Assembly: GCF_006152065.1 (NCBI RefSeq)
Contig: NZ_VDFW01000004.1
Coordinates: 186,001 to 250,000, forward strand
Direction of reading: 5' to 3'
DNA: 64,000 nt
From: Amycolatopsis alkalitolerans
Lineage (GTDB): Bacteria > Actinomycetota > Actinomycetes > Mycobacteriales > Pseudonocardiaceae
Part shown: positions 1-64,000 of the stretch, in pieces
How positions within the stretch are numbered: the first letter of the stretch is position 1
How the letters are laid out: each line of letters starts with the position of its first letter
Program-made: the position numbers and the translations under genes
Notes under the pieces: generated by a model
Told to the model about the DNA's origin: nothing
The model's input: only the letters and a program-made list of their open reading frames with translations
Database searches by the model: none

Positions 1-1518
1 CGCGCGGCGCACCGTGTGCTCGGTGATCCGGTAGACCGTCGCGGGCCCGGCGGACTCGACATCCGCCACGGTCTTGATCTCCGCCGCGAGTTCCGGTTCG
101 AGGGGGCCCGGCGCGACGACGGTGAGATCGGCCTGCACCAGTACATGGTCGATCGGCGCGGGCATCGCACCGACCATCGCCTCCAGCGCCCCGGAGCGGT
201 CGTCTTCGAGCAGCGCGGCAATGGCCCTGGTGAGCGCTCCGAGAGCGATCACGCCCAGCGTCGACGCCTCCGCCATCGTCCAGCGCACCGTCTCGTCCCG
301 CAGGCGCCCACCGCGGCGCGGCGCGCGCCAGGCGAGCACCGTGACAAGCTCCTCGACGCTCCGTACACCCGCTCCGGCAGGAAGCCCGGCGAGCGCTTCG
401 AGGACACGGCGGCGGTTGACGGGCGCGAGAGGGCGGCGCAGGTCGTCGGACAAGGGCGCCATCGCCTTGTCCTTCGCGTCTCGCTGGCCGGCGAGCCCCG
501 GTAGCCGGGGCAACTCCAGCCAGGCCTGCGCGAGGATGATCCACCGCTGCCCCGGGGCGGACGCGAGCCACGAGTCGGTGAGCGTCGTCGGGACCCACTC
601 GGGCGTGGTCGTGCCGCTGTCGGCGACCAGGCCGGCGCCGACGGCGAGTTCGGCGAGCAGCGTCGCGCGCGCGTCGTCGACCTCGAGCTCACGGGCGAGC
701 TTGCGCAGCTCTCGCACGCCCAGCCCGCCCGACTTCAACACCGGCGGCGGTTGTTCGGACCACTGGGCAAGCAGAGATTCCATGTGCCGCAGGAACTCCG
801 CAGCCTCGCCGGCCGCAGCTTCGTCCACTGTGGACTGCTGGTGCGGGTGTGTGGGCAGCTCCGGCTCGCGCAGGGCTCCGGGCGAGCACGAGCGCCCGCC
901 GCGCAGGATCAGCGCTACCTCGCGGGGCAGCTCGACCGTCTCCGCGTCCCGCCTCAGCAGCAGCCCGCGGGCGAGCAGCCGCTGGACCGGGGTCTTGGCG
1001 TCCTCCAGCGGGACCCGGGTGAGCGCATCCTTACTGCGCCCGATGGGCGGACCGGCGGCGAGCGCGCTCAGCACGGCGTGCTCGTCCTCGCTCACTTCGC
1101 TGAGGTCGGCGTCCGCGAGCTCGGGCACAGAGGCGCCGAGACCGGCGGGGAACGGGCCGACGATTTCGCGTGTGACGGGTACCACACGCAGCGCGTCCTC
1201 GTCGCCCCACACCACGGCGCGCCCGCGCAGGCGAGACAGGGCGGGCGGCGGATCGGCGCCGACGAGCGTGGCGATCCGGGCGGCCGGGACGGCTTCGGCG
1301 TCGGCTCCGGCGACCAGCATCGCATCGAGCACCGCGAGGGTGAACGTGTCCAGATCCTCCAGCGCCCGTGCCGTCGAACCGGCCGTGCCCGCGCGGGTGG
1401 CGAGCACGGTGCTGTCGGAGGGCGGCGGAGTGGCCAGGTCACGCCTGGCCTGCAGGAGCGCGGCGAGCTCGTCGTCGGACGCGGAGCGCAGCCAATCCGC
1501 CAGGGAGGTCGCGGGCAT
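1..1518 (-). CDS. Helicase-associated domain protein (partial, C-terminus cut by window edge)
   Basis: The reverse strand encodes at least 506 residues beginning MPATSLADWLRSASDDELAA and running off the left edge without a stop. The DWLRSASDDELAALL start, helical winged-helix-like middle and overall layout match the actinobacterial family annotated as helicase-associated or helicase C-terminal (XPB/Ssl2-like) protein, such as Rv0862c, which sits beside the XPB helicase gene. Function is not firmly known; a partner role in XPB-type DNA repair is inferred from that association, and the helicase would lie just outside the window. A large overlapping reading frame on the plus strand is a composition shadow. 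The start ATG at 1518 is divergent from the small gene at 1603. Confidence 0.8.
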   Translation of the reverse strand, partial: MPATSLADWLRSASDDELAALLQARRDLATPPPSDSTVLATRAGTAGSTARALEDLDTFTLAVLDAMLVAGADAEAVPAARIATLVGADPPPALSRLRGRAVVWGDEDALRVVPVTREIVGPFPAGLGASVPELADADLSEVSEDEHAVLSALAAGPPIGRSKDALTRVPLEDAKTPVQRLLARGLLLRRDAETVELPREVALILRGGRSCSPGALREPELPTHPHQQSTVDEAAAGEAAEFLRHMESLLAQWSEQPPPVLKSGGLGVRELRKLARELEVDDARATLLAELAVGAGLVADSGTTTPEWVPTTLTDSWLASAPGQRWIILAQAWLELPRLPGLAGQRDAKDKAMAPLSDDLRRPLAPVNRRRVLEALAGLPAGAGVRSVEELVTVLAWRAPRRGGRLRDETVRWTMAEASTLGVIALGALTRAIAALLEDDRSGALEAMVGAMPAPIDHVLVQADLTVVAPGPLEPELAAEIKTVADVESAGPATVYRITEHTVRRA

Positions 1519-1602
1519 CACAGCAAAGGATACCGCCCTGGCCTCCGGGGGCCGCTCGCGTTGAGGCAAACTGAAGGCCACACAGGCGAACGGGAGGACG
1601 AC

Positions 1603-1791
1603 GTGGCAAAAGGTGACAACGGCAAGAAAGCCGGCCGGATCGACCCGACCTGGCCGAAGGTGCCAGACGGTGAGCACCCGGTGAGCGAACTCGCGGCGGA
1701 CCGGCAGGGCGCGCTTTCGCCCTACGGTGACGTGACGTTCCCGCTGGACACCGTGCCCTACGTGCACCCGAAGACTGAGATCAACAAGTAA
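1603..1791 (+). CDS. Small conserved actinobacterial protein (Rv0863-like)
   Basis: A 62-residue protein beginning with GTG, preceded by a good ribosome binding site (GGGAGGA, 1592-1598). It is hydrophilic, starts with a Lys/Gly-rich segment and ends in a Pro/Tyr-rich segment (PLDTVPYVHPKTEINK). There is no signal peptide or membrane segment. Its place between the helicase-associated gene and the moaC region matches the short hypothetical Rv0863 of mycobacteria. No function is known and I infer none. It ends 12 bases before the malic enzyme start, so the two may be co-transcribed. Confidence 0.75.
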   Translation: MAKGDNGKKAGRIDPTWPKVPDGEHPVSELAADRQGALSPYGDVTFPLDTVPYVHPKTEINK

Positions 1792-1803
1792 GGGGTAACG
1801 ACA

Positions 1804-3234
<1,431 letters not shown>

Positions 3235-3244
3235 CCTTGCCCAT

Positions 3245-3715
3245 GTGAGTGAACTGAGCCACGTCGACCAGGCGGGTGCGGCCCGGATGGTCGACGTCTC
3301 CGCCAAGCAGGCCTCGGCCCGCACCGCGATCGCGACCGGAGTCGTGCACACGACGGCCGAGGTGGTGGGGCTGCTGTCGTCGAACGGGCTGCCGAAGGGT
3401 GACGCGCTGGCCACCGCGCGGATCGCCGGGATCATGGGGGCGAAGAAGGTGCCGGAGCTGATCCCGCTGTGTCACCAGATCGCGCTGTCCGGGGTGAAGG
3501 TCGAGTTCTCCCTTGGCGAAGCCGAGATCGGTATCCAGGCGACGGCCAAGACCACCGATCGGACCGGCGTCGAGATGGAGGCGCTGACGGCGGTCGCCGT
3601 CGCCGGGCTGACGCTGCACGACATGATCAAAGCCGTCGACCCGGCGGCGACGCTCGACGCGGTGCGGCTCGAGCGCAAGGACGGTGGGAAGACCGGGACT
3701 TGGGAGCGACGATGA
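3245..3715 (+). CDS. moaC: Cyclic pyranopterin monophosphate synthase MoaC
   Basis: A 156-residue MoaC, the second enzyme of molybdopterin synthesis, converting the MoaA product to cyclic pyranopterin monophosphate. Family motifs are visible: MVDVSAK near the start, ARIAGIMGAKKVPELIPLCH in the middle, and TGVEMEALTAVAVAGLTLHDMIKA with the catalytic region near the end. The GTG start at 3245 lies exactly 7 bases after TAGCCT (3232-3237), which overlaps the malic enzyme stop codon, so a leaderless transcript is likely. It is the first gene of moaC, mini-ORF, mog-moaE. Confidence 0.95.
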   Translation: MSELSHVDQAGAARMVDVSAKQASARTAIATGVVHTTAEVVGLLSSNGLPKGDALATARIAGIMGAKKVPELIPLCHQIALSGVKVEFSLGEAEIGIQATAKTTDRTGVEMEALTAVAVAGLTLHDMIKAVDPAATLDAVRLERKDGGKTGTWERR

Positions 3716-3786
3716 CCGATAATCGCGAAGCCGGTCATCGGCGCGACCGGGTGCGGGTGTCCCGCAAGACGCAGGAGCGGCCATGA
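3712..3786 (+). CDS. 24-codon bridging mini-ORF between moaC and mog-moaE
   Basis: An ATG at 3712 overlaps the moaC stop as ATGA. The frame then runs 24 codons (starting MTDNREAGHRRDRVRV) to a TGA that again overlaps the ATG of the next gene as ATGA (3783-3786). A short inverted repeat (GATGACCG at 3711-3718 and CGGTCATC at 3732-3739) surrounds its start. The peptide is strongly basic with no recognisable family. The arrangement suggests a translational coupler rather than a functional peptide, but expression is unproven. Confidence 0.35.
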   Translation: MTDNREAGHRRDRVRVSRKTQERP

Positions 3787-4727
3787 AGCGCACGGCACGG
3801 GTGATCGTCGCATCGAACCGGGCGGCATCGGGGGTGTACGCGGACACGACGGGCCCGGTGATCGTCGACTGGCTGACCGAGCGCTCGTTCGACGTCACGG
3901 AGCCGGTCGTCGTCCCGGACGGCGAGCCGGTGGGCCAGGCGCTGCGCACCTGCCTGAACGACGACGTCGACGTGATCATCACGACCGGCGGGACCGGCAT
4001 CTCTCCGACGGACCGCACCCCGGACGAGACGGCGGCGGTGCTCGACCACCAGTTGCCGGGCCTCGCCGAGGCGATCCGGAGTGCCGGTCTGCCGAAGGTG
4101 CCGACGGCGGTGCTGTCGCGAGGGCTGGCCGGGGTCGCCGGCCGGACGCTCGTGGTCAACCTGCCGGGCTCGCGTGGCGGGGTGAAGGACGGGCTCGGCG
4201 TGCTCGACGGCGTGCTGGACCACGCGGTGGACCAGCTTTCCGGCGGTGACCACCCGCGGCCCACCGAAACCGGCGCTGTCGCGGCGCACGACGTGGCGCC
4301 GCCCCGGATCGCGCTGGCGCAGGTCACCGAGCAGCCGCTGTCGGTCGAGGCCCATGCGGAACTGGTCGACGACCAGGCTGCCGGTGCCGTCGTGACCTTC
4401 GGCGGCGTGGTGCGCAACCACGATGGCGGGAAGTCGGTCGAGACCCTGTTCTATGAGGGTCACCCCAGTGCCGGCGATGTGCTGGGCAGGGTGGTTGCCG
4501 AGGTGACCCGTCGCCGGGGTGCCGGCGTGCGCGCGGTGGCCGTGAGCCATCGGCTGGGCGCCCTGGCCATCGGCGACGTCGCGTTGGCGGTCGCCGTCGC
4601 GGCCGACCACCGTGCCGAGGCCTTTGCCACCTGCGCCGAGTTGGTCGACGAGGTGAAGGCCCAGCTGCCGGTCTGGAAGCACCAGCATTTCGCCGACGGA
4701 ACCGACGAGTGGGTCAACTCCCCGTAG
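3783..4727 (+). CDS. Mog-MoaE fusion: molybdopterin adenylyltransferase plus molybdopterin synthase large subunit
   Basis: A 314-residue two-domain protein. Residues 1 to about 150 are a MogA/MoaB-type domain with IITTGGTGISPTDRTPDET and the VVNLPGSRGG motif, which would adenylylate molybdopterin before molybdate insertion. After a linker near 160-175 (rich in Pro/Ala/Thr), residues about 180-314 are MoaE, with GAVVTFGGVVRNHDGG, LFYEGHPSAG and the Lys-bearing VWKHQHFADGTDEWVN end, the large subunit that transfers sulfur from MoaD. The two are separate genes (mog, moaE2) in M. tuberculosis; the fusion joins consecutive neighbours of one pathway. The matching moaD and moaA lie on the other side of rpfA. 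Confidence 0.93.
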   Translation: MKRTARVIVASNRAASGVYADTTGPVIVDWLTERSFDVTEPVVVPDGEPVGQALRTCLNDDVDVIITTGGTGISPTDRTPDETAAVLDHQLPGLAEAIRSAGLPKVPTAVLSRGLAGVAGRTLVVNLPGSRGGVKDGLGVLDGVLDHAVDQLSGGDHPRPTETGAVAAHDVAPPRIALAQVTEQPLSVEAHAELVDDQAAGAVVTFGGVVRNHDGGKSVETLFYEGHPSAGDVLGRVVAEVTRRRGAGVRAVAVSHRLGALAIGDVALAVAVAADHRAEAFATCAELVDEVKAQLPVWKHQHFADGTDEWVNSP

Positions 4728-4770
4728 CCGGAGGCCGCAGCGCCTGCGAGCCCTCTGCGCGGCGGCGAGG

Positions 4771-5022
4771 GGCGAACTCGGCGTCTGGCGTGTCGAACTC
4801 GCCGTCTCGAATTTAGATCTCGACGGCCTGGACGTAGATCTCGGCGTCTGCGGCGTCGAACTCAGCGTCGCGGGCGTCGAACTCAGCGTCGCGGGCGTCG
4901 AACTCAGCGTCGCGGGCGTCGAACTCGGCGTCCCGAGTGTCGAACTCGGCGTCTGGAGCGCCGAACTCAGCGTCGCGGACGTCGGGCTCGGCGGGCTGGG
5001 TGTGGATCTCGGGGTTGGGGGG
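4771..5022. repeat. Tandem array of twelve 21-bp units
   Basis: Twelve consecutive 21-base units fill this 252-base stretch in constant register. The consensus is close to GTCGAACTCRGCGTCGCGGG plus C. Units 5-7 (4855-4917) are identical; units 3, 4 and 12 carry GATCTC in place of GAACTC; the flanking units are more diverged. As 21 is divisible by three, reading frames stay open on both strands: the reverse strand shows a D-A-E-F-D-A-R heptapeptide repeat. I see no ribosome binding site, so I regard it as intergenic tandem repeat rather than a gene. It lies between the convergent mog-moaE and rpfA genes. Confidence 0.9.
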
Positions 5023-5023
5023 C

Positions 5024-5066
5024 GCTGTGGGCCCCACCGCACGGGGGAGGCGGTGGGGCCCACAGC
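5024..5066. terminator. Strong bidirectional stem-loop
   Basis: Two perfectly complementary 17-base arms (GCTGTGGGCCCCACCGC at 5024-5040 and its complement at 5050-5066) enclose a 9-base loop. It lies about 30 bases past the stop codon of the reverse-strand rpfA gene, with the convergent mog-moaE gene ending on the other side. There is no long T-run, which is usual for high-GC actinomycete terminators. Confidence 0.75.
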
Positions 5067-5095
5067 TGATCGCGCCGCGGGTGACCTTCAGCAGG

Positions 5096-5950
<855 letters not shown>

Positions 5951-6024
5951 CTTGCGTGGCCGGTCGGGGCCAGCCGAAAAGCGACGGTACGTAACCGAGA
6001 CCGTGATCGGAAATTATTCGGTGC

Positions 6025-6038
6025 GTGACCTACATCAC
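6025..6038. promoter_or_regulatory. CRP-type site upstream of rpfA
   Basis: The sequence GTGACCTACATCAC is a perfect match to the CRP-family pattern GTGA-N6-TCAC. It lies about 70 bases upstream of the structured rpfA leader. M. tuberculosis rpfA is a recognised target of its CRP (Rv3676), which supports an activating role here. The transcription start is not known from sequence, so the exact promoter position is inferred. Confidence 0.65.
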
Positions 6039-6205
6039 AGTAACGGCACGCAACCTTCTGCGATCTAGCTGTTTCCCCTGGTCGACGGCCCGTTATCGTC
6101 CCGTTTCCTGCCCGAGATATTTCACTGATCGTGAGGCCTGTGTCACGTCGTTTGGGCGCGATTGGGCCGTTCGTGAAGGCCCGGAAACGGGCTGGAAACC
6201 TCCGG

Positions 6206-6463
6206 TCAACCGCCGGCAAACGGGGGGAGCACATCGAGCTCCGCCCCGTCCGGGACCGTACGCGAGCGATCACGGACCGCGATTCCGTCGAGCAGGAAAC
6301 TGGCCGCTTCGAGTACCTTCGGCAGCTTCTCCGGATGCCGCCCTCGCAGGACCCCGAGCACGTCGCTGACGGACGTGCCGGCCGGCAGCTGGAGCGTCTC
6401 CTGCTCCACTCCCGACGCGGCCCGCGCGGACGCGAAATAACGCACCAGCACCGTGGTCGTCAA
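6206..6463 (-). CDS. moaD: Molybdopterin synthase sulfur-carrier subunit MoaD
   Basis: An 85-residue ubiquitin-fold protein, MTTTVLVRYFASARAASGVE at the start and LPPFAGG at the end. The terminal Gly-Gly is the thiocarboxylate-bearing tail that delivers sulfur to precursor Z together with the MoaE domain encoded at 3783. The start lies 7 bases after the moaA stop, so it is the second gene of a moaA-moaD operon. Length is normal for the family. Confidence 0.93.
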   Translation of the reverse strand: MTTTVLVRYFASARAASGVEQETLQLPAGTSVSDVLGVLRGRHPEKLPKVLEAASFLLDGIAVRDRSRTVPDGAELDVLPPFAGG

Positions 6464-6470
6464 GGCCGAC

Positions 6471-7532
6471 TCAGCCCCCGATCGCGCTCATCGGCCGGAG
6501 CGGCTGCGCGAATCCGGCGTCGTTGATCTCGTGGCCGGCGAGTTTGCCCCACATCGTCATCCGCCACGCGTCGGCCACCGATTCGTCGCCGAGACCGGAC
6601 CGGAGCAGCCCGCGCAGGTCCGTCTCGTCGTTGCTGAACAGGCAGGAGCGGACCGCGCCGTCGGCGGTCAGCCGGGTGCGCTCGCAGGCGGCGCAGAACG
6701 GCCTTGTCACCGAGGCGATGACGCCCACCTCGCCGGGACCGCCGTCGACCTGCCAGCGTTCGGCCGGCGCGCCACCGCGCTCGACGGGGCTCGGCGTCAG
6801 CTCGAACTCCTTCCGCAGCAGGCCGAGGATCTCTTCCGCGGTCACCATGTCGCGGCGGTTCCAGCCGTGCTGCGCGTCCAGCGGCATCTGTTCGATGAAC
6901 CGGAGGTGGTAGCCATGGTCGAGGCAGAACCGCAGCAGGCTCGCGGCCTCGTGCTCGTTGACCCCGCGCAGCAGCACTGCGTTGACCTTGACCGGGTTCA
7001 GCCCGGCCGCGCGGGCCGCCTCGAGACCGTCCAGCACGTGGGACAGCCGGTCGCGGCGGGTGATCGTGCGGAACGTCTCCGGATCCGTCGTGTCGAGCGA
7101 GACGTTGATCCGGTCCAGCCCGGCCGCGGCGATCCCCGCGGCCCGCTTGGCGAGGCCGATTCCGTTGGTCGTCATGGAGAGCCGGGGCCGGGGCCGCAGT
7201 GCCGCGATGCGGCCGATGAGCCCCTCGAGGCCGGGCCGCAGCATCGGCTCGCCGCCGGTGAGCCGGATGTCGGTGACGCCGAGCCGCTCGACCGCGATTC
7301 TCAACAGCCGCAACAGTTCTTCGTCGGTCAGCACGTCCTCGCCCGGCAGCCACGGGAGGCCTTCGGCCGGCATGCAGTAGGTGCACCGGAGGTTGCACCG
7401 ATCCGTCAGCGAGACCCGGAGATCGGTGGCCACCCGCCCGAAGGTGTCGATGAGGGCCGGGCTGTCCGGCCTTGCTTCGGACACGACATGGGGACCCCGA
7501 AGACGGGGCAGACCGAGATTCACCGCACTCAT
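6471..7532 (-). CDS. moaA: GTP 3',8-cyclase MoaA (radical SAM)
   Basis: A 353-residue radical SAM enzyme converting GTP to 3',8-cyclo-dihydro-GTP in the first molybdopterin step. The CNLRCTYC motif (Cys 46, 50 and 53) binds the SAM cluster; RLTGGEPMLRPG follows; the C-terminal FCAACERTR and a later Cys bind the second cluster; the protein ends SAIGG, the Gly-Gly needed for activity. I choose ATG at 7532 because TAGGCT lies 7 bases upstream, giving a leaderless start; a GTG 24 bases earlier is possible. The divergent neighbour is a MarR gene at 7624. Confidence 0.95.
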   Translation of the reverse strand: MSAVNLGLPRLRGPHVVSEARPDSPALIDTFGRVATDLRVSLTDRCNLRCTYCMPAEGLPWLPGEDVLTDEELLRLLRIAVERLGVTDIRLTGGEPMLRPGLEGLIGRIAALRPRPRLSMTTNGIGLAKRAAGIAAAGLDRINVSLDTTDPETFRTITRRDRLSHVLDGLEAARAAGLNPVKVNAVLLRGVNEHEAASLLRFCLDHGYHLRFIEQMPLDAQHGWNRRDMVTAEEILGLLRKEFELTPSPVERGGAPAERWQVDGGPGEVGVIASVTRPFCAACERTRLTADGAVRSCLFSNDETDLRGLLRSGLGDESVADAWRMTMWGKLAGHEINDAGFAQPLRPMSAIGG

Positions 7533-7623
7533 TGGCACCAGCCTAACCCGAGTCACCCCGGAGCGACGATCACTAGAATATTGAGAACACGCCGTGTTTC
7601 AAGGGCCGGGAGGAAAGCGGTCG

Positions 7624-8106
7624 ATGGCAGTCGAGCCGAGGTACCCGGTGCCGCCCGACGTGCTCGCGCGGTTCGCCGACCTCGGCCGCGAAGGCAGCAC
7701 GCTCGCCGTGCTGCGGCATGCGCGGATCGCGCAGCGGATGGGCCTGTCCGGCACCGATCACAAAGCACTGGATCTGGCCTCGCGCGCGGAAGGGCCGCTG
7801 ACCGCGGGCCGGATAGCCCAGCTCACAGGCCTGTCGACGGGTGCGGTCACGGGTGTCATCGACAGGCTCGAGCGAGCCGGGTTCGTCCGCCGCGTGCGCG
7901 ACCGGCAGGACCGCCGCAAGGTCCTCGTCGAGATCCTGCCCCTCGACGAGGAGAAGTACGCGCCGCTGTTCGACTCGGCGCTGGACGCGGTCGAGCAGGT
8001 GCTCGAAAGGTTCTCGCCGGAGGAACGGGACATAGTGGAACGTTATCAACGCGAGATCCAGCGTCTGATGCGTAACGAGATCCTCGATGAGGGCGCAAGC
8101 GCCTAG
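7624..8106 (+). CDS. MarR-family transcriptional regulator
   Basis: A 160-residue winged-helix regulator. The DNA-binding part is seen at about 55-105: LTAGRIAQLTGLSTGAVTGVIDRLERAGFVRRVRDRQDRRK with the usual DRQDRRK wing. The ATG at 7624 follows GGGAGGA at 7607-7613, and an upstream in-frame ATG at 7594 is less likely. It is divergent from moaA and precedes the molybdate-type regulator and modABC. Its ligand and targets cannot be told from the sequence; local control of moaA or of itself is an inference. Confidence 0.85.
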   Translation: MAVEPRYPVPPDVLARFADLGREGSTLAVLRHARIAQRMGLSGTDHKALDLASRAEGPLTAGRIAQLTGLSTGAVTGVIDRLERAGFVRRVRDRQDRRKVLVEILPLDEEKYAPLFDSALDAVEQVLERFSPEERDIVERYQREIQRLMRNEILDEGASA

Positions 8107-8139
8107 TTTTTCCGCAGCCACGGCGATAATGTCGCGGCC

Positions 8140-8544
8140 ATGCCGCAATTTCGGTTCTCAGAAGCCGCCGGCCTGCTCGGCGTCAGCGACGACACCGTGC
8201 GCCGCTGGGTTCGTGCCGGGCAGCTCGGTTCCAGTGTGGATGCCGCCGGCCGGAAGGTCGTCGACGGCGCCGAGCTGGCCGCGTTCGCCCGCTCCCAGGC
8301 CGCCCGCCCCGAGGATCCCTCGGACGTCGGGCGCTCCGCGCGGAACCGGTTCGTCGGGCTCGTCACCGACGTCCTCACCGACAAGGTGATGGCCCAGGTC
8401 GAGCTGCAGTGCGGGCCGCACCGGGTGGTGTCGCTGATGAGCACCGAGGCGGTACGCGAGCTGGGGCTGCGGCCCGGCGTGCTCGCGGTGGCGGTGGTGA
8501 AGGCGACGACGGTCGTCGTAGAGACTCCAGGAGGAGAGCGTTGA
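8140..8544 (+). CDS. HTH plus TOBE/Mop-domain molybdenum-type regulator
   Basis: A 134-residue protein. Residues about 5-50 form an excisionase/MerR-type helix-turn-helix (SEAAGLLGVSDDTVRRWVRAG). Residues about 66-130 form a TOBE/Mop molybdate- or molybdopterin-binding domain (SARNRFVGLVTDVLTDKVMAQVEL and AVAVVKATTVVVE). This architecture is a small molybdenum-responsive regulator. It overlaps modA by 4 bases, so it probably controls or senses for the transporter. The ATG is 7 bases after TAATGT (8127-8132), consistent with a leaderless transcript for the whole mod operon. Confidence 0.85.
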   Translation: MPQFRFSEAAGLLGVSDDTVRRWVRAGQLGSSVDAAGRKVVDGAELAAFARSQAARPEDPSDVGRSARNRFVGLVTDVLTDKVMAQVELQCGPHRVVSLMSTEAVRELGLRPGVLAVAVVKATTVVVETPGGER

Positions 8545-9308
8545 AGAAGGTCTTAGCCGTACTGGCCGGTGTCGCGTTGCTGGCCACCGGCTGCGGTTCG
8601 AGCTCGTCCGGCAGCAGCGCGCCACCGGCGAAGACGCTCACGGTGTTCGCCGCGGCTTCGCTGACCGAGTCGTTCAACGCGCTGAAGTCCGAGTTCGAGG
8701 CGGCGCATCCGGGCGTCACGGTGAAGTACGACTTCGGCGGCTCCTCGACGCTCGTACAGCAGATCAACAACGGCGCGAAGGTCGATGTGTTCGCGTCCGC
8801 GGACCAGACGAACATGAACAAGGCGGTGCAGGGCGGGTCGATCGACGGCTCGCCGACGGTGTTCGCGACCAACAAGCTCACCATCGCGGTCGCCCCCGGC
8901 AACCCGAAGGGCATCAAGGGTTTCGCCGACCTCACCAGGCCGGGGCTGAAGGTCGTCGTGTGCGCGGCTCCGGTGCCGTGCGGCGCGGCCACGCAGAAGG
9001 TCGAGAAGGGCACCGGCGTGACGCTCAAGCCGGTCAGCGAGGAGGACGACGTCAAGCAGGTGCTGACCAAGGTCGAGTCCGGGGACGCGGACGCCGGCCT
9101 GGTCTACGTGACCGACGCGAACAGCGCACCCGGCAAGGTGACCCAGGTCGACTTCCCCGAATCGGCACAGGCGATCAACAACTACCCGATGGCCGTGGTC
9201 AAGGGCGCCCCGCAGGTCGATCTCGCGCGGCAGTTCGAGCAGTTCGTGCTCGGCGCGCAGGGCAAGGCCGAGCTGACCAAGGTGGGCTTTGGCACGCCGG
9301 CCAAGTAA
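8541..9308 (+). CDS. modA: Molybdate ABC transporter substrate-binding lipoprotein ModA
   Basis: A 255-residue lipoprotein. It starts with TTG at 8541, overlapping the previous stop as TTGA, with AGGAGGAG at 8529-8536. A signal sequence with the lipobox LLATGC precedes a Ser/Gly tether, then the ModA fold: TLTVFAAASLTESFNALK, YDFGGSSTLVQQI, VDVFASADQTNM, and GLVYVTDANSAPGKV near the end. It captures molybdate (or tungstate) outside the membrane and passes it to ModBC. Confidence 0.93.
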   Translation: MKKVLAVLAGVALLATGCGSSSSGSSAPPAKTLTVFAAASLTESFNALKSEFEAAHPGVTVKYDFGGSSTLVQQINNGAKVDVFASADQTNMNKAVQGGSIDGSPTVFATNKLTIAVAPGNPKGIKGFADLTRPGLKVVVCAAPVPCGAATQKVEKGTGVTLKPVSEEDDVKQVLTKVESGDADAGLVYVTDANSAPGKVTQVDFPESAQAINNYPMAVVKGAPQVDLARQFEQFVLGAQGKAELTKVGFGTPAK

Positions 9309-10104
9309 CCCCGTTCCGCGCGCGAAGGTCCCGTGGGCGCTGTGGGTGCCCGCGGGACTCGCGCTCGCACTCGTCGTGCTGCCGGTCGTCGGGCTGCTGG
9401 TCCGCACGGACCTGAGCCGGCTGCCGTCGCTGATCGTGTCCGACTCCTCACTCGCGGCGCTGCGGCTTTCGTTCGAGACGGCCGCGATGTCGACGGTCGG
9501 GTGCATCGTGCTCGGCGTGCCGCTCGCGGTCGTGCTCGCCCGGTCGGCGGTGCCCGGCATCCGGGTGCTGCGCGCGATCGTGCTGCTACCGCTCGTGCTG
9601 CCGCCGGTCGTCGGCGGGCTGGCGCTGCTGTACCTGTTGGGTCGCAAGGGTTTTCTCGGGTACCTGCTCGACGTGACCCTCGGCGTGACGGTGCCGTTCA
9701 CCACGACCGCGGTGGTGATCGCGCAGACCTTCGTGGCCATGCCGTTCCTCGTGGTGAGCCTCGAAGGCGCGCTGCGGAACGCGGGCGACTCCTATGAACA
9801 GATAGGTGCCACGCTGGGCGCGAGGCCGTGGACGGTGTTCCGCCGGGTCACGCTGCCGATGCTGCTGCCGGCGCTCGGCTCGGGCGCGGTGCTGAGCTTC
9901 GCGCGGTCGCTTGGGGAGTTCGGGGCGACGATCACGTTCGCCGGCAGCCTCGAGGGTGTGACCAGGACGCTGCCGCTCGAGGTCTACACGCAGGTGCAGG
10001 CCGACATCGACAGTGCGGTCGCGGTCGCGCTGCTGCTGGTGGTGGTCGCGCTCGTGGTGATCATCGTGGCGCGCCCACGCGCGGTGGAGGGGGGTGCCGT
10101 GTGA
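9289..10104 (+). CDS. modB: Molybdate ABC transporter permease ModB
   Basis: A 271-residue inner-membrane permease with about five to six membrane segments. It carries the EAA-type loop (YEQIGATLGARPWTVFRRVTLPMLLPAL) that contacts the ATPase, and the ModB signature SFARSLGEFGATITFAGS. The likely start is TTG at 9289, inside the last 20 bases of modA, preceded by AAGGTGG; a later start is possible. Its last codon overlaps the modC start as GTGA. Confidence 0.93.
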   Translation: MARRPSNPVPRAKVPWALWVPAGLALALVVLPVVGLLVRTDLSRLPSLIVSDSSLAALRLSFETAAMSTVGCIVLGVPLAVVLARSAVPGIRVLRAIVLLPLVLPPVVGGLALLYLLGRKGFLGYLLDVTLGVTVPFTTTAVVIAQTFVAMPFLVVSLEGALRNAGDSYEQIGATLGARPWTVFRRVTLPMLLPALGSGAVLSFARSLGEFGATITFAGSLEGVTRTLPLEVYTQVQADIDSAVAVALLLVVVALVVIIVARPRAVEGGAV

Positions 10105-11213
10105 CGCTGCGCGCCGAGATCGAGCTGACCCGCGGCACCTTCGACCTCTCGGTGGACTTCAAGGTACCCGCAGGGTCCGTGCTGGCGATCCTCGGGCCCA
10201 ACGGATCGGGCAAGTCCAGCCTGCTCGGCAGCTTGTCGGGCCTGCTGCGGCCGCGGCGGGCGAAGATCCGGCTCGGGGAGAAGGACCTGCACGGCCTGCC
10301 GCCGCACGACCGGTCGGTGGGGCTGCTGTCCCAGGATCCGCTGCTGTTCCCGCACCTTTCCGTGCTGGACAACGTGGCGTTCTCGCCCCGGTCGAAGGGC
10401 GCCGGGCGGGCCGGCGCGCGGGAGATCGCCCGGCGCTGGCTGGCGGAGGTGGACGCGGCACAGTTCGAGAAGCGCAAGCCGGCGCAGCTGTCCGGCGGGC
10501 AGGCGCAGCGGGTCGCGATCGCGCGGGCGCTCGCCGGTGAGCCGGACCTGCTGCTGCTCGACGAGCCGATGGCCGCGCTCGACGTCGACGCCGCCCCGGC
10601 GATCCGCGGGCTCCTGCGCCGGGTGCTCGGTCTCCAGCGGAAGCGCGCGACCGTGCTGGTCACGCACGATCCGTTGGACGCGCTGGCGCTGGCCGATCAC
10701 GTGCTGGTGCTGACCGACGGCCGCGCGGTGGAGCGCGGGCCGACGCGCGAGGTGCTGGCCGCCCCGCGGACCGCCTTCACCGCGCGGATCGCCGGGCTCA
10801 ACCTGATCGCAGGCATCGCGGTCGGCGGCGGGCTCCGCACGGAGGCTGGGCGGCTGATCGCGGGCATGCTCGCCGAGGACACGACGATGGGTGGACCGGC
10901 CGTCGCCGTGTTCGCGCCGAACGCGGTGGCGGTCTACCCCGGTGGAGAAGCGCATCCGGGCAGCCCGCGCAACACGATCGCCGCCGCGGTGACCGCGCTC
11001 GAACCACACGGTCCGGTGATCCGGCTGCGCACCGACGCGGGCCTCGCCGCCGACCTCACCCCGGCGGCGGTCGCCGACCTGCGGCTCGAACCGGGTACGC
11101 CCGTCCGGCTCGACATCAAGGCGACGACGGTGACCGTTTATCCAGCTACCGCCGGGCCCTCGCCCTCGCCCTCGACGGAGACACTCCGCGTCACGGATAA
11201 TCCCGGAACATGA
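10101..11213 (+). CDS. modC: Molybdate ABC transporter ATPase ModC with TOBE domain
   Basis: A 370-residue ATPase. GPNGSGKSS is Walker [16 protein letters not shown] the ABC signature, [12 protein letters not shown]alker B, and [13 protein letters not shown] the switch His. The C-terminal part from about residue 250 is a TOBE region ([20 protein letters not shown] and [20 protein letters not shown]) that binds oxyanion for regulation. It starts with GTG overlapping modB and ends overlapping the next gene as ATGA. It powers molybdate import. Confidence 0.93.
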
Positions 11214-12007
11214 CCCAGTGGACGTATCTGACCGACATGGACGGGGTCCTGGTGCACGAGGAGCACCTGGTCCCCGGCGCCGACGAGTTCCTCGCCGAGT
11301 TGCGCGCCCACGACACGCCGTTCCTGGTGCTCACCAACAATTCGATCTACACCCCCCGTGACCTGCGGGCGCGGCTGCACCGGACCGGGCTGGACGTGCC
11401 GGAGGACCGGATCTGGACCTCGGCGCTGGCCACCGCGAAGTTCCTCGACAGTCAGCGCCCGAACGGCTCGGCGTTCGTCATCGGCGAAGCGGGCTTGACC
11501 ACCGCGCTGCACGAAGCCGGGTACGTGCTTACCGACCGCGATCCGGACTACGTGGTACTGGGCGAAACGCGAACGTACAGTTTCACCGCGATCACGGCGG
11601 CGATCCGGCTGATCGAAGCGGGTGCGAGGTTCATCGCGACCAACCCCGACGCCACCGGACCGAGCCTCGAAGGCAGCCTGCCCGCGACAGGGTCGATCGC
11701 CGCGCTGATCGAGCGGGCCACCGGCCGCTCGCCGTACTTCGTGGGCAAGCCGAACCCGCTGATGATGCGCTCGGCGCTGCGATCGCTGGGCGCGCATTCG
11801 GAGAGCACGATCATGATCGGTGACCGGATGGACACCGACGTGCACTCGGGGATCGAAGCCGGGCTGCAGACGATCCTGGCGCTCACCGGTATCTCGACGA
11901 AGGAGACCGCGGACCGCTACCCGTACCGGCCGACGATGGTGGTCGACTCGGTCGCGGACCTGGTCGGGCGCACGCAGGACCCGTTCACCGGCGGGCTGGT
12001 CGGATAG
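11210..12007 (+). CDS. HAD-IIA family (NagD-like) phosphatase
   Basis: A 265-residue HAD hydrolase: [10 protein letters not shown] is motif I with the nucleophilic Asp, [12 protein letters not shown] motif [11 protein letters not shown] contains the Lys of motif III, and [18 protein letters not shown] is motif IV. The substrate is unknown; relatives act on nucleotide or sugar phosphates. It overlaps modC by 4 bases, so it is part of the mod transcript, although a GATAAT hexamer 8 bases before the ATG may add an internal leaderless promoter. Confidence 0.88.
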
Positions 12008-12037
12008 CGGGACTGACCGGGGCTTATCGTCGGAGGG

Positions 12038-12838
12038 GTGGATGTCCCGACGTATGTCGTAGGCGACGTGCACGGGCATCGGGACGAGCTCGCCGAAGCC
12101 CTGCGCGAGAGCAAGCTGATCGACGAGAACGACAGCTGGTGCGGTGCGGACGCGCACCTGTGGTTCCTCGGCGACTTCGTCGACCGCGGGCCGGACGGGA
12201 TCGGTGCGATCGACCTGGTGATGCGGCTGCAGGAGCAGGCGGTGCCGGCCGGTGGGTCGGTCGAGGCGCTGCTGGGCAACCACGAGATCCTGTTGCTGGG
12301 CATGTACCACTTCGGCGCCACCGAGGTGCCTTCGGACTTCGGTCCGCGCAGTTTCGCGCGAAGCTGGGAGATCAACGGCGGGGTGTCCGAGGACCAGGAC
12401 GCGCTGACCGACGATCACGTCGAATGGTTGTCGACGCGGCCGCTGGTCGCGCACGCCGGTGAGCACCTGCTGCTGCATTCGGACACGCTCGAGTACCTCG
12501 ACTGGGGCGACACCGAGGAGGAGATCAACGAGACCGCGCAGGAGATCCTCGCGGGCAACGACATCGCCGCATGGTGGGACGTCTGGCGCCGGATGACGAC
12601 CAGGTACGCGTTCCGCGGGCCGCACGGCGGCGAGGTCGCCGCGCAGCTGCTGGCGCAGCTCGGTGGCGAACGGATCGTGCACGGGCACAGCGTGATCGCC
12701 GACCAGTTGGGGATCCATCCCACGCAGATCGAGGCGCCGTACCTGTACGCCGGGGGCACGGTGCTGGGCGTGGACGGCGGGCTGTTCGCCGGCGGACCGT
12801 GCCTGGTGGTGCCGCTGCCGTGGGAGCCAGAAGACTAG
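12038..12838 (+). CDS. Calcineurin-like metallophosphoesterase
   Basis: A 266-residue phosphoesterase with the family metal motifs: GDVHGH near the N-terminus, FLGDFVDRGPDG, LLGNHEIL in the middle and VHGHSVI near the end. It resembles the PrpE/ApaH-type serine-threonine phosphatase or dinucleotide phosphatase branch. The substrate cannot be named. The GTG at 12038 sits 7 bases after TATCGT and directly after GGAGGG, so either mode of initiation is possible. It is convergent with the YccF gene, the two stop codons sharing a CTAG. Confidence 0.85.
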   Translation: MDVPTYVVGDVHGHRDELAEALRESKLIDENDSWCGADAHLWFLGDFVDRGPDGIGAIDLVMRLQEQAVPAGGSVEALLGNHEILLLGMYHFGATEVPSDFGPRSFARSWEINGGVSEDQDALTDDHVEWLSTRPLVAHAGEHLLLHSDTLEYLDWGDTEEEINETAQEILAGNDIAAWWDVWRRMTTRYAFRGPHGGEVAAQLLAQLGGERIVHGHSVIADQLGIHPTQIEAPYLYAGGTVLGVDGGLFAGGPCLVVPLPWEPED

Positions 12839-13209
12839 GGAGCGGGAACGATCGCCCGGCCCAGCGGGATCAGCGAAATCGGCACCAGCTTGAAGTTCGC
12901 GAGGCCGAGGGGAATCCCGATGATCGTGATGCACAGCAGCAGCCCGGTCACGATGTGCCCGAGCGCGAGCCACCAGCCGGCGACGATGATCCACACGATG
13001 TTCCCGAGCACGGAGCCCACGCCCGCGTCCCGCCGGTCGACGACGGTGCGGCCGAACGGCCACAGCGCGTAGTTCGCGATCCGGAACGAGGCGATGCCGA
13101 ACGGGATCGTCACGATCAGCACGAAGCAGACTAGCCCGGCGACCGCGTACCCCACGGCCATCCAGAACCCGGCCAGCACCAGCCAGATCACGTTCAGCAG
13201 CAGTCGCAT
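12835..13209 (-). CDS. YccF-domain inner-membrane protein
   Basis: A 124-residue membrane protein with two YccF domains (IWLVLAGFWMAVGYAVAG... and IVWIIVAGWWLALGHIVTG...), each a pair of hydrophobic segments followed by TIPFGIASFRIANYALWPFG or IGIPLGLANFKLVPISLIPLG. Function is unknown. The ATG at 13209 overlaps the stop of the upstream phzF-like gene by one base (TGATG), implying coupled translation. Mycobacterial Rv0870c, also next to moaA2, looks like the counterpart. Confidence 0.88.
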   Translation of the reverse strand: MRLLLNVIWLVLAGFWMAVGYAVAGLVCFVLIVTIPFGIASFRIANYALWPFGRTVVDRRDAGVGSVLGNIVWIIVAGWWLALGHIVTGLLLCITIIGIPLGLANFKLVPISLIPLGRAIVPAP

Positions 13210-13964
13210 CAGACCATCAGCTCCCCGCGCACCGTGGTCACGGCCTGCCCGGCCAGCCCGACCCGGTCTCCCCGCAACGACACGCGGACCGTGCCGCCGC
13301 GTGCCGACGCCTGCTCGCCCACCAGCTCGTCCCGGCCAAGCTCGGCCGACCAGTACGGCGAAAGCGCGCAATGCGCCGATCCGGTCACCGGGTCCTCGGG
13401 GACGCCGACGGCCGGGCCGAACACGCGGCTGACGAAGTCGATCCCCGGCCTGTCACCCGGCGCGGTCACGATGACGCACCGCGCGTCCCAGCCGGCGATG
13501 GTGTCCAGATCCGGCTCGAGGCCCCGGACCTCGCCGGCGTCACCGGCGCGGACGAGGATGTCCCACTTGCCGCGCAGCACCTCCTTGACGGTCACCCCGG
13601 GCAGGGTGATCTCGTCGGTGGCCGCGGCCGGTGGGTCGGCCGGGAAGTCCATGTGCACCCAGCCATCCTCGGCCGTCGTGCGGAGTTCGCCGCTGCGCGT
13701 GGTGAAGACCTGCGAGCCGCCGAGCGCGTGGCCGGTCGCGAGGGTCGCGTGCCCGCACAGGTCGACCTCGACCGTCGGAGTGAACCAGCGCAGCGATTTC
13801 GGACCCTCGCCACCCACCTCGACGAAGGCCGTTTCGGCGTGTTTCAGCTCGGCCGCGACCGATTGCATCCAGGCGGGATCGGCCGGCTCGTCCAGAAGGA
13901 CGACGCCGGCCGGGTTGCCCGCGAAGGCCGTCCCGGTGAACGCGTCGACGATGTACAGGCGCAT
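13209..13964 (-). CDS. PhzF-family isomerase/epimerase-like protein
   Basis: A 251-residue PhzF-fold protein. Motifs include YIVDAFTGTAFAGNPAGVV at the start, ELKHAETAFV with the conserved catalytic Glu, RWFTPTVEVDLCGHATLA, and GVPEDPVTGSAHCALSPYW near the end. Family members isomerise small metabolites; there are no phenazine genes here, so the substrate is unknown. It is slightly shorter than typical members (about 280). It shares a divergent promoter region with the acyl-CoA ligase and is coupled to YccF. Confidence 0.88.
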   Translation of the reverse strand: MRLYIVDAFTGTAFAGNPAGVVLLDEPADPAWMQSVAAELKHAETAFVEVGGEGPKSLRWFTPTVEVDLCGHATLATGHALGGSQVFTTRSGELRTTAEDGWVHMDFPADPPAAATDEITLPGVTVKEVLRGKWDILVRAGDAGEVRGLEPDLDTIAGWDARCVIVTAPGDRPGIDFVSRVFGPAVGVPEDPVTGSAHCALSPYWSAELGRDELVGEQASARGGTVRVSLRGDRVGLAGQAVTTVRGELMV

Positions 13965-13976
13965 ATCCCCACCTTA

Positions 13977-13991
13977 GACTCGGGGCGAGTC
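13977..13991. promoter_or_regulatory. Short dyad in the phzF/acyl-CoA ligase divergent promoter
   Basis: GACTCGGGGCGAGTC is a 15-base perfect dyad (arms GACTCG and CGAGTC) lying between two divergent starts only 55 bases apart. Its position suits an operator or a promoter-proximal regulator site. No regulator is assigned. Confidence 0.35.
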
Positions 13992-14019
13992 ACTGTTGAC
14001 CATTTCCAGGAGGAGAACC

Positions 14020-15657
14020 ATGCCTGCCGTGCCGAGCTACTCCTCGGGAACCTCCGACGTGCCCATGCTGGGCGACACCATCGGTGACAACTTCGACCGG
14101 ACCGTGCAGGCGTTCGGTGCTCGTGACGCGCTGGTCGACCGGGGCCGCCGCTGGACGTATGCCGAACTGGCCGCCGAGGTCGACGCGCTCGCGCTGGGGC
14201 TGCTCGAGCTCGGCATCGGCAAGGGCGACCGGGTCGGCATCTGGTCGCCCAACTGTGCCGAGTGGACACTCACCCAGTACGCGACCGCGAAGATCGGCGC
14301 GATCCTGGTCAACATCAACCCCGCTTACCGTTCGCACGAGCTGGAATTCGTGCTCAACCAGGCCGGAATCCGGATGCTGGTGTCCGCGAAGGAGTTCAAG
14401 AGCTCCGACTACGCCGCCATGATCGACGAGGTCCGGCCGCGCTGCCAGCGCCTGCAGCACGTCGTGCTGATCGGTGACGAGCTGTGGAATTCCTTGCTGG
14501 AGAACGGAAAGCAGGCCGACCCGGCGGCGCTCGCGGAAATCCGGCTCTCCGCCGACGACCCGATCAACATCCAGTACACCTCGGGCACGACCGGTTTTCC
14601 CAAGGGCGCCACGCTTTCCCACCACAACATCCTCAACAACGGCTTCTTCGTCGGGGAGCTGTGCAACTACACCGAAGCCGACCGGATCTGCATTCCCGTG
14701 CCGTTCTATCACTGCTTCGGCATGGTGATGGGCAACCTCGCGGCGACCAGCCACGGCGCCTGCATGGTCATCCCGGCCCCGGCGTTCGACCCGAAGGCCA
14801 CGCTCGAAGCCGTGCAGGCCGAGCGGTGCACGTCGCTGTACGGGGTGCCGACGATGTTCATCGCCGAACTGGCGTGCGCCGATTTCGATTCCTACGACCT
14901 GTCGAGCCTGCGCACCGGGATCATGGCTGGCTCGCCTTGCCCGGTGGAGGTGATGAAGCAGGTCATCGAGCGGATGGGGATGGCCGAGGTGTCGATCTGC
15001 TACGGCATGACCGAGACGTCGCCGGTGTCGACGCAGACCCGCGCCGACGATTCGATCGAACGCCGGGTGTCCACGGTGGGGCGGGTCGGGCCGCATCTGG
15101 AGGTCAAGGTCGTCGACCCGGAGACCGGGCTGACCGTGCCGCGCGGCGAGCCGGGCGAGCTGTGCACGCGCGGGTACTCGGTGATGCTCGGTTACTGGGA
15201 ACAGCCGGACAAGACGGCGGAGGCGATCGACAAGGCGCGCTGGATGCACACGGGTGATCTGGCGGTCATGGACGACGAGGGGTACCTCAACATCACCGGC
15301 CGCATCAAGGACATGGTCATCCGTGGTGGCGAGAACGTGTACCCGCGCGAGATCGAGGAGTTCCTCTACACCCACCCGGACATCCTCGACGCGCAGGTCA
15401 TCGGCGTGCCGGACGAGCGCTACGGCGAGGAGCTGATGGCGTGGATCCGGATGCGCGAAGGCGCCGCGCCGCTGGACGCCGAGTCGTTGCGTGCGTACTG
15501 CACCGGCAAGCTCGCCCACTACAAGATCCCGCGGTACGTGCACATCGTCGACGAGTTCCCGATGACCATCACCGGCAAGATCCGCAAGGTGGAGATGCGC
15601 GAGCAGGCAGTGTCCCTGTTGGGCCTGCAGAACGCGGCGGCGGCTCGGCACGCGTGA
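14020..15657 (+). CDS. AMP-binding acyl-CoA ligase (FadD-like)
   Basis: A 545-residue adenylate-forming enzyme that would activate a fatty or other carboxylic acid to its CoA thioester. The P-loop motif [18 protein letters not shown], the [11 protein letters not shown] motif, the [19 protein letters not shown] block and the catalytic Lys in [12 protein letters not shown] are all intact. The start is ATG at 14020 after AGGAGGAG. Chain-length preference cannot be read. A truncated VOC-type remnant begins directly after its stop codon. Confidence 0.92.
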
Positions 15658-15658
15658 G

Positions 15659-15931
15659 CTGACTTTTCACAGCCTGCTCGAAACCGAGCGAGGGTTCACC
15701 CTGATGCGCTCGGACCTGCCGCCGGATATGGAGTACCAGCCGGGCAACACGATGTCGGTCAGCCTCAGCGGCGACGACGCCGACGAGCTGCGCGGCTACT
15801 GGGCGAAGCTGTCCGAAGGCGGGACCGCGCGCACACCGCTGGAGAAGCAGATGTGGGGTGACGAGTTCGGCTGGTGCGTCGACCGGTTCGGCGTGCACTG
15901 GCTGGTGAACATCTCGCAGCCACAGCCCTGA
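15659..15931 (+). pseudogene. C-terminal remnant of a PhnB/VOC-superfamily gene
   Basis: From base 15659, immediately past the acyl-CoA ligase stop, the plus strand encodes a sequence like the C-terminal half of the PhnB-type glyoxalase/bleomycin-resistance family: HSLLETERGFTLMRSDLPPD, then PGNTMSVSLSGDDADELRGY, then KQMWGDEFGWCVDRFGVHWL and a normal stop. The first 60 or so residues of the fold are absent and the similarity begins at the ligase boundary, without a start codon suited to it (the first ATG is at 15704, inside the domain). A deletion that removed the 5' part is the simplest explanation. A short 75-residue product from 15704 cannot be excluded. Confidence 0.7.
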
Positions 15932-15951
15932 CCGCAGCCGACCCCCTTCGC

Positions 15952-15984
15952 CAGTCGGGCTCTCACCTGCGGTTAGAGCCCGAC
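15952..15984. terminator. Convergent terminator hairpin
   Basis: An 11-base perfect stem (AGTCGGGCTCT with AGAGCCCGACT) around an 11-base loop lies between the VOC remnant and the convergent R2lox stop at 15998. It can end transcription from both directions. Confidence 0.75.
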
Positions 15985-15997
15985 TCGCGCGCGTGGG

Positions 15998-16954
15998 TCA
16001 GGAGGAGACGGCCTCGGCGAAGGCTTTGGCGTCTTCTTCGCCGAAGGTTTCTTCGAGCTGCTCGGGCGAGTAGTCGAGGTCGATCTGCTCGACAGGGACC
16101 CCGCGCGCGGACTCGATCGCGCCCAGCCTTCGCTGCGCCCGGTCGGCCGCGTAGTCGATGAACTCCTGCGGGTCGTTCTCGAACGGCGGCTCCTCGAACT
16201 GGTCGTTGACCCACTGGATCATGCCCAGCGCATGCGGCAGGAGCTCGCCCATCCGCTGCTGGACCGCGTCCCACAACGAGTCGTCCGCGGCGATGTGCCG
16301 GCGGCAGGTGAACGTGCCCCACGCCATATGCCGGCGCTCGTCGTCGCCGATGTGCTTCACCAGCTGCTGCATACCCGGCAGGATGCCGCGCCGCGTGCAC
16401 ACCTTCTGCCACGCGTAGTACCCGGTGAGCGCGAGGCTGCCTTCGATCACGTGGTTGTACGTGACGCTCGCCCTGATCTGGTTGAGGGGGCTGGGATCAT
16501 CGGCGAGGATCCCGAGCGACTCCGGCAGCTCCTCGTAGAAAAGCTTGCGGTAGTGGGGATTTTCCGACACGAACGGCGTGAGGTCTTCGGTCAGCCCGAC
16601 CGCGTCCATCCAGCGCCGGAACACCTCGGTGTGCTTGGCCTCCTCGAAGCAGAACTGGGTCAGGTACATCTCGTCGCCGAACCGGCCTTCGGTCGCCATC
16701 GCCTTCATGAACGGCTGGATGTCCTCGGTGACCGCCTCCTCGCCCGCGATGAACTGCGCGCACAGGTAGGTCGCCGAGCGGCGTTCCTCGTCGTCGAGCG
16801 ACTCCCAGCCCTCGCGATCCTGGCTGAAGTCGATGTCGGCGGGGTTCCAGAACTTCTTGTTGCCCTTGACGAAAAGACGCAGCGGGAACGCGTCCCAGTT
16901 GAGCCCGCCACGGCGCAGCGACGTGAAGCCCGTGCGGGCCAGTGTTCCGGTCAT
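15998..16954 (-). CDS. R2-like ligand-binding oxidase (R2lox, Mn/Fe)
   Basis: A 318-residue ferritin-like oxidase resembling M. tuberculosis Rv0233, once annotated as NrdB. All six metal ligands are present at a constant +4 offset from Rv0233: Glu72, Glu105, His108, Glu171, Glu206 and His209. The Val75-Tyr166 pair that forms the ether crosslink typical of R2lox is also conserved. It is therefore not a ribonucleotide reductase subunit but a mixed Mn/Fe oxidase that binds a fatty-acid-like ligand; its natural substrate is unknown. It starts 3 bases after its upstream TetR gene. Confidence 0.92.
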
Positions 16955-16957
16955 CTC

Positions 16958-17563
16958 TCACTCCATTGTGGACAAATAATGATCGACGATGGGGCCGACC
17001 GCGGCGCACACCATGTCGGCCGCTTCGGTGGCGGAATGGGTGGGCAGGACGAGATGGCTCAGCACCAGCCGGGTCACGGTCTCGGCGAGCAGGTCCGCCG
17101 CCCGCTCACCGAGCAGGGGCAGCCTCGCCCGGTACTGCGTGGCGGCCATCTCCGACGCGGCCGACAGCACCGGCGCGCCTCTCGTGGTGAGCAGTGGCAG
17201 CAGGTCCTCGCCGGCCTGAGTCCCCAGGGCGGCGGCGACCAACCTGTTCTCGCGGCCGTGCTCGATCGTGTACACGACCGCGTGGTGGATCCCGGTGACC
17301 AGATCGGGTGCTGACTCGAACCGGACACGGATGCCCTCGAGGAACTCCGCCGTCGTGCGCAACGTGACGGCCTCCACCAGCGCCGTCTTGTTGCCGAACT
17401 CGTTGTAGACGGTCTGCCTGCTCACGCCCGCCGCCGCGGCGACGTCGGCCATGCGCAACCCGGCGTGACCGTGCTCGGCGAGCAGCACGGTCGCCGCGTC
17501 GAGGAGGGTCTCCCGCAGCGAGGCCTTGGTCCGTTCCGCGAACGACGAGGTGATCTCGGACAC
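16958..17563 (-). CDS. TetR-family regulator of the R2lox operon
   Basis: A 201-residue regulator with an N-terminal helix-turn-helix (LRMADVAAAAGVSRQTVYNEFGNKTALVEAV, about 35-65) and a helical ligand domain. It is translated from GTG at 17563 and lies 3 bases from the R2lox start, in the same order as Rv0232-Rv0233. It probably represses its own operon; a palindrome just upstream is the likely target. The inducing ligand is unknown. Confidence 0.88.
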   Translation of the reverse strand: MSEITSSFAERTKASLRETLLDAATVLLAEHGHAGLRMADVAAAAGVSRQTVYNEFGNKTALVEAVTLRTTAEFLEGIRVRFESAPDLVTGIHHAVVYTIEHGRENRLVAAALGTQAGEDLLPLLTTRGAPVLSAASEMAATQYRARLPLLGERAADLLAETVTRLVLSHLVLPTHSATEAADMVCAAVGPIVDHYLSTME

Positions 17564-17572
17564 AGACCTAGC

Positions 17573-17597
17573 TTGACACGATCAGCGCAAATGTCAA
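17573..17597. promoter_or_regulatory. Candidate TetR operator
   Basis: TTGACA (17573-17578) and TGTCAA (17592-17597) form a perfect inverted repeat separated by 13 bases, 10 bases upstream of the TetR start. The reverse-strand TTGACA copy may also serve as the -35 element, so a bound repressor would block the promoter. Confidence 0.45.
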
Positions 17598-17646
17598 TGT
17601 TCTTGACTCGAATGGCGGCGCTGTAAAGCAAGCTACGGTGGTCGGC

Positions 17647-18270
17647 GTGGGGACAACGGTGGGCTTCGACCTGGACATGACGCTGATCGATCCGCGGCCG
17701 GGGATGGTCGCGGTGATGAACGCGATCGGCGAAGAGGCCGGGCTGCGACTCGACGGCGAGTACTTCGCGAGCAACCTCGGCCCGCCGCTCGACATGGTGT
17801 TGCGCGACTGCGGGGCGCCGGAGGAGCTGATCCCCGGACTCGTCGCCCGGTACCGCGAGCTGTACCCGGAGGTCGTCGTCCCCTCGACGATCGCATTGCC
17901 GGGCGCGCACGCGGCACTGGAAACGGTGCGTCGCGCGGGCGGGCAGACCGTTGTGGTGACCGGAAAGTACGGGCCGAACGCGGCCAGGCACATCAAGGCG
18001 CTCGGCTTCGAGGTGGACGTGCTGGTCGGCGAACTGTGGGCCGACGGCAAGGCGGCGGCGCTGACCGAGCACGGCGCGAAGGCCTACGCCGGCGACCATC
18101 TCGGCGATGTGCGCGGCGCGCTCGCGGCGGGGATCACGCCCATCGCGGTCACCACCGGCCCGTGCAGCCGCGAGGAACTCGCCGCCGCCGGTGCCGAGGT
18201 GATCTTCGACAGCCTGGCGGAGTTTCCCGCGTGGTTCAGCGCTTTCGGTGCTCCTGAACCAGTGCGATGA
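17647..18270 (+). CDS. HAD-superfamily phosphatase (phosphoglycolate phosphatase-like)
   Basis: A 207-residue HAD hydrolase with motif I VGFDLDMTLIDP, the cap domain after it, TVVVTGKYG as motif II and YAGDHLGDVRGALAAG as motif IV. The substrate is unknown. Two GTG starts are possible (17638 and 17647); I take 17647 because TACGGT at 17634-17639 sits 7 bases before it, as in many genes here. The last 35 bases overlap a small membrane-protein gene on the other strand. Confidence 0.83.
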   Translation: MGTTVGFDLDMTLIDPRPGMVAVMNAIGEEAGLRLDGEYFASNLGPPLDMVLRDCGAPEELIPGLVARYRELYPEVVVPSTIALPGAHAALETVRRAGGQTVVVTGKYGPNAARHIKALGFEVDVLVGELWADGKAAALTEHGAKAYAGDHLGDVRGALAAGITPIAVTTGPCSREELAAAGAEVIFDSLAEFPAWFSAFGAPEPVR

Positions 18271-18457
18271 ACCCGAGCACCATCCCTAGCGGGGTCAGCA
18301 CGCCGGCGACGAGGCTCAGCCATACCGGCAGATCGTGCATCCCAGCGGCGAACATGACGAACACGGCGAGCACGCCGAGTACTCCGACGGCGAACACGCC
18401 GATTCCCACCCGCATCAGCCAGGGCTTGCCTTCGGCGGTTTTCGCTGCGTCGTTCAT
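18236..18457 (-). CDS. Small two-helix membrane protein
   Basis: A 73-residue protein with two hydrophobic stretches (GIGVFAVGVLGVLAVFVMFAAG and VAGVLTPLGMVLGFIALV, loosely bounded) and a basic C-terminal HRKR. There is no recognised family. ATG at 18457 is 6 bases after TACGCT, consistent with a leaderless mRNA, which supports it as a real gene. Its 3' end overlaps the convergent HAD gene by 35 bases. Confidence 0.65.
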   Translation of the reverse strand: MNDAAKTAEGKPWLMRVGIGVFAVGVLGVLAVFVMFAAGMHDLPVWLSLVAGVLTPLGMVLGFIALVQEHRKR

Positions 18458-18592
18458 GGGTAAAGCGTAGAACGCACTTCTCCACAGGGCGTGTGGCGGG
18501 ATAGGCTGGTCGCTACGCGTCCTGGGTACGCCCGGGGCGCGTTCGTCGTGCAGACGAGCTGACGATGCAGAGTGAAGAAACGGGTGAGGGAA

Positions 18593-18979
18593 GTGCCGAC
18601 CGGCAAGGTCAAGTGGTACGACGCGGAGAAGGGGTTCGGTTTCGTCACACAGGACGGTGGCGAGGACGTCTACATCCGCAAGACCGCGCTACCTCCCGGG
18701 GTAGAGGCACTCAAAGCAGGTCAGCGGCTCGAGTTCGGGGTCGCCGACGGCCGGCGCGGGCCGCAGGCCCTGTCCGTCCGGCTGATCGACTCCCCGCCCT
18801 CGGTCGCGGAAGCGCGGCGACGGCCGGCCGAGGAGCTGCACGGCCTCATCGAGGACATGATCAAGCTCCTGGAAATGAAGGTGCAGCCCGATCTGCGCCG
18901 CGGCCGCTATCCCGACCGCAAGAACACCAAGCGGATCGCCGAGGTCATGCGCGCGGTCGCGCGTGACCTCGATCCCTAA
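18593..18979 (+). CDS. Cold-shock-domain protein, long CspB type
   Basis: A 128-residue protein: an N-terminal cold-shock domain with [20 protein letters not shown] (RNP1-like) and [10 protein letters not shown] (RNP2-like), followed by a helical basic C-terminal part ([20 protein letters not shown]) not found in short Csp proteins. It corresponds to the long mycobacterial cspB (Rv0871). It would bind single-stranded RNA or DNA. I choose the third of three in-frame GTG codons (18593), as [10 protein letters not shown] is the family start and GTGAGGGA precedes it. Its stop shares CTAA with the convergent gene. Confidence 0.88.
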
Positions 18980-19473
18980 GGCTTGATCTGCAGGGACCAG
19001 TACGCGCGGGCGACCAGCTGCGGGTTGCCGTTCTCGTCGAGGATCGGCTTCCCGTCCTGGTCGGCGGCGTAGGCCGCGCCGATCTGCTGCACCTCGACCA
19101 CGACAAGCTGGTTGTCCGCGCCGCCAGGGGTCGCGGTGTAGGCGAGCGTGCTGCCCGGCGCGAAGAACTGCTGCTTGACCTGCAGGTCGCCCTTGGCGTC
19201 GGCGTACTGGACGTTCACCAGCCACGGCGTCTTGCTCAGTTCCGTGGGTACCGAGATCTGCACCGGCATGCCCTTGCGCACGTTGAGCGTGACGATGTCC
19301 TCGGGGTTCTTGTCGCAGTTGCGCACGAGCGCGTCGCAGTGGACCGCCGGGCCGGTGGCGATCGAATGCCCGTCGCCGTAGAACGTGACCTCGGGCGGGC
19401 CGACCGTCGCCGAACATCCCGTCAGTGCCAGCGCTCCCGCCGCCAACAGCCCTAGCCAACCACTCCGCCGCAT
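18976..19473 (-). CDS. DUF2771-family lipoprotein
   Basis: A 165-residue exported lipoprotein with lipobox LALTGC and then a beta-rich domain containing two Cys ([20 protein letters not shown]) probably forming a disulfide. It ends AYWSLQIKP. The family is DUF2771, of unknown function, represented in mycobacteria by Rv0875c. ATG at 19473 lies 7 bases after TAGTGT, so leaderless initiation is likely. The MFS gene follows upstream on the same strand, as in mycobacteria. Confidence 0.85.
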
Positions 19474-19487
19474 GACTTAAACACTAA

Positions 19488-21167
19488 TTAGGCGGAAGTG
19501 CGGGCCGGGTGGCGGGGCCGCTTCGAGCCGAGGAACGGCAGCAGCGCGCCGCCGCGTTGCAGCAGGAACGTCTGCGCCAGGCCGATCGCCAGCAGCAGCG
19601 ACACGACCAGGAACCCGATCCAGTACGTGGGCGGCAGCAGCAGGCCGACCGCGCCACCGAAGCACCAGGCCAGCTGCAGCACCGTTTCCGAGCGGCCGAA
19701 CGCCGACGCGCGCGACTCTTCGGGCAGATCCGCCTGGATCGACGCGTCGAGGCTGATCTTCGCGAGCGCGCTCGCGGTGGCGCCGACGAGACCGACGATC
19801 GCGGCTGTCGCGATGCCGGCGAAGATCGCGGCGAGCACCGTCGAGGCGAGCGCGGCGCCGAGGCTGCCGAGCACCACCTGCGTCGGATGCCCGAACTGCA
19901 GCCGTGAACCGAGCGCGTTGCCGACGAACCCGCCGGCGCCGGCGGCGGCGCCGATGATGCCGAGCAGGAGCAACTGGGTGAACGGGCCCTGGCCCTGCTG
20001 TTCGGCGTGCGCCTTCACCGCGAACGCGGCGAACATCATCAGGAACCCGGTGAGCACCCGCACGGAACCGTTGCCCCACAACGAAATCACGACATCCCGG
20101 CCGAGCGGCTGGCGCTTCTTCTTGCCAGGGTGCGCCTTCAGGGAGGCGGGTACCTCGCCTTCGGTGGCCTCGACCCAGGACGGGATGCGCATCGACTGCA
20201 CGGCGGCCGCGACGCAGATCAGTCCCGTGAACCACAGCGCGCCGGCCGAGCCGGTCACCGAGTTGACGCCGCTCGCGATCCCGCCGAACACCCCGCCGGC
20301 GGCGAGCCCGAACACGGTCAGCCGTGCGTTGGTCTTCGACAGCGTGACCCCGCCCGGTACGACCCGTGGCGTGACCGCGGACTTGAGCACGGTGAACGAC
20401 TTCGACAGCACCATCATGCCCAGCGCGGCCGGGTAGAGCCCCCAGTCGTTGAAGTGCAGCGCCATGATGGCCGCCATCAGGCCCTGCCCGAGTGAGGACA
20501 CGCACATGGCGAGCCGCCGCCCGCGCTGGATCCGGTCCAGCGCCGGGCCGATCACTGGTGCGACGAGCGCGAACGGCGCGATGGTGATGAGCAGGTACAG
20601 CGCGACGCGGTCCTTGCTCTCGCCGCTGGTGGCCGCGAAGAACAGCGTGTTGGCCAGCGCGACGGCCATCGCCGCGTCGCTGGCGTAGTTGAGCATCACC
20701 GCGTACGTCAGCGCTGTCAGGCCGGACTTGTCCGCCCCGTCGGCCTTCGCCGCGCGCTGGAACGCGCCGACCGCCTTGCCGCCGAGTTCGCGGCTGCGCA
20801 TCGCGGCCACGCGGGTGACGGTGATCTTCTTCGGCATCCGCGGCATCGCGCCCGCCGCGGCCTCCGTGCGGTGCTCGTGCGGCGGCGGCTCCTCGTGACG
20901 CTGCGAGCCGCGGGGATATCCGTCGGTGCCGTAGTGCTCGTACAGCGGCTCAGTGCGGCGTGGCGGCGGATCGCTCTGCCGCGGCGGGTACGGCCGGGCG
21001 CCTCGCGGCGGAACCGACGAGCGGGGAGGGGACGAATGGACAGCGCCCGTGGGCGCTTCGTCGGCCGTCGGCGTGGCGCGGGTGTGCGTGGACGGGCGCC
21101 AGCTCTGCCCGGACCCGGGCTCCGGCGTCCACTTCCGTTTGCGCCCCACGCCCCAATCTTGCCTCAT
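19488..21167 (-). CDS. MFS-type membrane protein with long charged N-terminus (Rv0876c-like)
   Basis: A 559-residue membrane protein. The first roughly 130 residues are hydrophilic, rich in Pro, Arg, Glu and His (MRQDWGVGRKRKWTPEPGSG onward). About twelve membrane segments follow, for example ALTYAVMLNYASDAAMAVAL and FGLAAGGVFGGIASGV. The order and length match mycobacterial Rv0876c. Transport substrate is unknown. The frame stays open upstream of 21167, but the ATG there gives the family-like start. Confidence 0.85.
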   Translation of the reverse strand: MRQDWGVGRKRKWTPEPGSGQSWRPSTHTRATPTADEAPTGAVHSSPPRSSVPPRGARPYPPRQSDPPPRRTEPLYEHYGTDGYPRGSQRHEEPPPHEHRTEAAAGAMPRMPKKITVTRVAAMRSRELGGKAVGAFQRAAKADGADKSGLTALTYAVMLNYASDAAMAVALANTLFFAATSGESKDRVALYLLITIAPFALVAPVIGPALDRIQRGRRLAMCVSSLGQGLMAAIMALHFNDWGLYPAALGMMVLSKSFTVLKSAVTPRVVPGGVTLSKTNARLTVFGLAAGGVFGGIASGVNSVTGSAGALWFTGLICVAAAVQSMRIPSWVEATEGEVPASLKAHPGKKKRQPLGRDVVISLWGNGSVRVLTGFLMMFAAFAVKAHAEQQGQGPFTQLLLLGIIGAAAGAGGFVGNALGSRLQFGHPTQVVLGSLGAALASTVLAAIFAGIATAAIVGLVGATASALAKISLDASIQADLPEESRASAFGRSETVLQLAWCFGGAVGLLLPPTYWIGFLVVSLLLAIGLAQTFLLQRGGALLPFLGSKRPRHPARTSA

Positions 21168-21190
21168 CCGCAGGTCGCCGTGCTCAGGGA

Positions 21191-21967
21191 TCAACCCTGA
21201 TCGGTGAATTTCACCCGGAACAGCTCGGGCCAGAGCTTGCCGGTGATCAGGAACTCGTCCGTGCCGGGGATCGCCGCGATCCCGTTGAGCACGTCCGCCT
21301 GCCGCTGCTGGTCGCTCGTGAGCAGGCCGGATGCGTCGATCCGGGCGGTGACCGCGCCGCTGGCCGGATCGATACGCAGGATCGTGTTGGTCCGCCACAC
21401 GTTGGCGTAGACGGTGCCGCCGACGCACTCCAGCTCGTTGAGCTGGTCGAACGTCTGGCCGCCCGCGTGGACGGTCACGGTGCCCAGCGGCGCGAAGCTC
21501 ACCGGGTCGCGGAAGGTCAGCTGGTCCGAGCCGTTGCTCATGACCAGCCGGTCCTGCTGGTGGCATAGCCCCCAGCCTTCGCCCTGGTAGCTGACCCGCC
21601 GCAGCTCGGCGAGGGTACGGGCGTCCCGCTCGATCGCGATCCCGTCTTGCCAGGTCAGCTGCCACAGCTTCGAGCCGACGACGGTGATCCCCTCACCGAA
21701 CAGCGGTGCCGGCAGCGCCGCCCGGACGGTCGGCGCGGCGCCGGGCGGACCGGCCCGCACTTCGGACCGCCCGACGAGCCCGGTGCTCTCGTAGAGCAGG
21801 CCGTCGTCGAGTTCCAGGCCCTCGGTGAAGGCCGAAGTGTCGTGCGGCAGGGTGCCGAGCACCCGCACCCGCAGCTGCGGAACGGAGTCAGGCGTTCGCG
21901 GAGCGCTCGCGGCACAGGCGGCCAGCGCCGTGACCAGTGCGAGGCAGACCGACAGCAGGATGCGCAC
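21191..21967 (-). CDS. Glutaminyl-peptide cyclotransferase-like lipoprotein
   Basis: A 258-residue secreted lipoprotein (signal with lipobox ALAAC) carrying a five-bladed beta-propeller of the plant/bacterial glutamine cyclotransferase type: HDTSAFTEGLELDDGLLYES, KLWQLTWQDGIAI, YQGEGWGLCHQQDRLVMSNG, FDQLNELECVGGTVYANVW and VLNGIAAIPGTDEFLITGK. It would convert N-terminal Gln of exported peptides to pyroglutamate. The start is GTG at 21967, 6 bases after CAGGGT. The promoter is shared with the divergent DUF3027 gene. Confidence 0.88.
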   Translation of the reverse strand: MRILLSVCLALVTALAACAASAPRTPDSVPQLRVRVLGTLPHDTSAFTEGLELDDGLLYESTGLVGRSEVRAGPPGAAPTVRAALPAPLFGEGITVVGSKLWQLTWQDGIAIERDARTLAELRRVSYQGEGWGLCHQQDRLVMSNGSDQLTFRDPVSFAPLGTVTVHAGGQTFDQLNELECVGGTVYANVWRTNTILRIDPASGAVTARIDASGLLTSDQQRQADVLNGIAAIPGTDEFLITGKLWPELFRVKFTDQG

Positions 21968-22017
21968 GGCCTTACCCTGACATGACGCGTGTGAATACGC
22001 CGCTGCACAATGAGCCT

Positions 22018-22776
22018 ATGACCCTCCTGCTCACCTTGGACGACGGCTCGGTCCAGCGGGCCCTGGTCGACGCCGTGGAGCTCGCGCGCGAAGCCGCGGT
22101 GGCCGATGCCGGGGCTGAGCAGGTCGGCCCGCACGCCGGTGTCGTCCACGAGGACGCCATGTCCGCGAGTCACCTGTTCGAAGCGACGATGCCCGGCTAC
22201 CGCGGCTGGCGGTGGTCGGTGACCGTCGCGATGGCCGGGCCGGATTCGGCCGTGACCGTCAGCGAGGTCGCGCTGACCCCGGGCCCGGACGCGCTCGTCG
22301 CGCCGAACTGGGTGCCGTGGGAGCGCCGCGTGCGCCCCGGCGACCTCGGCGTCGGGGACATCTTCCCGACCAGCGAGGACGATCCGCGCCTGGTGCCGGG
22401 GTACCTGCGGTCCGACGATCCGGCGGTCGAGGAGGTCGCCACCGAAGCCGGTCTCGGCCGGGTGCACGTGATGTCCCGCACCGGCCGGCTGGAGGCCGCG
22501 TCGCGCTGGCGCTCCGGCGAGTTCGGGCCGCGTTCCGACATGGCGCGCAGCGCGCCGGCCGTATGCGGCACCTGCGGTTTCTACCTGCCGCTCGCGGGTT
22601 CGCTGCGGGCCGGGTTCGGCGCGTGCGGGAACGAGTTCTCGCCCGCGGACGGGCATGTGGTGAACGTCGAGTACGGCTGCGGCGCGCATTCCGAGGTCGA
22701 GGTCGAAGCGACCCCGTCGGTGCCGGTCGCCGAGCTGGTCTACGACGATTCGCTGCTGGACATGGATGAGCAGTGA
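22018..22776 (+). CDS. DUF3027 protein with zinc-ribbon-like cysteines
   Basis: A 252-residue protein of the actinobacterial DUF3027 family (Rv0877-like). The middle has GYRGWRWSVTVA and APNWVPWERRVRPGDLGVGD, and the C-terminal third has a CGTCGFYLPL ... ACGNEF ... YGCGAHSE cluster that looks metal-binding. No function is known. I choose ATG at 22018 because CACAAT ends 6 bases upstream; an in-frame ATG at 21982 would add 12 residues. The next gene begins inside this one, 11 bases before its stop. Confidence 0.83.
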   Translation: MTLLLTLDDGSVQRALVDAVELAREAAVADAGAEQVGPHAGVVHEDAMSASHLFEATMPGYRGWRWSVTVAMAGPDSAVTVSEVALTPGPDALVAPNWVPWERRVRPGDLGVGDIFPTSEDDPRLVPGYLRSDDPAVEEVATEAGLGRVHVMSRTGRLEAASRWRSGEFGPRSDMARSAPAVCGTCGFYLPLAGSLRAGFGACGNEFSPADGHVVNVEYGCGAHSEVEVEATPSVPVAELVYDDSLLDMDEQ

Positions 22777-25474
22777 TCCGTTCGGCACCGAGGCGCTGCG
22801 AACCTCCGTGCTGCGGGCGTGGGCCGACTCGCCGACCCGCCTGATCGAGGACACCAACGCGGAGCGCGACCTGCGGGTCGGCGCCTACCGCGACCGGCTG
22901 TTCGTCGAGCTGGCGCAGAACGCGGCCGACGCCGCGAAGGACGCCGGTGCACCCGCCGTACTGCGAGTGTCCGTTGTGGATGGTGAGCTGCGGGTCGCCA
23001 ACACCGGTACGCCGCTCGACGCGCGCGGGGTTGCTTCGCTGTCCTCGCTGCGCGCCTCGGCCAAGGAGGGCATGGTCGGCGAGTTCGGCGTCGGCTTCGC
23101 CGCGGTGCTCGCCGTCAGTTCCGAGCCGGGCGTGATCTCGCGGGGCGGAGGGGTCGCCTTCTCCGAAGCCCGCACGCGAGAGGCCGTCTCGCGGGGCGAA
23201 GTGCCGGTGCTGCGGTTGCCGTGGCCCGCCGAGGAGGACGTGCCGGAGGGGTTCGACACCGAGGTCCGGCTGCCGTTGCGGGACGGGATCGATCCCGCTG
23301 AACTGCTGGCCCGCGCGTCCGCCGAGGCCGAGGACCTGTTGCTGGCGTTGCCATGGCTGGCGCGGATCGACGTGGCGGGCTCGGTGTGGCGACGGTCCTC
23401 CGTGGACGACGTGGTCGAGATCGACTCCCCCGAGGGCGCGGTCCGCCGCTGGCTGACGCACCAGACGCCCGAAGCGCTGTGGGCGGTGCCGGTCGACGAA
23501 GGTCCCGTGCCGCTGGAAAGCGACGTCCTGCGTGCACCGACGCCGACCGACGAGCGCCTGTCGCTCCCGGCCCGGCTGATCGCGCCGGTGCCGATGGAAC
23601 CGTCCAGGCGGCGCGTGCTGCCCGGCACCGACCTCACCGGCCTTGCCCGCTCGTATCCCGCACTGGTCAGGAAGTTCCCGGCGCGGCAGCGGCTGTCGCT
23701 GGTGCCGAAGCCGGGCTTCCCATTGTCCGAAGTGGACGGACAGCTGCGCGAGGCCGTGCTGCGGGAGCTAGGCGGCCAGCCCTGGCTTCCCGGGCCGGAG
23801 GAGCTGCCCGCGCTCGGCGCGCGCGTGCTGACCGTCGAGTCACCGGAGCTCGTCGAACTGCTCGGCGGAGTGGTGCCGCGGCTCGTTTCGCTTTCCGGGC
23901 CGGACGTGGCCCGGGCGCTCGCGATCGTCGAGGCGAACCCACTCGAAGTGCCCGAGCTGGTCGAGATCCTGACCGGCCTCGAACGCCGGCCGTCGTGGTG
24001 GTATTCGCTATACGACGCGCTCCTGCCGTTGCTGGAAGCGCATTCCGTGTCGGCCGACGACCTCGGCGCCCTGCCGGCTCCGCTCGCGGACGGCCGGACG
24101 TTGCCGGGCCCGCGGGGCACGTTCCTGTACGGCGCGTCCGCCGATGTGCTCGAGCTGATCGACGAGGCCGACGTGGTCGGGTTGCGGCTCGTGCATCCCG
24201 ATGCCGCGCATCCGCTGCTGGAACGGCTCGGTGCGAAACGGGCCGACTCCGCGGACTTGCTGGAATCGCCGGCCTTGCGTGAGGCGGTCGAACGGAGCGT
24301 CGAGGACGCTCAGTCCGGTTTGGACGTCCGACCCCTCGCGGATGCCGTGCTGCGCCTGCAATCGGACAGTCCCGTCGACGGGCTAGGCGCGCTCGCGTTG
24401 CCGTCGCGGGACGGCTGGCGGCGAGCCGACGAGCTGGTGCTGCCGACTTCGCCGCTGCTGGCGGTGTTCGATCCGGAGGCGCTCGGTGAGGATGGCGCGC
24501 TTTCCGTACTGGACGGCGACTTCGCCGAGGACTGGTCGCCGGACGCGCTCGCGGGCGTCGGTGTGCTCAACGGGTTCGTGGTGACCGAAGACGGTATCCG
24601 CGACCTGGATCTCGTGGCGGACGAGGCCTGGCCGGAGGCGCTGCGGATCCTCGCCGGCGAACGCGAGACGTGGCATGCGCTGTCCGGCGAGGCGGGCGAT
24701 TGGATCGCGCGGAACGCCCTGCTGGCCGGGCGGGCGCCCCAGGAGTGGCGGTTGCCGGAGGCCGAAGGGCTCGCCGGGTTGTACGACCCGGTGCCCGACG
24801 TCGGCCTGACGCCGGAGGTGCTGGCGCTCGCGGGGGTTCGGGCGGAACTGGCGGTGACGGGCCTCGACGACGCGGCCGATCTGCTGGACCGCCTCGGCGA
24901 CCCGGCGCGCACGATCGCGCCCGGCCTGGTCTCGCGGACGTACGCGGCCCTCGCCGACGCGGATCTGGACTGGTCGCGGCTCGACGCGCCGGAGCGAGTC
25001 CGCGCCGTCGACGGTTCGGTGGTCGACGCTGAGCGGGCCGCGGTCCTGGACCGGCCCTGGCTCGCCGCGGTCTGGCCGCCGGGACGGCTCGTCGCGGCAC
25101 GCTCGGACGCCGGGCGGCTCGCCGAACTGCTGGATGTGCCGCTGCTGAGCGAGCTGATCTCCGCGCGGCTGCCCGAGGGCGAGTTTCTGCCGTGGTCCGA
25201 GCTGACCGCGATCCGGCTCGCGGCCGAGTTGCTCGACATCCCGTTCCCCGAAGGCGGGGTCGTGGTGCACGAGGAGCTGGCGGTCGAGATCGACGGAGTC
25301 AAGCGCGCCGCGCCGTGGTGGGTGGAAAGTAACGGGTTTCACGGGGAACATCACGCCGAGGACAGCCCGGCCGGGCTCGCGCGGGCGTTCGCCTGGGCCT
25401 CGGGCCACTGGGCGGACCGGCATCTGATCACGGCCCTGCTCGACGATCCGGACCCGCTGACATTGCTGGCCTGA
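22766..25474 (+). CDS. Sacsin-type GHKL ATPase, 902 residues
   Basis: A large protein with an N-terminal GHKL/Hsp90-like ATPase domain (about residues 20-210): the N-box ELAQNAADAAKDAG, the G1 box VANTGTPLDARG and the G2 box GEFGVGFAAVLAV. This matches proteins annotated as sacsin N-terminal ATPase-like. The remaining 650 or so residues are Leu/Glu/Asp-rich with no domain I can name, ending DPLTLLA. No signal or membrane segment is seen. The role may be chaperone-like but is unproven. Translation is coupled to the DUF3027 gene by an 11-base overlap. Confidence 0.85.
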   Translation: MSSDPFGTEALRTSVLRAWADSPTRLIEDTNAERDLRVGAYRDRLFVELAQNAADAAKDAGAPAVLRVSVVDGELRVANTGTPLDARGVASLSSLRASAKEGMVGEFGVGFAAVLAVSSEPGVISRGGGVAFSEARTREAVSRGEVPVLRLPWPAEEDVPEGFDTEVRLPLRDGIDPAELLARASAEAEDLLLALPWLARIDVAGSVWRRSSVDDVVEIDSPEGAVRRWLTHQTPEALWAVPVDEGPVPLESDVLRAPTPTDERLSLPARLIAPVPMEPSRRRVLPGTDLTGLARSYPALVRKFPARQRLSLVPKPGFPLSEVDGQLREAVLRELGGQPWLPGPEELPALGARVLTVESPELVELLGGVVPRLVSLSGPDVARALAIVEANPLEVPELVEILTGLERRPSWWYSLYDALLPLLEAHSVSADDLGALPAPLADGRTLPGPRGTFLYGASADVLELIDEADVVGLRLVHPDAAHPLLERLGAKRADSADLLESPALREAVERSVEDAQSGLDVRPLADAVLRLQSDSPVDGLGALALPSRDGWRRADELVLPTSPLLAVFDPEALGEDGALSVLDGDFAEDWSPDALAGVGVLNGFVVTEDGIRDLDLVADEAWPEALRILAGERETWHALSGEAGDWIARNALLAGRAPQEWRLPEAEGLAGLYDPVPDVGLTPEVLALAGVRAELAVTGLDDAADLLDRLGDPARTIAPGLVSRTYAALADADLDWSRLDAPERVRAVDGSVVDAERAAVLDRPWLAAVWPPGRLVAARSDAGRLAELLDVPLLSELISARLPEGEFLPWSELTAIRLAAELLDIPFPEGGVVVHEELAVEIDGVKRAAPWWVESNGFHGEHHAEDSPAGLARAFAWASGHWADRHLITALLDDPDPLTLLA

Positions 25475-25534
25475 CGTGCAGTGACGTGCGCGGACGCGGT
25501 TCGGCCGGATTGTGGCCCCGGTACGATCCTGGTC

Positions 25535-25954
25535 ATGCCTCAGCCCGATGACATGGAAAACCGGATGACTTCGCTGGAGTCCGACGTCGCCGACCTCAAA
25601 CCTCGCGTCCACCGCGCGGAGCAGGACGCGGCGGCGGCGCGGGTACTCGCGAGAGGAGCAGACCGCGACGCCGCCGAGATGCGCAAGGAGATCCGGGACT
25701 TCCGCCAGGCGACCACCGGCAGCTTCAACGCGATGCGCGAGGACCTGAACGATCTCCGCCAGGATATGAACCGCCGCTTCGAGCACATGGACCGCCGCTT
25801 CGAGCACATAGACGGCCGTTTCGAGCACGTGGACGGCCGTTTCGAGAACGTCGACCGTGGCTTCGCGGAGATGCGTGGCAAGTTCGACGTCCAGGCGGCC
25901 GGCCAGCAGCAGATCGTGGACCTGCTCACCACGCTGATCAACCAGGACGGCTAG
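25535..25954 (+). CDS. Coiled-coil protein with exact heptad repeats
   Basis: A 139-residue soluble protein predicted to be one long coiled coil. Residues 7-75 already have heptads (MENRMTSLESDVADLKPR), and the centre has four near-identical seven-residue units of the form R-F-E-H-(M/I/V)-D-(R/G) at 25775-25860, giving a hydrophobic seam of Phe and Ile/Val/Met. It ends QQQIVDLLTTLINQDG. No family name is assigned. ATG at 25535 follows TACGAT by exactly 7 bases, supporting a leaderless start. Confidence 0.8.
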   Translation: MPQPDDMENRMTSLESDVADLKPRVHRAEQDAAAARVLARGADRDAAEMRKEIRDFRQATTGSFNAMREDLNDLRQDMNRRFEHMDRRFEHIDGRFEHVDGRFENVDRGFAEMRGKFDVQAAGQQQIVDLLTTLINQDG

Positions 25955-25965
25955 CCTCTCCGACC

Positions 25966-26253
25966 TCAGATCCCGGTCTGGGCCGACCGCGATCCGCGCC
26001 GGGCCGCGGCCCGCTGCCAGGTCATGATCCCGATCCCGATCAGGCTGATCACGACCCCGGCCAGGCACGTCCACAGCCAGATGCTCGGCGTCCGGCCGCC
26101 ACCGAAGTCGAGGATCGCGAACACGACGAAACCGGCGAACCAGGCGCTCGTGCCCGCGATCACGATCGGCAGCAGCGCCGTCAGCCTGGCGGGCAGTTCC
26201 GGTACCGGCCGCAGGGAGCCTTTACGATCGCCACCGTTGATCGGGTCGGTCAC
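25966..26253 (-). CDS. DUF2530 membrane protein
   Basis: A 95-residue protein with two membrane segments (LPIVIAGTSAWFAGFVVFAI and LWTCLAGVVISLIGIGIMTW) and basic tail AARRGSRSAQTGI; it matches the actinobacterial DUF2530 family of unknown function. It is divergent from the purine permease 16 bases away and convergent with the coiled-coil gene. Confidence 0.8.
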   Translation of the reverse strand: MTDPINGGDRKGSLRPVPELPARLTALLPIVIAGTSAWFAGFVVFAILDFGGGRTPSIWLWTCLAGVVISLIGIGIMTWQRAAARRGSRSAQTGI

Positions 26254-26269
26254 ATCAGGAAGGCTACCG

Positions 26270-27727
26270 ATGACTCAGCAGTACACGCGATCCGCGGTCG
26301 ACCGCTTCTTCAAGATCAGCGAGCGGGGCTCGACCACCGGCCGCGAGATCCGGGGCGGTCTGGTCACGTTCGTCACGATGGCCTACATCGTGGTACTCAA
26401 CCCGCTGATCATCGGCAGCTTCTCGCCTTCGGACTCCGGCGCGCACAAGGACGTCCTCGGCCACATCCTCCCGGTGCCGCAGGTCGCCGCGGTCACCGCG
26501 CTCGTCGCCGGGGTGATGACGATCCTGATGGGGCTGATCGCGCAGTACCCGTTCGCCATCGCCACCGGCCTCGGCATCAACAGCCTCGTCGCGGTCACCA
26601 TCGCCCCGCAGGTCACCTGGCCCGAGGCGATGGGCCTGGTCGTGATCGAGGGCCTGGTCATCGTGGTCCTGGTGCTCACCGGCTTCCGCACGGCCGTGTT
26701 CAACGCCGTGCCCGCCGCGCTGAAATCGGCGATCGCGGCCGGGATCGGGCTGTTCATCTGCTTCATCGGCCTCGTCGACGCCGGGTTCGTGCGGCGGCTG
26801 CCGGACGCGGCGAACACGACCGTCCCGGTCGGGCTGGGCATCAGCGGTTCGATCGCGTCGTGGCCCACCGCGGTGTTCGTGGTCGGGCTCCTGTTCACCG
26901 GCACCCTGGTGGCGAAGAAGATCCGCGGCGGCATCCTGATCGGCGTGCTCGGCACGACCGTGCTGGCGATCATCGTCGAGGCCATCGTGCACGCCGGCCC
27001 GTCGGGCGGCACCAACGCCAAGGGCTGGAACCTCGGCTACCCGGCCCTGCCGGGGAATGTCCTCGGCCTGCCGGACCTGTCGCTCGTCGGTGACATTTCG
27101 TTCGGCGCCTGGACCCGGCTGCCGATCATCACCGTGATCCTGCTGGTGTTCACCCTCGTCCTCGCCGACTTCTTCGACGCCATGGGCACGATGACCGGGC
27201 TCGCGAAGGAGGCCGGCCAGCTCGGCCCGGACGGCCAGTTGCCGCGGGTCGGCCGCGCGCTGTTCGTCGAAGGGCTCGCCGGCGCCGCGGGCGGGTTCGG
27301 TTCGGCGAGCTCCAACACGGTGTTCGTCGAATCCGCGTCGGGCATCGCCGAGGGGGCGCGCACGGGGCTGGCCAACATCGTCACCGGCGTGCTGTTCATC
27401 GCCGCGATGTTCCTCACCCCGCTGTACGAGTCCGTACCCGTCGAGGCCGCGGCGCCCGCGCTCGTCGTCGTCGGCGCGCTGCTGATCGGGCAGGTCCGGG
27501 ACATCGACTTCACCGACTTCTCGGTCGCGCTCCCGGCGTTCCTGACGATCGTGGTGATGCCGTTCACCTACTCGATCGCGAACGGGATCGGCGCGGGCTT
27601 CATCAGCTACGTGGTGATCCGGGCGGCGACCGGCAAGGCCCGCCGGATCCATCCGCTGATGTGGGTGATCGCGGTCGCGTTCGTCGCCTACTTCGCCGTC
27701 GGTCCGATCCAGGCGGCGTTACGGTAA
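26270..27727 (+). CDS. NCS2-family (AzgA-type) purine permease
   Basis: A 485-residue permease for hypoxanthine, guanine or adenine by family. Twelve or more membrane segments are seen. Typical motifs: RGGLVTFVTMAYIVVLNPLI near the start, ATGLGINSLVAVTIA, the DFFDAMGTMTGLAKEAG region, and GGFGSASSNTVFVESASGI. ATG at 26270 follows AGGAAGG. It is not obviously tied to neighbouring genes. Confidence 0.9.
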   Translation: MTQQYTRSAVDRFFKISERGSTTGREIRGGLVTFVTMAYIVVLNPLIIGSFSPSDSGAHKDVLGHILPVPQVAAVTALVAGVMTILMGLIAQYPFAIATGLGINSLVAVTIAPQVTWPEAMGLVVIEGLVIVVLVLTGFRTAVFNAVPAALKSAIAAGIGLFICFIGLVDAGFVRRLPDAANTTVPVGLGISGSIASWPTAVFVVGLLFTGTLVAKKIRGGILIGVLGTTVLAIIVEAIVHAGPSGGTNAKGWNLGYPALPGNVLGLPDLSLVGDISFGAWTRLPIITVILLVFTLVLADFFDAMGTMTGLAKEAGQLGPDGQLPRVGRALFVEGLAGAAGGFGSASSNTVFVESASGIAEGARTGLANIVTGVLFIAAMFLTPLYESVPVEAAAPALVVVGALLIGQVRDIDFTDFSVALPAFLTIVVMPFTYSIANGIGAGFISYVVIRAATGKARRIHPLMWVIAVAFVAYFAVGPIQAALR

Positions 27728-27772
27728 CGAACCGCACACGCGCGCGGGTGGATCGTGAGGTAGGCTAACTAT

Positions 27773-28204
27773 GTGCCCGAAATGCGTGAGCCAGCGTTGG
27801 CCGGCCGGTTGAGGCTCGCCGTCGTGCGACTCAACCGGAAGCTTCGGGCGCAGCGGACCGACCAGAACGTCTCACTGACGCAGCTCGCCGCACTGTCCAC
27901 TTTGCACAAGTGCGGGGCGCTCACGCCAGGCAGGCTGGCCGCCAAGGAGGGCGTGCAGCCGCCGTCGATGACGCGGGTGATCACCGCGCTCGAGGAGATG
28001 GGGTACGTAGCGCGCACGCCGCATCCCACGGACGGGCGGCAGGCGATCGTCACGCTGACCGAAGCGGGAGCCTCGTTCGTCGAGGCGACCATCTCGGTGC
28101 GGGAGGCCTGGTTGGACCGCAAGCTCGCGGAACTGAGCGGCGACGAACGAGAGGTACTCGCGAGAGCCGCGGAGATCATCGACAGAATGGCGGGGAACGG
28201 GTAA
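27773..28204 (+). CDS. MarR-family regulator (Rv0880-like)
   Basis: A 143-residue winged-helix protein with TPGRLAAKEGVQPPSMTRVITALEEMGYVART and the wing HPTDGRQAIVTLTEAG. GTG at 27773 lies 6 bases after TAGGCT, consistent with a leaderless transcript. It is followed after 2 bases by an MFS gene, which it probably regulates. A mycobacterial counterpart (Rv0880) is in the equivalent backbone position. Confidence 0.88.
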   Translation: MPEMREPALAGRLRLAVVRLNRKLRAQRTDQNVSLTQLAALSTLHKCGALTPGRLAAKEGVQPPSMTRVITALEEMGYVARTPHPTDGRQAIVTLTEAGASFVEATISVREAWLDRKLAELSGDEREVLARAAEIIDRMAGNG

Positions 28205-28206
28205 CG

Positions 28207-29595
28207 GTGCGGCCAGACACGGGTAGCCAGGCGAAGTCCTATCCGACAACGGAAGCTACCCGGGGCCAGGCACCACCGGCGACCGCCGAGGATCCGCCGA
28301 ACAAGCGCGGTATGTTCGCGTCGCTGCGCGTGCGCAACTACCGGTTGTTCTTCTCCGGTCAGGTCATCTCCAACATCGGCACCTGGATGCAGCGCATCGC
28401 GCAGGACTGGCTGGTGTTCCAGCTCTCGGGCAACAACCCGATCGCGCTCGGTATCGCCGTCGCGCTCCAGTTCGTCCCGACGCTGGCGTTGTCACTGTGG
28501 GCGGGCGTGCTCGCCGACCGGGTCGACAAGCGCAAGCTGGGCATCGTCATCCAGAGCGGGATGGGCCTGCAGGCGCTCGTCCTGGGGCTGCTCGACGTGA
28601 GTGGAGCGGTCGCGCTGTGGCAGGTGTACCTGCTGTGCTTCGTGCTGGGCATCTTCAGCGCGCTGGACGTGCCCACGCGGCAGGCGTTCGTCGCGGAGAT
28701 GGTGGGGCGTAAGCAGATCCCGAACGCCGTCGCGCTCAACTCGTCGGTGTTCAACATGGCCCGGATCGTCGGGCCCGCGATCGCCGGGTTCGCGATCACC
28801 TGGGTCGGCACGGGCTGGATGTTCCTGGCCAACGCGGTCAGCACGCTCGCCGTGATCACCGGTCTGGCGCTGATGAATCCGGACAAGCTCTTCCGCGGCC
28901 CGGCCGTCGTGCGGGCGAAGGGGCAGTTGCGTGACGGGCTCGCCTACGTGCGCGGGCGGGCGGACCTGATGACGGTGATGGTGCTGGTGTTCTTCGTCAG
29001 CACGTTCGGGATCACCTTCTTCACGTCGCTGGCGATCGTGGCCGGCAACGTGTTCGGTACGCAGGCGGACGGGTACGGGATGCTGTCGACGCTGCTCGCG
29101 GTCGGCACGTTCACCGGTTCGCTGCTGGCGGCGCGGCGGGGCGCGAAGGGCAGGCCGCGGGTGCGACTGCTGCTGGCGGCCGCGTTCGGGCTCGGCGCGG
29201 TCGAGTTCGTGGCCTCGTTCATGCCGACGTATCTGGCGTTCGGGATCGCGCTGATCCCGCTCGGGTTCGCCACGATCACCTTCCTCAACACGGCGAACTC
29301 GCTGGTCCAGACCGCGGTCAGCGCGGAGATGCGCGGCCGCGTGATGGGGATCTACGTGCTCGTGCTGATCGGCGGCAACCCGATCGGCGGGCCGATGGTC
29401 GGCTGGATGGCTAGCACGTTCGGCGGCCGGTCGCCGTTCTACATCGGTGGCGCGATTTCGGTGCTGGCGGCGGTCGCCTGCGCGGCCGTGCTCGCGCGGC
29501 GCGGGGTCGCGACGGGCTACCGGCCCGCCGGGCTGCGTGTGCTGTTCTCCAGCGGACGCGTCGGCGCGGTGAGCCACGCGAAGCAGGTGCGCTAG
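28207..29595 (+). CDS. MFS transporter (DHA3/EntS-like)
   Basis: A 462-residue transporter. A hydrophilic 37-residue N-terminus precedes SLRVRNYRLFFSGQVISNIGTWMQRIAQDWLVFQLS, the first helix of the EntS/DHA3-type export family; the loop motif GVLADRVDKRK follows, and the protein has about 12 helices. GTG at 28207 is two bases after the MarR stop, so the two form one operon. The substrate is unknown; drug or siderophore efflux is usual in this family. Confidence 0.88.
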   Translation: MRPDTGSQAKSYPTTEATRGQAPPATAEDPPNKRGMFASLRVRNYRLFFSGQVISNIGTWMQRIAQDWLVFQLSGNNPIALGIAVALQFVPTLALSLWAGVLADRVDKRKLGIVIQSGMGLQALVLGLLDVSGAVALWQVYLLCFVLGIFSALDVPTRQAFVAEMVGRKQIPNAVALNSSVFNMARIVGPAIAGFAITWVGTGWMFLANAVSTLAVITGLALMNPDKLFRGPAVVRAKGQLRDGLAYVRGRADLMTVMVLVFFVSTFGITFFTSLAIVAGNVFGTQADGYGMLSTLLAVGTFTGSLLAARRGAKGRPRVRLLLAAAFGLGAVEFVASFMPTYLAFGIALIPLGFATITFLNTANSLVQTAVSAEMRGRVMGIYVLVLIGGNPIGGPMVGWMASTFGGRSPFYIGGAISVLAAVACAAVLARRGVATGYRPAGLRVLFSSGRVGAVSHAKQVR

Positions 29596-29884
29596 CGGCC
29601 GAGCCGGAGGACTCCGCGGAGCAGTCCGGCAGGAGGTTGCCGACCTGATCGTGGCTCGCGTGGAGCCGGGATCTTCGTCGTTCTCGCCACGCTGGGCGAC
29701 GACGGGCCTACCGGCGGTTCTGTCCACGGCAAGGGGCGTTGTTCCCTGGTAAACGGACCTTGCGCGGTAAAGCGCCGCCGATTCTTGCCGGTTGCCAGAC
29801 AGCGGGTTACGAACTGAAGAATGATCACCGACCGTTGGTAGCGCGCTCTAGTAATGGCACAGACGCTCACGCAGGCTTGCGGCC
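29596..29884. promoter_or_regulatory. Promoter and spacer region ahead of the ABC/GDPD operon
   Basis: A 289-base spacer. A partly paired hairpin of the preceding MFS gene (outer arms GCCGGA and TCCGGC at about 29598-29625) may be its terminator. Before the binding-protein gene I see TTGGTA and TAATGG near 29835-29860 as a possible promoter. No convincing phosphate (PHO) box or ribosome binding site is visible. Confidence 0.35.
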
Positions 29885-30994
29885 GTGCGAAAAATTCTAG
29901 TTGCGGTCCTCGCTACTCTCTCCGCGGCGACCCTGGCCGCATGCGGCGGCGCGAGCAGCGGTTCCGGCGGCAGCAAGGAAATCAGGCTGTATGCCGACGG
30001 CGATGTCAACGTGCAGAGCCTGTGGCAGAACACGCTGATCCCCGCCTTCGAAAAGGCCGACCCCGGCTACACCGTCAAGCTCACCTTCGATCTGCACGGC
30101 CAGAACTCCACCACACAACTGGCCAAACTGGGCAGTGCGGTCAAGACGGGCCACGACTTCGGCTTCGACCTGATCGACTCGGGCATCACGACGACAGCGG
30201 CGTCGAGCGGCCTGCTGGCCAAACCGGACGCCGACACTTCCGCCGTCCCGCCGCAGTTGCTCGCCCCGGTGAACGGCATGGCGCTGCCCTACCGCGGCAC
30301 GTCCGTCGCACTGGCCTACGACTCGGCACATGTGACCAGCCCGCCGAAAACGCTCGACGATCTGCTCGCCTGGATCAAGGCGAACCCCGGCGAGTTCACC
30401 TACAATTCGCCCAACAGCGGCGGCTCCGGCCAGTCGTTCGTGACCACCGTGCTGGACAAGTACGTGCCCGCCGACGCGCGCACGAAACTGGCCACGAGCT
30501 ACGACAAGGCCGACGAGAAGTACTGGGCCCAGGGCCTGTCGGCGCTGAAGGACCTCGGCCCGTCCGTCTACCAGCACACCTACCCCAACGGCAACCAGGG
30601 CGTGCTCGATCTGCTCGGCAAGGGGACCATCTGGATGGCTCCGGTGTGGGTCGACCAGGCGCTGACCGCCAAGGCGAAGGGCACGCTGCCCGCCACCGTG
30701 AAGGTCACCCAGATCTCGGACCCGTCGTTCACCGGGCAGGGCGCCTACCTCGGCGTGCCGAAGAACGACACGCGGACCGCCGCGGTGAGCAAACTGCTGA
30801 ACTTCCTGCTCACTCCCCAGGCACAGGCGAGCATCGTGGACGCGATGAACGGGTTCCCGGCGATCGACCTGAGCAAGCTGCCCGCGGGGGAGCAGGCCAA
30901 GTTCGACGGCATGTCCAACAACGACTTCCGGCAGCCGTACCAGTCCAATGTGAACAACGACCTGAACCAGCAGTGGCAGGCGCAGGTTGCGTAG
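29885..30994 (+). CDS. ABC transporter substrate-binding lipoprotein
   Basis: A 369-residue exported lipoprotein (signal ending TLAAC at the lipobox). The mature part is a type II periplasmic-binding fold of the iron/spermidine/phosphonate-like class: IRLYADGDVNVQSLWQNTLI, FDLIDSGITTTAASSGLLAK, MALPYRGTSVALAYDSAHV, and QGAYLGVPKNDTRTAAVSKL. It opens a six-gene operon with a phosphodiesterase and an inositol-phosphatase-like enzyme, so a phosphorylated polyol or glycerophosphodiester ligand is plausible. The start GTG has a poor ribosome binding site. Confidence 0.85.
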   Translation: MRKILVAVLATLSAATLAACGGASSGSGGSKEIRLYADGDVNVQSLWQNTLIPAFEKADPGYTVKLTFDLHGQNSTTQLAKLGSAVKTGHDFGFDLIDSGITTTAASSGLLAKPDADTSAVPPQLLAPVNGMALPYRGTSVALAYDSAHVTSPPKTLDDLLAWIKANPGEFTYNSPNSGGSGQSFVTTVLDKYVPADARTKLATSYDKADEKYWAQGLSALKDLGPSVYQHTYPNGNQGVLDLLGKGTIWMAPVWVDQALTAKAKGTLPATVKVTQISDPSFTGQGAYLGVPKNDTRTAAVSKLLNFLLTPQAQASIVDAMNGFPAIDLSKLPAGEQAKFDGMSNNDFRQPYQSNVNNDLNQQWQAQVA

Positions 30995-31847
30995 CAAGCC
31001 GCTTTTACTGGCCTCGCCGCCGATCCTGGTGATCGCCGCGTTCATCGGCTTCCCGGTGGTCGCCGCGGTGCTCTACACTTTCGGATTCGGCGGCGGGCCG
31101 AACTCGGTGATCGCCGCGATCGCCCAGAACCAGCACCTCGCCTCGAGCGGCACCTTCGCCGCGTATGCCGAGGTGCTCGGCGATCCGCAGGTGCTGCGTG
31201 ACCTGGTGGTGACCCTGGCCGTCACCGTGCTGACCGTGGTCGTGGTGCTGCTGCTCGCGGGCGCGATCGCGCTGCATGTGCGGCTGACCGGGAGCCGGAC
31301 GGCGAAGCTGCTGGCCGCGCTGTCGGTGGTGCCGCTGTTCATCCCGGTGGTCATCGGTGCGTACGCGATCCGTGGTTTCTATGCCTCCGACGGGTTCTTC
31401 CGCACGTTCGCCGAGCACCTCGGCTGGAACGCGCCGACGCTGTCCTACACGATGGGCGCGATCACCATCGGGGAGATCTGGACCAGCGTGCCGTTCGGCG
31501 TGCTGCTGCTGACTTCCGGGTTCGCCGCGGTGCCCGATGCGCAGATCGAGGCGGCTCGTGACGCGGGCGCGTCGGTCGCCAGGACGGTCCGCGCGGTGAT
31601 TCTGCCGATGAGCAGCACGTCCGTCGTCATTGTCACGACGTTCACGGCGATCAACGTGATGGGCAGTTTCACGGTGCCGTACATGACCGGGCCCGCGTCG
31701 CCCAACATGCTCGGCGTCACCATGACGAACTACTTCATCTCGTTCAACCAACCGCAGCAGTCCGAGGTGATGGCGATGGTGGTGTTCGTCGCCGCCGCGC
31801 TGATCGGCGTCTGGTACGTGCGGGCCAACGTGCGGAGCGCGCGATGA
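30987..31847 (+). CDS. ABC transporter permease 1
   Basis: A 286-residue permease with about six membrane segments and an EAA loop (AQIEAARDAGASVARTVRAVILPM). It starts with TTG inside the last 8 bases of the binding-protein gene and ends overlapping permease 2 as ATGA. It forms half the membrane channel of this importer. Confidence 0.87.
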   Translation: MRSKPLLLASPPILVIAAFIGFPVVAAVLYTFGFGGGPNSVIAAIAQNQHLASSGTFAAYAEVLGDPQVLRDLVVTLAVTVLTVVVVLLLAGAIALHVRLTGSRTAKLLAALSVVPLFIPVVIGAYAIRGFYASDGFFRTFAEHLGWNAPTLSYTMGAITIGEIWTSVPFGVLLLTSGFAAVPDAQIEAARDAGASVARTVRAVILPMSSTSVVIVTTFTAINVMGSFTVPYMTGPASPNMLGVTMTNYFISFNQPQQSEVMAMVVFVAAALIGVWYVRANVRSAR

Positions 31848-32650
31848 GGATCGCCGGCCGCGCCGCGCTCGCGCTGTGGGTCGCGCTGGTGGCGGTGTTC
31901 ATGCTCGGACCGCTGGTATGGCTTGCCCTGCGGGCGTTCGTGACGTCCTGGCACTATCCGTCGTGGACACCGGACGGCTGGACCTTGCGGTGGTGGTCGT
32001 TCGTGTTCTCCGGCAACGACCTGTCGTCCTCCGTCGGGCTCTCGTTCACCTTCGCGCCGATCGTGACCCTGGTTTCGGCGGCGATCTGCCTGCCCGCGGC
32101 CTACGCGTTCGCGCGGTTTTCCTTTCCCGGCAGGCGCTTCCTGCTGGTGTCGCTGTTCGCGACCAACGCGTTCCCGAAGATCGGGCTCTACGTCGCGCTG
32201 GCGGGACTGTTCTACGGGCTGAACCTGATGACCACGTTCGCCGGGGTGGTGATCGTGCAGTTGCTGGGCACGATCGTGTTCATGACCTGGATCCCGTCCG
32301 CGGCGTTCGCGGCTGTGCCACGCAGCCTCGAAGAGGCGGCGCGCGACGCCGGGGCCGGGCCGCTCGGCGTGTTCGCGAAGGTGACGCTGCCGCTGGCGCT
32401 GCCCGGGATCGCGACCGCGATGATCATGTCCTTCCTTGCCGCGTTCGACGAGGCACAGGGCACCTACCTGGTCGGCGCGCCCACGTACGTGACCATGCCG
32501 ACGAAGATGTACGAACTCGTCAACAACTATCCGGAGCAGGCGGCGGCGGTGTTCGCGATCCTGCTGGCCGTGCCGTCCACCGTGCTCATGCTGCTGGTCC
32601 GCAAGCACGTCATGGGCGGGCGGCTCGCCGCCGGATTCCAGCTGAGGTGA
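31844..32650 (+). CDS. ABC transporter permease 2
   Basis: A 268-residue permease with six membrane segments and the EAA loop SLEEAARDAGAGPLGVFAKVTLPLALPGI. ATG overlaps the previous stop. The binding-protein-dependent inner-membrane fold and the order with permease 1 are typical of spermidine, phosphonate and Ugp-type importers. Confidence 0.87.
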   Translation: MRIAGRAALALWVALVAVFMLGPLVWLALRAFVTSWHYPSWTPDGWTLRWWSFVFSGNDLSSSVGLSFTFAPIVTLVSAAICLPAAYAFARFSFPGRRFLLVSLFATNAFPKIGLYVALAGLFYGLNLMTTFAGVVIVQLLGTIVFMTWIPSAAFAAVPRSLEEAARDAGAGPLGVFAKVTLPLALPGIATAMIMSFLAAFDEAQGTYLVGAPTYVTMPTKMYELVNNYPEQAAAVFAILLAVPSTVLMLLVRKHVMGGRLAAGFQLR

Positions 32651-32654
32651 GGAA

Positions 32655-33680
32655 ATGGCCGCACTGACCCTGACCGGTGTCACGAAGGAACTCGGTGGCC
32701 GGCGCATCATCCCCGGGCTGGATCTCAAGGTGGAGGCGGGCGAACTGGTGTGCCTGCTCGGCCCGTCCGGCTGCGGGAAGACCACGACGCTGCGGATGAT
32801 CGGCGGGTTCCTGCGACCCGATTCCGGCCGGATCCTGATCGGCGACAAGGACGTCACCGCCGACCCGCCCGAACGGCGGCCCACCGCGATGGTGTTCCAG
32901 AACTACGCGCTGTGGCCGCATATGTCGGTGTTCCGGAATGTCGCGTTCGGACTGAAACTGCGGAAGCTGCCGAAGCGCGAGATCGCCGAGCGGGTGGAGC
33001 ACGCGCTCGGCCTGGTGAACCTGACCCATCACGTGCACTCGTCACCGCACGCGATCTCCGGCGGCGAGCAGCAACGGGTCGCGCTGGCGCGGGCGCTGGT
33101 GCTCGAACCGAAGGTGCTGCTACTCGACGAACCACTGTCCAATCTGGATGCGAAGCTGCGGGTCAAGGTCCGTGACGACATCCGCGAGATCCAGCAGCGG
33201 CTGGGTATCACGACGGTCGTGGTCACCCACGATCAGGACGAGGCGCTGTCCATTTCGGACCGGATCGCGGTGATGAACGCGGGTGCGGTCGAGCAGTACG
33301 CCGGTGGCGCGGATCTGTACGCCCGCCCGGAGACCGGGTTCGTGGCGGAGTTCCTCGGCACGATGAACACGTTCACCGGCACACCCGCCGAGGCGGGAAT
33401 CCTGGTGGACGGCCTGACCGTCCCATGCGCCGGCATCGGCCGAACGGTGGCCGAACCCGTGGAGATCCGGGTGCGGCCGGAGGATGTGCGGCTCACCCCG
33501 GACGGGCCGGGGCCCGCGGGGAGCGTCGTGCGCGAACTGCCCCGCGGGCACTACAAGGAGGTCGTCGTCGAAGTGGGAACCCTGCGGCTCCGGGCCTTCG
33601 TGGCCCCGGATTTCGCGCTGCGAGAGCCGCGCGTCCGGTTTGCGCGGGCGCTCGTCTACCGCGAAGGGCGGCTCGTATGA
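32655..33680 (+). CDS. ABC transporter ATPase (UgpC/PotA class)
   Basis: A 341-residue ATPase with Walker A (GPSGCGKTT), Q-loop (VFQNYALWPHM), signature (ISGGEQQRVALARAL), Walker B (LLLDEPLSNLD) and switch His (VVTHDQDEAL). The region after about 240 is a TOBE domain (VEIRVRPEDVRL). It is the energising subunit of the importer. AGGTGAGGAA precedes the ATG, and the gene overlaps the phosphodiesterase as ATGA. Confidence 0.9.
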   Translation: MAALTLTGVTKELGGRRIIPGLDLKVEAGELVCLLGPSGCGKTTTLRMIGGFLRPDSGRILIGDKDVTADPPERRPTAMVFQNYALWPHMSVFRNVAFGLKLRKLPKREIAERVEHALGLVNLTHHVHSSPHAISGGEQQRVALARALVLEPKVLLLDEPLSNLDAKLRVKVRDDIREIQQRLGITTVVVTHDQDEALSISDRIAVMNAGAVEQYAGGADLYARPETGFVAEFLGTMNTFTGTPAEAGILVDGLTVPCAGIGRTVAEPVEIRVRPEDVRLTPDGPGPAGSVVRELPRGHYKEVVVEVGTLRLRAFVAPDFALREPRVRFARALVYREGRLV

Positions 33681-34366
33681 GCACGCTCGCGATCGCGCAC
33701 CGCGGCGATCCGCACGGACATCGTGAGAACACCGTGCCCGCGGTGCTCGCCGCCCTGGAACAGGGCGCCGACCTCGTGGAGATCGATCTCGCGCTTACCC
33801 GCGACGGAACGGTCGTCCTGCTGCACGACCGCACGCTGACCCGGCTGTGGGCCCGTGATGTGCCGGTCGCCGACGCCGACTTCGCCGAACTGAGGCGGAA
33901 CCGGCACGGGCGGTACGAGATTCCCGGCTTCGAGCAGGTGATGCGCCTGCTGGTCGCGGGTGACGGCGGGCTGATGGCGGACCTGCCGGTGCCCGCCGCC
34001 GCGGAACCCACGGCGGAGATCGTCGCCCGCTACGACGCTTTCGACCGGACGGTGTTCGCCGGGCACCTGGACAGCCTGCGGCGGGTGCGGAAGCGGTGGC
34101 CCGAGGCGCGGATCGCGCTGTCGTGGAACGAGCCGGAGTTACCGGCGGCGGAGTTGCTGGCCGAACTGAAGCCGGAGTTCTTCAATCCACAGTGGACGCT
34201 GCTGACGCGGGAGGTGGTCGAGCGTATGCACGAACTCGCGCTGCGCGTGTCGACCTGGACTGTGGACAGCCCGAGCAACATGGCGCGGATGCTCGAAATG
34301 GGGGTGGACGCGGTGATCACCAACCGGCTGCGGCACTTCCTCTCGCTGCGGGAGGAAGGCGAGTGA
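33677..34366 (+). CDS. Glycerophosphodiester phosphodiesterase
   Basis: A 229-residue GDPD-fold enzyme with AHRGDPHGHRENT at the start (His8, Arg9, Glu17, Asn18), VEIDLALTRDG (metal-binding Glu35 and Asp37) and LLHDRTLTR with the second catalytic His50; the C-terminal VSTWTVDSPSNMARMLEMGVDAVITN is typical. It would split glycerophosphodiesters into glycerol 3-phosphate and an alcohol. No signal peptide is seen, so it acts in the cytoplasm on imported substrate, as UgpQ does in the E. coli ugp operon. Confidence 0.9.
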   Translation: MSTLAIAHRGDPHGHRENTVPAVLAALEQGADLVEIDLALTRDGTVVLLHDRTLTRLWARDVPVADADFAELRRNRHGRYEIPGFEQVMRLLVAGDGGLMADLPVPAAAEPTAEIVARYDAFDRTVFAGHLDSLRRVRKRWPEARIALSWNEPELPAAELLAELKPEFFNPQWTLLTREVVERMHELALRVSTWTVDSPSNMARMLEMGVDAVITNRLRHFLSLREEGE

Positions 34367-35136
34367 GCGAGTACCTGTACTTCGCGGAGGAACTCGCGCT
34401 GTGGGCGGTCGACCGGATCCGGCAGCGGCGGCCCGCGACGGTGTCCACGAAGAGCGGGCCCGCGGACTTCGTGACCGAGACCGACCTCGACGTGGAACGC
34501 GAGGTGCGGGCGAGGATCGCCGAACGCTACCCCGGGCACCGGATCGTCGGTGAGGAGTACGGCACGAGCGGTGGCGGGGAGCCGACCTGGTACGTCGATC
34601 CGGTCGATGGCACGACGAACTTCGCGCACGGCCTGCCGTGGTCGTCGTTCAGCCTTGCGGTCGCGGACTCGGCGGGCGCGCTCGCCGGAGTGGTGGCCGA
34701 CCCGTCGCGCGGCGAGGTGTTCGGCGCGTCGCGGGGCGGCGGCGCCCGGCTCGACGGCAGGCCGATCCGGTGCGCGGACACCCGCGAGTTGCCCGGGGCG
34801 CTGGTGCTGACCGAATGGGCCGCCTGGCGGCCTTGGCCGGGGCAGAACGAGCTTCTCGCGGCGCTGGCGGCCGAGCAGTGCACGACGAGGGTGCTCGGTT
34901 CGTCGGCGCTGTCGCTGGCCAGCGTCGCGGCGGGGCGCGCGTCAGCGGTGGTGCTCGGCGGATACTCCACTTTGGACGTCCTCGCCGGGGTCCTGCTCTG
35001 TCGCGAGGCGGGATGCGCGGTGCTGGGCCGCGACGGCCGCGAGACCGTCCTACCCGCCGCAGGCGATGGCGGCCTGCTCGCCGCACCCCCCGCCCTCGCC
35101 CAGTCCATCCGCGAGTTGGGCTTCCGCCGCGGGTGA
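34363..35136 (+). CDS. Inositol monophosphatase-family phosphatase
   Basis: A 257-residue Mg-dependent phosphatase of the IMPase/SuhB superfamily: STKSGPADFVTETD, GEEYG (Glu64-65) and the signature WYVDPVDGTTNFAHG (Asp79 to Asn86). The final motif usually WD is STLDVLAG here: the Asp is present but the Trp is not. The GTG start overlaps the phosphodiesterase stop as GTGA. Likely substrates are inositol phosphate or glycerol phosphate; the operon context favours inositol phosphate from glycerophosphoinositol breakdown. Confidence 0.87.
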   Translation: MSEYLYFAEELALWAVDRIRQRRPATVSTKSGPADFVTETDLDVEREVRARIAERYPGHRIVGEEYGTSGGGEPTWYVDPVDGTTNFAHGLPWSSFSLAVADSAGALAGVVADPSRGEVFGASRGGGARLDGRPIRCADTRELPGALVLTEWAAWRPWPGQNELLAALAAEQCTTRVLGSSALSLASVAAGRASAVVLGGYSTLDVLAGVLLCREAGCAVLGRDGRETVLPAAGDGGLLAAPPALAQSIRELGFRRG

Positions 35137-35280
35137 GTCCGGCTTTCGCGGGCTCCCTAGTGTCGTGTGATCCTGCCCGGTTTACGTTGCCGTGTTTGCC
35201 CGTAGGGTCGGTGGGTTTGTCCGCTGCGGTGTCGAGTTGGCTGGTCCGGTCGCTGACTGTGCCCCCGGCGACAGCGGCCG

Positions 35281-35343
35281 GCCAACTCGATAACGCCCCG
35301 AGCCAACTCAGCGACGCCGAGGGCCAACTCAGCACCCTGGCAA
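35281..35343. repeat. Three 21-bp units related to the 4771-5022 array
   Basis: Three consecutive 21-base units, each starting GCCAACTC (35281, 35302 and 35323), the second being GCCAACTCAGCGACGCCGAG plus G. An inverted copy of the core (GAGTTGGCT) lies at 35234-35242. Period and core (rAACTCAGCG) agree with the longer array near rpfA. The whole 35137-35384 spacer has no credible gene. Confidence 0.7.
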
Positions 35344-35384
35344 ACAAACACACCCGCGCGCAAAGACAACAAGATCACGAAACA

Positions 35385-36344
35385 CTAGTGCCCGAGCAGG
35401 CGGGGGAGCACCGCCCGGGCGATCTTCTCCAGCGAGCGCCGGTCGCCGGTGAACGCGAGTTCCTGTGAGGTGCCGTCGGTCAACCGCACCGCGACGAGGT
35501 TGTCCGTGATCAGCGCCGGCCGCCCGGCGAGGCTGAGCGGGAAAGCGCGCGGTGACACGGTGTCGGTATACGCGGCCTGGACACCGCGCACCATGCAGCG
35601 CCCGTCGATGTAGGGGCGGGCCGTGCCACCGAGTTCGCGGGTCAGCGCCGCGCACAGCTGCCACGAGATCATCGGCAACGGCAGGTCGGCGATCGCGGTC
35701 GGCGCCGGACGCTCGAGGGGGATCGAACCGTTCTCGCGGACCGGCGGGAGCGCGGGACCGGGTTTCGTCGTGGCCGCCACGACTTCCGACGCGATGGACT
35801 CGGCCAGCGTGTCGAGTGCCGGTGCGTCGCCGCGTAGTTCGACCCGCAGGTACGGCTTGATCTGGCTGGATCCCGGGGCGTCGGCGAGCCGCACGTCGAG
35901 CCGGCTGCTGACCTTGGGCGGCAGGTATTCGAGCTGAGCGGTATGTCCCGCGACCTCGGTTTCGCGCGGCTCCTGCAGGTTCGCCGGGCCGGAGTCGAGG
36001 GCGAGCGTGATGTCCGTGGTCGTCGTGACGATGTGGCAGTCCGCGCCGCGGACTTCGCGGAGTGCCTTGCCGCCGAGGAGCGCCTCCCACCGCGCCAGGC
36101 TCAGGGACTGGCAGAGCACCTGCCCGGCGGTGTCCGGCGGGAGAGCGGTCACCATCTCACCGGTCGGCATCGGCACCGGGCGCAACGCCGTGCCACCGTT
36201 GGACGGCCATTGGGCGGGCAGCGCGCGGGCGGCGGGAGGATGGTCGCTGTCGGCCTGGGCCCACAGGTAACCCGCGGCGGTGGCGACGCCGGCGAACGAG
36301 AAGAGCACCGCCAGCACGATCCCCAGTACGGTCGACGTCTTCAC
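35385..36344 (-). CDS. Membrane-anchored exported protein of unknown function
   Basis: A 319-residue protein with an N-terminal membrane anchor (VLGIVLAVLFSFAGVATAAGYLWA) and an extracellular part. Two halves show a similar pattern, QVLCQSLSLARWEALLGG...GADCHI and ISWQLCAALTRELGG...DGRCMV, suggesting a duplicated disulfide-containing fold loosely like DUF3558 lipoproteins; I do not assign a family. I choose GTG at 36344, since TAACCT ends 7 bases upstream, over an earlier start at 36374. A strong iron-box palindrome lies 68-86 bases upstream. Confidence 0.7.
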   Translation of the reverse strand: MKTSTVLGIVLAVLFSFAGVATAAGYLWAQADSDHPPAARALPAQWPSNGGTALRPVPMPTGEMVTALPPDTAGQVLCQSLSLARWEALLGGKALREVRGADCHIVTTTTDITLALDSGPANLQEPRETEVAGHTAQLEYLPPKVSSRLDVRLADAPGSSQIKPYLRVELRGDAPALDTLAESIASEVVAATTKPGPALPPVRENGSIPLERPAPTAIADLPLPMISWQLCAALTRELGGTARPYIDGRCMVRGVQAAYTDTVSPRAFPLSLAGRPALITDNLVAVRLTDGTSQELAFTGDRRSLEKIARAVLPRLLGH

Positions 36345-36404
36345 GCCCGGCAGGTTACCTACCGGTCGGGTCACTCGATCAGGGCGGTGGCGTTCCCCTT
36401 GCGC

Positions 36405-36437
36405 GACAAGATGAGGTTAGGCTAACCTCATCTTGTC
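36405..36437. promoter_or_regulatory. Iron box (DtxR/IdeR-type) inside a 33-base perfect palindrome
   Basis: The central 19 bases (36412-36430, TGAGGTTAGGCTAACCTCA) match the DtxR/IdeR consensus TTAGGTTAGGCTAACCTAA at 17 of 19 positions. The palindrome extends on both sides to 16-base arms around a single central G. It stands upstream of the anchored protein at 36344 and downstream of the NAT gene. Iron-dependent repression of the anchored protein is the simplest reading; an added terminator role is possible. Confidence 0.7.
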
Positions 36438-36476
36438 CGCTTCGTGGTGGGAGCGGCAGTCAGTTCGGGAACGGGC

Positions 36477-36514
36477 GGGCCCCGTCGCCGGGAGAGATTC
36501 CGGTGGCGGGGCCC
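36477..36514 (-). terminator. Terminator of the NAT gene
   Basis: Arms of 15 bases (GGGCCCCGTCGCCGG at 36477-36491 and CCGGTGGCGGGGCCC at 36500-36514) pair with two G-T type mismatches around an 8-base loop, 3 bases past the reverse-strand NAT stop. Confidence 0.65.
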
Positions 36515-36516
36515 GG

Positions 36517-37281
36517 TCAGCCGAAAGCCCCGGCGACGGGAGCCGTCTCCAGGGAGATCCCGAAATACGTCCGGTACGCCTCGAGGACCTCGTCCGGCGA
36601 GAGCTCCCGCTCGACCCGCTTCCCGTCCACCGTCTCGATCAGCTGGTCGCCGGTCAGGGTCACCCGGCCCGAACTCGTCGGGAGCGTGCACAGCAGACCC
36701 TGGGTGAAATGCGAGTCCGGGGACGTCGCCTGCCACCAGCAGGACGGCACGAAGTCCTCGAGCTCCCGCGCCCGCTGCTCGAGCCGGTACGCGGGCTCAC
36801 CGTTGTGCCGGACGTCGATGTCTCCGCCCGCGGCGTCGAGGAGCATGAACTCGCCTTCGGCGTCGGCCTGTGGCTCGCATGCGGCCAACCGCAACGGCCG
36901 CCGCGCGAACCGGCCGAAGCCGACGTCCGCCAGCCACGGTTCGTCGAGGTCGACGCGCAACGTCAGGTGATCGAACGGCGCGCCGAACCCGTCGCCGCCC
37001 CTCGAAACGCGCGCGGGCAGCAGCGAGACCGCGAACCCCAGTTCCCGCAGCAAAGCCGCGAACGCCCCGTTCAGTTCGTAGCAGAACCCGCCGCGCCGCC
37101 GCCGGACGATCTTCTCGACCAGCTTCTCCTCGTCGAGGACGATCGGCTCCCGCAGGTGCACGCTGAGGTTCTCGAAGGGAACCGTCGTGACGTGGCGCTC
37201 ATGCAGGTCCGCCAGCGCTTCCGCGGTCGGCGCGGACGGCCGGGCGGCGCCGATCCGGGCGAGATAGCCATCGACATCCAT
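36517..37281 (-). CDS. nat: Arylamine N-acetyltransferase
   Basis: A 254-residue NAT that transfers acetyl from acetyl-CoA to arylamines or hydrazines. The catalytic triad is complete: Cys67 in RRGGFCYELNGAF, His105 in FDHLTLRV and Asp119 in WLADVGFG. ATG at 37281 lies 6 bases after the -10 hexamer GAATGT of a MerR-type promoter that overlaps the stop codon of the upstream MFS gene. NAT enzymes act on xenobiotics or in lipid and antibiotic metabolism; which applies here is unknown. Confidence 0.92.
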   Translation of the reverse strand: MDVDGYLARIGAARPSAPTAEALADLHERHVTTVPFENLSVHLREPIVLDEEKLVEKIVRRRRGGFCYELNGAFAALLRELGFAVSLLPARVSRGGDGFGAPFDHLTLRVDLDEPWLADVGFGRFARRPLRLAACEPQADAEGEFMLLDAAGGDIDVRHNGEPAYRLEQRARELEDFVPSCWWQATSPDSHFTQGLLCTLPTSSGRVTLTGDQLIETVDGKRVERELSPDEVLEAYRTYFGISLETAPVAGAFG

Positions 37282-37287
37282 ACCGGT

Positions 37288-37318
37288 ACATTCGCACCTC
37301 GACCAGGGTCGAGGTCAA
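37288..37318 (-). promoter_or_regulatory. MerR-type promoter of the NAT gene
   Basis: Reverse-strand -35 TTGACC (37313-37318) and -10 GAATGT (37288-37293) are 19 bases apart, the long spacing typical of MerR-family targets. A perfect dyad ACCTCGACC-AG-GGTCGAGGT (37296-37315) fills the spacer. The start codon is 6 bases past the -10, so the transcript is probably leaderless. Confidence 0.6.
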
Positions 37319-38495
37319 GCCCCGCGGCGCCGCAGCCCGGCGACGGCCAGCAGTATCGCGACGGGCGCGCCGAGCAGACCGGCGAAGGCGAACGTGCCGC
37401 CGAGCCCGGCCGAGCCGATCACCGGCTGCGCGAGCAGCGGCGAGCCGAACTGGCCCAGGAACAGCGCCGAGGTCAGGAAGCCGAGCGCGCGGGTGCGGGC
37501 GCCGGGCGCGACCGAGGCGACCACCCACCCGTTCATGGTCGGGTTCTGCAGCCCGATTCCGAGGCCCACCACGAGCATGCCCAGCGCCGTCACCCACAGC
37601 GATCCCGCCAACCCGATCACGATCAGTCCGACGGCGTAGGCGGCGAACAGGGCGGCCGCGAGCCTGGGGAAATCCCAGCGGGCACGCAAGCGCCCGAAGG
37701 TGAGCCCGACCAGCGTCATCACCAGGTTCACCGCCGCGATCAGCGCCCCGGTCACCGCGGGCCCGGCACCGCCGACCTCCGCCAGCCAGAACGGCGCCTG
37801 CGTCGGGACGGTGTAGAACACCACGATCCCGACGAACATCATGGCGTACAGGCCGAGCAACCGGGGCGTCCACGGGTTCGCGTCCACGTTTCCGGTGGCG
37901 GCGTGGCGCACGCCGGGCTCCGGCACGTAGCGCAGCACCAGGACCACGAACGGCAGCGCCAGCAGGTAGATCCCGAACGGCCCGCGCCAGCTGAGCGCCG
38001 CCAGCAGCCCGCCGAGCAGCAGCGCGACCACGCCGCCGAAACCCATCGCCGCGCCCTGCCAGCCGAGCACGCGGCTGTGCTGTTCGGGCTCGTGCAGGTC
38101 GGCCAGTAGCGCGGTCGAGGTGGTCATGATCCCGGCGATACCGATGCCGAGCACGGACCGTCCGGCGAGCAGCCCCGGGAGCCAGTCCAGCACCAGACCT
38201 GAGCCGCCGCCCACGAGGTAGAGCCCCAGGCACGCCGCGAGCACCCGGACCCGGCCCACCGCACGCTCAGCCGCGCGAGCGGCGGTGCGGAGAGCATGAT
38301 CGCCAGGCCCGGCAGGGTGAGGACCAGGCGGACGAGCAGTTCGGCCTGCGGCTGGGCGGCGAAATGCCGCTCCGTCTCCGGTAGGGCGGGCGTGATCGTG
38401 GCGCTCGCCATGATCGTCATGGTGCTGACGCCGAGCAGTGTCGCCCGCATCGCGCGAGGCCCGTGCCGCGTGCCCGCGATCGCCGTCGATGCCAT
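37315..38495 (-). pseudogene. MFS drug-efflux-type transporter with frameshift
   Basis: Two reverse-strand frames together make one MFS protein of about 390 residues. The 5' part (from ATG 38495) reads MASTAIAGTRHGPRAMRATL and two helices to SAPPLARLSVRWA; then sequence continues in another frame as GRVRVLAACLGLYLVGGGSG to the stop at 37315, with ten further helices. The break is at about 38253-38260 in a TGGGCCGGG run; adding one G would restore the frame. It is either a true mutation or a base-calling slip in a G-run. The family is CynX/Bcr-like multidrug or cyanate MFS. Confidence 0.75.
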
Positions 38496-38502
38496 GGCGA
38501 CG

Positions 38503-38533
38503 ACGCTAGGACTTCGAGTCAAGTCGAGGTCAA
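38503..38533 (-). promoter_or_regulatory. MerR-type promoter of the MFS gene
   Basis: Reverse-strand -35 TTGACC (38528-38533) and -10 TAGCGT (38503-38508) again have a 19-base spacer, filled with an imperfect dyad (ACCTCGACT and ACTCGAAGT, 38511-38530) very like that of the NAT promoter. The ATG is 7 bases after the -10. Confidence 0.55.
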
Positions 38534-38551
38534 GTCCTGCCGGCGGCAAGA

Positions 38552-38584
38552 AACGGGGCCCTTCCCGATCGGAAGGACCCCGTT
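38552..38584 (-). terminator. Terminator of the superoxide dismutase gene
   Basis: Fourteen-base arms (AACGGGGCCCTTCC and GGAAGGACCCCGTT, one mismatch) around a 5-base loop, 15 bases past the sodA stop on the reverse strand. Confidence 0.75.
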
Positions 38585-38599
38585 GCCGTAGTCGTGTTT

Positions 38600-39220
38600 C
38601 TACAGCAGCAGGCCGTTGCCGCCGGAGACGGCGTTGTCGAACCGCTTGCTGACCTCGGCCCAGTTGTAGATGTTCCAGAGCGCCTTGACGTAGTCCGCCT
38701 TGACGTTCTTGTAGTCCAGGTAGAACGCGTGCTCCCACACGTCCACGAGCAGAATCGGGACGGTCGGCAGGATCAGGTTGTTGTGATGGTCGCGCAGCTG
38801 CTGGGTGATCAGCGTCTTGCCGACCGGGTCCCACGACAGCGCGGCCCAGCCGTTGCCCTGGATCGTGGTGGCGACCGCGGTGAACTGCGCCTGGAACTTG
38901 TCCCAGGAGCCGAACGCGTCGTCGATCGCCTGCGCGAGCTCGCCGGTCGGCTTGTCGCCGCCCTCGGGGGAGAGGATCTTCCACCACACGACGTGGTTCG
39001 CGTGGCCGGCCAGGTTGAAGGCCAGCGTGGTCTCCAACCCGACGATCGAACCGAAGTCGCCCTTGTCGCGCGCGTCGGCGAGCTTGTCCAGGGTGTCGTT
39101 CGCGCCCTTGACGTAGGCGGCGTGGTGCTTGCTGTGGTGCAGCTCGTTGATCTGAGCGGAGATGTGCGGAGCCAGGGCGCCGTAGTCGTAGTCCAGATCG
39201 GGAAGCTCGTACCGGGCCAT
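38600..39220 (-). CDS. sodA: Superoxide dismutase, Mn/Fe type
   Basis: A 206-residue SOD that disproportionates superoxide. Metal ligands are seen in [12 protein letters not shown] (His), NHVVWW (His) and [14 protein letters not shown] (Asp and His). The ATG at 39220 follows GAAGGAGGG; the N-terminus [20 protein letters not shown] is the family start. No signal peptide is present. Whether Mn, Fe or either is used cannot be settled by sight. The spacer before heme oxygenase (39221-39381) holds its promoter. Confidence 0.95.
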
Positions 39221-39381
39221 CAGCCCTCCTTCTTCGTGTGCGCAAAATCCCTGCGCTACCAACCTAGTAGCAACCGTATCGGGTGGCTAACCGGGGACGG
39301 AGCGTGCCAAACCCCGGGAAGATACCCGCCGCAAGCCTGCAATCTCCAGTTTGCTTCAGGTCAATCCGCGTGTGCGGGTGA

Positions 39382-40038
39382 TCACGCGCCGGCTTCGGCG
39401 GCGAGGTCGGCGAGCACCGCGACGTTGAACTCGAAGGCGACGAGCGTCTCGGTGACGATGCGCTGCCGTTCGGCTTCGTCCCACGGTGCTTCGTCGAGCA
39501 GGCCGCGATAGCGCTTGCGGAAGGCCGGGACGCTTTCGAGGTCGAAGTGGTAGAAGAGCGCACCGGGCCCCTCGACGCCGTACGTGCGCGCGAGCAGGCC
39601 CCGCACCGCCTGGCCACCGGCGAGATCGCCGAGGTACCGGGTGTAGTGATGCGCTACGTAACCGCCGGGCCAGTCGAACGCGACCGTTCGGATGCGACGG
39701 ACGTAGTCCAGCGTCGCCGGGACCGGCTCGATCCGCCCGGCCCAGCCCGGCCCGAGGAAGAACTCCAGATCCGCGGCGAGCGCGGGGACGCGCCGCAACT
39801 CGTCGAACACGAACGCGCCGCCGACCGGGTCGCCAGCATGGGCGTCGGAGGCTTCTTCGATCGCCTGGTAGATGAAGTGGTACTGGGCCACGAGGCTGGC
39901 GTACGCCGGCAGCGCGAGCCTGCTGCCGAACAACGCGTCCATGAACGCCGAGTTGTGCGCGCGTTCGTGCACGTCCCGAGTGGACTCGCGCAGTTTCGTG
40001 GAAAACGGGGTGTACGCCGCTGTCACGGGAGCCGCCAT
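39382..40038 (-). CDS. hmuO: Heme oxygenase
   Basis: A 218-residue biliverdin-producing heme oxygenase that frees iron from heme. The N-terminal STKLRESTRDVHERAHNSAFM contains the proximal His (His24, by comparison with Corynebacterium HmuO), and HHYTRYLGDLAGGQAVRGLL is the Gly-rich distal helix. A DtxR/IdeR-type iron box lies 23-41 bases upstream of the start, so repression under iron-rich conditions is expected. There are no heme importer genes in the immediate neighbourhood. Confidence 0.94.
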   Translation of the reverse strand: MAAPVTAAYTPFSTKLRESTRDVHERAHNSAFMDALFGSRLALPAYASLVAQYHFIYQAIEEASDAHAGDPVGGAFVFDELRRVPALAADLEFFLGPGWAGRIEPVPATLDYVRRIRTVAFDWPGGYVAHHYTRYLGDLAGGQAVRGLLARTYGVEGPGALFYHFDLESVPAFRKRYRGLLDEAPWDEAERQRIVTETLVAFEFNVAVLADLAAEAGA

Positions 40039-40060
40039 GATCCGAGCGTAAGGGAGTACC

Positions 40061-40079
40061 CGCGGTTAGGCTAGCCTAA
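40061..40079. promoter_or_regulatory. Iron box (DtxR/IdeR-type) of the heme oxygenase gene
   Basis: CGCGGTTAGGCTAGCCTAA matches TTAGGTTAGGCTAACCTAA at 15 of 19 positions, with the core GGTTAGGCTA intact. It overlaps the stop codon of the upstream ligase gene and precedes the heme oxygenase start by 23 bases, placing it in the promoter. Confidence 0.72.
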
Positions 40080-41572
40080 TCAACCGGCCAGGTGTGTACG
40101 GGTTGCTCGGTGGCGGCAAGTGTGAGATAGCGGGAGAACATCCGGGCGAGGGCCGCGTCGCGGTCGCAGCCGTGCCGCTGCGCGAGTTCCACCGCCTCTC
40201 GCTGCCATGAAGCGCCGTTGCGTTTGGCGAGGCAACGCTGCTCGATCACGCCCAGATACCGGTTGATGGACTCCTCGGACACGTCCGCGGTGCGCAGGCC
40301 CCCGTACGCCAGCGGCAGCAGCACGCGCAGGGTCAGTTCGTCGGGCGGGATCCAGCCGATGCCCGGCCAGTACAGCTGCGCGTCGAACCCGTTGCGCGCG
40401 CCCGCGTACAGGTTCTCCTCGGCCGCCTGGAACGACATTCGTGTCCAAAGAGGACGTTCGGCTTCGGCGAGCGCGCGCTGGGCGCCGTAGAAGAACGCGG
40501 CGTTCGCCATCATGTCGAGCACCGTCGGGCCGGCCGGCAGCACGCGGTTCTCGATGCGCAGATGCGGTTTCCCGGCCACCAGGTCGTAGACCGGGCGGTT
40601 CCAGCGCCACACGGTTCCGTTGTGCAGCCGCAGTTCGGCGAGCTTCGGCGCCTGCCCGGAATCGAGGGTGTCGACCGGATCCTCTTCGTCGGTCTCGGGC
40701 AGCAGGCCGGGGAAGTAGCGGACGTTCTCCTCGAACAGATCGAAGATCGACGTGATCCAGCGCTCGCCGAACCACACCCGCGGCCGCACACCCTGGTTCT
40801 TGAGCTCCTCCGGGCGCGTGTCGGTGGCCTGCAGGAACAGCGGGATCCGCGTTTCGTGCCACAGCGCCTTGCCGAGCAGGAACGGCGAGTTCGCGCCGAT
40901 CGCCACCTGCACGCCCGCCAGGCACTGCGCCGCGTTCCAGTGCGCGGCGAACTCCTCCGGCGCGACCTGGAGGTGCAGCTGGAGCGAGGTACAGGCGGCC
41001 TCCGGCAGGATCGACTCCGAATGGGTGCGGAGCCGTTCCGGCGCGTGCCCCGCCAGCTCGGCGCCGTCGAGGGACAGCGTCACGTCTTCCCCGCGGGCGG
41101 CGAAGATCTGGTCGTTGAGCATCGTGTAGCGGGTGCTGTTGGTGAGCCACTTCTGATCGAAATGGTCGTGGGTGAGTGTCGGCAGGATTCCGATCATCGC
41201 CAGCCGCGCGTTGGACGCGCGGGCCTTCTCCGCGGCCGAGGCGAGGTAGTCGCGCAGATCGCGTTCGAGCGCGATCGCCGAGTCGCCGGCCAGCGGCCTC
41301 GGCGGCACGTTGAGTTCGATGTTGTGCTGGGAGAGTTCGGTCGTGAACGAGGGATTGTCCAGTGCGTCCAGGACCTCCTGGTTGGTCATCGACGGGCGCA
41401 TCGCGTCGTCGACGAGGTTCAGTTCGACTTCGAGGCCGATGTGTCTTCGCGGAAAGGAGAATCCGCCGTCGGTGAGCATTCGGCCCAGCGTGTCGAGGCA
41501 CCGTTGGACCTTGCGACGGTACTTGGCCCGGTCGCGTGGGGTGAAGCCGTCAGCCGAGAGATCCTGGCCCAT
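40076..41572 (-). CDS. Glutamate-cysteine-ligase family (GCS2-type) enzyme
   Basis: A 498-residue ATP-dependent carboxylate-amine ligase of the GCS2 type: RRHIGLEVELNLVDD (metal-binding Glu pair), ELSQHNIELNVPPRPL, TSLQLHLQV, and LRIENRVLPAGPTVLDMM. Which substrates it joins is uncertain; glutamate with cysteine or another amine is inferred from the family, and it is not clearly EgtA. The ATG at 41572 follows AGGAGG. The iron box of the heme oxygenase overlaps its TAG stop, hinting that the two may share a transcript. Confidence 0.85.
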   Translation of the reverse strand: MGQDLSADGFTPRDRAKYRRKVQRCLDTLGRMLTDGGFSFPRRHIGLEVELNLVDDAMRPSMTNQEVLDALDNPSFTTELSQHNIELNVPPRPLAGDSAIALERDLRDYLASAAEKARASNARLAMIGILPTLTHDHFDQKWLTNSTRYTMLNDQIFAARGEDVTLSLDGAELAGHAPERLRTHSESILPEAACTSLQLHLQVAPEEFAAHWNAAQCLAGVQVAIGANSPFLLGKALWHETRIPLFLQATDTRPEELKNQGVRPRVWFGERWITSIFDLFEENVRYFPGLLPETDEEDPVDTLDSGQAPKLAELRLHNGTVWRWNRPVYDLVAGKPHLRIENRVLPAGPTVLDMMANAAFFYGAQRALAEAERPLWTRMSFQAAEENLYAGARNGFDAQLYWPGIGWIPPDELTLRVLLPLAYGGLRTADVSEESINRYLGVIEQRCLAKRNGASWQREAVELAQRHGCDRDAALARMFSRYLTLAATEQPVHTWPVD

Positions 41573-41779
41573 GCCTCCTGCTTCTTTCGTCCGGGTCCAT
41601 CGCGGGGTTTGGGCGGTGTTTGGCCCGGCGGACAACAGTTACACAACAAGGCTGCGGGGGCTATCGGCCAAACTGGTGCTGTGGCGGTTGGTGGGCTCCG
41701 CACGTGCAGATCATGCTCCGTTCGTCGTAGCGGTACCCACCTCGTTCGGTCCAACCGCCCCGGGGCCAGACTCGTTCCT

Positions 41780-42583
41780 GTGGCGCAACGCATCCATGTC
41801 GAGCAGGCCGGCGATCCGCGTGTCGACGATTTTCGTGAATTGTCGACAGCCGACCGGCGGCCGGACCGGCCCGGCGGTCGCGGGTTCGTCATTGCCGAGG
41901 GTACGGTCGTCGTCCGGCGCCTGCTCGCGTCCGGTTACCCGGTCCGGTCACTGTTAGGCGTCGAGCGCCGGATCGACGAGCTGGCCCCGGATCTGGCCGG
42001 GGTCGACGTGCCCGCGTACATCAGTTCCGCCGAGGTGATGGCCGAGATCGTCGGCTTTCACCTCAACCGGGGTGTGCTCGCGGTGGCCGACCGGGCGCCA
42101 CGGCCCGCCGTCGCGGACCTGCTGAGGACATCCAACGTCATAGCGGTGCTCGAAGGGGTCGGCGACCACGAGAACCTGGGCGCGCTGTTCCGCAACGCGG
42201 CCGCGCTCGGTGTCGGCGGCGTCGTGCTCGGCCCCGGCTGTTCCGATCCGCTGTACCGCCGGAGCGTCCGGGTGTCGATGGGCAACGTCCTCCGGGTCCC
42301 GTTCGCGCCGCTCGAACCGTGGCCGGATGGGCTCGCACTGGTGAAGAGCAACGGTTTCCGCGTGGCGGCCCTGACGCCGAGGGCGGATTCCGTGCGGCTG
42401 CGTGATCTTGCCGCGGCCGGTGGGAAGGTCGCGTTGCTCCTGGGTTCGGAAGGTCCCGGGCTGTCCGAGGAAGCGCTTTCCGCGGCCGACGTGGCGGTCC
42501 GGATCCCGATGGCCGACGGGGTGGACTCGCTCAACGTCGCCACCGCGGCCGCGGTCGCGTTCTACGAGTTCGCCGAGCGGTAA
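41780..42583 (+). CDS. TrmH/SpoU-family RNA 2'-O-methyltransferase
   Basis: A 267-residue SPOUT methyltransferase (Rv0881-like). The N-terminal substrate-binding domain (RGFVIAEGTVVVRRLLASGY) is followed by the knotted domain: VIAVLEGVGDHENLGALFRNAAALGVGGVVLG, VALLLGSEGPGLSEEALSAAD and IPMADGVDSLNVATAAAVAFYE. It would methylate a ribose in rRNA or tRNA. GTG at 41780 is 7 bases after CAGACT; the open frame upstream has no family similarity. Confidence 0.88.
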   Translation: MAQRIHVEQAGDPRVDDFRELSTADRRPDRPGGRGFVIAEGTVVVRRLLASGYPVRSLLGVERRIDELAPDLAGVDVPAYISSAEVMAEIVGFHLNRGVLAVADRAPRPAVADLLRTSNVIAVLEGVGDHENLGALFRNAAALGVGGVVLGPGCSDPLYRRSVRVSMGNVLRVPFAPLEPWPDGLALVKSNGFRVAALTPRADSVRLRDLAAAGGKVALLLGSEGPGLSEEALSAADVAVRIPMADGVDSLNVATAAAVAFYEFAER

Positions 42584-42623
42584 GTTACTGGCATTCGAAC
42601 GGGCCGGATGGGGAGGCACACGC

Positions 42624-43247
42624 GTGGAGCTGCGGATCCGCGGGGAGCGGGCCGTGCTGAGAGGGCACGGTGGGGCGAACGCGCGCGAGATCGATCCGCA
42701 CAGCCTCGCACTCGGTGCCGAACTCGCCGACGCCTTGCACGAATGGGCGAGGGTCGCCGCCGCCGTCCGCCGCGCGGCCGAAAAGGGCGGGCAGCAGGGG
42801 GAAGCCGCACCGGTCGTCTCGCGGCGCGGTCAGCAACTCGCCGGACGTGTCGCGACGGTGATGGGCACGCCGGTCCACTTCGTCGACCCGGTGACCGACG
42901 AGGTGGTCGTGGTCCCGCCGGCCGCCGCGGAGCAGGCGGAACCCACGCTGGCCCGGCGGTTGTTCGGACCAGTGGAGATCGGGAACGAGCCGACCCCCTG
43001 GGGTACCGGTCTCGTGGTCGCCGGGTTCGTCGCGACCGTGGTGATCACCGCGATGCTCGCGCTCGCCGCCGCGCTGGCGGAGGAGACCGCGGGCTGGGTG
43101 GTGCTGCTGGCGGCGGTCGTGGTCACGGCGGGCCTGGCGCCTTCGCTGTGGCTGGCGCGGCGCCTGCCGATCGTGCGCTGGCTTGCCCTCGGCGCCGCGG
43201 CCGGCTGCGTGCTCGCGTGGTTCGGGGTCCTCGCCTACGCCTTGTAG
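42624..43247 (+). CDS. DUF2537 membrane protein
   Basis: A 207-residue protein with a soluble N-terminal half (VELRIRGERAVLRGHGGANA) and three C-terminal membrane helices (GTGLVVAGFVATVVITAMLALA, AGWVVLLAAVVVTAGLAPSL and a last ALGAAAGCVLAWFGVLAYAL). It fits DUF2537 of actinobacteria (compare Rv0882). Function is unknown. GTG at 42624 follows GGGGAGG. Confidence 0.75.
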   Translation: MELRIRGERAVLRGHGGANAREIDPHSLALGAELADALHEWARVAAAVRRAAEKGGQQGEAAPVVSRRGQQLAGRVATVMGTPVHFVDPVTDEVVVVPPAAAEQAEPTLARRLFGPVEIGNEPTPWGTGLVVAGFVATVVITAMLALAAALAEETAGWVVLLAAVVVTAGLAPSLWLARRLPIVRWLALGAAAGCVLAWFGVLAYAL

Positions 43248-43304
43248 AACGCAGAACAAGTCCCGGTGAGGGCGTGCTCAGAGTGGGTGGTTAGGTTGCT
43301 GGGC

Positions 43305-44231
43305 ATGTCGGATGACTGGTTCGGTCGCCGGGTCGTGGTGACCGGTGGCAGCGGGTTCATCGGCCGTGCGGTGGTGGCCGCGCTGTGCGAGCGCGGGGCG
43401 GCGGTGACGGTGGCCGACCGCGAGCCGTTTCCCGACACTCCCGGCGTGCGATCGGTGGCCGGCGATCTCACCGACCCCGAGGTGCGGCGCGAGGCCGTGG
43501 CACCCGGCACGACGGCGATCGTGCATCTCGCGGCGGTGACGTCGGTGCTGGGGTCGGTGGACGCCCCAGTACGCACCTTCGACGACAACGTGGCGGTGAC
43601 ACAGGGGTTGCTCGAGCTGGCGCGGGAGCGGGCGGTAGCGCGGTTCGTGCTCGCGTCGACGAACGCGGTGACCGGCAACGTGGGTACGAGCACGATCTAC
43701 GAACAGCTGCCGTTGCGGCCGCTTACCCCGTACGGGGCGACGAAGGCGGCATGCGAAATGCTCATGTCCGGGTACGCGGGCGCGTACGGGCTGGGCACGT
43801 GCGCGTTGCGGTTGACCAACGTCTACGGCCCGGGAATGTCGCATAAGGACAGTTTCGTGCCGCGGCTGATGCGCGCCGCGCTGTCCGGCGACCGGGTACG
43901 GATTTACGGGGACGGCCGGCAGCGGCGCGATCTGGTGCACGTCGACGACGTGGTCGCCGCGATGCTGGCCGCGGTCGAGACCGACTACAGCGGCACGGCG
44001 ATCGTGGGGTCGGGCCGGTCGGTGTCCGTGCTGGAACTGGTGGCGGCCGCGCGAGAGGCGACCGCGTGCCCGCTGCCGGTCGACCACGTCGAGGCGCCGG
44101 CGGGCGAGATGCCCGCCGTGATCGTGGATACCTCCCGCGCCGCCGAGGCGCTCGGCTACCGGTCCCGGGTCGGGCTGACCGACGGGCTGGCGAGCACCTG
44201 GCAGTACTTCCGGGAAACGGGACCGGCATGA
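43305..44231 (+). CDS. NAD-dependent epimerase/dehydratase
   Basis: A 308-residue short-chain (extended SDR) sugar-nucleotide enzyme: VVVTGGSGFIGRAVVAAL for NAD binding, catalytic Thr/Ser in ASTNAVTGN and the PYGATKAACE motif (Tyr-x3-Lys), GDGRQRRDLVHVDDVV for the sugar nucleotide. Its precise product is unknown. ATG at 43305 is 7 bases after TAGGTT, so leaderless. It overlaps the glycosyltransferase as ATGA, which suggests that it makes that enzyme's sugar donor. Confidence 0.88.
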   Translation: MSDDWFGRRVVVTGGSGFIGRAVVAALCERGAAVTVADREPFPDTPGVRSVAGDLTDPEVRREAVAPGTTAIVHLAAVTSVLGSVDAPVRTFDDNVAVTQGLLELARERAVARFVLASTNAVTGNVGTSTIYEQLPLRPLTPYGATKAACEMLMSGYAGAYGLGTCALRLTNVYGPGMSHKDSFVPRLMRAALSGDRVRIYGDGRQRRDLVHVDDVVAAMLAAVETDYSGTAIVGSGRSVSVLELVAAAREATACPLPVDHVEAPAGEMPAVIVDTSRAAEALGYRSRVGLTDGLASTWQYFRETGPA

Positions 44232-46405
44232 CGGCGTCGTTGCGGCGGCACTGGCTCATCACCGTTCTGCTGGTGGCCGGGCTCGTGCTGCGAGTGCTGG
44301 TGTGGCTGGCTTATCAACCGGCACTGCTGTACATCGACTCGTTTCGCTACCTGGAAAACCTGACGGCGATGCGGCCCGATCAGCTCAACCCGATCGGCTA
44401 CGACCTGATCCTGCGGCCACTGCTCGCGGTGGGTGACCTGGCGTTCGTGGCCGCGGTTCAGCATGTGCTGGGGCTGGCGCTGGGAGTGGCCCTGTATGCC
44501 CTCGCCCGCCGGCTGGGCGCGAGGGCGTGGGTCGCGGCGCTGGTCGCGGTCCCGGTGCTGCTGGACGGTTACCAGCTGCAGATCGAGCAGAACATCATGG
44601 CCGAGGTGTGGTTCGACGCGCTGCTCGTCGCCGTGCTGTGGCTGTTGCTCGCTCGCGGTGTGCCGGGCTGGCGGAGCGCCGGTGTGGCCGGGCTCCTGGT
44701 GGGATTCGCGGTGCTGGTGCGGCTGATCGGGATCACCCTGGTCGTGCCGTTCGCCGTGTACCTGCTGCTGGCCGGCGGCTTGCGGGTGGGCTGGCGGCGC
44801 ATCGCCGCACGAACCACGGCGGGACTGGTCGGTTGCGCGCTCGTGGTGGGCGGCTACGCCGCGTATTTCGCTTCGGTGACCGGGTCCTGGGGGGTCTCGA
44901 CCTCGTCGGGCAACGTGCTCTACGGCCGCGCCGCCGTGGTGGCCGACTGCGGCGAGTTGAAGCTGGACGACACGCTGCGGGCGCTATGCCCGGCGGAACC
45001 GCTCGGCCAGCGTCAGGGAGTCGACTACTACGCGCACCTCGACACGGTGCCCGGATGGCCTCCGGTGCCGGTTCCCCCGGGGGAGACGTCGCAGCAGCTG
45101 ATGCACGAGTTCGGGATGGCGGTGGTGCGCGCGCAGCCCTGGGACTTCGCGCGGGAGGTGCTGGGCGACTTCGCGAAGGGGTTCGCCTGGTCGAAGACCA
45201 CGTCGCCCAATGACGTGCCGGTGGAGCGCTGGCAGTTCCAGACGACGTACCCGACGTTCGACTTCACCGACGCGTCCAGCGTCACCCGGCCGCTGGACGG
45301 TGTCGATCCCTCCGTCGATCCCGCGCTGGCGGGCTTCCTGCGCGGTTACCAGCTCAGCGTCGGCTACACGCCGGGCCCGCTGCTGGCCGCCGCGGGGCTG
45401 CTCGGGCTCGCCGGGCTCGCGCGCCGCCGCGGAAGGTTGCGCGGGGCGGCGCTGCTGACCACCGGCAGCGCGCTGGTCCTGCTGGGTGGCGCGGCGGTGT
45501 TCGAGTTCTCCTGGCGTTACCAGCTACCGGGCCTGGTGCTGCTGCCGCTGGCCGGGGCGATCGGGTTCACCGCGCTCACCCGCTACCCGAAGCTCGATCC
45601 GTTCCCGGATGCGGTGGACAGCGCGTCCCTGGCGGCATTCCACCAGCGGTACGGGACACCCCGGCTGGCGGAGGTGACCGTCGTGATCGCCGCCTACAAC
45701 GAGGAGAACGGGCTCGGGCCGGTGCTGGACGCCATGCCTCGCACCAGTCACGGCATGGACGTGGACGTGCTCGTCGTGGTGGACGGTGCCACCGACGCGA
45801 CCGCCGCCGTCGCCGAGCACGGCGCGTACGTATGCGCCGCACCGCGCAACCGGGGGCAGGGCGCCGCGCTGCGGCTGGGCTACCAGCTTGCTTCCGAGCT
45901 CGGGGCCCGGTACGTGGTCACCACCGACGCCGACGGCCAGTATGACAACAGCGAGCTTCCCACGCTGCTGGCGCCACTGCTCGAGGGCACTGCGGACTTC
46001 GTCACGGGCTCTCGCCGCCTCGGCCACGAGGACGCCGACAGCCGGTTGCGCTGGCTGGGGGTGCGGGTGTTCGCGCTGCTGGCGTCGATCCTCACCCGGC
46101 GCCACCTGACCGACACCTCGTTCGGGTTCCGCGCGATGCACGCCGATCTCGCCCGCGACGTCACCCTCGCCGAACCCCAGTACCAGTCCTCCGAACTGCT
46201 GCTCGGGGTGCTCGCCCGCGGCGCGCGGGTGGTGGAGCTGCCGATGACGATGCGGCTGCGGAAGGCCGGCAAGAGCAAGAAGGGCCGCAACGTCGCCTAC
46301 GGTGCGAACTACGCGCGGGTCATGCTCTCCACCTGGTGGCGCGACCACATCCGGAAGACCACCCGGTCCAGCAGCGCGAACTTCACCGCGAAGATCACCA
46401 CGTAG
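44228..46405 (+). CDS. Two-domain membrane glycosyltransferase (GT-C plus GT2)
   Basis: A 725-residue protein. Residues 1 to about 500 are a polytopic GT-C-like region (about ten helices; YIDSFRYLENLT near 35-47 resembles the acidic first loop motif) with a large extracytoplasmic loop. Residues about 535-700 are a cytoplasmic GT2 domain: TVVIAAYNEENGLGPVLDAM, VVVDGATDATAAVAE, the nucleotide-binding TTDADGQYD, and TSFGFRAMHADLA, as in polyprenyl-phosphate sugar transferases. It may both make and use a lipid-linked sugar for envelope glycans. The 3' 97 bases overlap the GtrA gene on the other strand. Confidence 0.87.
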   Translation: MTASLRRHWLITVLLVAGLVLRVLVWLAYQPALLYIDSFRYLENLTAMRPDQLNPIGYDLILRPLLAVGDLAFVAAVQHVLGLALGVALYALARRLGARAWVAALVAVPVLLDGYQLQIEQNIMAEVWFDALLVAVLWLLLARGVPGWRSAGVAGLLVGFAVLVRLIGITLVVPFAVYLLLAGGLRVGWRRIAARTTAGLVGCALVVGGYAAYFASVTGSWGVSTSSGNVLYGRAAVVADCGELKLDDTLRALCPAEPLGQRQGVDYYAHLDTVPGWPPVPVPPGETSQQLMHEFGMAVVRAQPWDFAREVLGDFAKGFAWSKTTSPNDVPVERWQFQTTYPTFDFTDASSVTRPLDGVDPSVDPALAGFLRGYQLSVGYTPGPLLAAAGLLGLAGLARRRGRLRGAALLTTGSALVLLGGAAVFEFSWRYQLPGLVLLPLAGAIGFTALTRYPKLDPFPDAVDSASLAAFHQRYGTPRLAEVTVVIAAYNEENGLGPVLDAMPRTSHGMDVDVLVVVDGATDATAAVAEHGAYVCAAPRNRGQGAALRLGYQLASELGARYVVTTDADGQYDNSELPTLLAPLLEGTADFVTGSRRLGHEDADSRLRWLGVRVFALLASILTRRHLTDTSFGFRAMHADLARDVTLAEPQYQSSELLLGVLARGARVVELPMTMRLRKAGKSKKGRNVAYGANYARVMLSTWWRDHIRKTTRSSSANFTAKITT

Positions 46406-46785
46406 CTGGCAAGGTACGCGGCGTCGAGCACCACGACCGACCAGACGTGCGGCAGCGCGAGCGGACCGATCAGCCATCCGGTGAACGTGGTCAGGCCGAC
46501 CGAAGCGAGGCCGCCGGCGGCGATCACCGCCACATACGGCAGCGTCTCCCCGACCATCCGGGGCCGGCCCCGGCGTCCCCACGCCCAGCGGCGGCTCAGC
46601 AGATAATTCGGCACCGCGCCCGCGAGGAAGGCCAGCGTGCTCGCCAGTGCCGGGCTCGCATGCCCCCAGCCGAGCAGGGCGAGCAGTGTTATCTGGGACA
46701 CCCCCGTCGCCAGTACGGAACTCGCCAGTGCCCTCGTGATCCGCCCCAGCACTCGTGGGCCGCCGTCGTGCAGAACCGTGGCCAT
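46309..46785 (-). CDS. GtrA-family membrane protein
   Basis: A 158-residue protein with four membrane helices and family motifs FLAGAVPNYLLSRRWAWG and VVIFAVKFALLDRVVF. GtrA proteins help flip or position lipid-linked sugars for glycosylation, which agrees with the GT2 domain next door. ATG at 46785 gives the family-length protein. It is convergent with the glycosyltransferase and overlaps its 3' end by 97 bases. Confidence 0.85.
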   Translation of the reverse strand: MATVLHDGGPRVLGRITRALASSVLATGVSQITLLALLGWGHASPALASTLAFLAGAVPNYLLSRRWAWGRRGRPRMVGETLPYVAVIAAGGLASVGLTTFTGWLIGPLALPHVWSVVVLDAAYLASYVVIFAVKFALLDRVVFRMWSRHQVESMTRA

Positions 46786-46947
46786 GCGCTCATCTTTCCC
46801 CGCGCCCCGGCTCGGCGGCGGGCGGGGTTGCTTTCTCAAAATGATCTCAGGAACTTCTTGGCTTTCTCTTAACAAACGTCAAGTTCACGTTCGGTAAAGT
46901 CACGCGGACAGAACGGAAATTCCGAACAGGGGGAGGCGGACGGTTCT

Positions 46948-48105
46948 ATGCGGGTTCTGGTCTTGGGCGGAGACGGGTACCTCGGCTGGCCAACCGCGTT
47001 GCATCTCTCTGATGCGGGATACGACGTCGCGGTGCTGGACAACCTGGCCCGTCGCGGCTACGACGAGGAGCTCGGCGTCGACAGTCTGGTTCCCATCGCC
47101 GATCTCGAAACCCGTGTCACCGCGTGGGAACAGGTGTCGGGCCGGCGGCTCGCGTGCTACGTCGGAGACCTGCTCGACGCCGAGTTCGTCCTGGACACGG
47201 TGCGGGAGTTCGCGCCCGGGGCGATCGTGCATTTCGCCGAGCAGCGCGCCGCGCCGTATTCCATGATCGACCGGGCCCATGCGGTCTACACCCAGCACAA
47301 CAACGTCATCGGCACGCTGAACCTGCTGTTCGCGATCGCCGAGACCGACCCGGACATTCACCTGGTCAAGCTGGGCACGATGGGTGAGTACGGCACCCCG
47401 GACATCGACATCGAAGAAGGCTGGCTCGAGATCGAGCACAACGGCCGCCGCGACCGGATGCTCTATCCGAAACGACCGGGCTCGTTCTACCACCTGAGCA
47501 AGGTGCACGACTCGCACAACATCGAGTTCACCTGCCGCGTCTGGAGCCTGCGCGCCACCGACCTCAACCAGGGTGTCGTGTACGGGCAGCAGACCCCGCA
47601 GACCGCGCGCGACGAACGGCTCGCCACCCGCCTGGACTACGACGCCGTGTTCGGGACCGTGCTCAACCGCTTCGTCATCCAGGCCGTCCTCGGCCAGCCG
47701 CTGACCGTCTACGGCGGCGGCGGGCAGACCCGCGGTCTGATCGACATCCGCGACACCGTCGAATGTATCCGCCTCGCCGTCGAACACCCCGCCGCCCGCG
47801 GCGAGTTCCGGGTGTTCAACCAGATGACGGAGGCCATGTCCGTCGCGCAGATCGCCGACGTCGTCGCCGAAGCCTTCCCGGGGCCGGTCCACATCGACCA
47901 CCTCGACAACCCCCGTGTCGAAGCGCCCGAGCATTACTACAACGTCAAGCACACCGGGCTGGTCGAACTCGGTCTCCAGCCACACCTGCTCGGCGACACC
48001 CTGCTCGAGTCCCTGTTCGACATCGTCGCCACCCACAAGAACCGCGTCGAGTCGGAGGCGCTGCAACCACAGATCCGCTGGCGCGCACCTGTGGACCAGG
48101 GCTGA
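46948..48105 (+). CDS. UDP-sulfoquinovose synthase-like epimerase (SqdB/SQD1 family)
   Basis: A 385-residue extended SDR enzyme strongly like SqdB/SQD1. It has VLGGDGYLGWPTALHLSDAG, KLGTMGEYGTPDIDIEEGW with Thr144 and Glu147, FYHLSKVHDSHNIEF with Tyr181 and Lys185, and RATDLNQGVVYG, all close to the plant enzyme's active-site blocks. The expected reaction is sulfite plus UDP-glucose to UDP-sulfoquinovose. The conserved blocks are much closer to SQD1 than to ordinary epimerases. No lipid transferase (SqdX) is next to it; the nearest glycosyltransferase is at 44228. ATG follows GGGGGAGG. Confidence 0.8.
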   Translation: MRVLVLGGDGYLGWPTALHLSDAGYDVAVLDNLARRGYDEELGVDSLVPIADLETRVTAWEQVSGRRLACYVGDLLDAEFVLDTVREFAPGAIVHFAEQRAAPYSMIDRAHAVYTQHNNVIGTLNLLFAIAETDPDIHLVKLGTMGEYGTPDIDIEEGWLEIEHNGRRDRMLYPKRPGSFYHLSKVHDSHNIEFTCRVWSLRATDLNQGVVYGQQTPQTARDERLATRLDYDAVFGTVLNRFVIQAVLGQPLTVYGGGGQTRGLIDIRDTVECIRLAVEHPAARGEFRVFNQMTEAMSVAQIADVVAEAFPGPVHIDHLDNPRVEAPEHYYNVKHTGLVELGLQPHLLGDTLLESLFDIVATHKNRVESEALQPQIRWRAPVDQG

Positions 48106-48124
48106 CCGGAGCGACAATCCTCGC

Positions 48125-48472
48125 ATGGACCCGCTCGTTTCGTTGCGGAAGCTGTGCCTGGCCCTGCCGGAGACGACGGAGCGACTGAGCCACGGCGAGC
48201 CGACCTGGTTCGTCCGCGGCAAGAAGACCTTCGTCATGTACGCGAACCATCACCACGACGAGCGCCTGGCGTTCTGGTGTGCCGCACCGCCGGGCGTGCA
48301 GGAGGAACTCGTCGCGCAGGAACCGGACCGGTTCTTCCGGCCGCCGTACGTCGGGCATCGCGGCTGGCTCGGGGTTTGGCTCGACGTGCCCGTGGACTGG
48401 ACCGAGATCCAGTCCATCGTGACCGAGGCCTACCGCGTGATCGCGCCGAAGAAGCTCGCCGAAGGGCTGTGA
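48125..48472 (+). CDS. MmcQ/YjbR-family protein
   Basis: A 115-residue YjbR-fold protein (CyaY-like, DNA-binding-like) with LCLALPETTERLSHGEPTWF, the family block GHRGWLGVWLD and a C-terminal helix. Function is unknown. GACAAT lies 6 bases before the ATG, in agreement with leaderless expression 19 bases after the SqdB-like gene. Confidence 0.83.
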   Translation: MDPLVSLRKLCLALPETTERLSHGEPTWFVRGKKTFVMYANHHHDERLAFWCAAPPGVQEELVAQEPDRFFRPPYVGHRGWLGVWLDVPVDWTEIQSIVTEAYRVIAPKKLAEGL

Positions 48473-48475
48473 GCG

Positions 48476-49303
48476 TCAGCCGCGCTGCGAGCGGACGCCG
48501 AGCAGGACGTCCTCCCACGCCGGGACGGCCGGATGGTTCTTCTTGGCCTTCGGCTTTGCCGGCGGGGCGGGCTTCGACGCCTGCTCCGGCTCGGGCTTGG
48601 GCTCGGCGGGCGGCTCCGGCGCGACGGCCTCAGGCTCTTCGGGCTTCTCGCTGGTCAACTCGGGCTGCTCCGGCTCGGCGACCGGCAAGGGCTCGGGTTC
48701 GACCGCGCGAAGGGTGCGTGGCGCGCGGTGCGGATCGAGGAGGTCCTCGGCGTGCTCGTCGAGCGCGGTGACCGTGCCGCCGTGCGCGCCCGGCGCGAAC
48801 GACCAGTGCGCGCGCATGTCGGAGCGCCCGGTCTGCCAGCCCAGCGCGACGACCCACTTGCCGTCGTCGCCCTTCCAGGCGTCCCATTCCGCGTGCGCGT
48901 AGTCCTGGCCGCGCACGCCGAACGCGTACGCCACGACCTCGCCGAGAGTTCGCACGTCCGGCCCGTCCTCGCGGATCGGGTGCGCGCTCTGCGCGAGTTC
49001 CGCGATGCGCGAGCGTTCGAGGAGCACCGGATACGCGAACCGTTCCACGCGCTGTTCGGGCACGCCCGCGGAGGCCGCCACCTGCTGCACGGATTCGCCG
49101 GCCCGGATCCGGGCCTGGATCTCACGTGGTCGCATCTGACTCTCCAACTCGATTTCGATCTGACCGAGCCGGGTGATGTCCCCCCTCGCGGCCGCCCGCA
49201 GTCTTTCATCGGCCGGAAGCAGAAAACGTTCGCGGCGCGCCGGGTCTTCGCACACGATGGACTTCCCGTCCTCGTGTATCCCGACAACCCTCAGCGCACG
49301 CAT
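48476..49303 (-). CDS. sepH: Cell-division protein SepH (DUF3071)
   Basis: A 275-residue protein: an N-terminal DUF3071 domain (MRALRVVGIHEDGKSIVCED, then the helix-turn-helix-like RPREIQARIRAGESVQQVAA), a Glu/Pro/Lys-rich linker, and the conserved C-terminal AVPAWEDVLLGVRSQR. SepH is an FtsZ-binding division factor of actinobacteria; the mycobacterial counterpart is Rv0883c, which also precedes serC. ATG at 49303 gives the conserved MRALRVVG start; an upstream extension is unlikely. Confidence 0.9.
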   Translation of the reverse strand: MRALRVVGIHEDGKSIVCEDPARRERFLLPADERLRAAARGDITRLGQIEIELESQMRPREIQARIRAGESVQQVAASAGVPEQRVERFAYPVLLERSRIAELAQSAHPIREDGPDVRTLGEVVAYAFGVRGQDYAHAEWDAWKGDDGKWVVALGWQTGRSDMRAHWSFAPGAHGGTVTALDEHAEDLLDPHRAPRTLRAVEPEPLPVAEPEQPELTSEKPEEPEAVAPEPPAEPKPEPEQASKPAPPAKPKAKKNHPAVPAWEDVLLGVRSQRG

Positions 49304-49475
49304 CAGCCGCCTCCTCCAGGCTTCACCTTTCCAGTGCCAACGGTAGGACGGCGCGTCGCCTTGACGGTGCAGGCGCGCCGAGACTTCGTCATCCAATTGC
49401 CGGGCCTCACCCCGGTCCCGGGCAAGGGAGTTCTGCCCACTCGCCGAGAGCGACCCGCCGGGCCTGGCGCTGCTG

Positions 49476-50612
<1,137 letters not shown>

Positions 50613-51959
50613 TCATGGGCGCCAGCCGTGCTCGTCGACACCGCCGGGGATCGGGGCGGCCGGGTCGTACGGCGTGCGGGTGAAGATGAAGGTGGCGAGG
50701 TCCAGGTGGTTGGGGGTGCCGTCGGCGGTGCGGCCGATCCGCAGGGTTTCGCCCGCGTAGTACCCGTCGAGTCCGAGCCACTCGTCCGGTCCGACGGGGC
50801 GGAACCGGGACGCGCGGCCGCTGGCCACGGGGCGGAGGTCGAACATCCCGCCGGGGATCAGCCGTAGGAGGTAGGACGTCGGACCCCAATGCCACAGCCC
50901 GGTCAGCGCGAGCAGGGACCGGTCGACCTCGGACGGCCGCCACGGCGACGGCAGCTTCGGCTCCTGCTCATCCGCCGTCGCGATCAGGTCGATGACCAGC
51001 GACAGCAGCGCGGGACCCGAGGTCGTGTTGGCCATCGCGAGGGCCCCGGTGCCGGTGGTCGGGTCGATCATCGAGGTCGCCAGGAAGCCAGGCATGGAAC
51101 CGGTGTGCCCGGCCAGCCGCCGGCCCTGATGGCGCACGAGCTGGAGGCCGAGGCCGTAGCCTGCGGTCCACGAGTCGCCGTCGTCGACGGTCGCGACCGC
51201 GCGCATCTCCGCGATCGTCTCCGGACGTAGGACGTCCGCCGTGTCCCCGCCGACGAACGCCGTCCAGCGGGCGAGGTCGGTGACGGTGGACCACAGCTGA
51301 CCGGCCGGTGCCATCGCGCCCGCGTCGGGGGCGGGCTCGGGCAGCAGCAGATCGGCGTAGGGGTGCACTGCGTACCCGCTCGCGTGCCTGCCTTCGGGAT
51401 GTGGCGAGGTGCGTGACATGCCGAGCGGGGCGAGGATCTCCGCTCGCGCCGCGTCGAGCCAGCTCATCCCGCGGTGGCGCGCCACCAGTTCGCCGAGCAC
51501 GCCGTACCCGACGTTGGAGTAGTGGAACCGGCTGCCGGGCCGGTTCTTCACCGCGTCCTGCGCGAGGCTTGCCGCCAAAGCCGCCCAGTCACCGCCGGCG
51601 CTGCGCTCCCACCAGGAACCGGGTGACTCGGAGGTGAGCCCGCCGGTGTGTGACAACAGTTGTGCGATTGTCGACGATCCGAAGCTGGTACCGGACACGT
51701 GCTTGTCGAGCGGGTCGTTGAGGTCGAGCCTGCCCTCGTCACGCAGCCGCATGACGAGCACCGCGACGAAGGTCTTGGTGATCGAGCCCAGCCGGTACTG
51801 CGTGTCGTCGTCGGGCGGCGTGTCCCCGACGAACCCTCGTTCGCCCGACCACAGCAGCGCGCCGTCCCGCACCACGGCGGCGACGATCGACGGCACGCGC
51901 GCGGCGGACTGTTCCGTGGCCAGGCGGCGGAGCAGGGAGAACTCGGTGCTGGGCAGCAT
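50613..51959 (-). CDS. Beta-lactamase-family (class C-like) serine hydrolase
   Basis: A 448-residue protein with the active-site triads of this family: SITK (Ser and Lys), YSN (FHYSNVGYGVLGE) and HTGS near residue 275 in place of KTG. A C-terminal beta domain from about 340 holds WLGLDGYYAGETLRIGRT. There is no evident signal peptide, so it is an intracellular esterase, peptidase or beta-lactamase-like enzyme of unknown substrate. Confidence 0.87.
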   Translation of the reverse strand: MLPSTEFSLLRRLATEQSAARVPSIVAAVVRDGALLWSGERGFVGDTPPDDDTQYRLGSITKTFVAVLVMRLRDEGRLDLNDPLDKHVSGTSFGSSTIAQLLSHTGGLTSESPGSWWERSAGGDWAALAASLAQDAVKNRPGSRFHYSNVGYGVLGELVARHRGMSWLDAARAEILAPLGMSRTSPHPEGRHASGYAVHPYADLLLPEPAPDAGAMAPAGQLWSTVTDLARWTAFVGGDTADVLRPETIAEMRAVATVDDGDSWTAGYGLGLQLVRHQGRRLAGHTGSMPGFLATSMIDPTTGTGALAMANTTSGPALLSLVIDLIATADEQEPKLPSPWRPSEVDRSLLALTGLWHWGPTSYLLRLIPGGMFDLRPVASGRASRFRPVGPDEWLGLDGYYAGETLRIGRTADGTPNHLDLATFIFTRTPYDPAAPIPGGVDEHGWRP

Positions 51960-51980
51960 GCCGATATTCTGCCCGCCGGA

Positions 51981-52250
51981 TCAGCCCGGCAACCCCCGGG
52001 CCGTCGCGGTGGTCACCGCCGCGGTCCGGTCGGAACGTCGAGCTTCCCGAACACGCGCAGCAGGTGGGTCTTCACCGTCGCCTCGCCGATGTGCGGCGGG
52101 AGCGCGGGGAGCCGGATCGAAGCGGGCGAAATGCCGGACCGTCTCGCCGGCGGTCGGCCGCCTCACGTCGTTCGCGGTCTGCAGGACGATGCCGTCGACC
52201 GCGACCTGCCCCGGGTACTCCTTGCGCAGGCCGCGCACGCTGACCGTCAT
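51981..52250 (-). pseudogene. Decayed ABC ATPase 5' end joined to a LuxR response-regulator 3' end
   Basis: The reverse strand begins MTVSVRGLRKEYPGQVAVDG, the N-terminus of an ABC exporter ATPase, and goes directly to IVLQTANDVRRPTAGETVRH, the Q-loop region, so the roughly 55-residue Walker A segment is missing. A few codons later another frame reads HIGEATVKTHLLRVFGKLDV, the recognition helix of a LuxR-family response regulator, which shifts frame and ends in DRTAAVTTATARGLPG. Two genes have therefore been fused and broken by deletions. Whether any product is made is doubtful. Confidence 0.65.
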
Positions 52251-52327
52251 GCCCAGAGCACGCGGCTCGGGTGCCCCGCCGCGGGACGCCCGAGCCGTGG
52301 AACCTCAGATCCACCGTTCGGTGGACG

Positions 52328-53461
52328 TCAGCCGCTGACCTTGTCCCAGCCTTCGACCTCCCGTGGCTGCCGCGGGCCGGGGCCGACGTAACCGGCCGAC
52401 GGGCGGACCAGGCGGCCGGTGCGCTTCTGCTCGAGGATGTGCGCGGCCCAGCCCGCGGTGCGGGCCGAGGTGAACATCGCGGGCATCATGTGCGGCGGCA
52501 CCTTCGCGAAGTCCAGGATCACCGCGGCCCAGAACTCGACGTTCGTCTCGATAGGACGGTCGGGGCGCCGCTCGCGCAGTTCCGCCAGCGCGGCCTGCTC
52601 GAGCGCTTGGGCGACCTCGTACCGCTCGGCACCCAGTTCCTTGCAGGTACGGCGGAGCACCCGGGCCCGCGGATCCTCCGCGCGGTAGACGCGGTGGCCG
52701 AAGCCCATCAACCGCTCCTTGCGGTCGAGGATGGTCTTCACCAGCTTGCGCGCGTCCCCGATGCGCTCGACCTCTTCGATCATCGGCAGCACCCGCGCGG
52801 GGGCGCCGCCGTGCAGCGGGCCGGACATCGCGCCGATCGCCCCGGACAGGGCGGCGGCGACGTCGGCGCCGGTGGAGGCGATCACGCGGGCGGTGAACGT
52901 GGAGGCGTTGAGCCCGTGCTCGGCGGCGGACACCCAGTACGCGTCGACGGCCTTGACGTGCGCCGGGTCCGGCTCGCCACGCCAGCGGACCATGAACCGC
53001 TCGGTGATCGTCTTCGCCTCGTCGACCCTCGCCTGCGGCACGGCTGGGACCCCGATACCGCGCGCGGACTGCGCGACGTAGGACAGTGCCATCACCGACG
53101 CGCGGGCCAGGTTGTCGCGGGCTTCGGCGTCGCTGACGTCCAGCAGCGGCTGGAAACCCCAGATCGGCGCGACCATCGCGAGCGCGGCCTGCACGTCTAC
53201 CCGCACGTCCCCGCTGTGCACGGGCAGCGGGAACGGCTCGGCGGGCGGGAGGGGATGGCCGAACTTCGCATCGACCAGCAGGCCCCACACGTCACCGAAG
53301 CTGACCTTGCCGGCAAGGTCCTCGATGTCGACACCGCGGTAGCGCAGAGCGCCCCCGTTGCGGTCGGGTTCGGCGATTTCGGTGCGGAAGGCGACCACGC
53401 CCTCCAAGCCGGGCCTGAACCCGTCTTCCTGGTTGGTGACAGCAGGCGCTGAGGTAGTCAC
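52328..53461 (-). CDS. citA: Citrate synthase 2 (CitA)
   Basis: A 377-residue citrate synthase of the actinobacterial CitA type (Rv0889c-like): AEHGLNASTFTARVIASTGAD with the first catalytic His, GPLHGGAPARVLPMI, LMGFGHRVYRAEDPRA with the second His, and VILDFAKVP with the catalytic Asp. It starts with GTG at 53461. It is divergent from the urease operon, with a 250-base spacer holding both promoters and no gene. Confidence 0.93.
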   Translation of the reverse strand: MTTSAPAVTNQEDGFRPGLEGVVAFRTEIAEPDRNGGALRYRGVDIEDLAGKVSFGDVWGLLVDAKFGHPLPPAEPFPLPVHSGDVRVDVQAALAMVAPIWGFQPLLDVSDAEARDNLARASVMALSYVAQSARGIGVPAVPQARVDEAKTITERFMVRWRGEPDPAHVKAVDAYWVSAAEHGLNASTFTARVIASTGADVAAALSGAIGAMSGPLHGGAPARVLPMIEEVERIGDARKLVKTILDRKERLMGFGHRVYRAEDPRARVLRRTCKELGAERYEVAQALEQAALAELRERRPDRPIETNVEFWAAVILDFAKVPPHMMPAMFTSARTAGWAAHILEQKRTGRLVRPSAGYVGPGPRQPREVEGWDKVSG

Positions 53462-53711
53462 GGTAAGAGACCTTTCGACGCGCGTTCCCCGACAGATGCT
53501 TCAAGTTCACGACTCGCGCGAGCGACACGCGGGGTACGCGCTTCGTCGCACGGATCACCAAACGATGCACCTACCCGTCGCGGGTCGCAATCGAAAGAAG
53601 CGGTGGTTTCGGTCACGATTACGAGAACGATTCAGTCTGGACGGCCTCTCGCGTGTAAATCCTGTGTTTCTGCGGGGCGCGTGCGCGGGCGAGCGGTGAT
53701 AGACCTAGCGC

Positions 53712-54014
53712 ATGCACCTCAGCCCTCAAGAACGGGACAAACTGCTCGTCCACGTCGCCGCCGACGTGGCGCGGCGCCGGCTCGAGCGCGGGGTGAAGCT
53801 CAACTACCCCGAGGCGGTCGCGCTGATCACCGACTACGTGCTCGAGGGCGCGCGCGACGGGGCGAGCGTCACCGATCTCGTCGCGGGCGGGCGCCATGTT
53901 CTCTCGCGGGACCAGGTGCAGCCCGGAATCCCCGAGATGGTCGACGCCGTGCAGGTCGAAGCCACGTTCCCGGACGGCACGAAGCTCGTGACCGTGCACG
54001 ACCCGATCGTCTGA
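53712..54014 (+). CDS. ureA: Urease subunit gamma
   Basis: A 100-residue UreA with [41 protein letters not shown] and [20 protein letters not shown]. It is the first gene of ureABCFGD. ATG at 53712 is 6 bases after TAGACC (53700-53705), consistent with a leaderless operon transcript. Confidence 0.95.
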
Positions 54015-54026
54015 TGGAGGCACCGC

Positions 54027-54404
54027 ATGAGCGAGCGCGACGCAGGAGCGCTGCGGCAGAGGACCGGCGGGGCGCGGGATCTCCCGCATCAGCACCGGGC
54101 TCGCATGCGCCCAGGAGAGATCATCCCGGCGGATGATCCGGTCGAGTTGAACCCCGGCCGGCCGCGGATCACGCTGCGCGTGGTCAACACCGGCGACCGG
54201 CCCGTGCAGGTCGGCTCGCATTTCCACTTCGCGGAGACCAACGCGGCCCTGGACTTCGACCGCGACGCCGCGCGGGGGCACCGGCTCGACGTCCCGGCCG
54301 GCACGTCCGTCCGGTTCGAGCCGGGGGTGGACCGCGAGGTGGACCTGGTTCCGCTGGCGGGCAAGCAACTGGTCCCCGGGTTGCAGCGGAAAGGTCTCGC
54401 ATGA
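54027..54404 (+). CDS. ureB: Urease subunit beta with 26-residue N-terminal extension
   Basis: A 125-residue UreB. The core [20 protein letters not shown] and [18 protein letters not shown] begins at residue 27, where most UreB proteins start. The extra N-terminal part ([20 protein letters not shown] and six more) has no family match. The ribosome binding site TGGAGG at 54015-54020 supports the upstream ATG at 54027, not the internal ATG at 54105. The gene overlaps a mini-ORF that leads to ureC. Confidence 0.92.
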
Positions 54405-54481
54405 GCGAGCTTGCGAGCGAATCATTCAGCACTGCGCCCCCGGCGAATGCCGCACCGAGCGCCAGCGAGGTGCGCGCATGA
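54401..54481 (+). CDS. 26-codon bridging mini-ORF between ureB and ureC
   Basis: ATG at 54401 overlaps the ureB stop as ATGA; the frame reads [20 protein letters not shown] and six more, and its TGA overlaps the ureC ATG as ATGA. It begins with the same ATGAGCGAGC as the ureB extension and has almost the same length (77 against 78 bases to the next ATG). It probably passes ribosomes from ureB to ureC; a peptide function is not suggested. Confidence 0.35.
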
Positions 54482-56196
54482 GCGGCGTCGAGCGTGGGCG
54501 GTACGTCGAGCTTTTCGGGCCGACGGTCGGCGACCGAGTGCGGCTCGCCGACACCGACCTGCTCATCGAGGTCACCGAGGACCGCAGCATGGGCCCCGGC
54601 GCCGGGGACGAGGTGATGTTCGGCGGCGGCAAGGTCATCCGCGAGTCGATGGGCCAGGGCATGGCCACCCGCGCGGAGGGCGCCCCGGACCTGGTGATCA
54701 CCGGCGCGGTGATCCTCGACCACTGGGGTGTCGTCAAGGCCGACGTGGGCATCCGCGACGGCCGGATCGCCGGGATCGGCAAGGCGGGCAACCCCGACAC
54801 GATGGACGGGGTGGACCCGGCGCTCGTCATCGGGCCGTCGACGGAAGTGCTGGCGGGCAACGGAAAGATCCTCACCGCGGGCGGGATCGACTGCCATGTC
54901 CATTTCATCTGTCCACAGCTTGTGGACACCGCGCTCGCGGCCGGGCTGACCACGCTCGTCGGCGGTGGTACGGGGCCGGTGGAGGGCAGCAAGGCCACCA
55001 CCGTCACGCCCGGCGCGTGGAACCTGGGCCGGATGCTGCGCTCGATGGACGGTATGCCGGTCAACGTCATGTTGCTGGGAAAGGGAAACACCGTCCGGCA
55101 TGAGGCGTTGCGTGAGCAGTTGGAGGCCGGTGCGGGCGGGCTCAAACTGCACGAGGACTGGGGTTCGACCCCGGCGGCGATCGACGCCGCGCTGGCCGTG
55201 GCCGGCGAGTACGGCGCGCAGGTGGCCATCCACACGGACACGCTGAACGAGGCTGGGTTCATCGAGTCCACTGTGGACGCCATCGCCGGGCGGTCGATCA
55301 ACGCCTACCACACCGAGGGCGCCGGTGGTGGGCACGCGCCGGACATCATCAAGGTCGTGTCGTTGTCCAACGTCCTACCTTCCTCGACGAACCCGACCAG
55401 GCCGCATACGGTCAACACGCTCGAAGAGCATCTCGACATGCTGATGGTGTGCCACCATCTCAACCCGTCGGTGCCGGAGGATCTCGCGTTCGCGGAAAGC
55501 CGGATCCGGCCCACGACGATGGCGGCCGAGGACGTGCTGCACGATCTGGGTGCGATCTCGATGATCAGTTCGGACTCGCAGGCGATGGGCCGGATCGGTG
55601 AGGTGATCATCCGGACCTGGCAGACCGCGCACGCGATGAAGCGCCGCCGCGGTTCGCTGCCCGGTGACGGGGCGGCGGACAACCTGCGTGCCCGCCGGTA
55701 CGTCGCCAAGTACACGATCAACCCGGCGATCGCGCACGGGATGGCGCACGAGATCGGCTCGGTCGAGGTCGGCAAGCTCGCCGACCTTGTGCTGTGGGAG
55801 CCGAAGTTCTTCGGTGTGAAACCGCATGTCGTGCTCAAGGGCGGGTTCGGCGCGTGGGCGGCGATGGGCGACGCGAACGCGTCGATCCCGACCCCGCAGC
55901 CGGTGCTCGCGCGCCCGATGTTCGGCGCGCAGACGCCCGTCGCGGCGGAGACCAGCCTGCACTTCGTCACCGAGGCGGCGATCAAGGCCGATCTGGCCGG
56001 CACGTTCGGGCTCCGGCGGCGGCTGGTGGCGATCGAGGACACCCGTGCGGTCGGCAAGGCGGACATGGTGCTCAACGATGCGATGCCCGACGTGCGGGTG
56101 GACCCGGACAGTTTCTCCGTGCACGTCGACGGCGAACTGATCGAGCCGCGGCCGGTGGAAGAACTCCCGATGGCGCAGCGGTACTTTCTTTTCTGA
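54478..56196 (+). CDS. ureC: Urease subunit alpha
   Basis: A 572-residue catalytic subunit that hydrolyses urea to ammonia and carbamate. All nickel-site residues are present at a +6 offset from the Klebsiella enzyme: His140, His142, the carbamylated Lys223 ([11 protein letters not shown]), His252, His278 and Asp366. The mobile-flap Cys325 and catalytic His326 (MVCHHLN) are also intact. The stop overlaps ureF as TGATG. Confidence 0.96.
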
Positions 56197-56876
56197 TGGA
56201 CGTCACCGCACTGCTGCTGGCCGACTCCCGCTTCCCCGGCGGCGGGCATGTCCACTCGGGCGGCCTCGAGGAGGTCGTCGCGCGCGGGCTCGTGACCGCC
56301 GAGGAGGAGCTGCCCGCGTTCCTGCACGGTCGCTTGTGGACCGTGGGGCTGGTGGGCGCCGCGTTCGCCGCCGCCGCGGCACACGCGGCCCGCCGCCGCG
56401 TCCATAGTGGACACTGGGTGCGGCTCGACGCGGAGTTCGACGCGCGCACGCCTTCGCTCGCGCAGCGCGAGGCTTCGCGCGCGCAGGGGCGGGGCACCGC
56501 ACGGGCGGGGCGGATCGCCTGGCCCGCGGTCGGGGAGTTGCTCGCCGTGACGCCGCGGCCGCACCATCCGATCATCACCGGGGCGCTCGTGGGGGCCGGT
56601 GGCGGCCTGCCGCGCGAGGCGGCGCTGGCCGTCGCGTACCTGTCGGTCTCCGGTCCGGCGAGCGCGGCGGTGCGGCTGCTCGGGTTCGACCCGTTGCGGG
56701 TCAACGCGATCGTGGCACGATCGGCGCCGGCGCTGGAAGCCGTCGCCGACGAAGCCGCCGCCACCGCGGGCGCCGAACCCGCGGAGCTGCCCGCGTCCAG
56801 CGCCCCGGCGCTGGATCTGCTCGCCGAAGCGCATCTTCGGCATCACAAGGAAGAGGTGCGTCTCTTTGCCAGCTGA
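56196..56876 (+). CDS. ureF: Urease accessory protein UreF
   Basis: A 226-residue helical accessory protein, with [26 protein letters not shown] typical of UreF, and a stretch [16 protein letters not shown]. It acts with UreD and UreG in the nickel-insertion complex on the apo-urease. Overlaps ureC by one base and ureG by 11. Confidence 0.9.
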
Positions 56877-57555
56877 GCACGGGCATGGTCATTTCCACGC
56901 CGTGAACTTCGATCCCACGGTCGCCGAACCCGATCACCACGAGGCCGCGCCGAAGCACGGCCGCGCGTTCCGGATCGGCATCGGCGGTCCGGTCGGCAGC
57001 GGGAAGACCGCACTGGTCGCCGCGCTGTGCCGGGCACTGGGCGACGAGTTGAACCTCGCCGTGGTCACCAACGACATCTACACGACCGAGGACGCGGACT
57101 TCCTGCGCCATGCGGGCGTGCTCGACGTCGAGCGCATCGAGGCCGTGCAGACCGGTGCGTGCCCGCACACCGCGATCCGCGACGACATCACCGCGAACCT
57201 CGACGCCGTCGAGCGACTCGAAGAGCGCTTTCCCGGCCTCGAGCTGGTGATCATCGAAAGCGGCGGTGACAACCTGACGGCGGTGTTCAGCCGCGGTCTC
57301 GCGGACAGCCAGGTGTTCGTGGTGGACGTCGCGGGCGGGGACAAGGTGCCGCGTAAGGGCGGTCCCGGAGTCACGACCGCGGATCTGCTGGTGATCAACA
57401 AGATCGATATCGCCCATCTCGTCGGCGCGGACCTGGACGTGATGACCTCCGACGCGCACCGGATGCGCGGTGCGCTGCCGGTCATCACCCAGTCCCTTGT
57501 GGACACTCCGGACGCGCCCGAGGTCGTCGACTGGGTTCGTAAGCAGCTGGGATGA
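56866..57555 (+). CDS. ureG: Urease accessory GTPase UreG
   Basis: A 229-residue SIMIBI GTPase: P-loop [51 protein letters not shown] (the CPH metal motif), and [13 protein letters not shown]. The N-terminus is His-rich ([11 protein letters not shown]), suited to nickel binding. TTG at 56866 is the likely start, since it keeps the His-rich part; GTG at 56902 is the alternative. Confidence 0.93.
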
Positions 57556-58274
57556 GGGCCGACGCCCGGCTGGTGGCCGAGTACCGCGACGGGCGCACCG
57601 TGCTGCCGGAGCTGAAATCGATGTCGCCGCTCATGCTGATCCCGAAACGCACCAGCGGCGACGCGATCGTGCACCTGGTCAACTCCGCGAGCTCGCCGCT
57701 CGGCGGGGATGAGCTGCGGTTGTCGGTGCGGGTCGGGCCCGGGGCGCGGCTGCGCCTGTCGGGGGTCGCGGCGACGCTCGCGCTGCCGGGGCAGGGCGGC
57801 GGCAGGAGCCGGTTCACGGTGCGCGTGGAGGTCGAGCGGGGCGGGGTGCTCGAGTACCTGCCGGAGCCCACGGTCGTGACCTCGCGGGCCCGGCACACCG
57901 CGGAACTGTTCGCGACGCTGGAGGACGGGGCGAAGCTGCACACGCGGGAGGTCCTCGTCCTCGGCCGCGAGGGCGAACGGGCCGGTCTGCTGCGAAGCAC
58001 TCAGCGGATCGAACGTGCCGGGCTGCCGGTCCTTCACCAGACGTTGGACGTTGGATCTCTGGACAGCCTGGCGCATCTCGCGGGATGGCGGGTGCTGGCA
58101 ACGGAGTTGCTGGTCGGCGGCGAGGAGGCGACCAAGCCTGCCGGCGGTGAATGGTGGTCGTTGACCCCGCTCGCGGCCGGCGGTGTGCTCATCACGGCGC
58201 TGGCACTCGACGCGGTGACGGCGGGGCGGGATCTTGATCGAGCCAGAGCGGCGCTGGGCAAAGCGTCGTGGTAG
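57552..58274 (+). CDS. ureD: Urease accessory protein UreD (UreH)
   Basis: A 240-residue Ure[41 protein letters not shown], and [16 protein letters not shown]. It is the scaffold for UreF-UreG on apo-urease. ATG overlaps the ureG stop. No nickel transporter gene follows. Confidence 0.9.
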
Positions 58275-58369
58275 GCGTCACCGTTCGGCGGGTTCCGCCC
58301 GGAGGTCGCAGGCCCTAACGTCATCCTTCATCCACTTGTCTCACGCACGCGCGGGCGCGGAGGTTCCAG

Positions 58370-59041
58370 ATGCCGGAGGTCGGTGACATCGACGACGCGG
58401 CGGTACGTCTGCCGGGGATGCGGGTCGCCTACGAGGGGGACTCGCTGGACGAGAACGATCTGGCGGATACCTGGACGGAACAGCTGCAGAGCTGGCTGAA
58501 CCGGGCCGTCGCCGCGGGTGTCGCCGAACCGAACGCGATGGTACTGGCCACCGCGGACGCCGAAGGGCGCCCGTCCTCGCGAACGGTGCTGTGCAAGGGG
58601 CTGGACGAACGCGGGGTGGTGTTCTACACGAACTACACCTCGTCGAAGAGCCACGATCTGACCGTGACGCGGTACGCGTCGGTGACCTTCCCGTGGTACG
58701 CGCTGCACCGGCAGGTGACCGTGCGGGGTGAGGTCGAGAAGGTGGACATCAAGGAGACGGCCGCGTACTGGGCCTCGCGGCCGCGTGGTTCGCAGCTGGG
58801 TGCGTGGGCTTCGCCGCAGTCGCAGGTGGTCCGCAGCAGGCGCGAGCTGGACAACGCGCTGAACTCGATCGAGCGCCGGTTCGCCGACGTCGAGGAGATC
58901 CCGTTCCCGCCGCACTGGGGCGGCTGGCGGATCAAGCCGGACACGGTGGAGTTCTGGCAGGGGCAGGAGAACCGCCTGCACGACAGGCTGCGCTACGTCC
59001 GCACCCACGACGGCTGGATCGTGCAGCGGGTGGCGCCCTAG
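58370..59041 (+). CDS. pdxH: Pyridoxamine/pyridoxine 5'-phosphate oxidase PdxH
   Basis: A 223-residue FMN enzyme of vitamin B6 synthesis and salvage: MVLATADAEGRPSSRTVLCKGLDERGVVFYTNY, FPWYALHRQVTVRGEVEK, and the C-terminal WGGWRIKPDTVEFWQGQENRLHDR. A TAACGT hexamer at 58316-58321 is a probable -10. ATG at 58370 follows GGAGG. Confidence 0.95.
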   Translation: MPEVGDIDDAAVRLPGMRVAYEGDSLDENDLADTWTEQLQSWLNRAVAAGVAEPNAMVLATADAEGRPSSRTVLCKGLDERGVVFYTNYTSSKSHDLTVTRYASVTFPWYALHRQVTVRGEVEKVDIKETAAYWASRPRGSQLGAWASPQSQVVRSRRELDNALNSIERRFADVEEIPFPPHWGGWRIKPDTVEFWQGQENRLHDRLRYVRTHDGWIVQRVAP

Positions 59042-59110
59042 GTTGGCGGGCTCCACACCAACCAGTACGAGGCGGTACCGCGCGTGGTGTTGGATCGGTA
59101 CCACCTTTGT

Positions 59111-59380
59111 ATGGCGACCAACTTGCGGCTGGGTGGCGAGGCGGAGGCAGCCTTGCGGGCTGAGGCCGAGCGCACCGGGCGTTCGCAGCAGCATATCCTG
59201 CGTGAAGCAGTCGGGAAGTACCTCGGGCTGATCCCGAGCCAGGCTGACCATGTCGATCCATTGATCGCCCGTGGCAAGGTCGCGCCACCGCGTGTCCCGT
59301 TCCGCGATGTACGGCCGCGGCTACACCTGGAGCAGGGTGAGAGCAGCCTGGACTTGCTCGATCGCGACGACCGCACCTGA
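59111..59380 (+). CDS. Ribbon-helix-helix antitoxin
   Basis: An 89-residue protein with an N-terminal RHH domain (MATNLRLGGEAEAALRAEAE then RTGRSQQHILREAVGKYLGL) and a C-terminal acidic tail (SSLDLLDRDDRT) to cover the toxin. TACCAC ends 6 bases before the ATG (leaderless type). Two GGTACC copies (at about 59074-59079 and 59097-59102) upstream may be part of the autoregulatory site. It overlaps the PIN gene by one base (TGATG). Confidence 0.83.
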   Translation: MATNLRLGGEAEAALRAEAERTGRSQQHILREAVGKYLGLIPSQADHVDPLIARGKVAPPRVPFRDVRPRLHLEQGESSLDLLDRDDRT

Positions 59381-59790
59381 TGCGCGTCTACCTCGACAGC
59401 AGCGCATTGCTCAAGCGGGTCATCGATGAGCCGGAGTCCGAGTACCTGAGGGTCGCGCTGCGCGACCACGTCGACCAGCACGCGGCCCTGGTGTCGTCTC
59501 GGTTGGCGTCGATCGAGGTGAGCCGGGCCATCCGCGCGCGGTTCGCCACCGGTTACGCCGCTGCGGCGGACTTCGTTGACGACGCCATGTCCGGCGTCGC
59601 CGAGTACTCGGTCGGCGACGAGGTCGTCAGTCTCAGCCAACGCCTGAACCCGAACCGTTTCCGCTCACTCGACGTGATCCATGTCGCGTCCGCCATGTTG
59701 CTCGATGCGGACCTGGTGATCACCTATGACGATCGGATGGCCGACGCAGGAGAACAGAACGGACTGCGCTGTGCCGCGCCCGGTCGATAA
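59380..59790 (+). CDS. VapC-type PIN-domain ribonuclease toxin
   Basis: A 136-residue PIN-domain toxin with the four acidic positions in YLDSSALLKRV (Asp6), LASIEVSRAIR (Glu46), SLDVIHVASA and ITYDDRMADA. It would cleave RNA when free of its RHH partner. The family target RNA is unknown. The pair forms a compact two-gene module between pdxH and an MFS gene. Confidence 0.88.
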   Translation: MRVYLDSSALLKRVIDEPESEYLRVALRDHVDQHAALVSSRLASIEVSRAIRARFATGYAAAADFVDDAMSGVAEYSVGDEVVSLSQRLNPNRFRSLDVIHVASAMLLDADLVITYDDRMADAGEQNGLRCAAPGR

Positions 59791-59881
59791 TGGCGCCGCA
59801 CTGCCTCCTTCTCGCTGAGCCCTCCCACTCCACGGAAAATCACATCGGCTCAACTCCTTAGCTCCGCTAACCTGGTGTTTT

Positions 59882-61162
59882 GTGAGTGTCGAGGCGGGGG
59901 CCGGGAGTAAGCGCAGGCGGTTCGGGAACATCGTCATCGACACGAAGCCGCTGCAGGTACCGGCCTTCCGGCGGCTCTGGATCGGCACCGCGGTCACCGC
60001 CATCGGCAGCCAGTTGACCACCGTCGCCGTGCCGAAGCAGGTCTTCGACCTCACCGGCTCCTCGGGCTGGGTCGGTCTCACCGGCGCCGTGGCGCTCGTG
60101 CCGCTGCTCGTGTTCGGCCTGTGGGGCGGCGCGATCGCCGACACCGTCGACCGCCGGAAGCTGCTGCTGTTCGGCAACGCCGGTATCGCCGTCATCTCCG
60201 CGCTCTTGTGGCTCCAGGCCTGGCTGAACATCGGCTCCGTCTGGCTGGTGCTCGCGCTTCTCGCCCTCAACCAGGCGTTCTTCGCGATCAACATGCCGAC
60301 CCGGAGCGCGATCGTGGCCCGACTGGTCGCGCCGGAGTTGCTACCGGCCGCGACCGCGCTGTCCGGCACGATGAACATGTTCGGCACGATCTTCGGCCCG
60401 ATGGCGGCCGGTGCCCTGATGCCGGTGCTGGGCCTGCCGACGCTCTACCTCCTCGACACGATCGCGCTGGTGCTCACGCTGTACACGGTGTGGCGCCTGC
60501 CCGCGCTCCCGCCGCTGTCCGGCCAGGTGCGCCGCGCCGGGTTGCGGGACGTGATCGACGGCTTCCGCTACATGGGCACCCAGAAGGTGCTGCTCGCGAG
60601 CTTCGTCGTGGACATCATCGCGATGGTCGCCGGGATGCCGCGGGCGCTGTTCCCCGAGATGGCCGAGCGGACCTTCGGCGACCCGGCGGGCGGCGGGCTC
60701 GCGCTGGGCTGGCTGTACGCCGCGATCCCGATCGGCTCGGTGCTGATCGGGCTGCTGTCGGGCTGGCTCGGCCGGGTCCGCCGCCAGGGCGTCGCGGTCG
60801 TGGTCGCGATCTGCGCGTGGGGCGCGGCGATCGCCGGCTTCGGGCTGGCGCACGCGCTGTGGCTCGCGATCGCCTTCCTAGTCATCGGCGGGGCGGCCGA
60901 CATGGTCAGCGCCATCTACCGCCAGTCCATCCTGCAGGCCGCCGCGACCGATGAGATGCGTGGCCGCATGCAGGGCGCCTTCACGGTCGTCGTCGCGGGT
61001 GGGCCGCGGATCGCGGACGTCACGCATGGCTGGGCCGGGGCCGGGCTCGGCACCGCGGCCGCGTCGACAAGCGGCGGACTGCTGGTCATCGTGCTGATCG
61101 CGGTCGCCATCGCGCTGCTGCCCGCGTTCTGGCGGTACCGGGCCGGCGCGGTGGTCGAATAG
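59882..61162 (+). CDS. MFS exporter (EntS/DHA3-like)
   Basis: A 426-residue transporter with about 12 helices: LQVPAFRRLWIGTAVTAIGS, the loop GGAIADTVDRRK, LNQAFFAINMPTRSAIVARL, and EMRGRMQGAFTVVVAGGPRI. This is the EntS/DHA3 group used for siderophore or drug export. GTG at 59882 is 7 bases after TAACCT (59869-59874). Confidence 0.88.
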   Translation: MSVEAGAGSKRRRFGNIVIDTKPLQVPAFRRLWIGTAVTAIGSQLTTVAVPKQVFDLTGSSGWVGLTGAVALVPLLVFGLWGGAIADTVDRRKLLLFGNAGIAVISALLWLQAWLNIGSVWLVLALLALNQAFFAINMPTRSAIVARLVAPELLPAATALSGTMNMFGTIFGPMAAGALMPVLGLPTLYLLDTIALVLTLYTVWRLPALPPLSGQVRRAGLRDVIDGFRYMGTQKVLLASFVVDIIAMVAGMPRALFPEMAERTFGDPAGGGLALGWLYAAIPIGSVLIGLLSGWLGRVRRQGVAVVVAICAWGAAIAGFGLAHALWLAIAFLVIGGAADMVSAIYRQSILQAAATDEMRGRMQGAFTVVVAGGPRIADVTHGWAGAGLGTAAASTSGGLLVIVLIAVAIALLPAFWRYRAGAVVE

Positions 61163-61288
61163 GCGGTTTCACCCGCGCGTGGCCGCCCGATGGGGCACCA
61201 TATCCGGCATGGCTGAATCTCGCGGGACACCGTCCCCTGCGGTGGCGAAAAAGCACGCCACAGCGTGGGCCCACCCCGGTCGGCTGGC

Positions 61289-61642
61289 ATGAGCGGGGCT
61301 TCGCCGTCGTCGCCCAGGCAGCCTCCAGCCGGGATCTCCGTCGACCCCGCTGACCTGGCGCGATACGACTCGCACGCCGGGACACTCTCGGGCGACATCG
61401 TGGGCGCCGCGAAGACGCACCTCGCGGGCAACCTGTCGCTGCCCGGCAACCTGTTCGGCGACCTCGGGCGCGAAAGCGGCCTGCACGATTCGCTCGCGGA
61501 CCATCTCGACCGGATGCACACCCACGTGCACTCCGTGGCGGGCAGCGTGCACGACCTCGGCCAGTCCGTAGCCACCGCGAAGAACGACTACGAGTACGAC
61601 GAGCACGAATTCGGCGAAACGTTCCGCCGGATACTCGGCTGA
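61289..61642 (+). CDS. ESX/WXG100-like small helical protein
   Basis: A 117-residue protein with a Pro/Ser-rich start and two predicted helices: VDPADLARYDSHAGTLSGDI and HDSLADHLDRMHTHVHSVAG with a YxxxD/E-like end (NDYEYDEHEFGETFRRIL). No signal peptide is present. It resembles EspC/WXG100-type type VII secretion cargo found before larger effector genes, though the WXG motif itself is absent. The next gene starts 10 bases on. Confidence 0.6.
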   Translation: MSGASPSSPRQPPAGISVDPADLARYDSHAGTLSGDIVGAAKTHLAGNLSLPGNLFGDLGRESGLHDSLADHLDRMHTHVHSVAGSVHDLGQSVATAKNDYEYDEHEFGETFRRILG

Positions 61643-61652
61643 GGGGGCCCGC

Positions 61653-62723
61653 GTGGCGATCGACCTGGCGCCCTACGAGGCGCCGATCAAGGAGGCGGCG
61701 GACAAGCTCGAAGGGGACACCGGCGCGTCCGACAAGGCGCAGGCGGACCTGCACGCGCTGTCCAAATCCCTGGCCGACTACGGCACGCGGCACCAGACCG
61801 AGGCGGGCAAGCTGCGGGGCAACTGGGTCGGCGACCGCGGTGACCTGTTCGGCGTGAAGGCCAAGGAACATACGCAGGCCCTCGACGACGCGTCGAACTG
61901 GGCGTCGTCGACGGCGCGGACCATCGGTGACGCGACGAGCCTGGTCAAGGACGCGCAGCAGCAGTGCCAGGCGCTGCTCAGGGAATTCGACGCCGACGCC
62001 CGCACGCTCGCGGAAGCGGCCGCGAGCAGCAAGGATCCCGGCGCCGAGATGCAGGCCCGCGCGGTGATCGCGGGTATGTCGGCGAAGTACGCGAAGGAAG
62101 CCGCGGACATCGTCAACGCCGCCAAGGGCCGCTTGCAGGACCTGATGAGCGGCATGAACGCCACCGCGCCCGCGTCGGCTCCGCCGGCCGGCCCGCTCGG
62201 CTCGCGCACGAGCGGCGTCAGCAGCGGCGGTGGCGGAGGCGGCGGTGAGTACAGCGGCGGCGGGAGTGCCCCGTCGAGCGGGCACGCCATGACCTTCCCG
62301 CCCTCGGACCAGTACGGCAGCGGGCCGCAGATCAAGCTCCCCGGCGGCCAGACAGTGAACGCGCCGAACGAGCGGGCCGCGATCGCCGTGCGCGCGGCGC
62401 TGTCCAGGCTCGGGCTGCCCTACGTCTGGGGCGGAACGGATCCGAATCGCGGGATGGACTGCAGCGGGCTGACGCAGTGGGCGTACGGCCAGGCGGGGAT
62501 CAAGATCCCGCGCACGGCCGCGACGCAGACCATCGGGCAGAAGGTCGACATCCACGACATCCAGCCCGGTGACCTGGTCATCTGGAGCGGGCACGTCGCG
62601 ATGTACATCGGCAACGGGCAGATGGTCGAGGAGCCGCACACCGGTGACGTGTGCCATGTCGTCCCGCTGCGCACGAGCAACGCGGGCGAGCCGCTGCTGG
62701 GTGTGTTCAGGCCTTCGGCATGA
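61653..62723 (+). CDS. Helical (WXG100-like) plus NlpC/P60 peptidoglycan hydrolase
   Basis: A 356-residue protein. Residues 1 to about 170 are a helical domain like WXG100/LXG proteins (LRGNWVGDRGDLFGVKAKEH, with the NW-G turn). A Gly/Ser linker (about 185-215) leads to an NlpC/P60 domain (about 240-356): GLPYVWGGTDPNRGMDCSGL with catalytic Cys, and GDLVIWSGHVAMYIGNGQM with His. It lacks a signal peptide, so type VII-type export is plausible. It would cut peptide stems in peptidoglycan. Confidence 0.8.
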   Translation: MAIDLAPYEAPIKEAADKLEGDTGASDKAQADLHALSKSLADYGTRHQTEAGKLRGNWVGDRGDLFGVKAKEHTQALDDASNWASSTARTIGDATSLVKDAQQQCQALLREFDADARTLAEAAASSKDPGAEMQARAVIAGMSAKYAKEAADIVNAAKGRLQDLMSGMNATAPASAPPAGPLGSRTSGVSSGGGGGGGEYSGGGSAPSSGHAMTFPPSDQYGSGPQIKLPGGQTVNAPNERAAIAVRAALSRLGLPYVWGGTDPNRGMDCSGLTQWAYGQAGIKIPRTAATQTIGQKVDIHDIQPGDLVIWSGHVAMYIGNGQMVEEPHTGDVCHVVPLRTSNAGEPLLGVFRPSA

Positions 62724-63016
62724 ACGATTTCGCGGCGATAGTGGGCAAGGCGAGTGCGGACGGGGTGACCGTCGAGGTCGGCATCGGCGGGCGGTTGCGG
62801 TCGGTGAAGCTGAGCCCGCAAGCGATGCGGTACGGCGCGCCGTACCTTGCGGAAACCGTGGTTTCCGTCGCCGCGCATGCGACGGCGAAAGCGAACCAGC
62901 GCTTCGCGCAGCTGCTGGGCCGGGAAGCGGAGCAGGTCGGCGAGAAGCTCGGCCTCGGTTTCGACCCGGAGCTGGCCTCCGACGACGACTTCGAACGCGA
63001 CTGGACCCGAGGATGA
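62720..63016 (+). CDS. YbaB/EbfC-like small protein 1
   Basis: A 98-residue protein with the fold pattern of YbaB: VTVEVGIGGRLRSVKLSPQA then a long helix (LAETVVSVAAHATAKANQRF) and an acidic tail. Such proteins are common beside type VII cargo genes in actinomycetes, perhaps as chaperones. It overlaps its neighbours as ATGA at both ends. Confidence 0.6.
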   Translation: MNDFAAIVGKASADGVTVEVGIGGRLRSVKLSPQAMRYGAPYLAETVVSVAAHATAKANQRFAQLLGREAEQVGEKLGLGFDPELASDDDFERDWTRG

Positions 63017-63432
63017 ACGACAGACGCACGGCGGAACGCCTCGTCGCCGACGCCGACGAGCGGTTGAGGCTGACCGCGGAGCTGCCCGCACGGCTCGCGG
63101 AACTGCGCGGCTGGGCCTACAACGGCGCGGACGACGTTCGCGTGACGGTCGATGTGCACGGCGCGCTGAAGGACTTGAAGCTCGACGAGTCCGCGCTGCG
63201 GCTGGGCGCGGAGGAGCTGGGCGCGCAGATCGTGGAGTTGTCGCACCGGGCCCAGCAGGCCGCGTTGGCCGAAGGGGTGAACGTCCTGGGGGACGCGCTC
63301 GGGGACGCGGCCGCGCTGGACATGATGCGGTCGGCCGGCCTGGCAACGGATCCGGACGCCGAGGTGGTGCCGTACACCCCGGGCGTGGATCCGAACGCGG
63401 GCCGGTGGGAGGTCATCCCGCCGGCCCGGTGA
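63013..63432 (+). CDS. YbaB/EbfC-like small protein 2
   Basis: A 139-residue protein: an N-terminal helix, then DDVRVTVDVHGALKDLKLDE, then a helix IVELSHRAQQAALAEGVNVL, as in YbaB/EbfC. It ends with a Pro-rich tail. Start ATG overlaps the preceding gene. It is the last member of the four-gene cassette and is convergent with the lactonase-like gene. Confidence 0.6.
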   Translation: MNDRRTAERLVADADERLRLTAELPARLAELRGWAYNGADDVRVTVDVHGALKDLKLDESALRLGAEELGAQIVELSHRAQQAALAEGVNVLGDALGDAAALDMMRSAGLATDPDAEVVPYTPGVDPNAGRWEVIPPAR

Positions 63433-63435
63433 CGG

Positions 63436-64000
63436 TCAGCTCAGCCGCCGCAGTTCCACCGGGTCATGCGCGGAGAACACGGTCACCTCGCGGTGGTCCC
63501 GTCGCAACTCTCGCAGCCGGCGCTGGTTTTCCCGCCGTTGCGCGGGAACCATCTGCACCTTCCGCTCGAACAATGCGAGTCCGGGCGGGCAGTACGGCCG
63601 CACCGGATCGATCTCGTCGTGGAAGAAGTACGCGTCACCGGCGTTGAGCTGCCAGCCGTCGTCACTCAACACCGCGACGCCCGCATGCCCGCGCGTGTGC
63701 CCGGCCAGCGGAACCAGCAGGATGTCCGGCGGCAGGCCTTTCAGCTCCCGCACCGCCCCGAAGCCGAACCATTCTTCGCCGAGGTCCGCATAGGACATCC
63801 ACTTAGGACCATGCTCGAACTGCACCCCCCGGTACCGCCAGCGTTCGGCTGCGCTCGCCGGTGACCGCAGCGTCCGCAGCTCCTCCTCGTACACATGCAC
63901 GGTCGCCTCCGGGAAGTCGACCAGCCCGCCCGCGTGGTCCAGATCGAGATGCGTGAGTACGACATGGCGGACGTCCTCGACCGCGTACCCGAGCCGTTTC
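63436..64000 (-). CDS. Metallo-beta-lactamase-fold hydrolase (partial, 5' end outside)
   Basis: The reverse strand is open to the window edge and gives at least 188 residues. The metal motif VLTHLDLDHAGGL (the HxxxDH type) is near the edge, followed by LAGHTRGHAGVAV (third metal His) and VFSAHDPVELRRLS at the end. This suits the N-acyl homoserine lactonase/quorum-quenching branch of the fold, but lactonase activity is unproven. The N-terminus is missing. Confidence 0.82.
   Translation of the reverse strand, partial: KRLGYAVEDVRHVVLTHLDLDHAGGLVDFPEATVHVYEEELRTLRSPASAAERWRYRGVQFEHGPKWMSYADLGEEWFGFGAVRELKGLPPDILLVPLAGHTRGHAGVAVLSDDGWQLNAGDAYFFHDEIDPVRPYCPPGLALFERKVQMVPAQRRENQRRLRELRRDHREVTVFSAHDPVELRRLS

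Follow-up and report, generated by a model that had tools for sequence, protein, structure and literature searches.

The importer UgpBAEC is paired with the phosphodiesterase UgpQ, and enzymes of the glycerophosphodiester phosphodiesterase (GDPD) family classically release glycerol 3-phosphate. To our knowledge, no enzyme of the inositol monophosphatase (IMPase) family belongs to the Ugp system. In the agrocinopine (acc) operon of Agrobacterium, AccA to AccE are the transporter, AccF the phosphodiesterase, and AccG the phosphatase. YnjBCD of E. coli, for which we know of no substrate, has a single fused permease, YnjC. We know of no GDPD or IMPase in the operon of the sugar-phosphate importer AfuABC. 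In mycobacteria, UgpABCE is paired with the GDPD GlpQ1, and in M. tuberculosis a distinct phosphatase for glycerol 3-phosphate, Rv1692, acts after a GDPD, as described in PMC12722247.

Within the window (the whole 64,000 nucleotide stretch of Amycolatopsis alkalitolerans DNA that was analysed), six genes lie on the forward strand between positions 29885 and 35136, joined by four overlaps (8, 4, 4, and 4 bases) and one 4-base gap. The first (29885-30994, GTG start) encodes a YnjB-like solute-binding lipoprotein (SBP) of 369 amino acids, with an SBP_bac_8 domain and a lipobox recognised by eye. Two BPD_transp_1 permeases follow: permease 1 (30987-31847), which has a TTG start and overlaps the SBP gene by 8 bases, and permease 2 (31844-32650), which overlaps permease 1 by 4 bases. 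After the 4-base gap comes a PhnT2/PotA-like ATPase of 341 amino acids with an ABC_tran domain (32655-33680), then a GDPD-family phosphodiesterase of 229 amino acids (33677-34366) and an IMPase-family phosphatase of 257 amino acids with an Inositol_P domain (34363-35136, GTG start), each overlapping the preceding gene by 4 bases. The original prediction of a six-gene overlapped operon holds, with all six open reading frames in place and every family confirmed by Pfam.

Measured against the curated cut-offs, this cassette is not a Ugp system. The ATPase had been placed in a UgpC/PotA class; it is indeed PotA-like (320 bits), but PhnT2 leads among the NCBIfam models (344 bits) and UgpC is lower (310; PRK11650, 309.8 bits with a cut-off of 432), all being below their cut-offs. 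The permeases score 20.2 and 31.2 bits against the UgpE model PRK10973 (cut-off 297), and the GDPD scores 66.5 bits against PRK09454 (cut-off 264), which we take to be the UgpQ model. All of the parts fall below the Ugp and UgpQ cut-offs among the matches listed, so a Ugp-type system is not supported; the likeness lies in a phospholipid head-group importer being paired with a GDPD. The nearest curated models for permease 1 are PotB/PotH, below cut-off, and for permease 2 PotC, also below cut-off among the matches listed. No Pot, Phn, or Thi component model among those listed reaches its cut-off, the lists for permease 2 and the ATPase being the best 25 models. YnjB (PRK11622) is the nearest curated model for the SBP and is matched at E 1e-10 by all 21 aligned SBPs, but the window SBP reaches 104.4 bits, below the cut-off of 203, and the window has two separate permeases rather than one. 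AfuABC differs as well, at 12% identity. The AlphaFold model of the window SBP (mean pLDDT 88.2) has a putative 2-aminoethylphosphonate binder as its top Foldseek match, and the profile matches of this protein are iron and polyamine binders.

In its working the cassette resembles acc, with another type of transporter. On an Agrobacterium Ti plasmid, the acc-type region contains a regulator, an SBP, two ATPases, two permeases, and then adjacent GDPD and IMPase genes; the acc names, which we take to apply to this region, are absent from its annotation. As in the cassette, an ABC importer is followed by GDPD-family and IMPase-family genes in the same order, and the diester would in both cases be cut inside the cell. 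However, the acc transporter is of the oligopeptide type, with two ATPases, and the operon includes a dedicated regulator, whereas the window has one PotA/PhnT-like ATPase. The acc phosphodiesterase and phosphatase are separate genes, and a different substrate is to be expected for the cassette.

The window GDPD scores 126.5 bits against Pfam PF03009 (cut-off 23.6). The GDPD residues are assumed here to be two catalytic His, an E..D metal pair, and an acidic third ligand with a Lys (E/D-x-K). In the alignment both His and the E..D pair are kept and the E/D-x-K motif reads D-L-P; the Lys is absent from all 19 aligned actinomycete cassette GDPDs, while AccF retains E-L-K. One GDPD paralogue from the same genome (paralog 1) gave no clear alignment at this site. 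The window IMPase scores 168.3 bits against PF00459 (cut-off 27) and keeps the metal ligands by alignment (GEE, DPVDGT, and the later Asp). The solved IMPases compared have a Glu that precedes the final metal-binding Asp by seven residues, and this is absent from the window IMPase, from all 22 aligned cassette-type rows, and likewise from AccG. Judged from the alignment, the missing Glu counts against a simple identity as an inositol phosphatase. Identification as SuhB (PRK10757, 114.5 bits, cut-off 332) or HisN (TIGR02067, 119.4 bits, cut-off 275.15) was not accepted. The 22 cassette-type IMPase rows and 19 actinomycete GDPD rows cover part of the loci, with the f51 loci L120-L137 left out; L078, where the GDPD start looked out of frame, was left out of the GDPD alignment and counted among the fused loci. 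No signal peptide was seen by eye on either window enzyme.

The order SBP, permease, permease, ATPase, GDPD, IMPase is present in 13 other loci and in further loci, from actinomycetes of several families. In 40 of 45 loci with both enzymes detected, the GDPD and IMPase are one open reading frame, a fusion of about 500 amino acids. This is the case for 22 of 27 such loci in the first set (45 loci examined) and for all 18 in the second set. On a tree of concatenated transporter sequences for the first set, the loci with fused enzymes form one clade. In the window the two enzymes are separate genes, unlike this common form. Because the order is conserved and the two enzymes are so often a single open reading frame, the comparison supports importer, phosphodiesterase, and phosphatase as one functional unit. 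A chance attachment of the GDPD and IMPase is rejected on the same two grounds.

The two genes that flank the cassette in the window lie close together in 12 of 18 congeners, and the six-gene block looks to have been inserted between two genus-conserved genes. No close relative of the window SBP is present in any of the 18 congeners examined. The recurrence of the order in other loci and the apparent insertion mark the layout as more than chance.

The recurrent neighbours of the cassettes are iolB, iolC, and iolD of inositol catabolism; no pentose genes were noticed beside them. Of the 41 carriers in two families, f40 and f51, iolB and iolD adjoin the cassette in 10. In f40, both are within the fetched stretch in 9 of 22 carriers, at least 4 of the 22 stretches being short contigs no longer than 8.1 kb. 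For example, iolC, iolB, and iolD are above curated cut-offs at L081. In f51, one of the 19 carriers (L129) has iol neighbours: iolB, over its cut-off, iolD in two pieces, and IolE-like and Gfo/Idh genes, which all precede the SBP gene and share its strand. At E 1e-150, iolD is found in 18/22 f40 carriers versus 28/129 non-carriers (p 9e-8) and in 14/19 f51 carriers versus 91/280 non-carriers (p 7e-4), p-values that overstate the significance as the genomes are related. The inositol hint of the original prediction has therefore gained evidence and its single functional unit is supported; its Ugp-type system is not supported.

It is highly probable that the cassette is a phosphodiester importer with two-step hydrolysis. 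The lipoprotein would bind the phosphodiester outside the cell, the permeases and ATPase would carry it into the cytosol, and the GDPD would presumably cleave it there. The IMPase-family enzyme would then take the phosphate off the monoester product, whichever half keeps it. Eukaryotes and actinomycetes alike are rich in phosphatidylinositol. That half of the imported phosphodiester is myo-inositol is somewhat favoured, because iolB and iolD adjoin the cassette in those 10 carriers and iolD is enriched in both families. Glycerophosphoinositol is the leading candidate for the bound ligand, although other phosphodiesters fit too. The cell would gain inositol and phosphate together with glycerol (or glycerol 3-phosphate). 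Against the inositol reading are the IMPase without its canonical Glu, the nine of 41 carriers with no iolD at the threshold, and the absence of iol genes beside the window cassette. More tentatively, with the chances slightly against it, this may be a dedicated system for inositol-phosphodiester uptake and breakdown, with a bifunctional GDPD-IMPase in many members that would generate inositol, glycerol, and phosphate from glycerophosphoinositol within a single protein. Such a system would feed iol and be passed among actinomycetes as a cassette of six or five genes.

The missing Glu and the nine carriers lacking iolD would also suit a general glycerophosphodiester scavenger, in which the GDPD releases glycerol 3-phosphate and any alcohol, as is classical for the family, and the IMPase-family enzyme dephosphorylates the glycerol 3-phosphate for its phosphate. 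UgpABCE with GlpQ1 and Rv1692 in M. tuberculosis (PMC12722247) are a precedent. This is rather unlikely, as iolD enrichment and adjoining iol genes would be unexpected and the Ugp models are all below cut-off. A Glu missing from AccG as well, and the adjacent GDPD and IMPase behind the Ti plasmid importer, instead recall an acc-like import of a sugar phosphodiester, its cleavage to a sugar phosphate, and dephosphorylation by the IMPase-like enzyme. Also in agreement with this, the f40 clusters include a ROK-type kinase and a glycoside hydrolase gene that resembles a glucosylglycerate hydrolase but scores below cut-off. Yet the transporter is of a different type, the recurrent neighbours are iol genes with no pentose genes noticed, and some carriers have 1-2 Mb genomes and are judged unlikely opine users, making this improbable.

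The nearest curated transporter models (PotB/PotC/PotA, PhnT2, and thiamine-type SBPs) and the structural and profile matches of the SBP could indicate that the importer serves polyamines, thiamine, or aminoethylphosphonate and that two enzymes unrelated to it lie beside it by chance. With the listed Pot, Phn, and Thi models below cut-off, and the enzymes staying with the transporter across families and being fused, this is strongly disfavoured and very improbable.

Among the open-licence full-text matches listed, no bacterial importer dedicated to the water-soluble remnant of phosphatidylinositol was found. If the inositol phosphodiester reading is true, the GDPD-IMPase would be a new and directly assayable bifunctional architecture, and a route of inositol and phosphorus recycling in small-genome actinobacteria is suggested. 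It would also point to the kind of ligand recognised by a transporter family with relatives, by record titles and taxonomy lines, in at least five phyla (Actinomycetota, Pseudomonadota, Deinococcota, Bacillota, and Chloroflexota). Also in favour of the phosphodiester reading, phosphoesterases accompany the transporter in more distant relatives: GDPD and PHP-type enzymes adjoin it in Deinococcus and Enterococcus, and an IMPase is near it in two rhizobial loci. Two loci (L043 and L046) have a divergent GDPD and IMPase with a distant transporter relative.

A DUF6454 gene adjoins the cassette in five f40 loci. When its model (mean pLDDT 79.1) was examined for a phytase-like fold, the best Foldseek matches were glutaminyl-cyclase propellers (query TM 0.57-0.58), which is uninformative. 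The consensus of the phosphate-starvation control box is a direct repeat of GTTCACC. Up to 300 bases upstream of the window SBP gene, the score for this box was reached by 69% of 100 shuffles. Across 27 SBP genes, several with guessed start codons, 7 loci reach 11/14 matches with 3% or fewer of shuffles doing so.

The 6.78-Mb genome, in 84 contigs, carries six plus-strand genes at 29885-35136 of the window (C34:186001-250000), where neighbouring genes overlap by 8, 4, 4 and 4 bases and a single 4-base gap remains, bearing out the tight layout of the original prediction. They encode a lipoprotein of the SBP_bac_8 family (the SBP, its lipobox recognised by eye), two BPD_transp_1 permeases, an ABC ATPase, a GDPD and an IMPase. 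The nearest curated models are YnjB-like for the SBP, PotB and PotC for the permeases and PhnT2/PotA for the ATPase, every one below its cut-off. No signal peptide is visible in the GDPD or IMPase, as read by eye rather than with a prediction program, and both should therefore work in the cytosol.

The phosphodiester-uptake cassette is real and conserved. By tblastn of the six proteins against the fetched loci, its gene order is identical in 13 (L026-L032, L034-L038 and L040). In a further locus, L025, the GDPD is missing and a CehA/McbA PHP-type hydrolase (2364-3689) lies immediately upstream, in its place. The most interesting part of the cassette is the fused GDPD-IMPase of its relatives. 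In a first set of 45 loci, some of them truncated by contig ends, tblastn found both enzymes in 27; they form a single uninterrupted ORF in 22 and separate genes in 5 (the window and L026-L029). The fusion is present in 18 of 18 loci of a further set. Over both sets, three near-identical Curtobacterium are among the fused loci. In a FastTree phylogeny of the four concatenated transporter proteins, one clade (branch support 0.999) holds the fused loci, so a single fusion event suffices to explain them. Gene fusions in general argue that one enzyme acts on what the other produces, and the same is argued here for the GDPD and IMPase. No description of this system was among the matches listed in open full text on GDPD-IMPase fusion and glycerophosphoinositol ABC import, judged by title and start of abstract, with subscription papers mostly outside the search.

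At E 1e-30 the SBP is found in just two others of 61 genomes searched (its own included), both non-congeners, and, counting its own genome, in 6 of 397 genomes of the order and 8 of 394 of the class. Of the 18 congeners, four match it weakly and locally (E 2e-9 to 5e-4), and the other 14 show no match at 0.001. The flanking genes, named by eye as MFS-like and arylamine-N-acetyltransferase-like (36517-37281), occur in all 19 genomes of the genus. They are 6927 bases apart in the window genome, whereas 12 of 18 congeners have them 1126-1669 bases apart; the remaining six have distances of 2052, 2694, 2893, 4453 and 78128 bases and, in one, flanks on separate contigs. Without the 5252-base cassette, 1675 bases would remain, close to the short congener spacing, and insertion between the flanking genes is therefore the simplest reading. 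The cassette is apparently mobile. Elsewhere in the window, an ORF run at 43266-48105, by eye including an NAD-epimerase-like and an SQD1-like protein, is perhaps a glycolipid or sugar-nucleotide cluster.

An inositol phosphodiester is the best candidate substrate, though unproven. In family f40, the SBP (E 1e-30) is found in 22 of 151 genomes, with carrier sizes of 1.1-2.0 Mb, and the inositol-catabolism gene iolD (E 1e-150) in 46; in family f51, a second test, the figures are 19 (E 1e-60) and 105 of 299 (E 1e-150). iolD is present in 18/22 carriers versus 28/129 non-carriers in f40 and in 14/19 versus 91/280 in f51, with Fisher values of 9e-8 and 7e-4 that take no account of shared descent. 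At the curated iolD cut-off, f40 loses one genome from each group, G792 (partial) from the carriers and G777 from the non-carriers. With all 22 f40 carrier loci read up to contig limits, iolB and iolD both lie within the stretch in nine (L031/L075, L077-L083 and L092). L081 carries, in order, the fusion, the ATPase, the permeases, the SBP, DUF6454, an IolE-like gene and a ROK-type kinase, with iolC, iolB and iolD on the opposite strand, then IolE-like and GH; iolC, iolB and iolD exceed curated cut-offs and the IolE-like proteins fall below them. Its GH (16427-17707), glucosylglycerate-hydrolase-like below cut-off, and ROK-type kinase (11050-11829) also occur in the f40 inositol clusters of L075, L078, L080 and L083, and may have a role with inositol glycosides. 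The DUF6454 beta-propeller protein, for which a fold search gave no informative match, adjoins the SBP in five f40 loci (L081, 9256-10107; L034, L080, L087 and L088). Linkage of iol genes to the cassette is rare in f51 (1 of 19 loci, L129), where iolB, iolD, an IolE-like gene and a Gfo/Idh gene stand ahead of the SBP on its strand and a GntR-type regulator lies between, on the opposite strand. This iolD homologue (1839-3736) is split into two open halves (416 and 414 bits) in different reading frames, by a frameshift or an assembly error.

Among the first 13 carriers, iolD exceeds the cut-off in 11, the misses being G047 (partial matches at contig ends) and G664. In the window's own lineage its presence says little, since the base rate among relatives is 31/61. 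The window genome has two iolD genes above cut-off (C45:279592-281445 and C21:64246-66084), on contigs other than the cassette's.

The main rival reading is general glycerophosphodiester scavenging, which would be modelled on GlpQ1, UgpABCE and Rv1692 of M. tuberculosis. One paper describes UgpABCE as an importer of polar heads, glycerophosphocholine among them, assigns glycerol-3-phosphate phosphatase activity to Rv1692, and finds a glpQ1 mutant markedly enriched in glycerophosphoinositol among other head groups (PMC12722247); another links UgpB with glycerophosphocholine (PMC7761784). The closest functional parallel to the cassette is the agrocinopine (acc) operon; the acc-type locus L093 has the order regulator, SBP, two ATPases, two permeases, GDPD and IMPase. 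Another sugar phosphodiester serves as food, according to a further paper (PMC12807533).

The active sites may bear on specificity. In 19 of 19 aligned actinomycete cassette rows the GDPD keeps the HRG and HD histidines and the E-x-D pair, with Asp as third ligand, and has Pro, Glu, Asp or Thr in place of the Lys two positions after that ligand. This Lys is retained in AccF, own-genome paralog 2, L042, L043 and L046 by alignment, and in Deinococcus and Enterococcus by eye. The IMPase metal ligands are intact in cassette-type rows, and the Glu that the solved IMPases compared carry seven residues ahead of the final metal-binding Asp is missing in 22 of 22; AccG likewise lacks it, in L039 a Glu follows two residues further on, L041 and L043 have it, and in L046 it is gap-shifted. 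Given the functional roles of this Lys and Glu, both changes suggest altered specificity and count against a plain inositol-1-phosphatase.

Phosphoesterases also accompany the transporter in other phyla, with CehA/McbA then SBP-permease-permease-ATPase-GDPD in Deinococcus and GDPD-permease-ATPase-SBP-permease-hypothetical-CehA/McbA in Enterococcus. Two rhizobial loci have an opposite-strand IMPase within about 3 kb of the transporter, L043 and L046 a divergent GDPD after the ATPase with an IMPase nearby, L044 a PHP-type hydrolase upstream and L039 an IMPase upstream; L045 ends at a contig end. A phosphodiester ligand would thus be the common theme of the family, and inositol only in part. Against a uniform picture stands L047, in whose fetched locus no phosphoesterase was found and IolE-like and IolG-like genes are present. 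CehA/McbA-type PHP metallohydrolases occur with the same transporter in L025 (2364-3689), L044 (7776-9125), L097 (6489-7817) and L098 (10476-11471). The SBP has a match in 216 plasmid records, of which four were read. These enzymes seem to be paired with importers of several types. On a Marinovum (L094) and a Neorhizobium (L095) plasmid, a different sugar-type ABC importer, a regulator and an IMPase form one run, which in L094 also has an annotated GDPD.
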